This document shows positions 1 to 64,000 of a DNA stretch of 64,000 nt, one piece after another. Origin of the DNA: Onthophagus taurus (lineage: Eukaryota; Arthropoda; Insecta; Coleoptera; Scarabaeidae). A program made the translations under genes and the position numbers. The notes beneath the pieces were generated by a model. That model made no database searches. It had not been told where the DNA came from and saw only the letters and a program-made list of their open reading frames with translations. The DNA lies in contig NW_027248941.1 in the NCBI RefSeq assembly GCF_036711975.1, positions 2,170,001-2,234,000 on the forward strand, written 5' to 3'. Within the stretch, counting starts at the first letter, position 1. Each line of letters begins with the position of its first letter.

Positions 1-1829
1 TGCTAATCATGCTTCAACAAACTATTTTTAATTAATTTATTATAAAAAAAGCGTCATAACTTCGTCAAACTTTATTTTGACAGAATGACCAACATAACTT
101 TTAAGTAATGCTACCAACATAAATTTACTCATTGACGTAAAACTAACATTTTCATATAACCTAAAAATGTCAAAAAAGATGCTAATTTAAAAATTCCTGG
201 AAGCCGTATTTATAGAAATTAAGGAATGAATTTTATTTTAAATTAAAGCTCAAAGCTTTCTCTTTAATATGATGTATAATAATTGTTGGGTTGGAAAAAT
301 ATTGAGAAAAGAAATGTTGAAATAAAACTTACATTTTCGTATAACCTAAAAGTGTCAAAAAAGATGTTAATTTAAAAATTCCTGGAAGCCGTATTTATTG
401 AAATTAAGGAATGAAACTTATTCTAAATTAAAGCTCAAAGCTTTTTCTTTAAAATGATGTATAACTATTTTTTTAACTCTTCCAATTCTTGAACAACAAC
501 TTGTTGGATTTAATAATAACGTTGGATTTAAATTAGCTCCAATTTTGATACATTTTCCTCAAAAAATTAATTTTTGTGTTTACATTTTCCCCAATTTTTA
601 GGTTATGTTGTTTTTTCCCAATGTTATTACTTATTAAAGACTTTGTTATGGTTCTAACCCCACTAAAGACGTTAATTATACACTTTAACACAATTTATTA
701 TTAACTATGTTGTTAATTCTGCTTCAACAGATTAATTTTAATGAATTTATTATAAAAAAAAGCGTCATAACCTCGTCAAAGTTTATTTTGACAGAACTAC
801 CAACATAACTTTTAAGTAAAGTTACCAACATAAATTTATTCATTGACGTTTATTTAACCTCAAAATTAATTTTGAACGTTTTTAACCCTAATTTATTAAT
901 ATTTAAGTTTTAAAAGTATTAAAATGCATTAAATTAACTCATTTTTATCAAAAAATAAGTCTCAAATATATGCAGGCGTTTGTAGGAAGCCGTTGAGAGA
1001 ATCTAACTCTTCCGATTCTCGAACAACATTGTGTTGGATTAAATAATATCGTTAGATTTCCTTGTTTGAGATAATTTTAATTAAATTACCTCCAATTTTG
1101 ATACATTTTCCTCAAAAAATTAATTTTTGTGTTTACATTTTCCCCCATTTTTAGGTTATGTTGTTTTTTTCCCAATGTTATTACTTATTACAGACTTCGT
1201 TATGGTTCTAATCCCACTAACGACGTTAATTATACACTTTAACACAATTTATTATTAACTTTGTTGTTAATACTGCATCACCAGATTGTTTTTAATGAAT
1301 TTATCATAAAAAAAGCGTTACAATCTGTCATTCTGAACAAACTTCAACTTTTAAAACTTGAAGTTAGCGGCAAATTAAAAAATATAACACGAATTGGAAT
1401 CAATACTTTTTAAATTAAAAGAATGATACTGGTAATAATTGTTATTGCTGTTTCTCATCATTCCCACTATTAATAATAAAATTGTTAGTTTAATTAAATA
1501 ATTTCAGTGTAGACGCTAATGCCATCTTACGGTAGGATTCGACCCCATTTTTAGGTTATGTTGTTTCTTCCCAATATTATTACTTATTAAAGACTTTGTT
1601 ACGGTTCTAACCCCTCCAAAGACGTTAAATATACACTTTACCACAATTTATTATTAACTTTATTGTTAATCCTGCTTCAACAAATTATTTTTTAATAAAT
1701 TTATTACAACAGTTTATTTTGACAGAATTACCAACATAATTTTTAAGTAATACTACCAACATAAATTTACTCATTGACGTTTTTTACTTAACCTCAAAAT
1801 TAATTTGAATTTAAAATCTTATTTAACAG
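1..1829. repeat. Repeat-rich intron of the ABCA gene
   Basis: No exon is visible here. A block that includes AGGTTATGTTGTTTTTT and an AAAGCGTCATAAC-type segment, with 'accaacata' motifs, appears near 1-130, 600-860, 1150-1320 and 1549-1790. A shorter ~90-bp block starting CCTGGAAGCC occurs at about 196 and 381. The copies are diverged and partly tandem. The region lies upstream of the first visible ABC-transporter exon, so it is read as intron. Confidence 0.6.
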
Positions 1830-2377
1830 GGAAAAAGAGGTGCGATTTTAACAACGCACTCAATGGAAGAAGCCGACGCTTTATGTTCGAGAGTTGGGAT
1901 AATGGTAAAAGGAGAATTACGGTAATTTAATTAATTACAATTAATTCAATTTTTTAACCTAAAAAATTTGTGGTTTTAGTTGTTTGGGGTCAACGCAACA
2001 CCTAAAAAATTTATACGGAGCCGGATACACCTTAGAGATTAAATTAAAAGCTTCAGATTCATCTCCTGGTCAAAAAGATCGGTTACAATCGGTGCAAAAT
2101 TTTGTGAATAACCTTTTCGTCGATGCGACCCTCGAGGAAAGTTTTGCGGACCGATTGGTGTTTAGCGTGCCCCAAAAAAGTGTTAAATCGCTCGCTAAGG
2201 CTTTTATGGAATTGGAGAGAGGTAAATTTCATCTTAGATTAATTTTATTTAGGAAATAATTTAAAATTTTTAGCTAAAATGGAGTTTGAAATCGAAGAGT
2301 ACAGTTTTAGCCAAACCACTTTAGAACAGGTTTTTCTAAAATTCGCCCAATACGATGAAGTGAACGAAGAGGAATAA
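1830..2377 (+). CDS. ABC transporter subfamily A, C-terminal exons (partial gene)
   Basis: Three exons, 1830-1921, 1980-2221 and 2274-2377, splice in phase at GT-AG sites and end with TAA. The first encodes [19 protein letters not shown], which holds the H-loop histidine and the following EEAD segment typical of the second nucleotide-binding domain of ABCA proteins, then VGIMVKGEL. The next exons give the usual ABCA tail: [20 protein letters not shown], a small mixed domain, and a closing [16 protein letters not shown] segment. ABCA proteins are full-length ATP-driven lipid transporters in membranes. The gene continues off the left edge, so Walker A, the signature motif and the membrane domains are not seen. 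An ABCA3-like assignment is likely but the paralogue cannot be fixed. AATAAA follows near 2386. Confidence 0.88.
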
Positions 2378-2768
2378 TTTTAAGTAATAAAATTAATTAA
2401 AATAAAAATTTATATCGATATTTATAATTTTTTCTAGTCGAAATTATAGAAATGTTGAAATCTGTTGAGATTCTAATTGTGCTTGGTTAATTTTGTTTTA
2501 GCTTAAACGGGTAAATTTAGCTCGGGTGGTTTTTGCTAAGCACCGTTTTAAGCACGTTGTTCGCTACGATTCATTTTAAAAAGGAAATCAAAAATAAAAA
2601 TAACCAAAAACGTTTTTTGTTCTGCAATGGCTGTGTTTATATCTTAATTTAATTTCCGTTACCACTTGAGCTTTATAAAAATTTCTTTTTAAATAAAAAA
2701 ATTAATTTAATTTAACTTTTTTTATTATTTAAAGTCCCTTACAAATTAAAACACCCCTTTAAATACAA
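2378..2768. other. Convergent intergenic gap, ABCA / RpL17
   Basis: This holds the 3' untranslated ends of the ABCA gene (+) and RpL17 (-). AATAAA occurs on + near 2386 and on - near 2723. Nothing else is recognised. Confidence 0.6.
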
Positions 2769-3305
2769 TTAAACAGCTGTTTTAACCCTCTTCGTGGTCT
2801 TCTCGGTGGTCTTTTTAGTTTTTGCAGCATTCGCTGGGGCCACTTCACCTTCGTGTAACCATAACTCAACGTGACACGGCGAAGACATGTACGGATTAAT
2901 CCTACCGTGAGCTCTGTAAGTTCTCCTTCTCAAACACGGGGCACGATTTACTTGGATATGCTCAACAACTAAGCGATCAACATCCAATCCGGAATAATCC
3001 GCGTTACTTTCTGCGTTACGCAAAAGCTGGAGTAAAAATTCAGCTGATTTTTTCGGCCAACGACCTTGAGTTGTACCCCATTGTTTAGCTTGGGCGCATC
3101 TCCCAACGCCCCCGTTAAAACGACGGAATGGGACGCATTCTTTTTGACCAATTACGTTCTTTAAATACGCAACGGCGCGTTTTAACGGCATCTTTTTGAT
3201 TGCATTTGCGGTTTCCGCGGTGTTCTTGAAGTGAACGCGGAGATTCGAGCCCCTCGCTTTGCAGGATTTCGCCGGAGTATCTGGTTCTCGAGCGTATCTA
3301 CCCAT
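2769..3305 (-). CDS. RpL17: 60S ribosomal protein L17 (uL22)
   Basis: A single uninterrupted coding exon of 178 residues starts [20 protein letters not shown] and runs through the uL22 fold. Landmarks are [15 protein letters not shown], the [20 protein letters not shown] segment that lines the peptide exit tunnel, and [13 protein letters not shown] near the end, followed by a lysine/threonine-rich tail. Length agrees with the family (about 180). It is a structural protein of the large cytosolic ribosomal subunit. A short 5' UTR exon (about 3401-3436) appears to be joined across a 75-bp intron (3326-3400) just upstream of the ATG. The gene is head to head with COMMD3 and convergent with the ABCA gene. 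Confidence 0.97.
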
Positions 3306-3400
3306 TTTTTATTACTTGATTATGACTAAAATCGTGGAAAATATGCGAAATTAGCGCTTAAACGGTCAAAATTGATTAAAAATGCGATATTTATACTCAC

Positions 3401-3436
3401 CAACGTCAACACAGCAATGTGACGAACAGAAAAGAG
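3401..3436 (-). promoter_or_regulatory. RpL17 5' UTR exon with TOP/TCT-type start
   Basis: On the minus strand the sequence reads CTCTTTTCTGTTCGTCAC and then reaches a donor GTGAGT at 3400. A pyrimidine tract of this kind is the TCT/TOP initiator used by animal ribosomal-protein genes for coordinated transcription and growth-controlled translation. The exact start nucleotide is inferred. Confidence 0.55.
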
Positions 3437-3696
3437 GTTAACTTCCCGTTAGTACCAACTTAACAAATCTATTTCCGTTTATTTAATTGCGACATCTATT
3501 GATTATAATTTAAAACGTTAAATTTTATTTTATAACAAAAAAATTATTAAATTATGTTTATTAATATATAATTTAACGAAATAATTAAGCTCAAAACATA
3601 AAATAAATTAATTATTTCTAAAACTTAATTTAAAATGACCTTGACATAAACGTCAAAATTTCTTTTTGAGGTTAACAAGTATTTTTATTAAGAAAA

Positions 3697-4398
3697 ATGA
3701 TTTTAAGCGAAGATTTAAAGAAATCTTTGTCGCTTTCAAACAATATTAACACAATAAACGATCAGGTTTATAAAAATCTCGTTGAAATTTGTTTCAACGA
3801 ACTTTGCAGGGTCACAGACGTTCCAAGTAACTCAACACTTAATTAGAAATAAACTTAATTAAAACAACTTCTTTTTTAGATATAAGTAGCTTAAACATAT
3901 CAAAACCCGATGTAGCTAAAGAAATTCACGCTGCCTTTTTAACTTTAATAGCAAAAGCAGCTCGAAATGATCTCCGATCGGATACTCTCATTAATATCCT
4001 TTCTAACGAATGCGGATTTAGCTCAAATCGCGCTAAATATTTATCCGATTTGTATGAAAAGAACCGGATTAAGTTACAAATTATTTTAGGAAACATTGGG
4101 ACTCATTTACCCAACATCGTTGATGTTAAATGGAAAATGGATTTTGTTGTTAAAGTATTAATCAATTCATCATTAATTAATTAAATTATAATAACTTTTG
4201 TTGTAGTCGAGTGATGTAAGATTACAGGAAGGACCCATTTTTAGTATTAATTTAATCACTGAGACTTGGGATAAAGAATCGGAATCAAATAAACGAGATT
4301 CGATCGATTTTTTATGCACAACCCAAGAATTGCAAGATTTAGTTTATAAGTTATTAGAGGTGATGAGACATTGTATTAAAATTGGAAATGAACGATAA
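3697..4398 (+). CDS. COMMD3: COMM domain-containing protein 3
   Basis: Exons 3697-3826, 3880-4154 and 4207-4398 splice in phase to 198 residues (human COMMD3 is about 195). The protein has an N-terminal helical domain, then LGNIGTHLPNIVDVKWKMDF and a C-terminal COMM domain with FLCTTQELQDLVYKL, matching the family's conserved pattern of tryptophan and a Q-L-Q-D-L-V stretch. COMMD proteins form the ring-shaped Commander complex with CCDC22/CCDC93, which sorts cargo from endosomes. The ATG lies about 260 bp from the RpL17 5' exon, so the two may share a promoter. AATAAA begins three bases after the stop, and the next gene starts 76 bp downstream. Confidence 0.93.
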
Positions 4399-4474
4399 AA
4401 ATAAATTTAAAAAAAATTAACCCCACTTTTTTAATCAACATAACCTCACTTTTCAAATCAAACAAGATTAAAAG

Positions 4475-5056
4475 ATGGCATTTTCGAGCAATTTTAACCG
4501 ATTTTTCCCACAATTACAGCGAATTAAACATTATTCAACTTCAATTTCACCAATTTTAACGAACCGGAACCCGAGAAATTTAGAAAAACTTCGAATCGGT
4601 TATAAACCGGATGGATATCATGTCGATAAAAAGGGGCGAAATTTCTGGCACAAGTAACTCGATTACACACCTCTCAATTAATTGTAATAATTATTTAATT
4701 TTAGATTGGAAATTTCGGTTAATCGGAGACATATAACAGCAACAATATCTCATTTCACAAACGGAGTCGTTTTAAAAGCCACCACTAAAGAATGGGCTTT
4801 ACAAAAACAGCTTTATAGCCTCACTGATTACTCAGCTTACGTTAATTTAGCCCGAGTTTTAGCTCAACGATGCTTGGAGTGTGGAATAATCGAGTTTTAT
4901 TGCGATTACGAGCCGAGGGATAATCAGGAGAAATTAGCGGGGTTTTTAAAGACTTTGAGTGATAACGGGGTCGTTTTAAAAGAGCCGGATCAATATAAAC
5001 CCAGTAAACCATGGGATCAACACCGACCAGAAAAACCTTGGGAAATCAACGAATAA
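4475..5056 (+). CDS. mRpL18: Mitochondrial ribosomal protein L18 (uL18m)
   Basis: Two exons, 4475-4653 and 4705-5056, give 176 residues (human MRPL18 is 180). After a short basic N-terminus suitable for mitochondrial import come TNRNPRNLE, then FWHKLEI across the splice, ATTKEWALQKQLYS, and ARVLAQRCLECGI, and a late GVVLKEP. These match uL18m, which sits at the 5S-rRNA position of the mitochondrial large subunit and in vertebrates is linked to 5S/tRNA binding. It lies 76 bp downstream of COMMD3 on the same strand and is convergent with UQCR10, the stops being only 65 bp apart. Confidence 0.93.
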
Positions 5057-5121
5057 AAAAATTAGTTTGAAATAAATTTTATTATAAATAACTACATTCT
5101 TTTTAATTTAACTAAAACATC

Positions 5122-5365
5122 TCATTGGGAATAATTATCTTTAATATCTTTCCATAATTTCTGCAACAAAATGATTTATTAATTCGGATTAAAAAAAATT
5201 TTTAGGTTATGTTATGTAACGTACCCCTTTATTGATCGAATTAAATATGGATTCGGCGCCTAAATCGAGCGTTCTTTCGAAGAAAAACGCCCCAACAACG
5301 GCCACAGCCACCAAAGTGGAGGTCCTTTTAAAAATCGAGTTATAAAGAGTCGATTGGAAACTCAT
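5122..5365 (-). CDS. ox: Cytochrome bc1 complex subunit 9 (UQCR10/oxen)
   Basis: Two exons, 5225-5365 and 5122-5160 (a 39-nt last exon), give 59 residues. The N-terminal part LYNSIFKRTSTLVAVAV, a single membrane helix ending AFFFERTLD, and the tail INKGKLWKDIKDNYSQ are the hallmark of Drosophila oxen and human UQCR10, a small inner-membrane subunit of respiratory complex III. Splice phase is 0 and the acceptor is TTGTTGCAG. Both this gene and mRpL18 use AATAAA signals inside the 65-bp gap between their stops. Confidence 0.93.
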
Positions 5366-6886
5366 TTTTCGGCTTTTCCACGAAAATTAATTTGACAGAT
5401 GGAAATGTCAAAAAATTATTTGGTTAAATTTAGTTTCGTTTAATTCTTAGGTTGGTAACGAATTGGTGCGTTTTTACACAGAATATACACATTTCATTTG
5501 TATTCAAATCATGATTTATAAATGATTTTGATTAAAAACATTAATTTTAATTAAATTTCTTTTAATTCAACTTGTTTAAACATAAATTTAAAAATGAAAT
5601 AAAATTTCTCTATTTTCCCCTCCAAAACGAAACGAACCTTGAGGTTATGTCACTATTCTTGTTGTTATAATATCTTTAATCTTTTTAGAATGCATAATTA
5701 ACGAAAAAATTGATTCAAAAAGATGGAAATTGATATTTAAGGCATTTATTAACCCATTCCCTTAATTAATTGTTTATCTATAAGAAAAATCATAAAAAAT
5801 TTCGGGGTTATGTCAAACGTCATATTGACAAATAAATATGTATTGATAATAATCGTTTTTAATGATTTTCGTTTTTAATTTTAATTATTTCACAAATTAA
5901 AATAAATTTTAATTATATTTCTTTTAATTTAACCCATTTAAACATAAATTTAAAAATAAAATAAAATTTCCCTAATTTCCCCCACAAAGGAAACGAACAT
6001 TGAGGTTATGTCACTATTCTTGTTGTTATAATATTTTTAATCTTTTTAGAATGCATAATTAACGTAAAGATTGATTCAAAAAGATGGAAATTGATATTTA
6101 AGGCATTATAAGAAGGTATTTATTAACCCATTCCCTAAATTAATTGTTTATTTAAAATAAAAATCATAAAAAATGTCGAGGTTATGTCAAACGTCACTTT
6201 AACAAATTGACGTTTACAATAAAATAATATTTTTTAATGTTTTTCGTTTTTAATTTTAATTATTTCATTAATAAAAATAAATTGTAATTAAATTTCTTTT
6301 AGTTCAACCCAATTAAACATAAATTTAAAAATAAAATAAAATTCCCCGAAAACGAAACGAACATTGAGGTTATGTCATAATTCTTGTTTCTTGTTGTTAT
6401 AAAAGCTATGTTTAAATGAAATAATGAATTTTTTGCTTAATTATCACTAGGTAATTGTTATTAATTCGTTTATTTACGTTAATTTAATGTAAAAATTCAA
6501 TATGAAAGGAAAAACGAAAAAATAGATTCCTTTTTTTTTAAACCAATTCCTCCTTTTGGTAGGTGGCACTTATTAACGATTTAATTAGAATTAAATCAAA
6601 TTAAGGTAATTATTAATTAATTTATTTATTTTTAATGGTATAAAATTATTTATTTATTATTTTTAATTTATTTATTTTTATAATAATTAAAAAAATTTTA
6701 GATGGCGCTGCTTGTTCGTAATGAAACGAGTTACCAACAAAATGAAGTTAGTAACGCACAAACTTCACGATGGTCAATCAGTAAATAGTGAATCGGTTGA
6801 CGTTTCGCCATCAAATAAAAGTTTTTTCGCCTTTTTTCAAAAAAATCGGACGTGTAAAATGTGATTGAAAAGCGATCGGTGTGAAA
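5366..6886. repeat. Intergenic region with a ~360-bp tandem repeat
   Basis: A block containing GGTTATGTCACTATTCTTG followed by TTGTTATAAT recurs at about 5643, 6004 and 6367, giving a period of about 361-364 bp and two and a half diverged copies between about 5440 and 6420. The rest, up to the USP32 start, is AT-rich with poly-A/T runs and the AGATGGCGC site at 6700. No gene is seen. Confidence 0.7.
6700..6708 (+). promoter_or_regulatory. AGATGGCGC motif upstream of USP32
   Basis: The sequence TTTTAGATGGCGCTGC matches the core of the CTCF recognition motif (AGRKGGCGC). It lies about 187 bp upstream of the USP32 ATG. Binding is not shown; the call rests on motif shape and on recurrence of the same 8-mer at other intergenic sites in the window. 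Confidence 0.35.
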
Positions 6887-9800
6887 ATGGGTGCGAAAGA
6901 CTCTAAACGGAGCTGTCTCAGCTACGAGGAGGCCCAGAAACGAAGTGAGTACCCTCCAGCACCTCTCCCCCTTGTCGAGAGCGCAAAATAAACGCAGGAA
7001 AAAAGATTTGGATCGTAACTTAACGTATTTTTTTTGCGATTCAAACGATTTCCTATCATGTGACGGAAATAAAATGATTTGGAAACGTTGTTTTTGTGTC
7101 GTCGTTTTGTTCTCGCATTGGGTAATTGTGTGTCATCCAATTATGGATAATAAGATTACAATTAAATTATTGATAACGTAAAAGTTAAGTAAAAAAATGA
7201 AATCAAAACAAAACCGAGTCGGAATTTAAAGCCCCCTTTTCGATTTTGAATGAAGTTAATAACCGAATTGAGTCAAAGAAAGTAAGTTTGAGTGAATTAA
7301 AAATTCGATTACGTAAAAACATGTCGTTTTTCCTTTTTAATGTTGGGTTTTGTGTTTTTTTTTCTTTTTGTTTTTGTTGTCTCATTAACGCGTACGACCT
7401 TGGCGCATATTTTCGCATAACTCCAAGACTTCTTTCGATTTATTTCCATTTTTTATTATTTACTTATTGTTTTAATGATTTTTCTTTGAACAAACATTAA
7501 TTTGAGTCGTTTTGACGTCATTTTAATTAAGAAAAACTTTGTGAATCATTGTTATGCTATTTTTATGGCGTTTTAAATTATTTATTTTTACTTTTTTTTA
7601 TTAAAATTTCTTTTTTTTTAGAGCAAGGCGAAAATAAACCGTAATCTTATCGCAAAATAATGAATTTAAGCAAATAATGTGGGACTATATAATGTTTACC
7701 TGGCGTGAATTTCAATTAACAACTCTCTGACGTCATCTAAATAATGTTGATTTTATCAAATATTCGATTTGAATCAAAACGTTTTTATTTGGGATTATTT
7801 TAAGCGTAGTAATCTAAAGATTTCGATGTTTTACGCCACTTTATTTTGATCCTAATCTTTTCAATTCATGGATATTAATTTTTTTTTGGATTTTTTAGTG
7901 TCCGATCCTGAATATAAGAGGGTTTGCGAAGCGTTTAAACGATTGTCTGGGGGAGGCACCCTCCTCAGCCGACAAGCGTTTATCCAAAACGTTCTTGGAG
8001 AAGGAGTCCCCGTCACGATAGCCGAGGCTCTTTACAACGCCTGTGGAGGGACAATTCGAGGAATCGGACTAAGGGATCTCATCTGCGGATTAGTTCTCCT
8101 CACGAAAGGAACACAAGAAGAAAAAATCAAGTAATAATCAATCAGTACCAACCCAACCCAAAAATAAAACCAAATTTTGAGGTTTTTGATAATTTCGGTT
8201 ATAACTTATTAGTTATGAGTGATGGAGAATTACTTTTTAAACAAAAAACGTTTAGGATTAACTCATAAAACGTATTTAATAAAGATATGTACTCCATCAA
8301 GCAGTATTACCAACCCAATTTAAGAAACATTGAAATTTTGACGTTTTCAACAATTTTCTTTTATAACTTAATAATTATAACTGATGGAAAGAAATGTTTT
8401 GCATAAAAAAGGTTTAGAATTAATCCATAAAACGTATCCAATAAGTTATTTTACTCCATCAATCAGTATTACCAACCCAGTCTAAGTAAAATAGAAATTT
8501 TGACGTTTTCAACAATTTTCTTTTATAATTTGTTAATTATAAATGATGGAAAGAAACATTTCATATAAAAAAGGTTTATAATTAACCCATAAAGCATATG
8601 CAACAAGTTATTTTAACCCATCGATCAGTTAGTACCAACCCAACCCAAAAATAAAACTAAATTTTGGGGTTTTTGACGATTTTCAGTTATAACTTATTAA
8701 TTATAAATGATGGAGAATTACTTTTCAAACAAAAAACGTTTAGAATTAACTCATAAAACGTATTGAATAAAGATATTTACTCCATCAATCAGTATTACCA
8801 ACCCAACCTAAGTAAATTAGAAATTTTGACGTTTTCAAGAATTTTTATATAACTTAATAATTATAACTGATGGGGAGCAATGTTTCGTACAAAAAAGGTT
8901 TAGAATTAACTCAAAAAGCATATGCAATAAGTTATTTTAATCCACCAATCAGTACTACCAACCTAACCTAAGTAAAATAGAAATTTTGACGTTTTCAACA
9001 ATTTTCTTTCATAATTTGTTAATTATAAATGATGGATAGAAACGTTTCATACAAAAAATGTTTATCATTAACCCATAAAACATATCCAATAAGGTATTTT
9101 AATCCATTGATCGGTAGTACCAACCCAACGCAAAAATAAAACTAAATTTTGGGGTTTTTGATCATTTTCGGATATAACTTATTAATTATAAATGATGGAG
9201 AATTACTTTTCAAACAAAAAACGTTTAGAATGAACTCATAAAACGTATTGAATAAAGATATTTACTCCATCAATCAGTATTACCAACCCAACCTAAGTAA
9301 AATAGAAATTTTGACGTTTTCAACAATTTTCTTTTATAACTTAATAATTATAAGTGATGGAAAGAAATGTTTTATACAAAAAAGGTTTAGAATTAACCCA
9401 TAAAACATATGGATAAGTTATTTTAATTCTTCAATCAGCAGTACTAACTCAACCCAAAAATAAAACCAAATTTTAAGGTTTTTGAAGATTTTTGATTATA
9501 ATTAATGAATGATGTCTTGTTTTATGTCAAATTTGACATTTCTAGACATTTTAATATCAAGAAATATTTTATTACTAGTATTTTTGACATTTAAACTGTC
9601 AGATTTGACATTTTAATATCAAGAAATTTGTTATTTCCAGAACTTTTGACATTTAATCTATCAAATATGACATATTTTCAAATTTTATAATCAGAAAATC
9701 TTTTCTCTTTAAAATTTTTGACATTAAACTGTCAAAGTTGACATTTTTATATCAAAAAATTTATTATTTACAGATTTTTGACATTTAAACTGTCAAATAT

Positions 9801-12800
9801 GACATATTTTCTAATTTTATAATCAAAAAATCCTTTTGCTTTAAAATGTTTTACATTTAACTGTCAAATTCGACATTTCTAGACATTTTGACATGAAGAA
9901 ATCTTTTATTACTAGTATTTTTGAGATTTAAACTGTCAAATTTGACATTTTAATATCAAAAAATTTATTATTTCCAGAACTTTTGACATTTAAACTGTCA
10001 AGTATGACATTTTCAAATTTTAAAATCAGAAAATTTTTTCCTTTAACAATTTTACCTTAATGAGTCATATTTGATGCTTCTAGACATTTTAATATCAAAA
10101 TAGATATTTTCTTCATCAATTATACTCTGTTTTTAAACCAGGACGAGTATTTTAAATTTGTCACCAGATTGACCTTGCACGTGATTGGTTGAATGCGAGG
10201 AAGGTTCACACACAGGCAATTTTGATTTTGAATTTGAAGGTTAGGTAATTGATAAATCTGACTTTCGCGTTTACTCCTCCTGGTTTAAAAACAGAGTATA
10301 GTTCTAGTGTAAGTGTTAGTTCTAGTTTTAATTGTTATTCAGCGCTAAGTTGTATATTTTTAAGTTTCGGATTTAACCCTGTGTCTTCAGACGCTGAATG
10401 TTAGGTAAGGTTAGTTTTGTTTACAAACATTAATTATACCATGAAGTATTCTTTGCAATTAGTAATGGCAATTATAGCGTGAAGTTTTCTTTTGTAATGT
10501 CAATTATAGCGTGAACGAATGTTCAGTAAGGTTAGTTTTGTTTACAAACATTAATTATACCATGAAGTATTCTTTGGCAATTAGTAATGGCAATTATACC
10601 GTGAAGTTTTCTTTTGTAATGTTAATTATAGCGTGAAGGAATGTTAGGTAAGGTTAGTTTTGTTTACAAACATTAATTATACCATGAAGTTTTCTTTGGC
10701 AATTAGTAATGGCAATTATAGCGTGAAGTTTTCTTTTGTAATGTTAATTATAGCGTGAAGGAATGTTAGGTAAGGTTAGTTTTGTTTACAAACATTAATT
10801 ATACCTTGAAGTTTTCTTTGGCAAAGAGTATTACCAACCCAGCCGAAGTAAAATAGAAATTTTGACGTTATCAACAATTTTCTTTTATAACTTAATAATT
10901 ATAACTGATGGAAAAAAATGTTTCGTACAGAAATATTTAGAATTACCTCATAAAACATATCCAATAAGTTATTTTAATCCACCCATCATAGTACCAACCC
11001 AACCTAAAAACAAAACCAAATTTTGAGGTTTTTAACAATTTTCGGTTATAACTTATTAATTATGCATGATAGAGAATTACTTTTTAAACAAAAAATGTTT
11101 AGAATTAACCCATAGAACGTATCGAATAAAGATATTTACTCCATCAATCAGTCCTACCAATCCAACTTAAGAAAAATAAAAATTTTGACGTTTTCATCAA
11201 TTTTCTCCTATAATTCATTAATTATAACTGATGAAAAACAATTTTTCGTACAAAAAAGGTTTATAATTAACCCATAAAACATATCCAATAAGTTATTTTA
11301 ATCCACCCAATCAGTAGTACCAACCAACCCAAAAACAAAACCAAATTTTGAGGTTTTTGACAATTTTCGGTTATAACTTATTAATAATGATTGATGGAGA
11401 ATTACTTTTTAAACAAAAAACGTTAAGAATTAACTCATAAAACGTATTGAATAAAGATATTTACTTCACCAATCAGTATTACCAACCCAACCTAAGTAAA
11501 TTAGAAATTTTGACGTTTTCAACAATTTTCTTTTATAACTTAATAATTATAAGTGATGGAAAGAAATGTTTTATACAAAAAAGGTTTAGAATTAACCCAT
11601 AAAACTTATCCAATAAGTTATTTTAATTCTTCAATCAGCAGTACTAACTCAACCCAAAAATAAAACCAAATTTTAAAGTTTTTGACGATTTTTGATTATA
11701 ATTAATGAATGATGTCTTGTTTTATGTCAAATTTGACATTTCTAGACATTTTAATATCAAGAAATCTTTTATTACTAGTATTTTTGACATTTTAAATTGT
11801 CAGATTTGGCATTTTAATATCAAGAAATTTGTTATTTCCAGAACTTTTGACATTTAATCTATCAAATATGACATATTTTCAAATTTTATAATCAGAAAAT
11901 CTTTTTCCTTTAAAATTTTTGACATTAAACTGTCAAATTTGACATTCTAGATATTTTAGTATCAAGACATCTTTTATTTCTTATGTTTTTAACATTTAAA
12001 CTGTCAAATATGACATTTTAATATAAAAAAATTTATTATTTACAGATTTTTGACATTTAATCTGTCAAATATGACATATTTTCTAATTTTATAATCAAAA
12101 AAATCTTTTTCCTTTAAAATGTTTGACATTTAACTGTCAAATTCGACATTTCTAGACATTTTGATATGAAGAAATCTTTTATTACTAGTATTTTTGAGAT
12201 TTAAACTGTCAAATTTTACACTTTAATATCAAGAAATTTATTATTTCCAGATCTTTTGACGCTTAAACTGTCAAATTTGATATTTCTTGTCAGTTTAATA
12301 TCAAGAATCTGTTATTTCTAAAATTTTTGACATTTAAACTGTCAATAATTACTGTCAAATTTATTTGTTATAAGAAAATTACTTTTCTATTTATTGCTTT
12401 CTCCTTTATACAACTCAAATCTCATTGAATATTGAAACGATCATAACAAATCAATTTTTTTTAACAGACCAGATTTTAAAAGCCTAATTTTGGGGTATTT
12501 GACGATTTTCAGTTATAACTTATTAATTATGAATGATGGGGAATTACTTTTTAAGCAAAAAACGTTTAGATTTAACTCATAAAACATACTGAATAAAGAT
12601 ATTTACACCATCAATCAGTACTACCAACCCAAATTAAGAAAAATAGAAACGTTGACGTTTCCAACAATTTTCTTTTATAACTTAATAATTATAACTGAAG
12701 GAAAAAAATGTTTCATTCAAAAAGGTTTAGAATTAACTCATAAAACATATCCAATAAGCTATTTTAATCCATCGATCAGTAGTACCAACTCAATCCAAAA

Positions 12801-15800
12801 ATAAAACCAAATTTTGTTATTTTTGATGATTTTCGCTTATAACTTATTAATTATGAATGATAGAGAATTACTTTTTACACAAAAAACGTTTAGAATTAAC
12901 TCAACTATAGCATTGAACAAAGATATTTACTCCATCAATCAGTATTACCAACTCAACCTAAGAAAATTGGAGATTTTGACGTTTTCAACAATTTTTTTTT
13001 GATAACTCAATAATTATAACTGATGGAAGAAAATGTTTCGTACAAAAAAGGTTTAGAATGAACCCATAAAACATGTCAAATTAGTTATTTTAACCCATCG
13101 ATCAGTTAGTACCAACCCAACACAAAAATAAAACTAAATTTTGGGGTTTTTGATCATCTTCGGATATAACTTATTAATTATGAATGATAGAGAATTATTT
13201 TTTAAACAAAAAACGTTTAGAATTAACTCAACTATCGCATTGAACAAAGATATTTACTCCATCAATCAGTATTACCAACTCAACCTAAGAAAATTGGAGA
13301 TTTTGACGTTTTCAACAATTTTTTTTTTGATAACTCAATAATTATAACTGATGGAAGAAAATGTTTCGTACAAAAAAGGTTTAGAATGAACCCATAAAAC
13401 ATGTCAAATTAGTTATTTTAACCCATCGATCAGTTAGTACCAACCCAACACAAAAATAAAACTAAATTTTGGGGTTTTTGATCATTTTCGGATATAACTT
13501 ATTAATTATGAATGATAGAGAATTATTTTTTAAACAAAAAACGTTTAGAATTAACTCAACTATTGCATTGAACAAAGATATTTACTCCATCAATCAGTAT
13601 TACCAACTCAACCTAAGAAAATTGGAGATTTTGACGTTTTCAACAATTTTTTTTTGATAACTCAATAATTATAACTGATGGAAGAAAATGTTTCGTACAA
13701 AAAAGGTTTAGAATGAACCCATAAAACATGTCAAATTAGTTATTTTAACCCATCGATCAGTTAGTACCAACCCAACACAAAAATAAAATTAAATTTTGGG
13801 GTTTTTGATCATCTTCGGATATAACTTATTAATTATGAATGATAGAGAATTATTTTTTAAACAAAAAACGTTTAGAATTAACTTAAGTGTTGTAGTGAAC
13901 AAAGATATTTACTCCATCAATCAGTATTACCAACTCAACCTAAGAAAATTGGAGATTTTGACGTTTTCAACAATTTTTGGTTATAACTTTAGTTTCTTAA
14001 GTTTCTTTTCATACAAAAAAGATTTATAATTAATCCATAAAACATATCCAATCAGTTATTTTAATCCATCGATCAATAGTACCAACCCAAAATCTAATAA
14101 ATTAAAATTTCCCCAATTTTTGTACATAACTTATTAATTATTGTCAATTTTTAGGTTTCTTTGGACGCTTTATTCCAACGATTCGGGTGCTTACATCGTA
14201 AAACCCGAATTCTTAGCCTCTTTGCGCCTGGAAGGCAGCTTACCATCGGATGACACCAAAAATAACCTCTCATTATTCTCACCCGGACAAGATCGGGTTA
14301 GTTTCGAACAATTCCGATCGTGGATTTTAATCAAACACGACGCCACGGTCCTCTCAAAATGGCTTTTAGCCTCATCGTGCGTCACCCTAAGTTCGGAATT
14401 AGAGACCCCGACGTTTTATCAAACCCTCGCGGGCGTCACACATCTCGAAGAGCAAGACATTTGCGAGTTAGAAAAATGTTTTTGGTCGCTTCAAAGCGCC
14501 GCTACGTCCGGTCAATTAGATTCAACGTGTGTAACCGCTTTAATTAGCCCCCCCATTCCGGCGAGTGCGTGTCAAGGATTGTTTTTAGCTTTGGATGTTA
14601 ACCGAGATGGTCACGTTGATTTTAAAGAGTTGTGTTGCGGGGTTTCCGCCGCTTGTAGAGGACCAACCGTTGAAAGAATGAAATGTAAATCGCTCAAACT
14701 TAATAATTACAAGATTAATAACTTAAATTTGTTGTTTTAGTTTGTTTTAAAGTCTTCGATATGGACCGAGATGGTTTCTTGAACCAATTTGAGCTCCAAC
14801 ACATGATTGAAGTGCTTTTATACGTAGCCAGGGAGAACGAAACCACCAAAATGAACACGATCGATCGAAATTATTTCAGGAAAAGTAACCGAAAAAACAG
14901 CAATAGCTCCATTAATACCCCGGAATCAACTCCATTTTCAAACGGGGAGGTGCTCAATGAGTTGTACGCGAAAAGTTTGAATTCGTTACGGGGTCAAATT
15001 AACCCCGAAGGGAACGTCTCGCAAGAAGATTTTTTAGTTTGGAGTAACGAAAATGTTACGAATCCTTTAGTTGACCCATTTTTGGAGCTCCTTTTTCAAG
15101 TTTGTCACGTTTCGCTTGGATTAAAACCTTTATGTAGACATCACGAACACGAAATAGGTTAAATTAATTTATTTGTTTTAATTATTAATTAAAAATTGAG
15201 GTTATGATTATTTCTTTTATAGTTAGAGGTTGGTTAGATCGTGAGGGACGCCGAGGATACCGCGTCGGCCAATTTTGGTATTTAATCTCGTCCGAGTGGT
15301 GGCAAATGTGGTTAAATTACACGACGGGACCTCGAAATAATTATGATTATTGTAATTGTCGCCCGGATAATCGGGTTCCGGTCGAGGAAGGAATCGTGTG
15401 CGACGAAAGCTTTCCCAGTAATGGAACTGATTTTACGTCGCATTCGAATGAGTTTAATTCTAATAGTACGGATTCGATGGGGGATTTGTTGAGTAAAGGA
15501 GATAGGTTAGAAATTAATGATTTAATTGAATTGGTGTGTTTAAAAAAAATTAATTAATTTTTTTACAGTTGTAGCATTGCTTCGAGTTCGGGAGTTTCGA
15601 GCAGTTCTGGAACGGGGATGAAGCGGGCCCAAAATGGGATGCCTGGGCCGATTAATAATTCGAATTTGGTGGTTGAGGTGGCCCAAACTAAAGTTGGAAC
15701 TTTAACTGGAGAAGGTAAATGAATTATCCATCGATCAGTAGTACCAACCCAACGCAAAAATAAAACCAAATTTTGATGATTTTCGGTTATAACTTATTAA

Positions 15801-18800
15801 TTATGAATGATGGAGAATTACGTTTTAAACAAAAAATGTTGGGAATTAACTCATAAGACGTATTTAATAAACATAATTGTTCCATCAATCAGGATTACCA
15901 ACTTAACCTAAGAAAATTAGAAATTTTGACGTTTTCATCAATTTTCTTCTATAACTCATTAATTATAATTGATGGACAAAAATGTTTCGTACAAAAAAGG
16001 TTTAAAATTAACCCATAAAACATATCCAATAAGTTATTTTAACCCATCGATCAGTTAGTACCAACCCAACCCAAAAATAAAACTAAATTTTTGGGTTTTT
16101 GATAATTTTCGGATATAACTTATTAATTATGAATGATAGAGAATTACTATTTAGACAAAAAACGTTTAGAATTAACTCAAGTATCGTATTGAACAAAGAT
16201 ATTTACTCCATCAATCAGTATTACCAACTCAACCTAAGAAAATTGGAGATTTTGACGTTTTCAACAATTTTTTTTTAATAACTCAGTAACTATAACTGAT
16301 GTAAAAAAATGTTTCGTACAAAAAAGGTTTAGAATGAACCCATAAAACATGTCAAATTAGTTATTTTAACCCATCAATCAGTTAGTACCAACCCAACACA
16401 AAAAGAAAACTAAATTTTGGGGTTTTTGATCATTTTCGGATATAACTTATTAATTATGAATGATAGAGAATTACTTTTTATACAAAAAATGTTTAGAATT
16501 AACTCAAGTATCGTATCGAACAAAGATATTTACTCCATCAATCAGTATTACCAACTCAACCTAAGAAAATTGGAGATTTTGATGTTTTCAACAATATTTT
16601 TTTCATAACTCAATAATTATAACTGATGGAAAAAGATGTTTCGTACAAAAAAGGTTTAGAATGAGCCCATAAAACATGTCAAATTAGTTATTTTAACCCA
16701 TCGATCAGTTAGTACCAACCCAACCCAAAAATAAAACTAAATTTTGGGGTTTTTGATCATTTTCGGATATAACTTATTAATTATAAATGATAGAGAATTA
16801 CTTTTTACACAAAAAACGTTTAGAATTAACTCAACTATCGCATTGAACAAAGATATTTACTCCATCAATCAGTATTACCAACTCAACCTAAGAAAATTGG
16901 AGATTTTGACGTTTTCAACAATTTTTTTTTCATAACTCAATAATTATAACTGATGGAAAAAAATGATTCGTACAAAAAAGGTTTAAAATTAACCCATAAA
17001 ACATATCCAAAAAGTTATTTTAACCCATCGATCAGTTAGTACCAACCCAACCCAAAAATAAAACAAAATTTTGGAATTTTTGATCATTTTCGGATATAAC
17101 TTATTAATTATGAATGATAGAGAATTACTATTTACACAAAAAACGTTTAGAATTAACTCAAGTAACATAATGAACAAAGATATTTACTCCAACAATCAGT
17201 ATTACCAACTCAACCTAAGAAAATTGGAGATTTTGACGTTTTCAACAATTTTTTTTTAATAACTCAATAACTATAACTGATGTAAAAAAATGTTTCGTAC
17301 AAAAAAGGTTTAGAATGAACCCATAAAACATGTCAAATTAGTTATTTTAACCCATCGATCAGTTAGTACCAACCCAACCCAAAAATAAAACAAAATTTTG
17401 GGGTTTTTGATCATTTTCGGATATAACTTATTAATTATGAATGATAGAGAATTACTTTTTACACAAAAAACGTTTAGAATTAACTCAAGTAACATAATGA
17501 ACAAAGATATTTACTCCATCAATCAGTATTACCAACTCAACCTAAGAAAATTGGAGATTTTGACGTTTTCAATAAATTTTTTTTTAATAACTCAATAATT
17601 ATAACTGATGGAAGAAAATGTTTCGTACAAAAAAGGTTTAGAATGAACCCATAAAACATGTCAAATTAGTTATTTTAACCCATCGATCAGTTAGTACCAA
17701 CACAACACAAAAATAAAACTAAATTTTGGGGTTTTTGATCATTTTCGGATATAACTTATTAATTATGAATGATAGAGAATTACTTTTTATACAAAAAACG
17801 TTTAGAATTAACTTAAGTGTCGTATTGAACAAAGATATTTACTCCATCAATCAGTATTACCAACTCAACCTAAGAAAATTGAAGATTTTGACGTTTTCAG
17901 CAATTTTTTTTTTGATAACTCAATAATTATAACTGATGGAAGAAAATGTTTCGTACAAAAAAGGTTTAGAATTAACCCATAAAACATATCTAATAAGTTA
18001 TATTAATCCACCGATCAGTAGTACCAACCGAACCCAATAATAAAACTAAATTTTGATGTTTTTGACGATTTTCGGTTATAACTTATTAATTATGAGTGAT
18101 GGAGAATTACTTTTTAAACAAAAAACGTTTAGAATTACCTTATAAGACGTATTGAATACAAATATTTACCCCATCAATCAGGATTACCAACTCAACCTAA
18201 GAAAAATAGAAATTTTGACGTTTTCAACAATTTCCTTTTATAACTCAATGATTATAGCTGATGGAAAAAAATGTTTCGTACAAAAAAGGGTTAGAATTAA
18301 CCCATAAAATAGATCCAGTAAGTTATTTTAATCCATCGATCAGTTAGTACCAACCCAACCCATAAATAAATCCAAATTTTGAGGTTTTTAACAATTTTAG
18401 GTTATAACTTATTAATAATGATTGATGGAGAATCACTTTTTAAACAAAAAATGTTTATAATTGTCTCATAAAACGTATTGAATAAAGATATTTAGTCGAT
18501 CAATCGGTATAACCAACCCAACTTAAGAAAAATAGAAATTTTGACGTTTCCATCAATTTTCTTCAATAACTCATTAATTATAAGTTTTAGAAAAAAACTT
18601 TTCATACAAAAAAGGTTTACAATTAACCCATAAAACATATGCATTAAGTTATTTTAATCCACCGATCAGTTAGTACCAACCCAACTCGAAAATAAAACTA
18701 AATTTTGAGGTTTTTGATCATTTTCGGATATAACTTATTGTTTATGAATGATGGAGAATTACTTTTTAAACAAAAAATGTTTAGAATGAACTCGTAAAAC

Positions 18801-21800
18801 GTATTAAGTAAAGATATTTACTCCAAATCATCATCATTGCCAACCTAAGAAAAGTAGAATATTTGACATTTTCATCAATTTCTCTCTATAACTCATTAAT
18901 TATAATTAAAAAAAAAATATTTCAAACAAAAAAAGTTTAGAATTAACCTATAAAACATATCTAATAAGTTAATTTAATCCATCGATCAGTAGTACCAACC
19001 TATCCCAACAGTAAAACCGAATTTTGAGGTTTTTAACGATTTTTGGTTATAACTTATTAATAATAAATGATGGGGAATTTAGAATTAGCTCATAAAACGT
19101 ATTGAATAAAGATATTTACTCCATGATCAGTATTACCAACCCAACCCAAAAATAACACAAAATTTTAATGTTTTTTTTATCATTTTCTGTTATAATTTAT
19201 TAATTATGCGTTATGTTTTAAACAAAAAATGATGCGAATTAACTCATAAAGCGTATTTAATAAATATATCTGTTCCAATTTTAATCCATCGATCAATACT
19301 ACCAACTTAACCAAATTTTTTAAATTTATTTTTAAAAATTTTTTTTGTTTTAGGTGGCCGTTTACGTAGAGACACAACACTAAGTCAAGGAAACGATTTC
19401 GAACTCGTCCCGGAATCTCTTTGGAAAGCCCTCCAACTCTGGTACGGGTGTTCTCTCCCCCTCCCGCGGCAAGTAATCAAACCCCCAAACTCCCCGGACG
19501 TCGAACTCGAACTTTACCCATTAAATTTACGAATACTCCAACATCACAATCAATCCTCATCAACATCCGGTTCTCCAGCGACTTGGAATAGCATCGTCGG
19601 GGGTTATGGTGCGGCCGCTTTGAGTACAGCGGGAATTACGAGCACCCCAGTGGCTCCCCCAAGGCGATATCTCGCCCATACAGCCGCTTTCTCCCGATTA
19701 TCAAACGTCAGACAGGTTATTGAATTTTTAGGCGCACGCTTATTATTTCGAACCGAAGATATCCGATTATGGCACGTTAAGGAGGGATCAACGATACTTT
19801 TAGAAGACGAAACATCGACGTTACAAGATTTGGGAATCGGAGATAACGAACAAATCCTTTTGGAGGTTCGAAATAAAGATTTAACATGGCCCGAAGAGTT
19901 AGGCGCGTTGGTTAGTGGCAACACAGCCGTTCAATCATTAATTTCATCCGAGCGAAGACCCACGATAACACTCCCACCCGGCGCTACGGGTTTACACAAC
20001 TTAGGAAACACGTGTTTTATGAACGCTGCGTTACAAGCCGTATCAAACACGCGCCCATTAACGTTATATTTCCAAAGAGATCTGCAACTTTGCGAGTTAA
20101 ACTCGGTGAATCCCCTCGGAACTAAAGGACAAGTCGCGAAGAGATACGCCGAGTTGTGCAGGGATTTATGGGCGGGCTCAACTCGCAGCGTGGCCCCTTT
20201 AAAATTAAGATATTGCGTAACTAAACATGCTCCGCATTTGGGTGGAGGGGGACAACACGATTCTCAAGAATTATTAGCTTGGTTGTTGGATTCGTTGCAT
20301 GAGGATTTAAATCGCGTCCCAAAAAAGCAATATTCCGAGTTGAGGGATTCTGATGGAAGACCTGATGAGGTTGTGGCACAAGAAGCCTGGAGCCAACATT
20401 TAGCGCGGGATCATTCTATAATTACCGATTTGTTTTATGGGCAATTAAAGAGTAAGGTTAGTTTAAAAAAAAATAGAATTAATTCATAAAATGTGTTGAA
20501 TGAAGTCAGGATTACCAACCCAATCTAAGAAAAACAGAAACTTAAAAATAATTTTGTAATGTTTTATACAAAAAGGTTTTATACAAATAAGTTATTTTAA
20601 TCCACCAATCAATAGTACCAAACCAAACCAAAAATAACACCAAATTTTGATGTTTTTAACGATTTTTGGTTATAACTTATTAATTATGAATGATGGAGAA
20701 TTAATTTTTAAAGAAAAAACGTTTAGAATTAACTCATAAAACGTACTGAATAAAGATATTTACTCCATCAATCAGTATTACCAACCCAATTTAAGAAATA
20801 TTGAAATTTTGACGTTTCTCAACAATTTTCTTTTATAACTCAATAATTATGAGCGATGGAATAAAATGTTTCATACAAAAAAGGTTTAGAATTAACCCCT
20901 ATAACATATCAAATAAGTTATTTTAATCCATCGATTAATAGTACCAACCCAAACCAAAAATAACACCAAATTTTGATGTTTTTAACGATTTTCGGTTATA
21001 ACTTATTAATTATGAATGATGGAGAATTACTTTTTAAAGAAAAAACGTTTAGAATTAACTCATAAAACGTATTGAATATAGATATTTTCTCCATCAATCA
21101 GTATTACCAACCCAACTTATGATAAATAGAAATTTTGACGTTTTCATCAATTTTCTCCTATAACTCATTAATTATAATTGATAGAAAAAAATTTTTCGTA
21201 CAAAAAAAGGTTTAGAATTAACCCATAAAGCATATCCAATAAGTTATTTTAATCCACCGATCAATAGTACCAACCCAAACCAAAAATAACACCAAATTTT
21301 GATGTTTTTGACGATTTACGGTTATAACTTATTAATTATAAATGATGGAGAATTACTTTTTACACAAAAAAGCTTTAGAATTAACTCAAGTCTCATATTG
21401 AGCAAAGATATTTACTCAATCAATCAGTATTACCAACTCAACCTAAGAAAATTGGAGATTTTGACGTTTCCAATATTTTTTTTTGATAACTCAATAATTA
21501 TAACTGATGGAAAAAAATGTTTCGTACAAAAAAGGTTTAGAATGAACCCATAAAACATATCCAATAAGTTATTTTAACCCATCGATCAGTTAGTACCAAC
21601 CCAACCCAAAAATAAAACTAAATTTTGGGGTTTTTAATCATTTTCGGATATAACTTATTAATTATGAATGATGAAGAATTACTTTTTAAACAAAAAACGT
21701 TTAGAATTAACTCGTAAAACGCATTGAACAAAGATATTTACTCCATCAATCAATATTACCAACCCAACCTATGAACAATAGTAATTTTGACATTTATCAA

Positions 21801-24800
21801 CAATTTTCTTTTATAACTCTTTAATATTAACTGATGGAAACAAATGTTTCATACAAAAAAGGTTTAAAATTAACCCATCAAACATATCCAATAAGTTATT
21901 TTAATCCATCGATCAATAGTACCAACCCAACCCAAAAATAACACCAAATTTTGATGTTTTTAACCACTTTCGGTTATAACTTATTAATTATGAATGATAG
22001 AGAATTACTTTTTACACAAAAAACCTTTAGAATTAACTCAAGTCTCATATTGAGCAAAGATATTTACTCCATCAATCAGTATTACCAACTCAACCTAAGA
22101 AAATTGGAGATTTTGACGTTTTCAACATTTTTTTTTTGATAACTCAATAATTATAACTGATGGAAAAAAATGTTTCGTACAAAAAAGGTTTAGAATGAAC
22201 CCATAAAACATATCCAATAAGTTATTTTAACCCATCGATCAGTTAGTACCAACCCAACCCAAAAATAAAACTAAATTTTGGGGTTTTTGATCATTTTCGG
22301 ATATAACTTATTAATTATGAATGATAGAGAATTACTTTTTACATAAAAAACGTTTAGAATTAACTCAACTATCGCATTGAATAAAGATATTTACTCCATC
22401 AATCAGTATTACCAACTCAACCTAAGAAAATTGGAGATTTTGACGTTTTCAACATTTTTTTTTTGATAACTCAATAATTATAACTGATGGAAAAAAATGT
22501 TTCGTGCAAAAAAGGCTTAGAATGAACCCATAAAACATATCTAATAAGTTATTTTAATCCACCGATCAGTTAGTACCAACCCAACCCAAAAATAAAACTA
22601 AATTTTGGGGTTTTTGATCATTTTCGGATATAACTTATTAATTATGAATGATAGAGAATTACTTTTTACACAAAAAACGTTTAGAATTAACTCAAGTATC
22701 GTATTGAACAAAGATATTTACTCCATCAATCAGTATTACCAACTCAACCTAAGAAAATTGGAGATTTTGATGTTTTCATCAATTTTTTTTTGATAACTCA
22801 ATAATTATAACTGATGGAAAAAAATATTTCGTACAAAAAAGGTTTAGAATGAACCCATAAAACATGTCCAATTAATTATTTTAACCCATCGATCAGTTAG
22901 TACCAACACAGTACAAAGATAAAACAAAATTTTGGGGTTTTTGATCATTTTCGGATATAACTTATTAATTATGAATGATAGAGAATTACTTTTTACACAA
23001 AAAACCTTTAGAATTAACTCAAGTCTCATATTGAGCAAAGATATTTACTCCATCAATCAGTATTACCAACTCAACCTAAGAAAATTGGAGATTTTGACAT
23101 TCTTAACAATGTTTTTTGATAACTCAATAATTATAACTGCTGGAAAAAAATGTTTCGTACAAAAAAGGTTTAGAATGAACCCATAAAACATATCCAATAA
23201 GTTATTTTAACCCATCGATCAGTTAGTACCAACCCAACCCAAAAATAAAACTAAATTTTGGGGTTTTTGATCATTTTCGGATATAACTTATTAATTATGA
23301 ATGATGAAGAATTACTTTTTAAACAAAAAACGTTTAGAATTAACTCGTAAAGCGGATTGAACAAAGATATTTACTCCATCAATCAATATTACCAACCCAA
23401 CCTAAGAAAAATAGAAATTTTGACATTTATCAACAATTTTCTTTTATAACTCTTTAATATTAACTGATTGGAAACAAATGTTTCATACAAAAAAGGTTTA
23501 AAATTAACCCATAAAACATATCCAATAAATTATTTTAATCCATCGATCAATAGTACCAACCCAACCCAAAAATCACAAAAAATTTTGATGTTTTTAACCA
23601 TTTTCGGTTATAACTTATTAATTGTGAATGATAGAGAATTACTTTTTACACAAACAACCTTTAGAATTAACTCAAGTCTCATATTGAGCAAAGATATTTA
23701 CTCCATCAATCAGTATCACCAACTCAACCTAAGAAAATTGGAGATTTTGACGTTTTCAACTTTTTTTTTGATAACTCAATAATTATAACTGATGGAAAAA
23801 ATGTTTCGTATAAAAAAGGTTTAAAATGAACCCATAAAACATATCCAATAAGTTATTTTAACCCATCGATCAGTTAGTACCAACCCAACCCAAAAATACA
23901 ACTAAATTTTGGGGTTTTTGATCATTTTCGGATATAACTTATTAATTATGAATGATAGAGAATTACTTTTTACACAAAAAACCTTTAGAATTAACTCAAG
24001 TCTCATATTGAGCAAAGATATTTACTCCATCAATCAGTATTACCAACTCAACCTAAGAAAATTGGAGATTTTGACGTTTTCAACATTTTTTTTTGATAAC
24101 TCAATGATTATAACTGATGGAAAAAAATGTTTCGTACAAAAAAGGTTTAGAATGAACCCATAAAACATATCCAATAAGTTATTTTAACCCATCGACCAGT
24201 TAGTGCCAACCCAACCCAAAAATAAAACTAAATTTTGGGGTTTTTGATCATTTTCGGATATAACTTATTAATTATGAATGATGAAGAATTAGTTTTTAAA
24301 CAAAAAACGTTTAGAATTAACTCGTAAAACGTATTGAACAAAGATATTTACTCCATCAATCAGTATTACCAACCCAACCTATGACAAATAGAAACTTTGA
24401 CATTTATCAACAATTTTCTTTTATAACTCTTTAATATTAACTGGTGGAAACAAATGTTTCATACAAAAAAGGTTTAAAATTAACCCATAAAACATATCCA
24501 ATAAATTATTTTAATCCATCGATCAATAGTACCAACCCAATTTAAAAAATATTGAAATTTTGACGTTTTCATCAATTTTCTCCTATACCTTGTTAATTAT
24601 AACTAATGGAAAAAGAATTTTTGTGCAAGTTATCAATTAAGATTATCAATAAGATTGATTTAATTTTTTTTTTAGGTTACCTGTCAAACTTGTGGGCATG
24701 AATCAGTGAGGTTCGATCCGTTTAATTTGCTTAGTTTGCCTTTACCAATGGAGAGTTACACGTTATGCGAAGTTTTGGGTAAATTAATTTTAATAAAATC

Positions 24801-27800
24801 AAAATAAATGTTAACATTATTGTTTTTAGTGATAAGACTAACGGGGGAAGTCCCAATTAAGTACGGGATGCGTTTAAATTCCGAAGCGAAATACCTCGAA
24901 CTGAAAGAACAATTAGAAAACCTCTGCGAGATCCCCCCAAATCGGATTTTATTGGCCGAGGTGGCTTACTCGCAAATTAAACAGTTCCTTAACGACGAAG
25001 CCCGAATTAACCCGAGTACGGCGACCGAATTATACGCGTACGAGTTACCCCGGTGCGGAAAAGACGACCATCTCGCTAAAATCGAGGATGACGCGGGTAA
25101 ATTTATTTTTAATTCGTTTTTAGTTGCTTCTTTTTTACTCACCTAACCCAAATTTTATTTTTTGTTTCTGTCTCCGTTTCTGTTACCGTTTGTTGGGCGC
25201 AGATCTCGACCAGGCTCTCGTGCAGACACCTCTGGCCCGGAGCCCCGAGGTAAGGAGTTCAGCGCTATGCATGTCCAACATTTTATGCTTTAAGGTATGC
25301 ACGTTAAGAATTAGATGTATCAAAAAATACAACTTTGTGCGATTTTATTCAAATTTGAGTCAATTATTTTATATTGATGTTGCCACGTATTAAACCCCGA
25401 GTAAAATGAGCCCAAAAACGATTTCGTATCATCAAAAATAACCGAGATATCGCTACTTCCGGTTAAGCACTTCCGGTTAATTAATTTTTTTGATAATATC
25501 GTATTAATCCTCATTTTACGCTGATTAATTTGATACCAAACTCGCTATATTTTGATTGTGATATTGAAATTTACCAACCGGAAATGAATAACCGGAAGTT
25601 GCAATATCTCGGTTATTTTTGATGGTACAACATCGTTTTTGGGCTCATTTTAAAGGGTGTTGATTACGGAAAAAGGGTTAAAATGTTTTTGTAGTTTGCA
25701 CAAAAAAAAATAATTATTACTAACCGGAAATAGAGTTATTTTTCGTTGTATTGTGTGTAGATTTTTTTTTGTAAATAAAGAAATATGTACATATATATAA
25801 ATAATCTTATTTACATTAATATTTTTAATTAAATTAATTCTTTTTTAGAATCTCAGTTTAAGAGCTTGCGACACCGAAACAATTGTGAAATCAACGCGAC
25901 TTCCGGCGGGGATCTCTTTGCAATCGCCGCCGAAACGCGTTTCCGTGCATTCTGTGGCGCCATCTGTGTACACGGATGACCCGGTGAAGAGCCCGACTTA
26001 CTTGGTTGCGGTGCACCGGAAGTGCGTGCGTCAGGAGACATATTTTTTGTCGCAGCACAAATCGAAGCCGAGTTTGTTTGGAGTTCCGTTGCTGTTGGGT
26101 TGCAACTCCAACAGCACCTGTCAAAACTTGTATGAGATCGTTTGGAATCAAGTGACGCGGTTGTTGAGTCCGTTACCTCAAAGCGATCAAACGAATCATG
26201 CTACGGATTGGTGAGAAACTTATTAATTAAGATGTCAAAAAGCGTCCAAAACCTTTTTAAGAATTTCCACAGTTGTCTAAACGTGTTTTAGACATTTATA
26301 AAGACTTCCAGAGGATTTTTAAAGATGTCAAAAAGTGTCCAGAACCTTTATTACGATCTAGATAATTGTTAAAAAGTGTTTAAATGTTTTCTGGGCATCT
26401 AAAAAGATTTTTGAAGATGTCCAAAAAGTGTCTAGAAGCTTTTTAATGATTTTGATAGACCCAAATAGTGATTAAACACTTTCTGGGCAGTTATAAAGAT
26501 TTCCAGAAGTTTTTAAAAGATGTCAAAAAGTGTCCAAAAGCTTTCTAATGAACTATATAATTATTAAAAAGTATCTTAAGGTTTTCTGGACAGTTATAAA
26601 GACTTCTAGAAGATTTTTCAAGGTTCCCAAAAGTGTCCAAAAGCTTTTTAATGATTACTGTAATTATCAACTTATGTCTAAACATTTTCTGGGCAGCTAT
26701 AAAGATTTCCAGAGGGTTTTTGAAGATGTCCAAAACGGTCTCGGAGCTTTTTCATAATTCCCATAGATACCAAATAGTGTCTAAACGCTTTTTGAGCAGT
26801 TATGAAGGTTGCCAGAAGGTCTTAATCAACTGTATATTTATTAAAAAGTATGTTAACGTTTCTGGACAACTGTAAAGATTTTTAAAGAATCCCAAAAGTG
26901 TCCAGAATCATTTTAATAATTTCCGTAATTATCAAATAATGTCTAAACGCTTTCTGGGCAGTGATAACGATTGTCATAAGATTTAAAAGATGTCCAGAAG
27001 TGTCTAGAAACTATCTAATGAACTATATAATTATTAAAAACCATCTAATCGATGTCTGGACAATTATAAAGTTTGTCATAGGGCTTTTAAAGACGTCAAA
27101 AAGTCTCTAGAAGATTTTTTAATGATATCCCAAGTTAACCAGGCATTTCTAAGGAGGCCCATAATTATTAAAATGTGTCTAAACACTTTCAGGACAGTAA
27201 CAAAGTTTATCTAAAGTTTCTTAAAGTCGTCAAAAAGTATTTAAGCGCTTTCTAGATATTTATGAAGACATACAGAGGGTTTTTAAAGATGTCAAAAAGC
27301 GTAGAGACGCTATCTAATGAGTGCCATGATTATCAAAAGGTGTCTAAAAACTTTCTGGACAATTCTCGAAGCTCTCTAATGATTTCTATAGTCGTGAAAA
27401 AGTGTCCTGAAGCTTTTTAATGATTATTATAGTCGTTAAACAGAATCCACAAGGATTCTAATAATGTTAGAAAGCGTCCTAAAGCTTTCTAATGATCGCC
27501 ATGGATATCAAAAGGTGTCTAAATGCTTTCTGGACAATTATAAATATTCCTAGGAGATTTTAAAAGATGTCTAAAAGTGTCTAGAAAGTTTCTAGTGATT
27601 AATATAGTCGTCAAAAAGTGCCCAGAAGGTGTTTAATGATATCTATAATCGTCAAAAAGTGCTCAGGAGGTGTCTAATGATATCTGTAATAGTCAAAATA
27701 TGTCCAGAAAGTGTCTAATGATCTCTATAGTAGTCAAAAACTGTTTAGAAGCTATCTAATGTTATTAATAGTTGTTAAAAAAATGTTTTTTAGGATTTTT

Positions 27801-30800
27801 GTTGCTGTCAAAAAGTGTCCAGAAGCTTTCTAATTATTTCTATAGTTGTCAAAAAGTGTCCAGAAGGTGCCTAATGGTATCTATAATCGTCCAAGAGTAT
27901 CCAGAAGGTTTCTACTGATCTCTATAGTAGTCACAAACTGTCTAGAAGCTTTTTAATGGTATCAATAATTATCAAAAAGTGTTTAAACGCCTCCTGGACA
28001 TTTATTTTTATTGATGGAGGATTTTTCTTAACACCAAAAAGTATCAGAATGCTTTTTGGACATTAATTAAGATTCCATAATCATCAAAAAGTGTCTAAAC
28101 GCTTTCTGGACAGGTATAAAGTTTGTCTAAAGTCGTCAAAATGCATTTAAACGCTTTCTGGACATTTATGAAGACATCCAGAGAGTTTTTAAAGATGTCA
28201 AAAAGTATTCAGGCGCTATCTAATGATTGCCATGATTATTAAAAAGTGTCTAAAACCTTTCTGGACAATTCTAGAAGTTTGTAATGATTTATATAGTTGC
28301 GAAAAAGTGTCCTGACGCTTGTTAATGATTTTTATAGAGGTTAAAAATTGTCCTGAAACTTTCTAATGATTGTCATGAATATCAAAAAGTATCTAAACGC
28401 TTTCTGGATAATTATAAAAATTGCCAGAGGATTTTAAAAGATGTCCAAAAGTGTCTAGATAGTTTCTAATGATTCCTATAGTTGGCAAAAAGTGCCTAGA
28501 AGCTTTCTAATTATTTCTATAGTTGTCAAAAAGTGTCCAGAAGGTGCCTAATGGTATCTATAATCGTCCAAGAGTGTCCAGAAGGTTTCTACTGATCTCT
28601 ATAGTAGTCACAAACTGTTTAGAAGCTTTCTAATGGTATCAATAATTGTCAAAAGGTGTCTAAACGCCTCCTGGACATTTATTTTTATTGATAGATTATT
28701 TTTCTTAACACCAAAAAGTATCCGAATGCGTTTTAGACATTAATTAAGATTCCTAGGGGATTCTAAAGATGTAAAAAAATGTCCAGAAGCTCGCTAATGA
28801 TTTCCATAATCATCAAAAAGTGTCTAAACGCTTTCTGGACATTTATAAACATTTTCAGAGCAATCTTATCCAAAATTTACTCATTTTGGTTGTTTACACG
28901 GTTTAAATGTGATTTGACAGTCTCGAAATTTAGTTAAACAATAAGAAAAACATTATTTACAAGGTTATCTTTGACGTTTTCATAAAATGATTGTCAAAAA
29001 CAATTTGAGACATAAACAACACTTTTTGAGTAAATAAATTGATTAAATCAAGAGTAATATTAATATATAATTTAATTGATTAATTATTTTATTTACATAA
29101 ATTTATCAAAAAAAAATTAAGTTGGTAGTATGGAAAAAAAATTAAGTTGGTATCATTGAAATTAACTTGTCACATTGACGTTTCGCTATTCTGACAATTT
29201 TTTAAATTTATTTTAATTAATTTCTGTTTTAGTGACGATTCATTAGGATACGAATTTCCATTTACACTAAAAGCAATATTACAAGGTGGTCAAATCTGCG
29301 CTTTATGCCATTGGACGCAATTTTGCCGAGGATGCAAAATCCCTTGCAGCGAAGAATCCCTCTTCGATTTCTGCCAAGGTGGCCAAAACGTGATGTGCAT
29401 CGCGATCGATTGGGACCCCACAGCTCTTCACCTCCGCTACCAAAGCAGTCGAGAGCGAATCCTCATCGAACACGAATCCGTCTCAACTTGTCGCAAATTA
29501 CACACGGAACCCATCGATTTAGATTACTGTTTACGCGCTTTCACCAGCGAGGAACGCTTAGAAACGAAATATCACTGCTCGAAATGTCAAGATAAACAAC
29601 CCGCGACGAAAAAGTTACAAATTTGGAGATTACCCCCTATTTTAATCGTACATTTAAAACGATTCGATTACGTCAACAACAAGTGGGTGAAAACGCAAAA
29701 AGTGGTGAATTTTCCGTTTAAAAATTTCGACCCCACCGCTTATTTAGCGTCGATCCCGCAAGAAACGATTTTGAGGCACCAATCGTTGATGGAGAAGAAG
29801 AGGAATTTGGAGAATTCGTGCGAAGAGAAGATCGACGAGGAGGAAGTTGAGAAATTAGTCGATGTCGATGAAGTCGATTTCAAAAGTGTTAAAGTTAGGA
29901 AGGAGAGAGTTGCCCCGAAAAAGCGGGAACGATTAGAATCGACGAGTTTGATTAAAACCCCGGTTGTTGACGAGGATTTAAAAGATTTCCACGAGCATAA
30001 ATTAATTAAGGGGCAAGATTTGTTCGATTTGAAGTATCAATTATACGCTGTTGTTGTAAGTTAATTAATTAATATTAATTTATTTTGAGATATTTATAAT
30101 CTTCATTAAAAATGCTTTAAAATGAGTACAAACACGACATATTTATCTTCAATATTAATGAAGTTATGGTCAACTTCCGGTTAGAAATGTCAACGTCAAT
30201 TTTGACATATTTGTAATCGGCGTGAAAAATCCCTTAAAATGAGCCCAAACATGATGCATTTATCTCGAAAAACAAGAAAGTTATAACAAAAAAAAATTAT
30301 TTAAGTTGGCAACATTGAAATTAACAACATAATTTTTAAATATTAATACCAACCTTTAATTTTAAATTTTTTTTTTGATTGTATTTTTGTGATAAATTTT
30401 AAAACATTTTATAAAAATTAAGAATATGTCAAAATTACATTGACATTTCAAACCGGAAGTTGCTTATATCTCGAGTAATATTGGAATTAAACGCATCATG
30501 TTGGGGCTTATTTTAAAGGATTTTTAATGAAGATTACAAATATGTCAAAATTGACGTTGACATTTCTAACCGGAAGTTGATCATAACTTCATTAATATTA
30601 AAGATAAATATGTCGTGTTTGTACTCATTTTAAAGCATTTTTAATGACGATTACAAATATGTCAAAATTGAGGTTGACATTTTATTGCAAAATTACTAAA
30701 AAGTGTCTAAATGCTTTCTGGACAGTTATAAAGTTTGTCTAAAGTTTTTTTAAAGTCGTCAAAACGTATTTAAACGCTTCCTGGACATTTATGAAGACAA

Positions 30801-32940
30801 CGAGAGGGTTTTTAAAGATGTCAAAAAGTGTCCAGGCGCTATCTAATGATTACTGTGTTTATCAAAAAGTGTCTAAAAGCTTTCCGGACAATTCTAGAAG
30901 CTCCCTAATGATTTCTTTAGTCGTGAAAAAGTGTCCAAAAGCTTCCTAATGATTACTATAGTTGTCAAAATATGTCTAGAAGGCTACTATCGATTTCTAC
31001 AGTCTTTGGAAAGTGTACCGAAACTTTTTAATGATTGCCATGAATATCAAAAGATGTACAATTATAAAGGTTGCTAGAAAATTTTAAAAGATCTCCGAAA
31101 GTGTCTAGAAAGTTTCTAATGATTCTTATAGTTATCAAAAAGTGTCCAGAAGCTCTCTAATGATTTCTATAGTCGTCAAAAAGTGTCCTGAAGCTTTCTA
31201 ATGATTGTCATGATTATCAAAAAGTGTCTAAAAGAATTCTGGACAATTCTAGAACCTCTCTAATGATTTTTATAGTTGTCTAAAAGTGTCCAAAAGCTTC
31301 TTAATGATTTCTATAGTCGTCAAAATGTGTCCAGAAGGTGTCTAATGATGTCTATAGTCGTTAAAAAGGGTCCTGAAGCTTTCTAATGATTGTCATGATT
31401 ATCAAGAAGTATCTAAACGCTTTCTGGATACTTATAAAGAGTGCTAGACGATTTTAAAAGATGTCCATAAGTGTCTAGAAAGTTTCTAATGATTCCTATA
31501 GTTGTCAAAAAGTGTCCAGAAGCTTGCTAATTATTTCTATAGTCGTTAAAAAGTGCCCAGAAGGTGTCTAATGATATCTATAGTCATTAAAAAGGGTAAT
31601 GAAGCTTTCTAATGATTGTCATGATTATCAAGAAGTATCTAAACGCTTTCTGGATACTTATAAAGAGTGCCAGACGATTTTAAAAGATGTCCAAAAGTGT
31701 CTAGAAAGTTTCTAATGATTCCTATAGTTGTCAAAAAGTGTCCAGAAGCTTGCTAATTATTTCTATAGTCGTTAAAAAGTGCCCAGAAGGTGTCTAATGA
31801 TATCTATAGTAGTCAAAAAGTGCCCAGAAGGTGTCTAATCATATCTATAGTCGTCAAAAAGTGTCCAGAAGGTATTTAATGATTTCTATAGTAGTTAAGA
31901 AGTATCCAGAATCTTTCTAATGATTGCCATGAATATCAAAACGTGTCTAAACGCTTTCTGGATAATTATAAAGGTTGTCAGAAGATTTTAAAAGATGTCC
32001 AAAAGTGTCTAGATAGTTCCTAATGATTCCTATAGTTGTCAAAAAGTGACCAAAAGCTTTGTAATCATTTCTATAGTTGTCAAAAGGTGTCCAGAACGTA
32101 TTTAATGGTTTCTGTAGTAGTTAAAAAGTGTCCAGTGGATGTCTAATGATATCTTCAGTCGTCAAAAATTGTCCAGAACCTTTCTAATGATTTCTATAGT
32201 CGTTAAAAACTGTCCAGAAGGTGTCTAATGATATCTATAATCGTCAAAATATTTCATTTAATTCTAATTTGATTAATTTTAATTTTTAGAGTCATTCCGG
32301 GTTATTAAACGGGGGCCATTACATCTCGTACGCTTGTAACCCAAACGGACATTGGTACTGCTACAACGATAGTTCTTGTCGAGAAGTTTTAACCGATTCG
32401 AACGAAAATAACAACAACGATAAGGCGCAACTAAATTATTCGACGACCCATATTAACCCACGGATTAATTCCCCGCTACAAACGCCTTTAATGCGGAGAA
32501 GAAACGGAAGTAATTCGAGTTTGTCCCAAATTTCCACCGACACTTTATGCAATAACAACAATAATAACAATAATAATAATAACGATCAAAAATTGACGAA
32601 CAATTTAAGCGATGAGAATAATTCATCATCGGAAACTCACACGTTAGTGAATTCAAAAATTAATTCCCCAAAGAACTCGCCGTGTTTCCAAGAACGGAAG
32701 TTAATGAAAAAGATTTTCGATGGATCTGAAAATTCGTTGAATTCGTTTAAATGCGCTTACACCGACGTGAAAGTTCCAAAAATCGATACAAGCTCGGCGT
32801 ATATCTTGTTTTATGAGAGATCGGGGTTGGATTATCGGCCATATTTGCCGGAAGTTGCTTCGAATAGTCCGGGTCAAGCGGCCGAAGTGGAATTGGAGGA
32901 GAGTGAGACGGAGTTGAGGAAGAATTGTGTTATTCAATAA
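6887..32940 (+). CDS. USP32: Ubiquitin carboxyl-terminal hydrolase 32
   Basis: Thirteen exons: 6887-6944, 7899-8130, 14155-14684, 14741-15157, 15223-15505, 15569-15714, 19354-20456, 24676-24778, 24830-25096, 25203-25249, 25849-26210, 29233-30055, 32290-32940. All phases agree, giving 1673 residues (human USP32 1604). It starts MGAKDSKRSCLSYEEAQKR like human USP32. Calcium-type EF loops DVNRDGHVDFKE (about residue 244) and DMDRDGFLNQFE (about 280) are followed by a DUSP domain (about 413-500), a ubiquitin-like segment, and a split USP catalytic domain. The catalytic Cys lies in NLGNTCFMN (codon 20013-20015, residue 776) and the catalytic His in GGHYISYA (codon 32317-32319, residue 1467). Zinc-ribbon CxxC pairs are CQTC and CSKC. 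It ends CVIQ, a CaaX prenylation box as in the human protein, so membrane attachment is likely. A poly-Asn run of 11 sits near residue 1550. Role: deubiquitination on Golgi/endosomal membranes. Confidence 0.96.
8131..9500. repeat. ~327-bp dimeric satellite, USP32 intron 2 (first block)
   Basis: About four tandem copies. Each unit has two related halves of about 163 bp. Half A has ACCAACCCAACCCAAAAATA and then TTATAACTTATTAATTATGA. Half B has ACCAACCCAACCTAAG and then GATGGAAAAAAATGTTTCGT. Both halves share the layout ACCAACCCAAC, AATTTTG, TTATAACT, AATTAT, ATGGA, GTTTAGAATTAAC, CATAAAAC, ATCAATCAGT, so the 327-bp unit looks like a dimer of an older monomer. Confidence 0.85.
9501..10122. repeat. 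Array of TGTCAAA/TTTGACA inverted motifs
   Basis: Diverged units of about 52-72 bp each carry TTTGACATTTAAACTGTCAA, that is, TGTCAAA next to its own reverse complement. The same block, with the same left flank (…CAGCAGTACTAACTCAACCC), recurs about 2200 bp later at 11.7-12.37 kb, so it was copied as a segment. Confidence 0.75.
10123..10298. mobile_element. 176-bp MITE with 27-bp terminal inverted repeats
   Basis: The left end TACTCTGTTTTTAAACCAGG and the right end (reverse complement of CCTGGTTTAAAAACAGAGTA) form terminal inverted repeats of about 27 bp with one mismatch. Both ends are flanked by TA (10121-10122 and 10299-10300), as expected for a Tc1/mariner-type target duplication. There is no coding capacity. 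It lies in USP32 intron 2, between repeat arrays. Confidence 0.85.
10397..10822. repeat. ~122-bp tandem repeat, about 3.5 copies
   Basis: GGTTAGTTTTGTTTACAAAC recurs with spacing 121, 122 and 122 bp (anchors 10411, 10532, 10654, 10776). Each unit contains short near-repeats of 'aattatagcgtgaag' and 'aattataccatgaag'. The copies are highly similar, so expansion is recent. Confidence 0.85.
10823..11690. repeat. ~327-bp dimeric satellite, USP32 intron 2 (second block)
   Basis: About two and a half diverged copies of the two-part unit. The block begins abruptly after the 122-bp repeat and ends in the same flank as the first block, which supports segmental duplication of satellite plus TGTCAAA array. 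Confidence 0.75.
11691..12475. repeat. Second copy of the TGTCAAA/TTTGACA array
   Basis: This is a near copy of the 9.5-10.1 kb array, offset by about 2200 bp, with extra units containing CTGTCAAATTTGACA. It is followed by about 100 bp of ordinary AT-rich DNA. Confidence 0.7.
12476..14154. repeat. ~327-bp dimeric satellite, USP32 intron 2 (third block)
   Basis: About five copies. Those starting at 12.8, 13.14, 13.47 and 13.8 kb are nearly identical and spaced 327-328 bp, pointing to recent homogenisation. The array runs to within about 100 bp of the exon 3 acceptor at 14153-14154. Each copy leaves a 62-66 codon frame open, but it begins with TTG or no ATG and is treated as non-coding. Confidence 0.85.
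15715..19353. repeat. ~327-bp dimeric satellite, USP32 intron 6
   Basis: About eleven copies fill the intron. Copies at 16417, 16744, 17071, 17398 and 17726 are spaced 327-328 bp and very similar, while copies at both edges (15.7-16.1 and 18.0-19.3 kb) are diverged or truncated, the usual pattern of a homogenised core with decaying flanks. Confidence 0.87.
20457..24675. repeat. ~327-bp dimeric satellite, USP32 intron 7
   Basis: About twelve to thirteen copies. Some alternate between variants: a copy with ATGAAGAATTACTTTTTAAAC is followed by two with ATAGAGAATTACTTTTTACAC, suggesting a higher-order unit of several 327-bp repeats (compare 21.6-22.2 kb with 23.2-23.9 kb). The array ends close to the exon 8 acceptor at 24674-24675. 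Confidence 0.87.
25403..25651. mobile_element. Fold-back element with 63-bp arms, USP32 intron 10
   Basis: The arm 25403-25465, starting AAAATGAGCCCAAAAACGAT, is the inverted copy of 25589-25651 with only a handful of mismatches. Both arms hold AACCGAGATAT and ACTTCCGGTTA. The 249-bp unit has no coding capacity. The same terminal sequence AAAATGAGCCCAAA recurs in the arrays at 30.1, 38.6 and 50.6 kb, so this is one member of a dispersed fold-back family. Confidence 0.8.
26215..28865. repeat. ~41-bp minisatellite, USP32 intron 11
   Basis: Most of the intron is built from a diverged unit of about 41 bp, roughly GTCAAAAAGTGTCCAGAAGC followed by TTTCTAATGATTTCTATAGT. Longer variants carry 'taaacgctttctggacaattataaag' in place of the second part. 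Copies differ by many substitutions, so the array is old. It is followed by ordinary AT-rich DNA up to exon 12. Confidence 0.85.
30100..30690. mobile_element. Nested fold-back DNA, USP32 intron 12
   Basis: Left segments (about 30118-30290) containing AAAATGAGTACAAACACGAC, AACTTCCGGTTAGAAATGTC and AAAATGAGCCCAAACATGAT reappear inverted at about 30440-30640. The region is a large imperfect palindrome with a central ACCAACCTT-type segment. It runs straight into the 41-bp minisatellite. Confidence 0.72.
30691..32260. repeat. ~41-bp minisatellite, USP32 intron 12
   Basis: Same family as intron 11. In the stretch 31812, 31853, 31894 successive units start exactly 41 bp apart. A block of about 190 bp near 31.4 kb is repeated almost unchanged near 31.6 kb, indicating recent local duplication. 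Confidence 0.87.
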
Positions 32941-33470
32941 GATTAATCTGGTTTTTTATCGTTTTTGAGGATTACGTTGTTTTATTTTGAGGTTACGGTA
33001 ATAACGATAATGAGTTGCCAGTATTTTTGTATATTTTTGTAAATTATAGCTTTTTATAAACGTAAATAAATAGTAAAGTTTGTAAATTTAATTAAGTTTG
33101 AATGTGCCTAAAAGTAAATCATTTTTAATCATTTTAAAGTAATGCAATACCAAAGAAATTGTTGTTAGATATCGCTTAGTTAGATTCCCGCACTTCGATT
33201 TTATTTTGTACATAAAAATGATGTAATAAATAGTTAGTTAGTTATTGATGTTATCTAGTTGTACATCTTCATTTTCTTTTTTTGGGTTAATTTAGATTTT
33301 AATTAAACCTAGTCTGATATTATTATTATTTTGGTAAATTCATTTCGTTTTGTTATTAACTTTTTGGTTGAATTTATTGGTGCCATTAAATCGATTATAA
33401 ATGAAACAAAATAAAGAGAGCTTTTTGATTTGTTATTCCTAGTTTTATTTCATCTCTAAGAAACTCTTTA
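32941..33470 (+). other. USP32 3' untranslated region
   Basis: This unique AT-rich sequence follows the USP32 stop. Candidate poly-A signals AATAAA lie near 33065, 33223 and 33408. No reading frame of note is present. The minisatellite begins directly after it. Confidence 0.6.
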
Positions 33471-35565
33471 ATTATATCCAAAACTGTCCAAAAAATTTCT
33501 AATTATATCTATAACCATTAAAAAGTGTCTAAACGCTTTCTGGACAGGTATAAAGTTTGTCTAAAGTCAAAACGCATTTAAACGCTTTCTGGACATTTAT
33601 GAAGACATCCAGAGAGTTTTTAAAGATGTCAAAAAGTGTTCAGGCGCTATCTAATGATTGCCATGATTATTAAAAAGTGTCTAAAACCTTTCTGAACAAT
33701 TCTAGAAGTTTGTAATGATTTATATAGTTGTGAAAAAGTGTCCTGAATAATTATAAAAATTACCAGAAGATTTTAAGAGATATCCAAAAGTGTCTAGACA
33801 GTTTCTAATGATTCCTATAGTTGTCAAAAAGTGCCTAGAAGCTTTCTAATTATTTCTGTAGTCATTAAAAACTGTCCAGATGGTGTCTGATGACATCTAT
33901 AGTACTCAAAAGGTGTCCAGAAGGTACTTAATGATTTCTATAAGTGTCCTGAAACTTTCTACTGGTTGTCATAAACATCAAAAAGTATCTAAACGCTTTC
34001 TAGATAATTATAAAGATTGCCAGAAGACTTTAAAAGATGTCTAAAAGTGTCTACATAGTTTTTAATGATACCTATAGTTATCAAAAAGTGTCCAAAAGCT
34101 TTCTAATGATTTCTATAATCGTCAGAAGGTATCCAGAAGGTTTTTAATGATTCCTATAGTTGTTAAAATGTGTCTAGAAACTTTCTAATTATTTCTATAG
34201 TCGTTAAAAACTGTCCAGATGGTGTCTCATGACATCTCTAGTAGTCAAACAGTGTCCAGAAGATATTTAATGATTTCTATAATATCTATCTAATGATTGC
34301 CATGAATATCAAAAGGTGTTTAAATGCTCTCTGTACAATTATAAAGATTGCCAGGAGATTTTAAAAGTGTCTGGATACTTTTTAATGAATCCTATAGTTG
34401 TCTAAAAGTGCCCAGAACCTTTCTAATGCTTTTTATAGTCGTCAAAAAATGTCCAGAAGGTATTTAATGGCTTCTATAGTAGTTAAAAAGTGTCCTGAAA
34501 CTTTCTACTGATTGTCATAAACATCAAAAAGTATCTAAACGCTTTCTAGATAATTATAAAGATTACCAGAAGGTTTTAAAAGATGTCCAAAAGTGTCTAG
34601 ATAGATATTAATGATTCCTACAGTTGTCAAAAAGTGCCTAGAAGCTTTCTAATTATTTCTGTAATCGTTAAAAACTGTCCAGATGGTGTCTGATGACATC
34701 TATAGTACTCAAAAGGTGTCCAGAAGGTACTTAATGATTTCTATAGTAGTTAAAACGTGTCCTGAAACTTTCTACTGATTGGCATAAACATCAAAAAGTA
34801 TCTAAACGTTTTCTAGATAATTATAAAGATTGCCAGAAGACCTTAAAGGATGTCTAAAAGTGTCTACATAGTTTTTAATGATTCCTATAGTTATCAAAAA
34901 GTGTCCAAAAGCTTTCTAATGATTTCTATAATCGTCAGAAGGTATCCAGAAGGTTTTTAATGATTCCTATAGTTGTTAAAATGTGTCTAGAAACTTTCTA
35001 ATTATTTCTATAGTCGTTAAAAACTGTCCAGATGGTGTCTGATGACATCTCTAGTAGTCAAAAAGTGTCCAGAAGATATTTAATGATTTCTATAATATCT
35101 ATCTAATGATTGCCATGAATATCAAAAGGTATCTAAACGCTTTCTAGATAATTATAAAGATTACCAGAAGGTTTTAAAAGATGTCCAAAAGTGTGTAGAT
35201 AGCTTTTAATGATTCCTATAGTTCTCAAAAAGTGTCCAGAAGCTGTCTAATTATTTCTTTAGTAGTTAAAACGTCTCCTGAATGTGTCTAATGATATCTA
35301 TAGTCTTTAAACAGTGTCCAGAAGGTTTCTAATGATCTCTATAGTAGTCAAAAAGTGTCCAGAAGCTTTCTAATTATTGCTATAGTCGTTAAAAACTATC
35401 CAGGTGGATTCTGATAATTTCTATAGTCGTCAAAAAGTGTCCATAAGCTTTCTAATGATTTATATAATCGTCGAAAGGCGTCCAGAAGGTATTTAATGAT
35501 TTTTTTGTAGTTAAAAATTGTCCTGAAACATTCTAGTGATTGCCATGAATATCAAAAAATGTCTA
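33471..35565. repeat. ~41-bp minisatellite downstream of USP32
   Basis: Same family as USP32 introns 11 and 12. Blocks near 33.95-34.3 kb and 34.75-35.1 kb are near-identical over more than 300 bp, so larger segments inside the array have also been duplicated. Confidence 0.85.
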
Positions 35566-37499
35566 AACTCTGGAAAAGTGGATGATTTCAACGCTTGAGT
35601 GAAAGTTTCACGATTTATCGTGAGGTCTCAAGATATTACCTTTATTTTTTTAACAATTTATTATTTATATTACCTATTACCACGATTTTATTACAAAAAT
35701 AATATAATAATTGGTGTTAATAAAATCATAGCATTTTCAATCCAAATTGTAGGTTACTGTAAATTTCTCTGTTAGTTACATCTATTCGCCGCTAGATGGC
35801 GCTAAGAAATTACTTAAACTAATATTTCTTTTCCTTTTAATTATATCACTTTTATGTACAAACGTTGTCTAAACTGTTTTACTAGAATCATATGCCTATA
35901 TGTAACACGTATTATTAAAATTGAGTGATTTTTAAACAAATCTCACGATTTCGGCAACCCTGGCTTGAGTAAACACAAAAATAAATAAATAAAGTTTGAC
36001 AAAACTCTCAGTGAAATAATTAGTAAAATTATCTTTTAACTTGTAGTTAATACGAAATAAATTAATTAACCAGTTTTTGTAATTGAATTATACGTAATGA
36101 AATTGTAATAACATAACCAAACAAAAAAAAATACCCCAAATTAATCGTATAAATAATAAACGAATAATAATGAAATTGAAAATTATAACTTAGCTTATCT
36201 TGTAGATTATTGAAGTTCTTGGATAAGGAAACTTGGACTCTTCAAAAGGAATCGGTAACTATGATTCTTGATTGGATTGGAATAACTCTTCGGAATAGTA
36301 AACTGGGTTAATTGGATCAGGAACCACTTAATTTTCTTGTTTATTATTAAGGTGAATAATTTTAATTCTAATAATCTTAATTAACTTAGTAAATAAGTTT
36401 ACTATTTTTGAGGTTATGCCATTATGATGATTGACAAGTAACCTAACTTTTGTTTTTTAAGTTGATCGCGGATAAAATTAGCGTGCACTCCTCATCACGT
36501 TCGAAATCACACTAAAATGTACCAGTTTCGTTTGTTTCTTGCAAGAACGTTTCAAATAACGTATTCTGATTGGTTAATTTTTCAACTTGAAATTCGTATT
36601 TAAAATTTCTCCGGTATAGCCAACTTTGAAATGTCAAATATCACCAATTAAATTTAATCAAAAATTATTAAAATTTCTATTTTAACTATATTTATGTATG
36701 AAATGTTGTAGTTTTGTTGCTTTAACTTTGTTTGTGCTAATTTCGAAACATTTTCTTTTAGATTTCAACATCCAGCTTCAAAAATACTTTCAAATATTTA
36801 ATCTACAGATTTTCGTCAAATTTTGCATCAAAACTCCCATATGATAGATGATTTTCGTTCTTGACATGCTAAGATTATCGTTTTCAATCGTTTCTACCGG
36901 AGAAATATGAAATGTAATAAGAAATTAATGAAAAATGAAATTTGAGGTTATGTCACTGTCAAAATTTTACAAAATTAATTCGTATTAACTTTACATGGAT
37001 TAAATACAATAATAAACGTAAATGGGCAATAATAGATAATGAATTCTAACTTATTTACAACATTTTATTAATACAAAATCAAATTTTTATAATTATTATT
37101 CGTAACTTCACCTACGATTATTCAAAATTTAAATAATAAATAACTTGGTTTGGTTATATCATTACAAAATGAAACAAAATAATGATAGTTATTCGTAGTT
37201 TTATTTAATCTCTTAAAAAATAAAACTTTATATAGTATATATACAATTATTTGCGATAAATTATCTCATAGAAACTCTTTTATTATTAATTAAATCAATA
37301 TAATCACAAAATAAACTCATTATTATGATAACCTAAAAAAATATTAAGTTTTTTTTTATTTAAATTTATTTGATACAGAGAAAACCAACCTTAATTGCTA
37401 TAACTGCACTTTTCTTCCATAAAAAAAAACTAATCATTCGGAAGAACCTTTTAATTGCACTCTTAAACTTAACTCAAAACTTAAGCTTACATTTATTTA
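35566..37499. other. Intergenic region between USP32 array and the 37.5-kb gene
   Basis: Mostly single-copy AT-rich sequence. It holds the best CTCF-like site of the window at 35789-35803, scattered AGGTTATG motifs (about 36411 and 36949), and a small hairpin around CACGATTTATCGTG (about 35611). The right end must contain the 3' UTR of the minus-strand gene. No coding region is seen. Confidence 0.5.
35789..35803 (+). promoter_or_regulatory. Strong CTCF-like site
   Basis: CCGCTAGATGGCGCT fits the long animal CTCF consensus (CCnnnAGRKGGCGC) at nearly every constrained position. It stands in single-copy sequence between the USP32 repeat array and the next, oppositely oriented gene, a position suited to a boundary element. 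Occupancy is inferred only. Confidence 0.5.
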
Positions 37500-40400
37500 T
37501 TATTTATTACAATCGTAATTTATTCGCGGATAAAACTTAAAAGCCGGAACGACGAAATTCGCGATGTTAATTTCCGCTTTATTATTATCACTTTTTTCAT
37601 CTTTATTATCATTTTTTTCACCTAATCGATTAAATTGCGCTTCGAACTCATCCAAACACTCCAACTTTTTCGGTTCGAACCCCAAAGGACGCCCTCGAGG
37701 TGGAGTTGCCTCAAAACTCAAACTTTTCGCTTTTAACATGTGTCGCTTAGGAATCTTTTTTGTTGTCTTTGAGGGTCTTTGAGTGGCTAATAATAATTGA
37801 TGTTGGTAATCAATGGGCGCCTTTTCGTACGGATCTTCCACCAATAAGTTCATATCGAAGGATTCTTCGCTTAACGGTAGCGAAATATCCATGGGGGAAC
37901 TCGATGGGGCTTCAATATCGATCGTTTTCTCTTCGTTATTCGATAAAAAAACATTAAAATCGCTAACTTTTTTCGATAGCGGCTCCTTAAAGTTAAAAAA
38001 ATTCTCTTTTTCGTCTAATTTAACGCGTTTTACCGAAATATCTTCTTGGTAGATGGGGTTTAAAAATCGCTTATCGATGGGAACCGCGTCATCTTTAACA
38101 AATCGGTTCAAATTAACGTTTTGAATCAACTCATTTTTGATGTCGTATAAAACTTTATTCTTTTTCGTCGTTTGGATTACAGCGGGGACCATTTTTTCTT
38201 TGTTGCGATCCTCAAAAACGAATTTTTTCATGCCACATTTATCCGGAGTGCTGTAAACCCACTGCGATTGAGGCACCAATGCCACAGCGGCCGAAGCGGC
38301 CAAATTATTATCATCGTAATCATCAGGAAGGGATCGCTTCGTACTCATTTTTGATGTTAATAAAGGTAAAGAGGGGGATTTCCCGTCGAGGATTTCGTTG
38401 AAACTTTGCGTGGTTTGACGAACTTTCAATAAATACGATTTTTTTGAGTTGCTTCGAGATGGGTTGATATCAAGAAGGAGGTTGGCGCAAAATGAGATGT
38501 TAATTGGAGTTAAATCTTTGTTTTGAGTTAACTAAAACAAAAAAAAAGTAAAAATTATGATCAAATTTAATCGGAATCATAATCTACACGAAATTCCCGT
38601 TAAAATGAGCCCAAACTCGATGGGGTTATCTCAAAAAACAACTAAGAAAATCAACTTCCGGTTGTCACTTTTTTGAGGTTATGTCAAAATTAAATTTTTG
38701 AATATCTCGCTTGTTTTATGAGATAATCGAGTCGAGTTTGGACTCAATTTGAAGCATTTTTAATTCCCCACACGATAGTAAATCAAAAAAAATAAATAAC
38801 CTCACTTTATAAACGCCAAATCAATATTATTTGATATTTTGAACCATCTTGATTAATACATAATAACGAAGTTTTATTTTTAGATCTAATAGCAACCCGC
38901 GAATTTAATTTCGTTAAAATCGAATAATTTTCTTTTAATCATCCGCCATTTTGTTTTTATTTTGACAAAATTGAATTAATCCAACATCATATTCGTAATC
39001 TAGATTAAATTCCCTTTAAAATGAGCCCAAACTCGATGGGGTTATCTCAAAAAACAACAAACTTCCGCTTGTCACTTTTTTGAGGTTATGTCAAAATTAA
39101 ATTTTTGAATATCTCGCTTGTTTTATGAGATAATCGGGTCGAATTTGGACTCAATTCGAAGCATTTTTAATTCCCCGCGCGATGGTGAATAAATAAAAAA
39201 CGTAACCTCACTTTATAAACGTCAAATCAATATTATTTGATATTTTCCGCCATCTTGATCAATAATTTTAATTGAATAATAACGAAAATCTTTATTTTTC
39301 GATCTAAAAGTACACCGCGAATGTAATTTCGTTAAAATCGAATCATTTTTATTAAATAATCCGCCATTTTGTTTTCATTATTATCGAATTTGATTAATCC
39401 AACAGCGTATTCGCAATCTACATTAAAATCCCTTTAAAATGAGCCCAAACTCGATGGGGTTATGTCAAAAAACAACAAACTTCCGGTTGTCACTTTTTTG
39501 AGGTTATGTCTAAAATTAAATTTTTGAATATTTCGGCTGTTTTTTGAGATAATCGAGTCGAGTTAGGACTCAATTTGAAGCATTTTTAATTCCCCACACG
39601 ATGGTGAATCAAAAAAAAACCTAACCTCACTTTATAAACGTCAAATCAATATTATTTGATATTTTCCGCCATCTTGATCAATAATTTTAATTGAATAATA
39701 ACGAAAATCTTTATTTTTCGATCTAAAAGTACACCGCGAATGTAATTTCGTTAAAATCGAATCATTTTTATTAAATAATCCGCCATTTTGTTTTTATTAT
39801 TATCGAATTTGATTAATCCAACTGCGTATTCGCAATCTACATTAAATTCCCTTTAAAATGAGCCCAAACTCGATGGGGTTATCTCAAAAAACAACAAACT
39901 TCCCGTTGTCACATTTTTGAGGTTATGTCAAAATTAAATTTTTGAATATTTCGGCTGTTTTTTGAGATAATCGAGTCGAGTTTGGACTCAATTTGAAGCA
40001 TTTTTAATTCCCCACACGATGGTTAATAAATAAAAATCCTAACCTCACTTTATAAACGTCAAATTAATATTATTTGACATTTTCCGCCATCTTAATAATA
40101 ACTGAATCCTTCATTTTTACTTAAAAGTCCCCCGCGAATTCAATTTCGTTAAAATTGCTTCATTTTTGATTGAATTATCCGCCATTTTGTCTTTATTTTG
40201 ACAGAATCTAATTAATACAACAACGTATTCGTAATCTACATGAAACTCCCTTTAAAATGAGCCCAAACTCGATGGGGTTATCTTAAAAAACAACAAACTT
40301 CCGGTTATCACTTTTTTGAGGTTATGTCAAAATTAAATTTTTGAATATCTCAGGTGTTTTTTGAGATAATCGAGTCGAGTTTGGACTCAATTTGAAGCAT

Positions 40401-43389
40401 TTTTAATTCCCCACACGATGGTGAATCAAAAAAAAACCTAACCTCACTTTATAAACGTCAAATTAATATTATTTGACATTTTTCGCCATCTTAATAATAA
40501 CTAAATCCTTCATTTTTACTTAAAAGTCCCCCGCGAATTCAATTTCGTTAAAATTGCTTCATTTTTGATTGAATTATCCGCCATTTTGTCTTTATTTTGA
40601 CAGAATCTAATTAATACAACAACGTATTCGTAATCTACATTAAACTCCCTTTAAAATGAGCCCAAACTCGATGGGGTTATCTTAAAAAACCACGAACTTC
40701 CGGTTGTCACTTTTTTGAGGTTATGTCAAAATTAAATTTTTGAATATCTCAGGTGTTTTTTGAAATAATCGAGTCGAGTTTGGACTCAATTTGAAGCATT
40801 TTTAATTCCCCACACGATGGTGAATCAAAAAAAAACCTAACCTCACTTTATAAACGTCAAATTAATATTATTTGACATTTTTCGCCATCTTAATAATAAC
40901 TAAATCCTTCATTTTTACTTAAAAGTCCCCCGCGAATTCAATTTCGTTAAAATTGCTTCATTTTTGATTGAATTATCCGCCATTTTGTCTTTATTTTGAC
41001 AGAATCTAATTAATACAACAACGTATTCGTAATCTACATTAAACTCCCTTTAAAATGAGCCCAAACTCGATGGGGTTATCTTAAAAAACCACGAACTTCC
41101 GGTTGTCACTTTTTTGAGGTTATGTCAAAATTAAATTTTTGAATATCTCAGGTGTTTTTTGAAATAATCGAGTCGAGTTTGGACTCAATTTGAAACATTT
41201 TTAATTCCCCACACGATGGTGAATAAATAAAAATCCCAACCTCACTTTATAAACGTCAAATTAATATTATTTGACATATTCCGCCATCTTAATAATAACT
41301 AAATCCTTTATTTTTACTTAAAAGCCCCCTGCGATTCAATTTCGTTAAAATTGCATCATTTTTTATTGAATTATCCGCCATTTTGTATTTATTTAGACAG
41401 AATCTAATTAATACCATATCGTATTCGTAACTTACATTAAATTCCCTTTAAAATGAGCCCAAACTCGGTCGAGTTATCTTAAAAAAGAACAAACTTCCGG
41501 TTGTCACTTTTTTGAGGTTATGTCAAAATAAAACGTGGGATATCTCCGCTGTTTTTAGAGATAATTGGGTCGTGTTTGGACTCAAATTAAAGTATTTTTA
41601 ATTTCCCACGCGACTATGTAGAAAGATGAAACCTAACCTCACCTTGCAAACGTCAAATTAATTTTATTCGAGCTTATCCGCCATTTTAACGCAACGTTTT
41701 GTTTTTGTTTGTATTTATTGACTTATTTTTTTTAGTAAACGTCAAATTATTTATTACCAACCATGAAAAAACAAAAAATTTCATTGAAAATTTTTTGTAA
41801 AGTATGGAAATCGAAAAATTTTGGAAGGAAGTAATCAAAATCATTAAAAAAAGCGAATTAATTAAATGAATTAACCCAAAACATAAGAAATAGGCGGTAA
41901 AAATCGAACATAACCTAAAAATTTTAAAGTTTTAGATCGATATCTCTGTGTAAAAGTATGATTTTAATCCCGAATGGGGTTTAATAAGGCGTTAAGACTC
42001 ACCTTTTTGTAATTAACTCACTTAGAAAACTCCAAGTTTGAAAGAATTGGGGATAAATTAATCTTTTACATAAAATGAATCAAAATGAATGTTGCGTTTT
42101 CCACCAAACCCAATTAAAATCGCTTAAACAAGCTTATTTAAATCGAATAATCAAAAAAAACATCAAAAAAGATAATAAATAAAGGCGCTAAAAAAATGAA
42201 ACTAACCTCAAAAAAAAAATGACAACTAAAAACGTCAATATCTCCCAAATAATTAATCGGGGGTTAAAAATTCTTTTAAATTATGAAATATTCTTACCTT
42301 TCTTTCATAAATCGATTGTGATTCCCCCCTAATTTCAGCCCTTTTCGGTGAAACCCCCCAAAGACTGCAAAGTCCAACTTCGTTTTCCTCGTTGCTAAAA
42401 CGAACTTCTCCGTCTTGTTTGGCCGCTTTTGGGGTTGGATTTTTGGTGGAAACCTCGCGGAAATAATCGGCGATGTCCGCGTAAGTTTTCTGGCGGCCCA
42501 CCAATTTCTTTTCGGGCAAAATTCCGGCGGGAAACACCACGTCCGAATTTGCCCGCCCAAAACGTTCGTTGCCCTCCTCGTCGAACGAAGACGACGATTT
42601 CGGTGTTGCGTTAAAGTTGTTTAATAACGCGTGTAAATCTTCGCTTAATACGAGCCTACCGTGACCAAAATCTAATTTAAATAAGGAATAATTTAAAAAA
42701 ATTTTTTTTGACAATTACATTTTTTTAGGTTATATCGTTAAGAAGTGTCAAATTATTTGGGTTAAATTAATTGTGTAAATTTTTGTTTAGTTAATATTAA
42801 TTAAAAATTTAATAAAAACTTACTAATTTTGGAATTGATTTATTATTTTTATTTTCGAGGTTAAGTAACATTACCGTTAGAAGTTTGAAAACCAACTGAT
42901 TTCCGCTGATTTCCTTCTCTCAACTGCTGATCGCAAGAGCGGTCGGTAAAAAAGATTTTTTTACCCCCACCCAATCATAGACTTATTACTAAGAATAGAA
43001 AGAGATGAAACGCCTAAACAACAAAGACACCAATAGGAAGTCGCCGTCTTATTGGTGCGTTTAAATGTTTTGACACCTAAATGATTATTTCAAACTTGAT
43101 TATTTTTACATTAATAATTTTTAAATAAAACTAACCTGTTTTATTGTTGTTTCGAGTCGAAGTTGATTTAAGTCCGCTCGAAAAAAACCCAATTGGAATC
43201 TAAAAATAAAACGAAAATAAATTTGATTTAAAATAAATTCAAAAAAAAATTAAATACCGTTACTCTCTTCGCGGCGACTCTTTTGCTCCTCCTCAACTCC
43301 ATGTTTTGGGGCTCTTTAACGTTCTTCTCGTAAATACATTTCCGATTTCGGGATGAATTCCGCTTCGTTGCGAAGGAATTTCCAACCAT
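37500..43389 (-). CDS. Unrecognised 533-residue basic, low-complexity protein
   Basis: Four exons on the minus strand, 43258-43389, 43136-43199, 42298-42671 and 37500-38531, join in phase at good splice sites. I do not recognise the family. The N-terminus is basic (MELRRSKRVAAKRV). Exon 3 has DFGHGRLVLSEDLHALL and a KKLVGRQKTYADIADYF stretch; the start of exon 4 has LTPINISFCANLLLDINPS. The long C-terminal exon is rich in K, D, S and N and looks mostly disordered. It contains KRSLPDD, DEKENFFNF (a KEN-type degron motif), TPPRGRPLGF and a closing VVPAFKFYPRINYD. A basic patch plus KEN box would suit a nuclear cell-cycle protein, but that is only a guess. The third intron (38532-42297) carries an eight-copy tandem array. 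Confidence 0.72.
38560..41690. repeat. Eight-copy ~400-418-bp tandem array of fold-back units
   Basis: The anchor AAAATGAGCCCAAACTCG occurs at about 38602, 39018, 39436, 39855, 40254, 40653, 41052 and 41450. The first three spacings are 416-419 bp and the last four 398-399 bp, so two length classes exist. Inside each unit, AATGAGCCCAAACTCGATGG…TTATCTC is mirrored by GAGATAATCGAGTCGAGTTT…GGACTCAA about 100 bp on, so every unit is an imperfect palindrome plus spacer. CCGCCATCTT and CCGCCATTTTG recur in the spacers. The array fills the third intron of the unrecognised gene. Confidence 0.9.
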
Positions 43390-43657
43390 CTCTAATCTGT
43401 CAAAATCATCTGATTTTTATTTGATTATTTAAATTAATAAGAAAGGAATTAAATTAATAATATTTAATTAATTTAGTTAATACATTTTTAATAAATCCAA
43501 TATAAAAAAAAATGTTATAAATATAAAAGCAAAATTAATAAAAAAAAAACAACCCCTTATTAGATGATTTGGTAACATTGCTTAATTAATTTTTTTTTAA
43601 CCTAAATAATCCAAGTTCAAATCTAAATAAAACCAAATTTTTTTATGATAATTTTTA
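43390..43657. other. Gap upstream of the unrecognised gene
   Basis: AT-rich, with poly-A/T runs. It should contain the promoter of the minus-strand gene starting at 43389. No clear core element is recognised. Confidence 0.4.
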
Positions 43658-43843
43658 TTAATAATCTTTTTTCAAACAATTTTCTACGCCCAAATTCATT
43701 CCAGGCGTTTCGGTCGATTTAAAAACCGTTTTTTCTTTCTGTTCCAAAGAAAACAACAACGGAAACGCCTTAAAATCAATGGGGTTTATTCTGTTTTGTG
43801 TAGTTGGAAGTCTAGAAAGGTTTATTTGGGTGTATTTTAGCAC
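43658..43843 (-). CDS. Possible terminal exon of an unidentified protein
   Basis: A minus-strand frame of about 61 codons has coding-like composition (INPIDFKAFPLLFSLEQKEK, TPGMNLGVENC), ends with TAA and is followed at once by AATAAA. It lacks a convincing ATG; a TTTCTAG acceptor lies inside it, near codon 13. I do not recognise the product and no upstream exon was found. It could be a real last exon, a pseudogene fragment, or chance. Confidence 0.22.
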   Translation of the reverse strand: MLKYTQINLSRLPTTQNRINPIDFKAFPLLFSLEQKEKTVFKSTETPGMNLGVENCLKKDY

Positions 43844-44329
43844 GAAAACATCACTCTCTTTTTAGGTAGGGTTTAGGTAGGACACACATTAAGTAACAGG
43901 TAGACTTAAAAATAAATCTACCAAAAATTTTACCTCCTTTATGAATTAGAAATGAAGAAGAAATGCGAAAAAAGTGTTGTGTAACCGAATATTATGGGGC
44001 TGTATATTATGTCAAGTGTGGCAGTTATTTGTCATCGTTGCTAACTTCATGGATTATTTCAAGGTTATTCATAAAATCTTCTTGATTAAGATTTTCATTT
44101 ATCGATTCATCTACTAGAGTCGATGTCATGAAGAAGAGTTTCCACATTTTAGATTGTATTAAAATTAAAAAGTTAAATCCAAAGGTGATTTTAATGACAA
44201 AGAAAACGTTAAAAAAAGTTAGATGTGTTCTTTGGAATACCACATCTAAAGAACATAGAATCGGGAAGTGAGGGATGCAATTTTAACAAGTATTGGACAG
44301 AAAATTAAACGGGATTTGTAATTGGTAAT

Positions 44330-44510
44330 ATCTAGTCTTCTGACAACAAATTTGGTCTTCTGACAGTAAAATTAAGTCTTCTGCCAGCAATATCTAGTCT
44401 TTTGCAGCAATATCTAGTCTTCTACCAACAGCATTTCGTCTTCTGGTGGTAGTGTGAAGTCTTCAGTAAGAAGAATCTGCTTCATCTGCAACATCTAGTC
44501 TTTCTTTTTA
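44330..44510. repeat. Short GTCTTCTG repeat cluster
   Basis: The motif AGTCTTCTG/AGTCTTTTG recurs about eight times at roughly 20-30 bp spacing, with TATCTAGTCTTCTGACAACA-type units. It abuts the Harbinger-like fragment. Confidence 0.5.
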
Positions 44511-44673
44511 ATGCCTTTTTAATTTGATATTTGTTGACACCCAGCTCTAATCTACGCCCAATCCATGGTTTCACCCAACAGCTTCTTTTTATTTTTTCCG
44601 TTTGTTTTTTTTTAATTTTGTACAACACTATTGCACTTGCAATTTTTTTTACATCCATGTTTACACACACCAA
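44482..44673 (-). pseudogene. PIF/Harbinger-type transposase N-terminal fragment
   Basis: The 63-codon minus-strand frame contains KKKQTEKIKRSCWVKPW followed by IGRRLELGVNKYQIKKALKR. This resembles the conserved N-terminal block of PIF/Harbinger transposases, where a basic run precedes W-V-(K/R)-P-W and then R-R…G. The catalytic DDE part is absent, so this is a remnant, possibly a non-autonomous derivative. Assignment rests on motif memory only. Confidence 0.5.
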
Positions 44674-44946
44674 ACACTAAAAGAAAATAAATTTTACTTT
44701 TCATAGCACGGACCCATTTCACTAGTGGACACGGTCCTGAGAGAACTGTTAGAGAGAAAGCTCTCGGAGAGATAAAACACTCTCAGTGGACACCTAGCTT
44801 TAACCCTTTATGGGTTTAGACCAAAAATTTTTACACGAATCGTCATCATTTTAACTCTAGTATTTGTGATTAAAATTAGCCACGACTTACAGAAACACCC
44901 TGTATACAAGATGTCTATAGGATTTTTACAGGATATCTTTTAAATA

Positions 44947-45073
44947 GAAAGATAGCAGTGGCTATGCGTAACCATGGCAACCAATTGCTTCAGATATTTT
45001 ATTAAAGACTGATTAATTTTTGACATCTGAAACTTTTGGTTGCCACGGTTACGCATGGCTACTGCTATCTTTC
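44947..45073. mobile_element. 127-bp fold-back MITE with X-box-like arms
   Basis: GAAAGATAGCAGTGGCTATG…CAGAT at the left is matched by its inverted copy at the right over about 49 bp with roughly six mismatches, leaving a short AT-rich loop. Each arm contains GCGTAACCATGGCAACC or its near copy, which fits the RFX/X-box consensus. No clear target duplication is seen. Confidence 0.75.
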
Positions 45074-45289
45074 TTACTCGAATGAATGGGAAATTTTCTT
45101 ATGTACCTACCAAATATTAATTTTGACTGTACTAAATACTAACTCTACTAACTTGTTTAAAATTAGCGAAAACAATTTAAAATTTATACCAAAAAAATTG
45201 CAAATAATTTAAATCTTTAGGCCTGTTTCAGCGATTTCTCCAAAAATTGTTTTTAACCGTTACTTTTGGGAAACCTGTAGTAATAAATC

Positions 45290-45456
45290 AACTAATATTT
45301 CTTTAACGGAGTAAATGTAGAGCCCCGACAACAGGCAGCCTCGACTCCTACCTCTATAACATTGTAGTAAAACAACTAATATCTCTTTAATGACGTAAAC
45401 CCAGAGCCTCGCCCGCAAGCGACCTCGGCTTCTACCCTTATAACATTGTAATAAAT
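45290..45456. repeat. Diverged copies of the 84-bp satellite (left part)
   Basis: Two older copies carrying GCCTCGCCCGCAAGCGACCT or a decayed form, followed by TATAACATTGTAATAAATTA. They are cut off at about 45457 by the LINE fragment. Confidence 0.75.
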
Positions 45457-46072
45457 TAACTAATAATAATAATAATACTTTATTCAAAAACGTAACCTTA
45501 CTACATTTAAATCGTCCACAAAAAAAATTTAACATTACATTAATATTTTGTATTTTTTCATAATATTCAATTTTTCTTTCAGTATTTTTTTGAACTTTTC
45601 AATATTCAAAGGTTTAATTTTGGTGAGAGTACATTGTACAGTTCAACTGATTGATAATGGACATTATTTTGTGACTTTCAAACTCTATGTAGTGATACCA
45701 ATATGTCACATCCATGACGTGTGTGATAGTTGTGTGTATCTGCGTTCTTCGGTACGTGTTCTTTTTCTGTGTGTATGTAATTCAAACATGATAGAATAAA
45801 ACATGATGGTATTGTTAGTATTTTTAGTGCCTTGAAAATCGTTCGACAACTCTCATTTGCAAGTATTCTACGGCTCTTTTTGAGCTTTCAAGATTACCTC
45901 AATATCGTTTAAAGCACCCCATGTAAGAATACCATATGTTGCTATACTGTGAAAGTATGCAAGATACACACTTTTTGTTTCTTTGATCAGTAAAATCCTT
46001 AACAGCACTTTCAGGCAATACAAGGATGTTGACAACTTTTATTTTATTTGTGTTATATATTTTTTCCACGCT
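45457..46072 (-). mobile_element. 5'-truncated non-LTR retrotransposon (LINE) 3' end
   Basis: Read on the minus strand, about 600 bp ends in a (TTA)n tail (the + strand TAATAATAATAATAATACTT). Near its 5' side it encodes SVYLAYFHSIATYGILTWGA and, a little further, KAQKEP, the thumb/connection segment typical of Jockey/CR1-like reverse transcriptases (F-H-S…Y-G-I…W-G). In-frame stops follow, so it is dead. It sits inside the 84-bp satellite: array sequence resumes on its other side with TTTAATATCCG. Confidence 0.75.
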
Positions 46073-46980
46073 TTAATATCCGTTTAAGGGAGTAAACCCA
46101 GAGCCTCGCCCGCAAGCGACCTCGGCTTCTGCCTCTATAATATGGTAGTAAAGCAACTAATATCTCTTTAACGATGTAAACCTAGAGCCTCGCCCGCAAG
46201 CGATCTCGGCTCCTATCCCTATAACATTGTAATAAATTAGCTAATATCCGTTTAAGGGAGTAAATGTAGAGCCTCGGCCGCAAGCGACCTCGGCTTCTAC
46301 CTCTATAATATTGTAGTAAATCAGCTGATATCTCTTTAACCAAGAAGATCACAGTATCACAGGCCTCAGCCGCAAGCGACCTCGGCTTCTGCCTCTATAA
46401 TATTGTAGTAAATCAGCTGATATCTCTTTAACCAAGAAATACACAGGCCTCGGCCGCAAGCGACCTCGGCTTCTGCCTCTATAATATTGTAGTAAATCAG
46501 CTGATATCTCTTTAACGAAGAAAAACACAGGCCTCGGCCGCAAGCGACCTCGGCTTCTGCCTCTATAATATTGTAGTAAATCAGCTGATATCTCTTTAAC
46601 CAAGAAATACACAGGCCTCGGCCGCAAGCGACCTCGGCTTCTGCCTCTATAATATTGTAGTAAATCAGCTGATATCTCTTTAACGAAGAAAAACACAGGC
46701 CTCGGCCGCAAGCGACCTCGGCTTCTGCCTCTATAATATTGTAGTAAATCAGCTGATATCTCTTTAACGAAGAAATACACAGGCCTCGGCCGCAAGCGAC
46801 CTCGGCTTCTGCCTCTATAATATTGTAGTAAATCAGCTGATATCTCTTTAACGAAGAAAATCACAGGCCTCGGCCGCAAGCGACCTCGGCTTCTGCCTCT
46901 ATAACATTGTAATAAATCAGCTAATATCTTTTTAATGGAGTAAATTGAAGTGCTTCGGCCTCAAGCGGCCTCGGCTTTAA
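46073..46980. repeat. 84-bp GC-rich satellite array
   Basis: GGCCTCGGCCGCAAGCGACC anchors recur exactly every 84 bp at 46362 (as CAGCC), 46446, 46530, 46614, 46698, 46782 and 46866, with near-identical units, plus older copies from 46073 to 46340. Units alternate between AAGAAATACAC and AAGAAAAACAC linkers in places. The GC-rich core stands out from the AT-rich neighbourhood. Because 84 is divisible by three, a 176-codon frame with a 28-residue repeat stays open on the minus strand; this is treated as a by-product. Confidence 0.92.
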
Positions 46981-47324
46981 AACAATCTTAATTTCTTGAT
47001 TAATTTTTGACCGACAACGCATTCAAATAATAAAACGAACATGCGCCCTTGGATTTCCACCCCTTTTAAACGATCGATATAGCGGGGACACGGCGGTTCG
47101 CGAAACTTTAAATAGAACGAACGTTATTATGTCGGTCAGGGGGCGGTTCGGTCGAAAATACCTTCAAAATGCGGACTAATCAGCCGAAATCAATTCAAAA
47201 CATCAATCATTTCCGAAGTGTTCGCGTTAAAATGTTTTGTTTTAATCGCCAAAAGTAACGATTCAAGTTTAATTGAGTAAAAGTAAAAATAAAAAATTAG
47301 TATTATCCTCAAATAATAAGAAAA
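46981..47324 (+). promoter_or_regulatory. Upstream region of GABA-B-R2
   Basis: GC-richer than its surroundings and unique, with GCGGGGACACGGCGGTTCGC and a GGTCAGGGGGCGGTTCGGTC stretch near 47142. It ends at the receptor ATG. It is read as promoter and 5' UTR from position and composition; no start site can be fixed. Confidence 0.4.
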
Positions 47325-50300
47325 ATGTGGCTCAAAAACTTGTTAGTGCTCGTTGTGATTAAATTTTGTGCCTCGCAGAAACCTAACATGGATAATAGGA
47401 GGCACGATGTTTATATTGCAGGTTTTTTTCCTTATGGGAAAGAATCCGAACATGCAGATACTGGTAAAAATTTAAAAAAATAATTTTTAATTTTTTAAAT
47501 AAATAAAATAATTAAATAATAGGTAGAGGAGTTATGCCAAGTGTTAAATTAGCTTTGGACCATGTAAATGAGGCCTCATCTGTGTTACGAAACTACAGAC
47601 TTCATATGTGGTGGAACGATACAAAAGTAAGATAAGACTCTTTTCAAAAATTTTAGGTTATGTTTTTTAATCATTTAAAATAAATCGGGTTTTTTGGATC
47701 GGGAAGACAGTTGCGGCGGATTGTGACATAAACTGAGTCCGTTCTCTGGATTCCCAATTCAAATTTCCTCAAAATCACCTTCATTTCCATTCATTTAAAC
47801 CAATTTGTTATATTTTTTAATCATTTTTCATATTTTTAGTGTAATGCAGCCGTTGGAGTTAAAGCTTTTTTCGATATGATGCACAGTGGACCTCATAAAT
47901 TAATGCTTTTTGGGGCCGCTTGTACTCACGTAACCGATCCCATTGCTAAAGCATCAAAAAGGTGGCATTTAACGCAAGTAATTAACATAACATAACCTCA
48001 AAATCTAAAAATTAATTTTTCTTTGTTAATTTTTTAGTTATCATACGCTGATACTCATCCTATGTTTACGAAAAAGAATTACCCCAATTTTTTTCGGATA
48101 GTCCCCTCCGATATGGCTTTTAACCCCCCGAGATTATCATTATTAGATAAATTCAATTGGACCCGAGTTGGGACTATTTACCAAAACGAACCGAGATATT
48201 CTTTGGCCCATAACAGATTGGTCGCTGAATTGGATAGTTTGGGGTACATCGTCGTTGAAACTCAAAGCTTTACGAACGAAGTTAACGCAGCTTTAAGCAA
48301 ATTAAAGAAAGAAGATACGAGAGTTATTTTAGGTTAGATTTGTTTGTTGTGATTATATAATTTGACATTTTTGGGTTGCTAAGCAACGCGATAAATTAAA
48401 TAATTATTTAAATCATTTTAATTAAAATTCAATCTAAATTATAATTAATTAATATAAAATGAAACAAATAATTAATTAATTAATTAAAATAATTAATCAA
48501 TTAATGAAAGATAAATAAAATAAAATTAAATTTTTCTTTTTAAGCAGTTGGTGTTACAATGTCAAAACAATTATTTTTATTAAAAAATTAATTATTTAAA
48601 TAATTATAATTGAAATTAATCAAAATTATAATTAATTAATATAAAATGAAACAAATAATTAATTAATTAATTAAACAATAATTAATGAAATATAAATAAA
48701 ATAAAATTAATTTTTTTTTAAGCAGTTGGTATTAAAATGTCAAAATAATTATTGTTGTGATCGAAAAAAATTAATTATTTAAATAATTAATTTATTATTT
48801 AAGGAAATTTCAATGAATATTACGCGAGGGAGATATTTTGCGAAGCCTATCACTTAGAAATGTATGGGAGACGGTACCAATGGATCATAATGGGGACATA
48901 TTCACTCGGTTGGTGGAAAAACCTTCCCGAAAACTTTAATTGTACCGCCGAAGAGATGGAAATTGCGCTAGAACAAACTTTATTAACCGATTTATTACCT
49001 TTATCAACTAGCGGAGAAATCACCGTTTCCGGAATCGTAATAAACCAATTTTAAAGTTTATAACCTCAAAAAAAAAAACATAACCTCACTTTTTTCTTTA
49101 ATTTTATTTTTAGACCGCAGAAGAATATCTTTTAGAATACAATTCGCGCCGAGGTCGCGAATACTCCCGATTTCACGGTTACACATACGACGGAATTTGG
49201 GCGGTCGCTTTAGCGATACAAAACGTAGCGCAACGGATTAAAAAGAACGAAAGTGTGGTTGATTTCCGGTATCGCGACGCAAATTGGGAACAATTGTTTC
49301 TCAACGCTTTGGCAAATACGAGTTTCGAAGGAGTAACGGGACCAGTACGATTCTACGATAACGAAAGAAAAGCGAGCATTTTATTAAAACAGTTTCAAAA
49401 AGGTTCTGAGATTAAAGTTGGGGAATATAACGCGGTTACGAATCATTTAGATTTAACGCTGGGGGATCCATTGAGTTGGATTGGAAAGTATGTATTTAAT
49501 TTTACTTGATTTTAATTAATTTTTGATTTTTTAGGCACCCCCCAAAAGATAGAACATTGCGGATAATCGAACATACAAGAGTTAATAAGACAGTTTATGC
49601 AATTTTAGCTACTTTAGCTGTTTGTGGGATTATAATGGCAGCTGTGTTTTTGGCGTTTAACATAAAGTATCGAAATCAAAGATACATAAAGATGTCTAGC
49701 CCCCAATTAAATAATTTAATTATTATTGGGTGTATGTTAACATATACGAGCATTGTTTTCCTTGGATTAGACTCTGGCCTTTCGAGTGTTGGTAATTATT
49801 TTTGAAAAAAATGATTATTAAAGTGTTAAAATTTTATTTTTAGAAGCTTTCCCGTATATTTGCACGGCGAGGGCTTGGACTTTAATGGCCGGATTTTCGC
49901 TGGCTTTTGGGGCGATGTTCTCGAAAACGTGGAGGGTTCATTCTATTTTTACCGACGTTAAATTGAACAAGAAAGTTATTAAAGATTACCAATTATTTAT
50001 GGTGGTCGGGGTGCTTTTATTCATTGATTTGGTGATTATGACAACTTGGCAAGTTGCTGATCCTTTTTACCGGGAAACTAAACGTTTAGAATCGCATGTA
50101 AGTTTGTATAAAAATAAATGTAGACTTTATTTTTTTATTAGTTAAGTGTTTTAGTATCGATTAATTAAAAAAAAACTAAAAATTGTGTTAATCAATTAAA
50201 GCGAAGTTATTGTAACTAAATAGAGATGGCGCCACCAAGTTTGACGTTTATAAAAAGTTAGCTTATAGTTGCTGATTTTGGAGATAAATACAGTAAGACC

Positions 50301-53300
50301 TCTATATAATGAAATTGGAGGCTCCAAAGAAAAAATTTGGAGTTAAAATGCAATATCCCTAACTTCATTGTTGAAATTGTTGAAATGACAAACCCAAATT
50401 TGACGTATATTAAATCATTAATAATGTTTCTACTTCTAGATCTAGTGTTAGCTCTACTTTTAGTTCAATAAAAATATGCAACATACTTATATTTTATGCT
50501 AACTAGGTCTAGTGTTAGTTCTAGTTTTATTTCAATAAAAATGATTTTGGTGTTTTTTGAAAGAGTTTCGAAGCATGTCAACTTTAATTTTATTATTATA
50601 TTGGTAATCTTTATAAAATAACCTTTAAAATGAGTCCAAACATGACATATTTATCTTCAATATTAACGAAGTTAACTTCCGGATAGAAATGTCAACGTCA
50701 ATTTTGAGATATTTGTAATCGTCGTGAAGAATCCTTTAAAATGAGCCCAAACATGAAGCATTTATCTCAAAAAACAAAAAAGTTAGAATAAAAAAACATT
50801 CAACCCGAAGTTAGCAACAATGAAGATAGCAATTTAATTTTTAAATATTAATACCAACCTTAATTTTTGATTTTTTTTATTATATTTTTGTTTTTGCAAC
50901 AAATTTTAAGACATTTAAATAAAAATTAAGAATATGTCAAAATTGACGTTGACATTTCTAACCGGAAATTGACCATAACTTCATTAATATTGAAGATAAA
51001 TATGTCGTGTTTGTACTCATTTTAAAGGATTTTTAATGACGATTACAAATACGTCAAAATTGAGGTTGCTTTTTAAACCTGAAGTTAATTATCATATAAT
51101 AGACAAATTCATGATGTATTCTTTATTAAAAAAACTGTTTTAAAAAGGTTTTTAAAGATGACAAAAAGTCTCCCAAGTTGACCAGGCACATCTAGGGAAT
51201 TGCAAAATTACTAAAAACTGTCTAAACGTTTTCTGGACATTTATGAAGACATTCAGTGGGTTTTTAAAGATGTTAAAAAGTGTCCAGACACTATCTAATG
51301 ATTGCTATGATTATCAAAAAGTGTCTAAAAGCTTTCTGGACAATTCTAGAAGCTACGACTATAGAAATCATTAGATAGATTTCTATAGTCGTGAAAAAGT
51401 GTCCTCAAGCTTTCAAATGATTTCTATAACCATCAAAAGGTGTCCAGAAGGAATTTAATGATTTCTATAGTAGTTAAAAATTGTCCAGAAGCTTTCTAAT
51501 GATTCCTATAGTTATCAAAAAGTGTCCAGAAGCTTTCTAATTATTTCTATAGTCGTTAAAAACTGTTCAAATTGTGTCTGATGACATCTATAGTAGTCGA
51601 AAAGTGTCCAGAAGGTGTGTAATGATATCTATAGTCGCCAAAAGGTGTCCAGAAGATATTTAATGACATCTATAGTAGTTAAACAGTGTCCGGAAGCTTT
51701 CTAATGATTTGTATAATCGTCAAAACTTGTCCAGAAGGTATTTAATGATTTCTACAGTAGTTCAGAAGCTTTCTAATGATTGCCATGAATATCAAAAAGT
51801 GTATAAACGCTTTCTGGATAATTATAAAGATAGCCAGAAGATTTTAAAAGATGTCCAAAAGGGTCTAGATAGTTTCTAAAGTAGTCTTCAAAGTTGGCAA
51901 CAATGAAATTAGCAACATAACTTTTAAATATTAATACCAACCCCAATTTTTCATTTTGTTGTTGATTATATTTTTGTTTTTGTGATAATTTTATAAAAAT
52001 TACGAATATTTCAAAATGACATTGACATTTCAAACCGGAAGTTGCTTATATCTCGAGTAATATTGGAATTAAATGTATCATGTTTGGGCTCATTTTAAAG
52101 GATTTTCCACGACGATTACAAATATGTCAAAAATTTTTTCACTTTTAGGCTTAAAATCTAAATAATTAGATTAAAAATATGTTTTTTTTTAATGTTTTTT
52201 AGCCCCATCCATCGAGTGAAGATATTGTAATCATCCCAGAGAATGAATATTGTGCGAGTGAAAAGATGACGATTTTTATCGGGTCGATTTACGCCTACAA
52301 AGGATTATTAATGGTTAATAATGAATCAATTAATATTTAAAAACCTAATTTAATGATTTTTGTGTAGATTTTTGGTGCTTTCCTAGCCTGGGAAACCCGG
52401 CATGTCTCAATCCCTGCGTTAAACGATAGCAGACACGTTGGATTATCGGTTTATAATGTTGCGATTATGTGTATTTGCGGCGCTGCGGTTGCTTTGGTCT
52501 TGGTCGATCACCAAGATGCTATGTTTTTGATTATTGGAGTTTTCGTAATTTTCTGCACAACAGCAACGTTATGGTTAGTTTTTGTACCGAAAATGGTGGA
52601 ATTAAAGCGAAACCCAGGGGGATCAATCGACAAAAGATTCCGACCAACCCTTAGACCAATGTCAAAAACGGGTAGAAGAGACTCGAGCGCTTCCGAATTA
52701 GAATCGAAGATGAAAGAGGTGAAAGCGATCAATTCGAAATTTCGAAAAACCCTCCTCGACAAAGAAAACGAACTCCAACTCCTCATAAAACGCCTCGGAA
52801 ACGAGGCGCGAGAACTTTTAGAATCGAAAACGTTGGATTCCAGCGACACAAATCGGCTTTCCGTTCCGCTATTACGAAAAGACCCCGCTTCCGGAACCGA
52901 AACGACCGATTTAACATCACTTTGTAGCATTAGCTCGCAAGATTGTACCTCATTTCACCGCTCAGATAGCCAAAAACGAAGAAAATCACACTCCAAAGAC
53001 AGTTTCGAGATTCCCAAACTCGAAGAACCAAAATTAAACGGAAATTTATCACCCCAAAACTTAATCGAGATCAAACCGGAAGTGAAACAACCCGAAATTA
53101 AAACCGAAACGATTTGTAACGGATCCCAAATCTACGAAGAGGTCAGTTTTACAAAAAAAAACGATTATTTCGAAACGAAACAAGAAGAAAAAACACCTCA
53201 AAGTCAACTAAGACGGAGATGTAGCCTCAAAAACGACGCCCAAGATCACGAGGAGAACGTTTGTTATCGCCGAGTGAGCGTTCCGGTGAATCGGGCGACT

Positions 53301-53792
53301 CCGGCGAAGAAAAAAAATGAATGCGGAACTCACGTTGTTGCGAAAAGTGAACTTTGGGACACCGGGAATCAACATCGATGCGTTAAAAGCCACCAAAAAA
53401 CGAGTCGGAGTGTTAATCAAGAAGAAGATGATACGACGATGCATAGATCCGTCTCAGAAAGGAATAAACACATTCAAAAACGAAACGAGAAAAGTCCCAA
53501 AAAAGAGGCGAGTTCAAATATTTGTAATCAACAGTGTAATAAGTTGGGGTATTTTCAATCGACCCCCAATGTGGCTGCAATAAAGAGTACAAGAACATTA
53601 CCCAGTGCTATTAAAAAGGAGAAATCGATGTATAACGCAACCTCTGAAAGTGAATTGTTAGATCGCGAGATTTTGCCGATTTTTCAAAAATTATTAACAG
53701 AAAGGAATAAATCCCAACATAACATAGACTATTCGTTTGGACGATCTTGTCCGAATATATCGATAAAGTGCGATATTGTGGAATATTTGTGA
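47325..53792 (+). CDS. GABA-B-R2: Metabotropic GABA-B receptor subunit 2
   Basis: Ten exons: 47325-47463, 47523-47626, 47840-47977, 48038-48332, 48804-49036, 49114-49487, 49535-49791, 49844-50097, 52203-52313, 52368-53792. Phases agree and give 1109 residues. A signal peptide (MWLKNLLVLVVIKFCAS) precedes a Venus-flytrap domain with FGAACTHVTDPIAKASK, FFRIVPSDMAFNP and FHGYTYDGIWAVALAIQ, then seven membrane helices starting about residue 443. After the last helix, LVFVPKMVELKRNPGG leads into KRFRPTLRPMSKTGRRDSS and a coiled coil (SELESKMKEVKAINSKFRKT, about residues 745-785) that should pair with GABA-B-R1. A long polar tail follows. In flies this subunit couples the heterodimer to Gi/o. R2 rather than R1 is chosen from the tail just after helix 7. 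Convergent with ALG3. Confidence 0.93.
50224..50232 (+). promoter_or_regulatory. AGATGGCGC motif in GABA-B-R2 intron 8
   Basis: TAGAGATGGCGCCACC carries the same CTCF-like core as the intergenic sites, here inside the 2.1-kb intron and just before repeat DNA begins. Function is unknown. Confidence 0.25.
50620..51115. mobile_element. Nested fold-back DNA, GABA-B-R2 intron 8 (left part)
   Basis: This is a diverged copy of the 30.1-30.7 kb palindrome: AAAATGAGTCCAAACATGAC, AACTTCCGG, AAAATGAGCCCAAACATGAA, then the inverted arm with TTTCTAACCGGAAATTGACC and GTTTGTACTCATTTTAAAGG. It again leads directly into 41-bp minisatellite DNA. Confidence 0.72.
51130..51885. repeat. ~41-bp minisatellite, GABA-B-R2 intron 8
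   Basis: Units such as GTGTCCAGAAGCTTTCTAAT followed by GATTCCTATAGTTATCAAAA match the family in USP32. This is the only copy outside the USP32 neighbourhood in this window. Confidence 0.85.
51886..52140. mobile_element. Fold-back DNA, right part, GABA-B-R2 intron 8
   Basis: After the minisatellite the fold-back family resumes: AGTTGGCAACAATGAAATTA, ACCAACCCC, AAACCGGAAGTTGCTTATAT, CTCGAGTAATATTGGAATTA and GGGCTCATTTTAAAGGATTT. It matches 30.3-30.55 kb closely. The layout fold-back, minisatellite, fold-back suggests one composite element. Confidence 0.65.
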
Positions 53793-54557
53793 AAAAAGAA
53801 CCTAAACGAACTACGATCTGTCAATTTTATTAAATTAAATTAATTAAATCGTTTTAAGTTTTTACGAAAAATGTTATTAGAAAAATTTTTGTTTTCCTAA
53901 CCTCAAAAAAAAAATTAATTAATAAATACAACCCTGTAGATTATTTCCATTTAGTAAACGATTATTAGATGAAATATACACATTCTCACATCAAATAAAT
54001 TAAGCGTTTTCTTATAATTTACCAAAAAAGATAGATTTAACCCGATTAAGAGTAAAAATTAAAATTATTAAAAAACAAGTTAACTCACCCGTTTGGAAAC
54101 CGATTTTTCGACGAGAATTTCTTCTTCCCACAATCACTTATACTTTTATTGAAGTTTTAAACGATTTTTTAATATGAAAAACTTTTTTATACGCACTTTA
54201 AATTGACACTGTTGACAATCAGAGGTACCAACTTAACTTTTTTTTTATTAATCCGATTTTAATGATTATTCTTTTATATTTATCGATAATTAATGTTGTG
54301 ATGATTTAATTAATTAAAATAAAGTTAAATAATGAATTTAATCAATTAAAATTAAATTATTTTATAATTTAATGTTTTAACTTTTCCCCAACTAACTTCA
54401 TTTCGTTAAAAAGTAAAACGTCAAACGCTCAAATTCAACTTAAATCATTTTTTGCCGTTTTTTTAGGCATAATTTGTGTTAACATCTAAAACATCGTAAA
54501 TTGTTGTTACCCAAGAAAAACGAAGGTATGTAACAAAAAATTTTTATTCATAAAAAC
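53793..54557. other. Convergent gap GABA-B-R2 / ALG3
   Basis: 3' UTR of GABA-B-R2 with AATAAA near 53923 and 53995, then AT-rich DNA. On the minus strand AATAAA lies about ten bases beyond the ALG3 stop. No gene is seen. Confidence 0.5.
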
Positions 54558-56057
54558 TCATTTTTGGTTCATAACTTTGTAGACACCATATAGGATGGAA
54601 AAGTGGCAAATATGCAATAAAGCGCTCGATATGTTTGTGCTGGGGTAAGTATTCCAACAAAATTCAACAACCGCTAACAACAAAAATATAATCGGCTTCC
54701 GATAAGGAGTCGAATGAACGAGGTACAACAAACTATGAAAGTACCAGCTATAAAATTGGTAATGCAAAGATCTAGCGCAAGTAATCCCGATTAAATTCGC
54801 CACAAAAAACGGCAAAACGAATAATCTAGTTACACTAGAAAAATCGACTTCCATTGTTTCTTTAATTTCTGGTTTAACTTCATCTTTTTTAATTTTATTC
54901 CTTGATTTTATTTGCCTCTCAAAGTTATCGATGAATTTTTGTTGATCCTTACTCAATTTTTCTTCCTCTTTATTAACACTTTTACTTTGTTTTAATTTTT
55001 TCCCTTTTCGAGCACCCTTTGTGTTCGTTTTTATCTCATCCAACGTCGATTTTATCGTAAAATAAGCGCTAAAATATTTCTTAACGCTCGAATAAAACAG
55101 AATTAACAACGAGACGTGTACCACTAACAACGCGACGTGGAAATTTTTATTTTCGAACAAATCCCGCGGTAAAAATCGGTAATTAACCGTCCATTTGTGC
55201 TCGAAAATTCGCCCCAAATCGAAACTTCCTTTGATGTAGCCCCAAAAATTCGCCCATAAAAATGGGGCGCCCAAAATTAATTGGACCACCCCACAAATAA
55301 AGAGGTTTAAGATGGTTTGGAGATACGTTAAGTTGGTTAAATAAGCTATTAATAAAGATGGGGCGTACAATAAGATGTTCATTTTTATGGAAACCGCGAA
55401 TGAGTACAAAATGCTCCCCAAAATCCATTGATTCCTTAAAAATAACGTTAAGGATAAGTAAAAAAAGAATACGGCGAAAGGATCGTTGAATAAACGCAAA
55501 ACGTAAATGGAATGTATCCGGTATGATGTAATTGTAGATAAAATTAATGCATACGGAGGAATTTTTTGAGTTTTCTTGTAAATTTCAAATGTTATGTAAC
55601 TTTGTAGGATATAAAGCGATAAAAAAATATATTGAGCTAATCGGATGTTCTCCCCTTGGTTCGTTATGTAATAAAGTAACGAATAAACGTAAACAAAACC
55701 AGCCGGGTACACCAATGGGCCTGTATCACCTAAAAAAATCAAAAAAGGAGTTAAAACCTTAAATCGGGCACTAAATTTACCTTTTAATTCGCTATAATCT
55801 AACGTTCCATTTAAAACCCCTCCAACTTCTTGCATATAAGCAATCCAATCGATTTCTGTGTATTTAATCCTTTGGATTATAAAGATATTTAGAAATACCT
55901 CGAATATTAACAAAGCCCAACACGTTATGTACAATTTTTTGGGGTTATAAAGTAAATCTTTGATAAAATCCATGGTTAAGTAGCGTTTTAGGTCGAACGA
56001 CATCGGCGAAGCTTTCCTGACCCGATTAACGGAAGTTTTATTTTTAGTTTGAGCCAT
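54558..56057 (-). CDS. ALG3: Dol-P-Man:Man5GlcNAc2-PP-Dol alpha-1,3-mannosyltransferase
   Basis: Two exons, 55781-56057 and 54558-55729, flank a 51-nt intron and give 482 residues. ALG3 (Drosophila l(2)not/Not56, family GT58) adds the first dolichol-phosphate-mannose-derived mannose to the lipid-linked N-glycan precursor in the ER lumen. Landmarks are YTEIDWIAYMQEV near residue 68, DTGPLVYPAGFVYVYSLLYY, YRIHSIYVLRLFNDP, KMNILLYAPSLL, EHKWTVNYRFLPRDLF and ARSLHYQFYSWYFHSLLYL, among about ten membrane helices. A lysine-rich loop of about 75 residues (KGARKGKKLKQSKSVNKEEE and onward) interrupts the C-terminal third. The intron lacks stops and keeps frame, so retention would insert 17 residues between ELKG and DTGP; spliced, the site reads ELKGDTGP, as conserved. 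Confidence 0.95.
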   Translation of the reverse strand: MAQTKNKTSVNRVRKASPMSFDLKRYLTMDFIKDLLYNPKKLYITCWALLIFEVFLNIFIIQRIKYTEIDWIAYMQEVGGVLNGTLDYSELKGKFSARFKVLTPFLIFLGDTGPLVYPAGFVYVYSLLYYITNQGENIRLAQYIFLSLYILQSYITFEIYKKTQKIPPYALILSTITSYRIHSIYVLRLFNDPFAVFFFYLSLTLFLRNQWILGSILYSFAVSIKMNILLYAPSLLIAYLTNLTYLQTILNLFICGVVQLILGAPFLWANFWGYIKGSFDLGRIFEHKWTVNYRFLPRDLFENKNFHVALLVVHVSLLILFYSSVKKYFSAYFTIKSTLDEIKTNTKGARKGKKLKQSKSVNKEEEKLSKDQQKFIDNFERQIKSRNKIKKDEVKPEIKETMEVDFSSVTRLFVLPFFVANLIGITCARSLHYQFYSWYFHSLLYLVHSTPYRKPIIFLLLAVVEFCWNTYPSTNISSALLHICHFSILYGVYKVMNQK

Positions 56058-57205
56058 TTTCGAAGGGTTTTGCCAAAAAATTCACTACTTCAAAAAGTGA
56101 GGTTAAGTTGTCATTTTTTTAATATTATTTTTTATAAGATTAATATGTAATGATTTATTTATAAGAAATGAAATAAGGAAATTGGAGTTATTCAAGTTTA
56201 AAAAGGGGGTTTAATTAATTTAGAGTTAAATTAATTTAAAAAAATTGTGTGTTTTAATTAATACATAAAAGATGGCGCTTCTATCTTGTTATTTTTTTAT
56301 TCATTAATTTTGTTATTTCCTCTGAAGTATTAATTAATAATAATAATTGATTTAGGTAATTAGCGTGTTTGGAATGCGAATTTAAATTAATCATTTAATT
56401 TTAAATTCAATAATTTAAAAATTATTAGTTTAATTAGTTGTCAATAGATGGCGGTGTTTTAACCGGAAAATTTAATTTAAGTTTTTAATGCAAATAATTG
56501 TTATTTATAGGTGTATTAAGATGATTTCGATGGGGAAAATTGGTTTAGAGGCGATTTATTAATTAAATGAATAAAGGGGGAAGAAAAATTTAATTCCACC
56601 ATCATTATTATAGTTAGTGGTGGTGAGATGGCGCTGTTTTCAATGCGGTAAGAATCTTTCCGATTCCTTAAAAATTAAACTTATAACTTTTAAAATGTTA
56701 AATTGAATTAAAATAATGCGTTCTAGGTGGATGCGGGGGCCCCTTTTTGCTATGGATCATTGTAATCTTGGTGTATCTTCGGTAAGTACAAACAAATTTA
56801 AAAAAAAAATTCTGGTGATTAAGGTTATGTTTTTTGTTGATTAAAAACTTTTAAAAGATTCTTAATTATCACCTTTGAGCGTGGTTTAACATGATTTATG
56901 AGTTAAATTGTTGATTTTAGTGCTAATTTCGAACAATTTTCCCCCAAATTTTTATTAAACAAAAATTGAGGTTATGTTGACTTATTTTGGTGAGTTATTT
57001 TTAATTTAATAATTATTTTTGCTTTTTTAATTCAATTTTAATCACGAAATGTAACTTTTTAGTTAATTTAATCAAAATTAATTAATTAAGTATTAATTAG
57101 TCCCCATAGATGGCGGTGTTTCAGCGGGAAATTTAAAACTAAAATTTTTTCAAATTAAATTTTTTATTAATAAACCATTTTAATGCAACAAATTAGGGTC
57201 GTTTT
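56058..57205. other. Intergenic region with three AGATGGCG motifs and one more at its right edge
   Basis: AT-rich, no convincing gene. AGATGGCG occurs at 56270, 56446, 56626 and 57108. The copies at 56446 and 57108 share an extended context, ATAGATGGCGGTGTTT then (C)CGG(G)AAA-ATTT. A pseudo-exon pattern (ATGGCGCTGTTTTCAATGCG followed by GTAAGA, and a second piece at 56728-56781 before GTAAGT) encodes at most about 26 residues and is not called. Confidence 0.5.
57108..57134 (+). promoter_or_regulatory. Composite AGATGGCGG / GCGGGAAA element (left)
   Basis: ATAGATGGCGGTGTTTCAGC is followed by GGGAAATTT. The first part resembles a CTCF core and the second an E2F site (GCGGGAAA). A matching element at 58221 lies in the same orientation on the other side of the two small secreted-protein genes. 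Confidence 0.4.
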
Positions 57206-57550
57206 TTAATGATGAGCTCTCCGCTGAACGTGTCCAGGGGCGTTAATCAAAAATTTCTCCTCATTTCCGTCATATTTTGAGTCTAAAATCAATTTTTTGA
57301 TTATTAATGCCAATTTTTGATAAAAAATTAACTTACAAGCATCGCGTTGGTTTAAATTCCGCTTAAATTGGAGCGATTTTCCCGTTAAACTCTTTTCCTG
57401 CGATTTTTTATGGGTTTTTGCTAAAAAAAAATTATTAATTGGGTAATCTATTTCGGTTATGACAAGTTTTAAATCGATTTTATACTCACCTTCCATGGAG
57501 TAAGCAAAAATTAACGCGAAAACTATGAAAAAGGTGAATTTGAAGTTCAT
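57206..57550 (-). CDS. Small secreted protein, 73 residues, unknown
   Basis: Three exons, 57490-57550, 57337-57420 and 57206-57282, splice at GTGAGT/TTTTTTTTAG and GTAAGT/GATTTTAG sites. The start is the ATG at 57550; the TTG in frame upstream is not used. Residues 1-20 (MNFKFTFFIVFALIFAYSME) are a clear signal peptide. The mature part is basic, with QFKRNLNQRD (a possible dibasic cleavage at KR) and an end reading INAPGHVQRRAHH, where RR is another candidate processing site. There are no cysteines. It could be a peptide precursor or a small secreted protein; I recognise no family. A TATTTAAG box lies about 47-54 bp upstream of the ATG. Head to head with the gene at 57826. Confidence 0.68.
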   Translation of the reverse strand: MNFKFTFFIVFALIFAYSMEGEYKIDLKLVITEIDYPINNFFLAKTHKKSQEKSLTGKSLQFKRNLNQRDACKLIFYQKLALIIKKLILDSKYDGNEEKFLINAPGHVQRRAHH

Positions 57551-57825
57551 TTTGTCCAACGTGAGAGGAAAATTAAAGTTTTATTTGTGAGGGGCTTCTT
57601 AAATACGCTTAAATATTAATTAATTATGTTTTTGCTCAATTTGGAATTCCTTTTTAAGTGGAATTTTGTAATAAATTATTTTATTATCTCGAAAAATGTC
57701 GGGAAATGTTATTTTTTCCAAAGAAAAATGTTTTAAGGCTTTTAAAGCGGAATTGTTTAGATAACAACAATATTTGCCGAGTTTTACTCGATAAACAACG
57801 CTTTGTTTTAGTTGTTTCGTTAAAA

Positions 57826-58183
57826 ATGATGTTTAAGTTGACGGTGTTGGCGGTTTTGATCACTTTTTGTGCTTGTAATCACAAAATTCGGGACAATAAG
57901 AGTCATCGGCACAAAATTCGGAGTAAGTATGAAATAAAATTGATGAAATTAACTAAAATTTTTGTTTTTAGATGATTCCACGCCGAATATCTTTTATATT
58001 GAGGGCGATAAATTAATCGCAGCTTCAAATAATGATGTTAAACATCATATTAATCAGATTAAAAATGACTTGGAAGTCGATCCGTATCAAGATTTAGAAA
58101 AATCTAAGCGGAAATCATCGTATAAAAGGATTTATAAACCTTTTCCGATTACAAAACCTGAAATTAATAAGAAAATGATTTAA
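57826..58183 (+). CDS. Small secreted protein, 102 residues, unknown
   Basis: Two exons, 57826-57922 and 57972-58183, joined at GTAAGT/TTTTTAG. MMFKLTVLAVLITFCAC is a signal peptide; the next ATG codon could also start it. The mature part has HKIRDNKSHRHKIR, a TPNIFYIEGDKLIAASNNDV stretch with a second-half DLEVDPYQDLEKS, then basic KRKSSYKRIYKPFPITKP. Candidate dibasic sites are KR and KRK. No family is recognised. Like its divergent neighbour it has a first exon that is nearly all signal peptide and ends in phase 1, so the two could be distant relatives or simply share a common secreted-protein layout. The ATGs are 275 bp apart, so the promoter region is shared. Confidence 0.68.
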
Positions 58184-58220
58184 TTTTTAATTAATTAAGA
58201 TAGTGGGGTTGGTTATTGAT

Positions 58221-58248
58221 AGATGGCGTTGTTTGTGGCGGGAAAATT
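58221..58248 (+). promoter_or_regulatory. Composite AGATGGCG / GCGGGAAA element (right)
   Basis: ATAGATGGCGTTGTTTGTGG runs into CGGGAAAATTT. It has the same order and orientation as the element at 57108 and the weaker one at 56446. It lies 38 bp beyond the stop of the 102-residue secreted protein. Confidence 0.4.
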
Positions 58249-58422
58249 TGTGTATTTGAATTAATTAACAACATTAAATTTATTTTTTGAAACATTTAAC
58301 ACTGATAAATGTTAATTAATTAATGAATTAATCAAACAGCTGTTGGTTTTTTGCTCGAATTTTCTTTGCTTGTCATTAAGCTGGATTGGGTCCCCTAAAA
58401 AATGGGAATTAAATAAATTTAA

Positions 58423-61400
58423 TTAAATTAAACATTTTTTTACCCGATAATTTAATCCTCTGCGGTTATTTCCACCCAAAGAAAACAAACCCAGACTTAA
58501 ACTCGACGCTGAATCATACCCTGAAGGATGTTCGCGTTTTTTGCGCCTCTTAACACAAAAAGCGCACGATTTTCTCATCTAAAATAGTCGAAATAAATCT
58601 ATTTTATAACACCATAGAAAAAAATTACTTGTTTTTGAAAAATTGATGTTGTTAAGGTGTAAAGTACTGGATTTAGCGCCGAATTAATCGGTAACACAAA
58701 AATCGCCAACCAAGCGTACAAATATTTCGAAATATCGGCCCCTAATAACGCGGCTATTTTAACGATGATAATGGGGACCCAACATAAACAATCGGTTAAT
58801 ACGATTATTCCGAAACGTTTCGCCACTTTATCTCTGTCTTTGCTTTGTTGGGTTGATCTACAAGCTAATCCGCTTGTTTCAATTTCATGGATCATCCTGG
58901 CGTAAGCGTAAATGATGAAAACTAAAGCCAATGAGTTAATGATTACAAACATAACCGTTGAATAAATCCAACCCTGCAAGAAAACAAAAATTAATTAGAT
59001 TAATACTAAATAAAAAATTAAAATTACCTGTTGAAAAGGTTCATGGACGTGTAAAGGTAAACAAACTCCATTGGTGTTATAAAAATCTTTAAAATAATCT
59101 GGATCGATTTTTGATAGTGGTAAAAATGCGATTAATCCCGCTATAAACCATAAAATTAATAATTGTAGCGTTGCGGTTTTCGCTGAAACTTGTTTCCTTG
59201 CTAAAGGTTTTGTGATTGAGATGAATCGATCCCACGTCACTAGTGAGAGGATGAATACTGATGAAACTGACGATAAAGTGCTTAAGAATCCTGGAAATTT
59301 TTTAAAATTATATGTGATTGTATTGAGATGCTGATTATTAACCGCAAATGTTGCAAGTTTTGCTGTGCCTCCAAGCGGATTCGTGCTGGACGTAAACGCC
59401 GCGGTATTTCATATCGACAATTGCGATTATGAATAAATATAAGCCCATTAATAAGTCGGAGAGGGCTAAGTTTTTTATGTAAAGTGAGTGGACGACGTTG
59501 TTGGTTTTTGCTAAGAATCTACCGATTAGGACTAAAAGGTTTCCGAAACAACCTACTGTTGCTATTATCCAAACGCTAGAAAATAATAATAATAATAACT
59601 CAAAAAATGGTGGTAGTCCAATAACTAATTACTACAATAAATGCTCAAATACACAGGATTAAAAGGATGTAGAAAATATAGAAAACGATTTTTTGATAGA
59701 TATTAAAATGATCTTAATAAGAATCAAAAATGCTTTCATTTGATACCAAACATGATATATTTGGGTTAAAAAATAAAAAAGTTAGTTAGGAACTGTCAAA
59801 TGTCAAAATTAAATATAACGATTTTTTGATAAATATTGAAATGATCTTAATAAGAATCAAAAATGCTTTCATTTGATACCAAACATGATATATTTGGGTT
59901 AAAAAATAAAAAAGTTAGGAACTGTCAAATGTCAAATTTAAATATAACGATTTTTTGATAAATATTGAAATGATCTTAATAAGAATCAAAAATGCTTTCA
60001 TTTGATACCAAATATGATATATTTGTGTTAAAAATTAAAAAAGTTAGGTTATAAACTGTCAAATAATCGCCATCTTTTTTTTTTGTAAAAATTAAGATAT
60101 CTCGATAACGGTTAGAGATAAATAAGTCAAGTTTGGGTTCATTTTAAAGCATTTTTAATTTTCTGTCCATTTATGTTAAAAAAGAACACCTTCATAGCCA
60201 AAAAAATTTTCGTTTATATTTAATTTTGACATTTGACAGTTTATAACCTAACTTTAACCCAAATATATCGTGTTTGATATCAAATGAAAACAATTTTGAC
60301 GTGTTTTACGGTGATTGTTAGTGGAAATAACATTCCTAGAGTTGCATTATGTAATATAGGAGAAAACATATTAATTTTGACATTTGACAGTTTCTAACCT
60401 AACTTTTTTATACTCAGAGTTGAACCCAAACCCAACTTATTTATCTCCAACCCTTATCGAGATATTTTAACATTTAGCAAAAAAAAAAAGGCGATTATTT
60501 AAAATTTGACAGTTTCTAAACTAACTTTTTAATTTTATTTTTTAACCCAAATATATCATGCTGAAACATTGAAATGATCTTAATAAGAATCAAAAATGCT
60601 TTAATTTGATACCAAACATGATATATTTGGGTTAAAAAATAAAAAAGTTAGGAACTGTCAAATGTCAAAATTAAATATAACGATTTTTTGATAAATATTG
60701 AAATGATCTTAATAAGAATCAAAAATGCTTTCATTTGATACCAAACATGATATATTTATGTTAAAAATTAAAAAAGTTAGGTTATAAACTGTCAAATAAT
60801 CGCCATCTTTTTTTTTGTAGAAATTAAGATATCTCGATAACGGTTAGAGATAAATAAGTCAAGTTTGGGTTCATTTTAAAGCATTTTTAATTTTCTGTCC
60901 ATTTATGTTAAAAAAGAACACCTTTATAACCAAAAATTTTTTTCGTTTATATTTAATTTTGACATTTGACAGTTTATAACCTAACTTTAACCCAAATATA
61001 TCGTGTTTGATATCAAATGAAAACAATTTTGACGTGTTTTACGGTGATTGTTAGTGGAAATAACATTCCTAGAGTTGCATTATGTAATATAGGAGAAAAC
61101 ATATTAATTTTGACATTTGACAGTTTCTAACCTAACTTTTTTATACTCAGAGTTGAACCCAAACCCAACTTATTTATCTCCAACCCTTATCGAGATATTT
61201 TAACATTTAGCAAAAAAAAAGGCGATAATTTAAAATTTGACAGTTTCTAAACTAACTTTTTAATTTTATTTTTTAACCCAAATATATCATGCTGAAACTT
61301 TGAAATGATCTTAATAAGAATCAAAAATGCTTTAATTTGATACCAAACATGATATATTTGGGTTAAAAAATAAAAAAGTTAGGAACTGTCAAATGTCAAA

Positions 61401-63976
61401 ATTAAATATAACGATTTTTTGATAAATATTGAAATGATCTTAATAAGAATCAAAAATGCTTTCATTTGATACCAAACATGATATATTTGTGTTAAAAATT
61501 AAAAAAGTTAGGTTATAAACTGTCAAATAATCGCCATCTTTTTTTTTTGTAAAAATTAAGATATCTCGATAACGGTTAGAGATAAATAAGTCATGTTTGG
61601 GTTCATTTTAAAGCATTTTTAATTTTCTGTCCATTTATGTTAAAAAAGAACACCTTTATAGCCAAAAAAATTTTTCGTTTATATTTAATTTTGACATTTG
61701 ACAGTTTATAACCTAACTTTAACCCAAATATATCGTGTTTGATATCAAATGAAAACAATTTTGACGTGTTATACGGGGATTGTTAGTAGAAATAAAATTA
61801 AAACTAGAAACTTCATATTAATTTTGACATTTGACAGTTTCTAACCTAACTTTTTTATGCTCGGAGTTGAACCCAAACTCAATTTATTTATCTCCAACCC
61901 ATATCGAGATATCTTAACATTTAGCAAAAAAAATGGCGATTATTTAAAATTTGAGCTTACTTTATAACTTTTTATTTTTTAACCCAAATATCATGCTGAA
62001 ACATTGAAATGATCTTAATAAGAATCAAAAATGCTTTAATTTGATACCAAACAAGATATATTTGGGTTAAAAAATAAAAAAGTTAGGAACTGTCAAATGT
62101 CAAAATTAAATATAACGATTTTTTGATAAATATTGAAATGATCTTAATAAGAATCAAAAATGCTTTCATTTAATACCAAACATGATATATTTGTGTTAAA
62201 AATTAAAAAAGTTAGGTTGGGAACTGTCAAATGTCAAAATTAAATATAACGATTTTTTGATAAATATTAAAATGATCTTAATCAGGATCAAAAATGCTTT
62301 GATTTGATACTAAACATGATATATTTAGGTTAAAAGATAAAAAAAGTTAGGTTAGAAACTGTCAAATAATCGCCATTTTCTTTTTTGTAAAAATTACGAT
62401 ATCTCGATAACGGTTAGAGATAAATAAGTCGAGTTTGGGTTCATTTTAAAGCATTTTTAATTTTCTGTTTATTTATGTTAAAAAAGAAACACCTTTATAA
62501 CCAAAAATTTTTTTGAAAAACTTAAGTTTAAAAATTCACGCAAAATGTCAATATGATATGCGTTGCTTAGTTACCCGTTAGTTACCCTTAGTTACCACGG
62601 CCATTTTGGATTAAAGTGATGTGATTGGCTCATATTATTTTAGCGGGAAATTTGATGAATTCAAATTAATTTTTATTTACCTCGTCCTCAAAACGGGATT
62701 ATGCAACAAATGTTTACTACTCGAGATACCATCATCTTTCGGGTTGCAATCTTTTAATAAAGGAACTGCCTTGCACATTTCAAATCTCCTAAAATATCTT
62801 TAAAAAAAATTTTTTAATTAATTTAATTAATTTTATTAATTTATTTTTTTTTATTTACACGTGTTCTAGTTTTTTTAACGGGGCAAATAATTTTTGGTTG
62901 AGGTTTTCATAAAAATTTCCCTCCAAATTCCTAAAATCATTAAAAAAAAATTTTCTTTTATTAAAATATTAATTAATAACGTCTTACAATGAAACTAAAG
63001 CTTCGAGGTCTTCGAATACCCCCGATTCGAAGTTTCGCAACGAATTTCCGTTTAAAGTTCTGCAACAACAGAATCGAGTTTTTAGCTCCGAATTCTTATT
63101 CAACACTTTAAGTAACTTACAAAGATGTTAATTTCGAGAGATTCCGAAATGTTCCTTTATATAAATTTTCTAAATTATTCTCACCTAGATCTCTTCATAC
63201 ATAAATAAATAAATAAATTTTTAATTAAATAAATAAAAAAATTTTTTGAAGTTAAACTCAAAGCGATTTTAACCAAACAACCTTGTTATGTTATGGTGGC
63301 TCTTTTACAACTAGTCTCATAAAAGAACTCGTATAATCCCGAATAAAGTATAATCCCGGAAGTTTCCTTCACAATTTCGAAACGAAATGTTTTATTAAAC
63401 CCAAGAGGCACGCGTTTATTCGAACTTTTAGAAAAACTTTATTATATTTTATTTGATTTTTTTTGTTTTCATATAAATTTGAGTACTTTTTTTTATTAAT
63501 TTATTATTTTTGGTTGATTCGCGTCACGCGAGTTATAAAAAAGTTAAATTGTCGTGGTTGAAGTGGTTAAACATTAGATAGCGTGATGGAAGTGCAATAA
63601 AAGCGATACGATTTATGAAATAGGGAACGTGAGAGCTTTTTATGGCTTTTATAATGGGGGAAATGTTTTTTTTTTGATTCATAAAATCACTTTGAGTTAT
63701 TTAACCCTTACAATGTTGTTAATTGAGGTAATTTTGAGAAACTCAATCTCTCAATTGACACGATTTTGTTCCCGATTAAAGATAAAACGCTTAATGGGAG
63801 CTCGGAGAATGTGTTTTTTGCGATTTTAATTATTTTATTTCCTCGAATGTATCTAAAAAATTTTTTTTAAATTTAATTTAATTAAAAAATTGTTTAATAC
63901 TCACAATTCGTTTAAATTTTGTAGATTTATAAACGTTTCTTCTTGGATTATTTCGATTTTATTGAAACTTAAGTCG
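58423..63976 (-). CDS. Relaxin-receptor-type LRR G-protein-coupled receptor (C-terminal part)
   Basis: Nine exons of a gene that continues off the right edge: 63905-63976, 63121-63192, 62988-63059 and 62859-62930 (each 72 nt, one leucine-rich repeat, identical phase), 62681-62788 (hinge), 59343-59575, 59028-59290, 58629-58973 and 58423-58578. LRRs read like DLSFNKIEIIQEETFINLQN. The hinge has CKAVPLLKDCNPKDDGISSS, matching the C-x-P…DGISS hinge of relaxin receptors (RXFP1/2; insect Lgr3/Lgr4). Helix 1 starts VWIIATVGCFGNLLVL; helix 3 ends VTWDRFISI, so DRY is DRF; helix 6 is IIVLTDCLCWVPIIIVKI and helix 7 has LPINSALNPVLYTL. The tail is short and basic. Such receptors bind relaxin/Dilp8-like peptides. 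Lgr3 versus Lgr4 is not resolved, and an LDLa domain would lie outside the window. The acceptor of the 63121-63192 exon (ATGAAG) is weak. Confidence 0.9.
59690..62520. repeat. Higher-order tandem repeat with inverted halves, LGR intron
   Basis: A unit containing AATGATCTTAATAAGAATCA, GATACCAAACATGATATATT and AACTGTCAAATGTCAAAATT is repeated in direct and inverted form. The larger unit, anchored at CTGAAAC (60561, 61292, 61995), has periods of about 731 and 703 bp. Within it, TTTGACATTTGACAGTTTAT…AACCTAACTTTAACCCAAAT is the inverted partner of the GTTAGGAACTGTCAAATGTC side. ATCTCGATAACGGTTAGAGA and GGGTTCATTTTAAAGCATTT link it distantly to the AAAATGAGCCCAAA fold-back family. It fills most of the 3.1-kb intron between hinge and helix-1 exons. 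Confidence 0.85.
63193..63904. other. LGR intron between LRR exons
   Basis: Single-copy AT-rich sequence between two 72-nt LRR exons. I searched the minus strand for another LRR exon of the same phase and saw none that was convincing. Confidence 0.5.
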
Positions 63977-64000
63977 CTAAAAGGTTGAATAAATAAAGTT

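Follow-up and report, generated by a model that had tools for sequence, protein, structure and literature searches.

In the interval between ALG3 and a relaxin-type receptor gene of Onthophagus taurus, we find two short head-to-head genes, referred to as A and B. They are probably two orphan genes for secreted peptides that share a promoter, accompanied by a locus-specific cluster of boundary-like words. The locus lies in the window, a 64,000-nucleotide stretch of contig NW_027248941.1 (assembly GCF_036711975.1, positions 2,170,001 to 2,234,000), and coordinates below are those of the window. In our preferred reading, A and B are real, single-copy, lineage-restricted genes for secreted basic peptides, B encodes a cationic propeptide, and the nearby elements are boundary-like words. 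We hold this reading tentatively, at slightly less than an even chance. If it is correct, the locus would provide two unclassified secreted peptides, one of them with a clear candidate processed product, and a compact shared promoter. Since insects commonly carry orphan secreted genes, such a pair would be only moderately surprising.

The gene pair and its neighbors

The interval is bounded by ALG3 (54558–56057, minus strand), assigned by Pfam PF05208 at E 4.7e-130, and by the last exons of a minus-strand receptor gene. Three open reading frames of the receptor gene have rhodopsin-type 7TM Pfam matches (7tm_1), one of which is below the cut-off. For one of these frames, relaxin receptor 1 (RXFP1) is the best solved relative at E 5.4e-26, with the next best match at 2.9e-7. 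Upstream in the gene, a frame at 63711–63866 matches LRR_8 with 27.5 bits (cut-off 27), and further upstream, beyond the window end, an LDLa frame scores 25.4 bits (cut-off 24.1). With LDLa, LRR and rhodopsin-type 7TM parts, whose exons we infer to form one gene, the neighbor is classed as a relaxin-type LGR. A sequence-only reading of the locus had placed a relaxin-type receptor gene next to the pair, and the LDLa, LRR and relaxin-receptor-like 7TM exons bear this out.

Gene A lies on the minus strand. Exon 1 (57490–57550) encodes a signal-peptide-like start and ends in phase 1 at GTGAGT, exon 2 (57337–57420) is basic with a KR inside, and exon 3 (57206–57282) carries the stop codon. The donors and the first acceptor are of the ordinary type. 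The acceptor of the third exon is weak, with 5 pyrimidines counted in the 12 bases before TAG, and fails the acceptor rule of our scan. Splicing of both introns (69 nt, 57421–57489; 54 nt, 57283–57336) would yield 73 aa. Neither intron holds an in-frame stop and each has a length divisible by three, so that the frame also stays open without any splicing (114 aa), and keeping intron 2 yields a 91-aa form. These two retained-intron forms each contain one cysteine. The start and the last 24 residues are common to all forms, and A would give a secreted peptide that is short and basic whether intron 2 is removed or kept. The predicted mature part of the spliced model has a pI of 10.2, a net charge of +7.1 and no cysteine, the signal peptides of both genes being called by a crude rule and their cut sites set by hand.

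Gene B lies on the plus strand and encodes 102 aa in two exons, separated by a 49-nt intron (57923–57971) with a donor and an acceptor of the ordinary type. Exon 1 (57826–57922) provides a signal-peptide-like start and a basic spacer of net charge +5, ending in phase 1 at GTAAGT. Exon 2 (57972–58183) encodes an acidic middle stretch (net −6), a single KSKR, a cationic end of 23 residues (net +6) and the stop. Its predicted mature part, cut by the same manual procedure, has a pI of 9.8, a net charge of +8.2 and no cysteine.

The start codons are separated by 275 bp (57551–57825). This interval is the presumed shared promoter, in which TATTTAAG occurs twice on the A strand (at 57598 and 57608), and the co-regulation of A and B is presumed from this geometry. 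The head-to-head arrangement and the 275-bp spacing had been described from the letters of the window, together with signal-peptide-like starts, phase-1 first exons, basic mature parts and dibasic sites in both products. All of these features stand. As A and B show no alignment at E up to 100, we rejected the idea that they are mutual duplicates.

The strict spliced-ORF scan asked for an ATG, a signal-peptide-like start, a GT[AG]AG[TA] donor, an intron of ~39–115 nt, a pyrimidine-rich acceptor and a product of 60–160 aa. By these rules, drawn up like the loose ones after A and B had been seen, the window has two loci (A and B), 20 other genome loci (200 kb) have none, and 60 second-order Markov-resampled windows have one (mean 0.017). 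The scan recovered A solely in its two-exon, intron-2-retained 91-aa form; the 73-aa form did not pass. A version with a stricter acceptor returned the same two window loci. The loose two-exon scan gave six loci in the window, namely A, B, two exons of what we take to be a GABA-B receptor gene, and two others. It gave 19 in the 200 kb and a mean of 2.03 (0–5) in 30 resampled windows. Head-to-head pairs within 600 bp were found in 0 of 60 (strict) and 0 of 30 (loose) resampled windows.

Codon usage of the two genes is equivocal. Gene A, at 0.073 bits per codon, exceeds the 90th percentile (0.007; median −0.178) of 214 open stretches in a sample of contig C1, which may include real genes, and gene B, at −0.026, falls below it. 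Training exons range from −0.135 to 0.288 by leave-one-out.

Predicted products and their class

Neither A nor B has a Pfam match over the cut-off. The weak matches of A, DUF6724 at E 0.051 and YxzE at E 0.18, are far below the family cut-offs. A PDB search gave no significant match, with best E values of 1.7 and 0.66 for the two proteins. In the genome, A matches itself alone, and B matches itself and one further place at E 6.1. The earlier description of a divergent pair of unknown secreted-peptide genes is plausible in the light of the Pfam, PDB and genome searches. An AlphaFold model of B exon 2 from one sequence is weak (pLDDT 73, pTM 0.27) and shows the 23-aa end without regular secondary structure; a fold search with this model found no significant structural match (best E 3.6).

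A signal peptide, an acidic pro-region, a convertase site and a cationic end form the layout of many insect antimicrobial and cationic effector precursors. The charge pattern and the KSKR of this layout are present in B and not in A, with the signal peptide called by the crude rule. The product of A has no RXXR-type site and no acidic pro-part like that of B. B thus resembles a cationic-peptide precursor and most likely encodes a propeptide, in which the furin-type KSKR would release a 23-residue cationic C-terminal peptide. We speculate that this peptide is an effector because the layout matches processed cationic peptides of that kind.

NF-kB and GATA sites were both set aside: the strict NF-kB word GGGRNWYYCC was found 0 times, the loose word GGGRNNYYYY 3 times against 1.6 expected, and GATA 8 times against 7.0 expected. 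A non-coding RNA in 54500–60500 was likewise rejected, as the one Rfam match there is far below its gathering score.

Elements E1–E4 and their core word

Full copies of the element, all on the plus strand, are located at three positions. E1 (56444–56473, core at 56446) lies between ALG3 and gene A, E3 (57106–57134, core at 57108) lies 71 bp past the gene A stop and antisense to A, and E4 (58219–58249, core at 58221) lies 35 bp past the gene B stop in the gap between B and the LGR. A looser plus-strand copy, E2 (56626–56652), is found in the ALG3–A gap, and a bare plus-strand AGATGGCG core is found at 56270–56277, upstream of ALG3. The elements at 57108 and 58221 have the same order and orientation, as described in the sequence-only reading, which overlooked the copies at 56446 and 56626 and the bare core. 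The elements exceed chance, but the proposal of a self-contained module marked off by them is not supported, given these further copies towards ALG3, beyond the pair, and the 3043 genomic copies of the core; the row of elements is not a simple bracket around A and B.

Just after E2, we notice a GC-richer stretch (56640–56800), whose plus strand carries an ATG at 56716 followed by a GTAAGT donor (~56782). Its 181-base surroundings match themselves alone in the genome and have no Rfam match. It is possibly the 5' exon of a further plus-strand transcript.

The full element pattern, AGATGGCGNTGTTTN{1,8}CGGNAAA, occurs at three places in the 290.8-Mb genome, all of them here and on the plus strand. 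The core followed by NTGTTT has 53 genomic copies, 4 of them at this locus, against 4 copies of the reversed pattern. When GGGAAA is also required, two places remain, the pair at 57108 and 58221. In the window, AGATGGCG occurs 18 times against 0.42 expected, and 9 of the 18 lie by inspection in two sets of spaced repeats. Five of the nine non-repeat sites fall within 1951 bp (56270–58221), all on the plus strand (p ~0.0005 under uniform placement). The flanking 80 kb of contig C16 contain 18 more, many in repeats. A small 120-kb sample of C1 contains 2 against 1 reversed word, so AGATGGCG is not enriched there.

The two sets of spaced repeats lie on the minus strand at 39248–41289 and 60068–61539. 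Their units each carry AAGATGGCG, followed by words such as TGTCAAA or TTTGACAG. Similar AAGATGGCG...GTCAATGTCA repeats are seen in the neighboring loci L018 and L019.

E1 and E3 are 79% identical over 43 nt. By eye, the elements resemble one another mainly in the core and the CGGNAAA block, and beyond ~30 bp their flanks look no closer to each other than expected of AT-rich DNA. CGGGAAA occurs 4 times in the ALG3–LGR interval (56058–58422) against 0.33 expected, twice inside E3 and E4; one copy (57700) is roughly central in the interval taken as the shared promoter. An E2F-like reading was dropped: the word TTTSSCGC has five copies in the window, two of which are in E3 and E4, and E1 is without it. 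We rejected a transposon-end reading here, as no opposite-strand core lies within the interval. Opposite-strand copies of the core were seen at L006 and L007, among eight other loci read, so that such a reading may apply elsewhere.

Across the genome (e.g. at L001, 1100–2264), ATAGATGGCG has 3043 copies and its reversed form 243 (~12.5-fold), in differing flanks at the loci read and with some copies in arrays. C follows 1908 of the 3043 copies, against 23 for the reversed control, a ratio that is too favorable since the control has one extra CpG compared with the word itself. PMC8336396 uses CNNNAGNNGGCGC as the Drosophila CTCF consensus and PMC5739101 prints ATGCAGCTAGATGGCGCTC as a CTCF site; AGATGGCGC fits both. 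Under the strict CNNNAGNNGGCGC rule, none of E1–E4 matches and the sole window match is at 35790–35802; E1 and E3 match apart from the last C. E1–E4 are thus better regarded as CTCF-like words than as CTCF sites by the strict rule. With this excess, ATAGATGGCG is a candidate motif for boundaries or promoters in this genome, and a countable one in a non-model species. Among the titles and abstract openings listed by full-text literature searches on the core word, insect CTCF and bidirectional promoters, none describes the element, which does not imply its absence from print.

Alternative readings and comparison with known systems

In the preferred reading, A and B would be transcribed in opposite directions from the shared 275-bp interval. 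B would pass from signal peptide through basic spacer and acidic pro-region to KSKR, where cleavage of the secreted product would free the 23-residue cationic peptide as a putative effector. The ATAGATGGCG elements would not be part of the peptide genes; they would be instances of a CTCF-like boundary word that occurs throughout the genome, three to four copies of which were multiplied or kept along the gene borders from ALG3 to the LGR and may act as boundaries there. This reading draws support from the scan rarity, the head-to-head geometry, the codon score of A, and the charge layout and KSKR of B. The lack of a significant homologue, the 23-aa end without regular structure in the single-sequence model of B exon 2, the local full elements, the genome-wide core excess, the C that mostly follows the core and the Drosophila CTCF consensus support it as well. 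We count against it the codon score of B, the post hoc scan rules, the scan's rejection of the 73-aa model of A and the lack of RXXR in A. As to the boundary role, E1–E4 miss the strict CTCF consensus, local duplication alone could explain them, AGATGGCG shows no enrichment in the small C1 sample, and the comparison with the reversed control is too favorable. It is quite possible that the elements are diverged copies of a locally duplicated ~30-bp stretch with no regulatory role, as the full form is found nowhere else in the genome, all elements share one orientation, and E1 and E3 are so alike. However, the likeness is mainly limited to the core and the CGGNAAA block between flanks that look unrelated, and the core is over-represented genome-wide in differing flanks. 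We regard as improbable a more elaborate scheme, in which a private composite boundary element (a CTCF-like core plus a CGGGAAA-type block) was multiplied along ALG3–A–B–LGR and isolates and co-regulates a newly arisen pair of cooperating peptides.

Alternatively, one or both frames could be ORFs that arose by chance, or genes in decay, within AT-rich intergenic DNA, and yield no functional peptide. We find this doubtful: the codon scores are middling, with B under the 90th percentile of open stretches, neither gene has a significant homologue, and loose rules yield about two such frames per resampled window, but the strict scan gave one locus over 60 resampled windows, and neither those 60 nor the 30 loosely scanned ones held a head-to-head pair. 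It is unlikely that A and B are neuropeptide or peptide-hormone precursors acting via a GPCR, possibly the neighboring LGR. Such precursors would explain the signal-peptide-like starts, the phase-1 first exons, the dibasic sites and the adjoining relaxin-type receptor gene. However, neither product has the Gly followed by a dibasic site expected of amidated neuropeptides (GK occurs once in A and is absent from B), and neither has the six conserved cysteines of the insulin/relaxin type or an insulin Pfam match. According to PMC7357564, LGR3 has a known ligand and LGR4 a presumed one, both of them insulin-like and with six cysteines. The genome carries a sizeable set of insulin-like peptides, with at least 17 insulin-family places over the cut-off on contigs other than that of the pair. 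Among the 18 places listed, 17 are over the cut-off, on contigs C11, C1, C6 and C7, with many clustered on C11 and C1. The ligand link to the neighboring LGR, raised earlier as speculation, is thus unsupported for A and B, which are without insulin-type cysteines.

Returning to the preferred reading, we compared the locus with three known systems. Like the ligands of relaxin-type LGRs (gonadulin/Dilp8 and arthropod relaxin/Dilp7), A and B are associated with an LGR of that type, in their case by adjoining its gene, but they are without the six-cysteine insulin pattern and the insulin Pfam match. The elements resemble Drosophila CTCF sites in the core AGATGGCG, in a genome-wide word mostly followed by C and in their location between genes. 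They differ in the last C, which is G in E1 and E3 and T in E4, in the first C, which is missing from E2 and E4, and in the NTGTTT...CGGNAAA part, which is outside the Drosophila consensus. In comparison with insect cationic and antimicrobial precursors, A and B have no Pfam match over the cut-off and no disulfides in the spliced models, A is without an acidic pro-part, and B has a basic spacer ahead of its acidic part. Both are nevertheless small, secreted-looking and basic like these precursors, and B resembles them in its acidic stretch (net −6), its KSKR and its 23-aa end (net +6).
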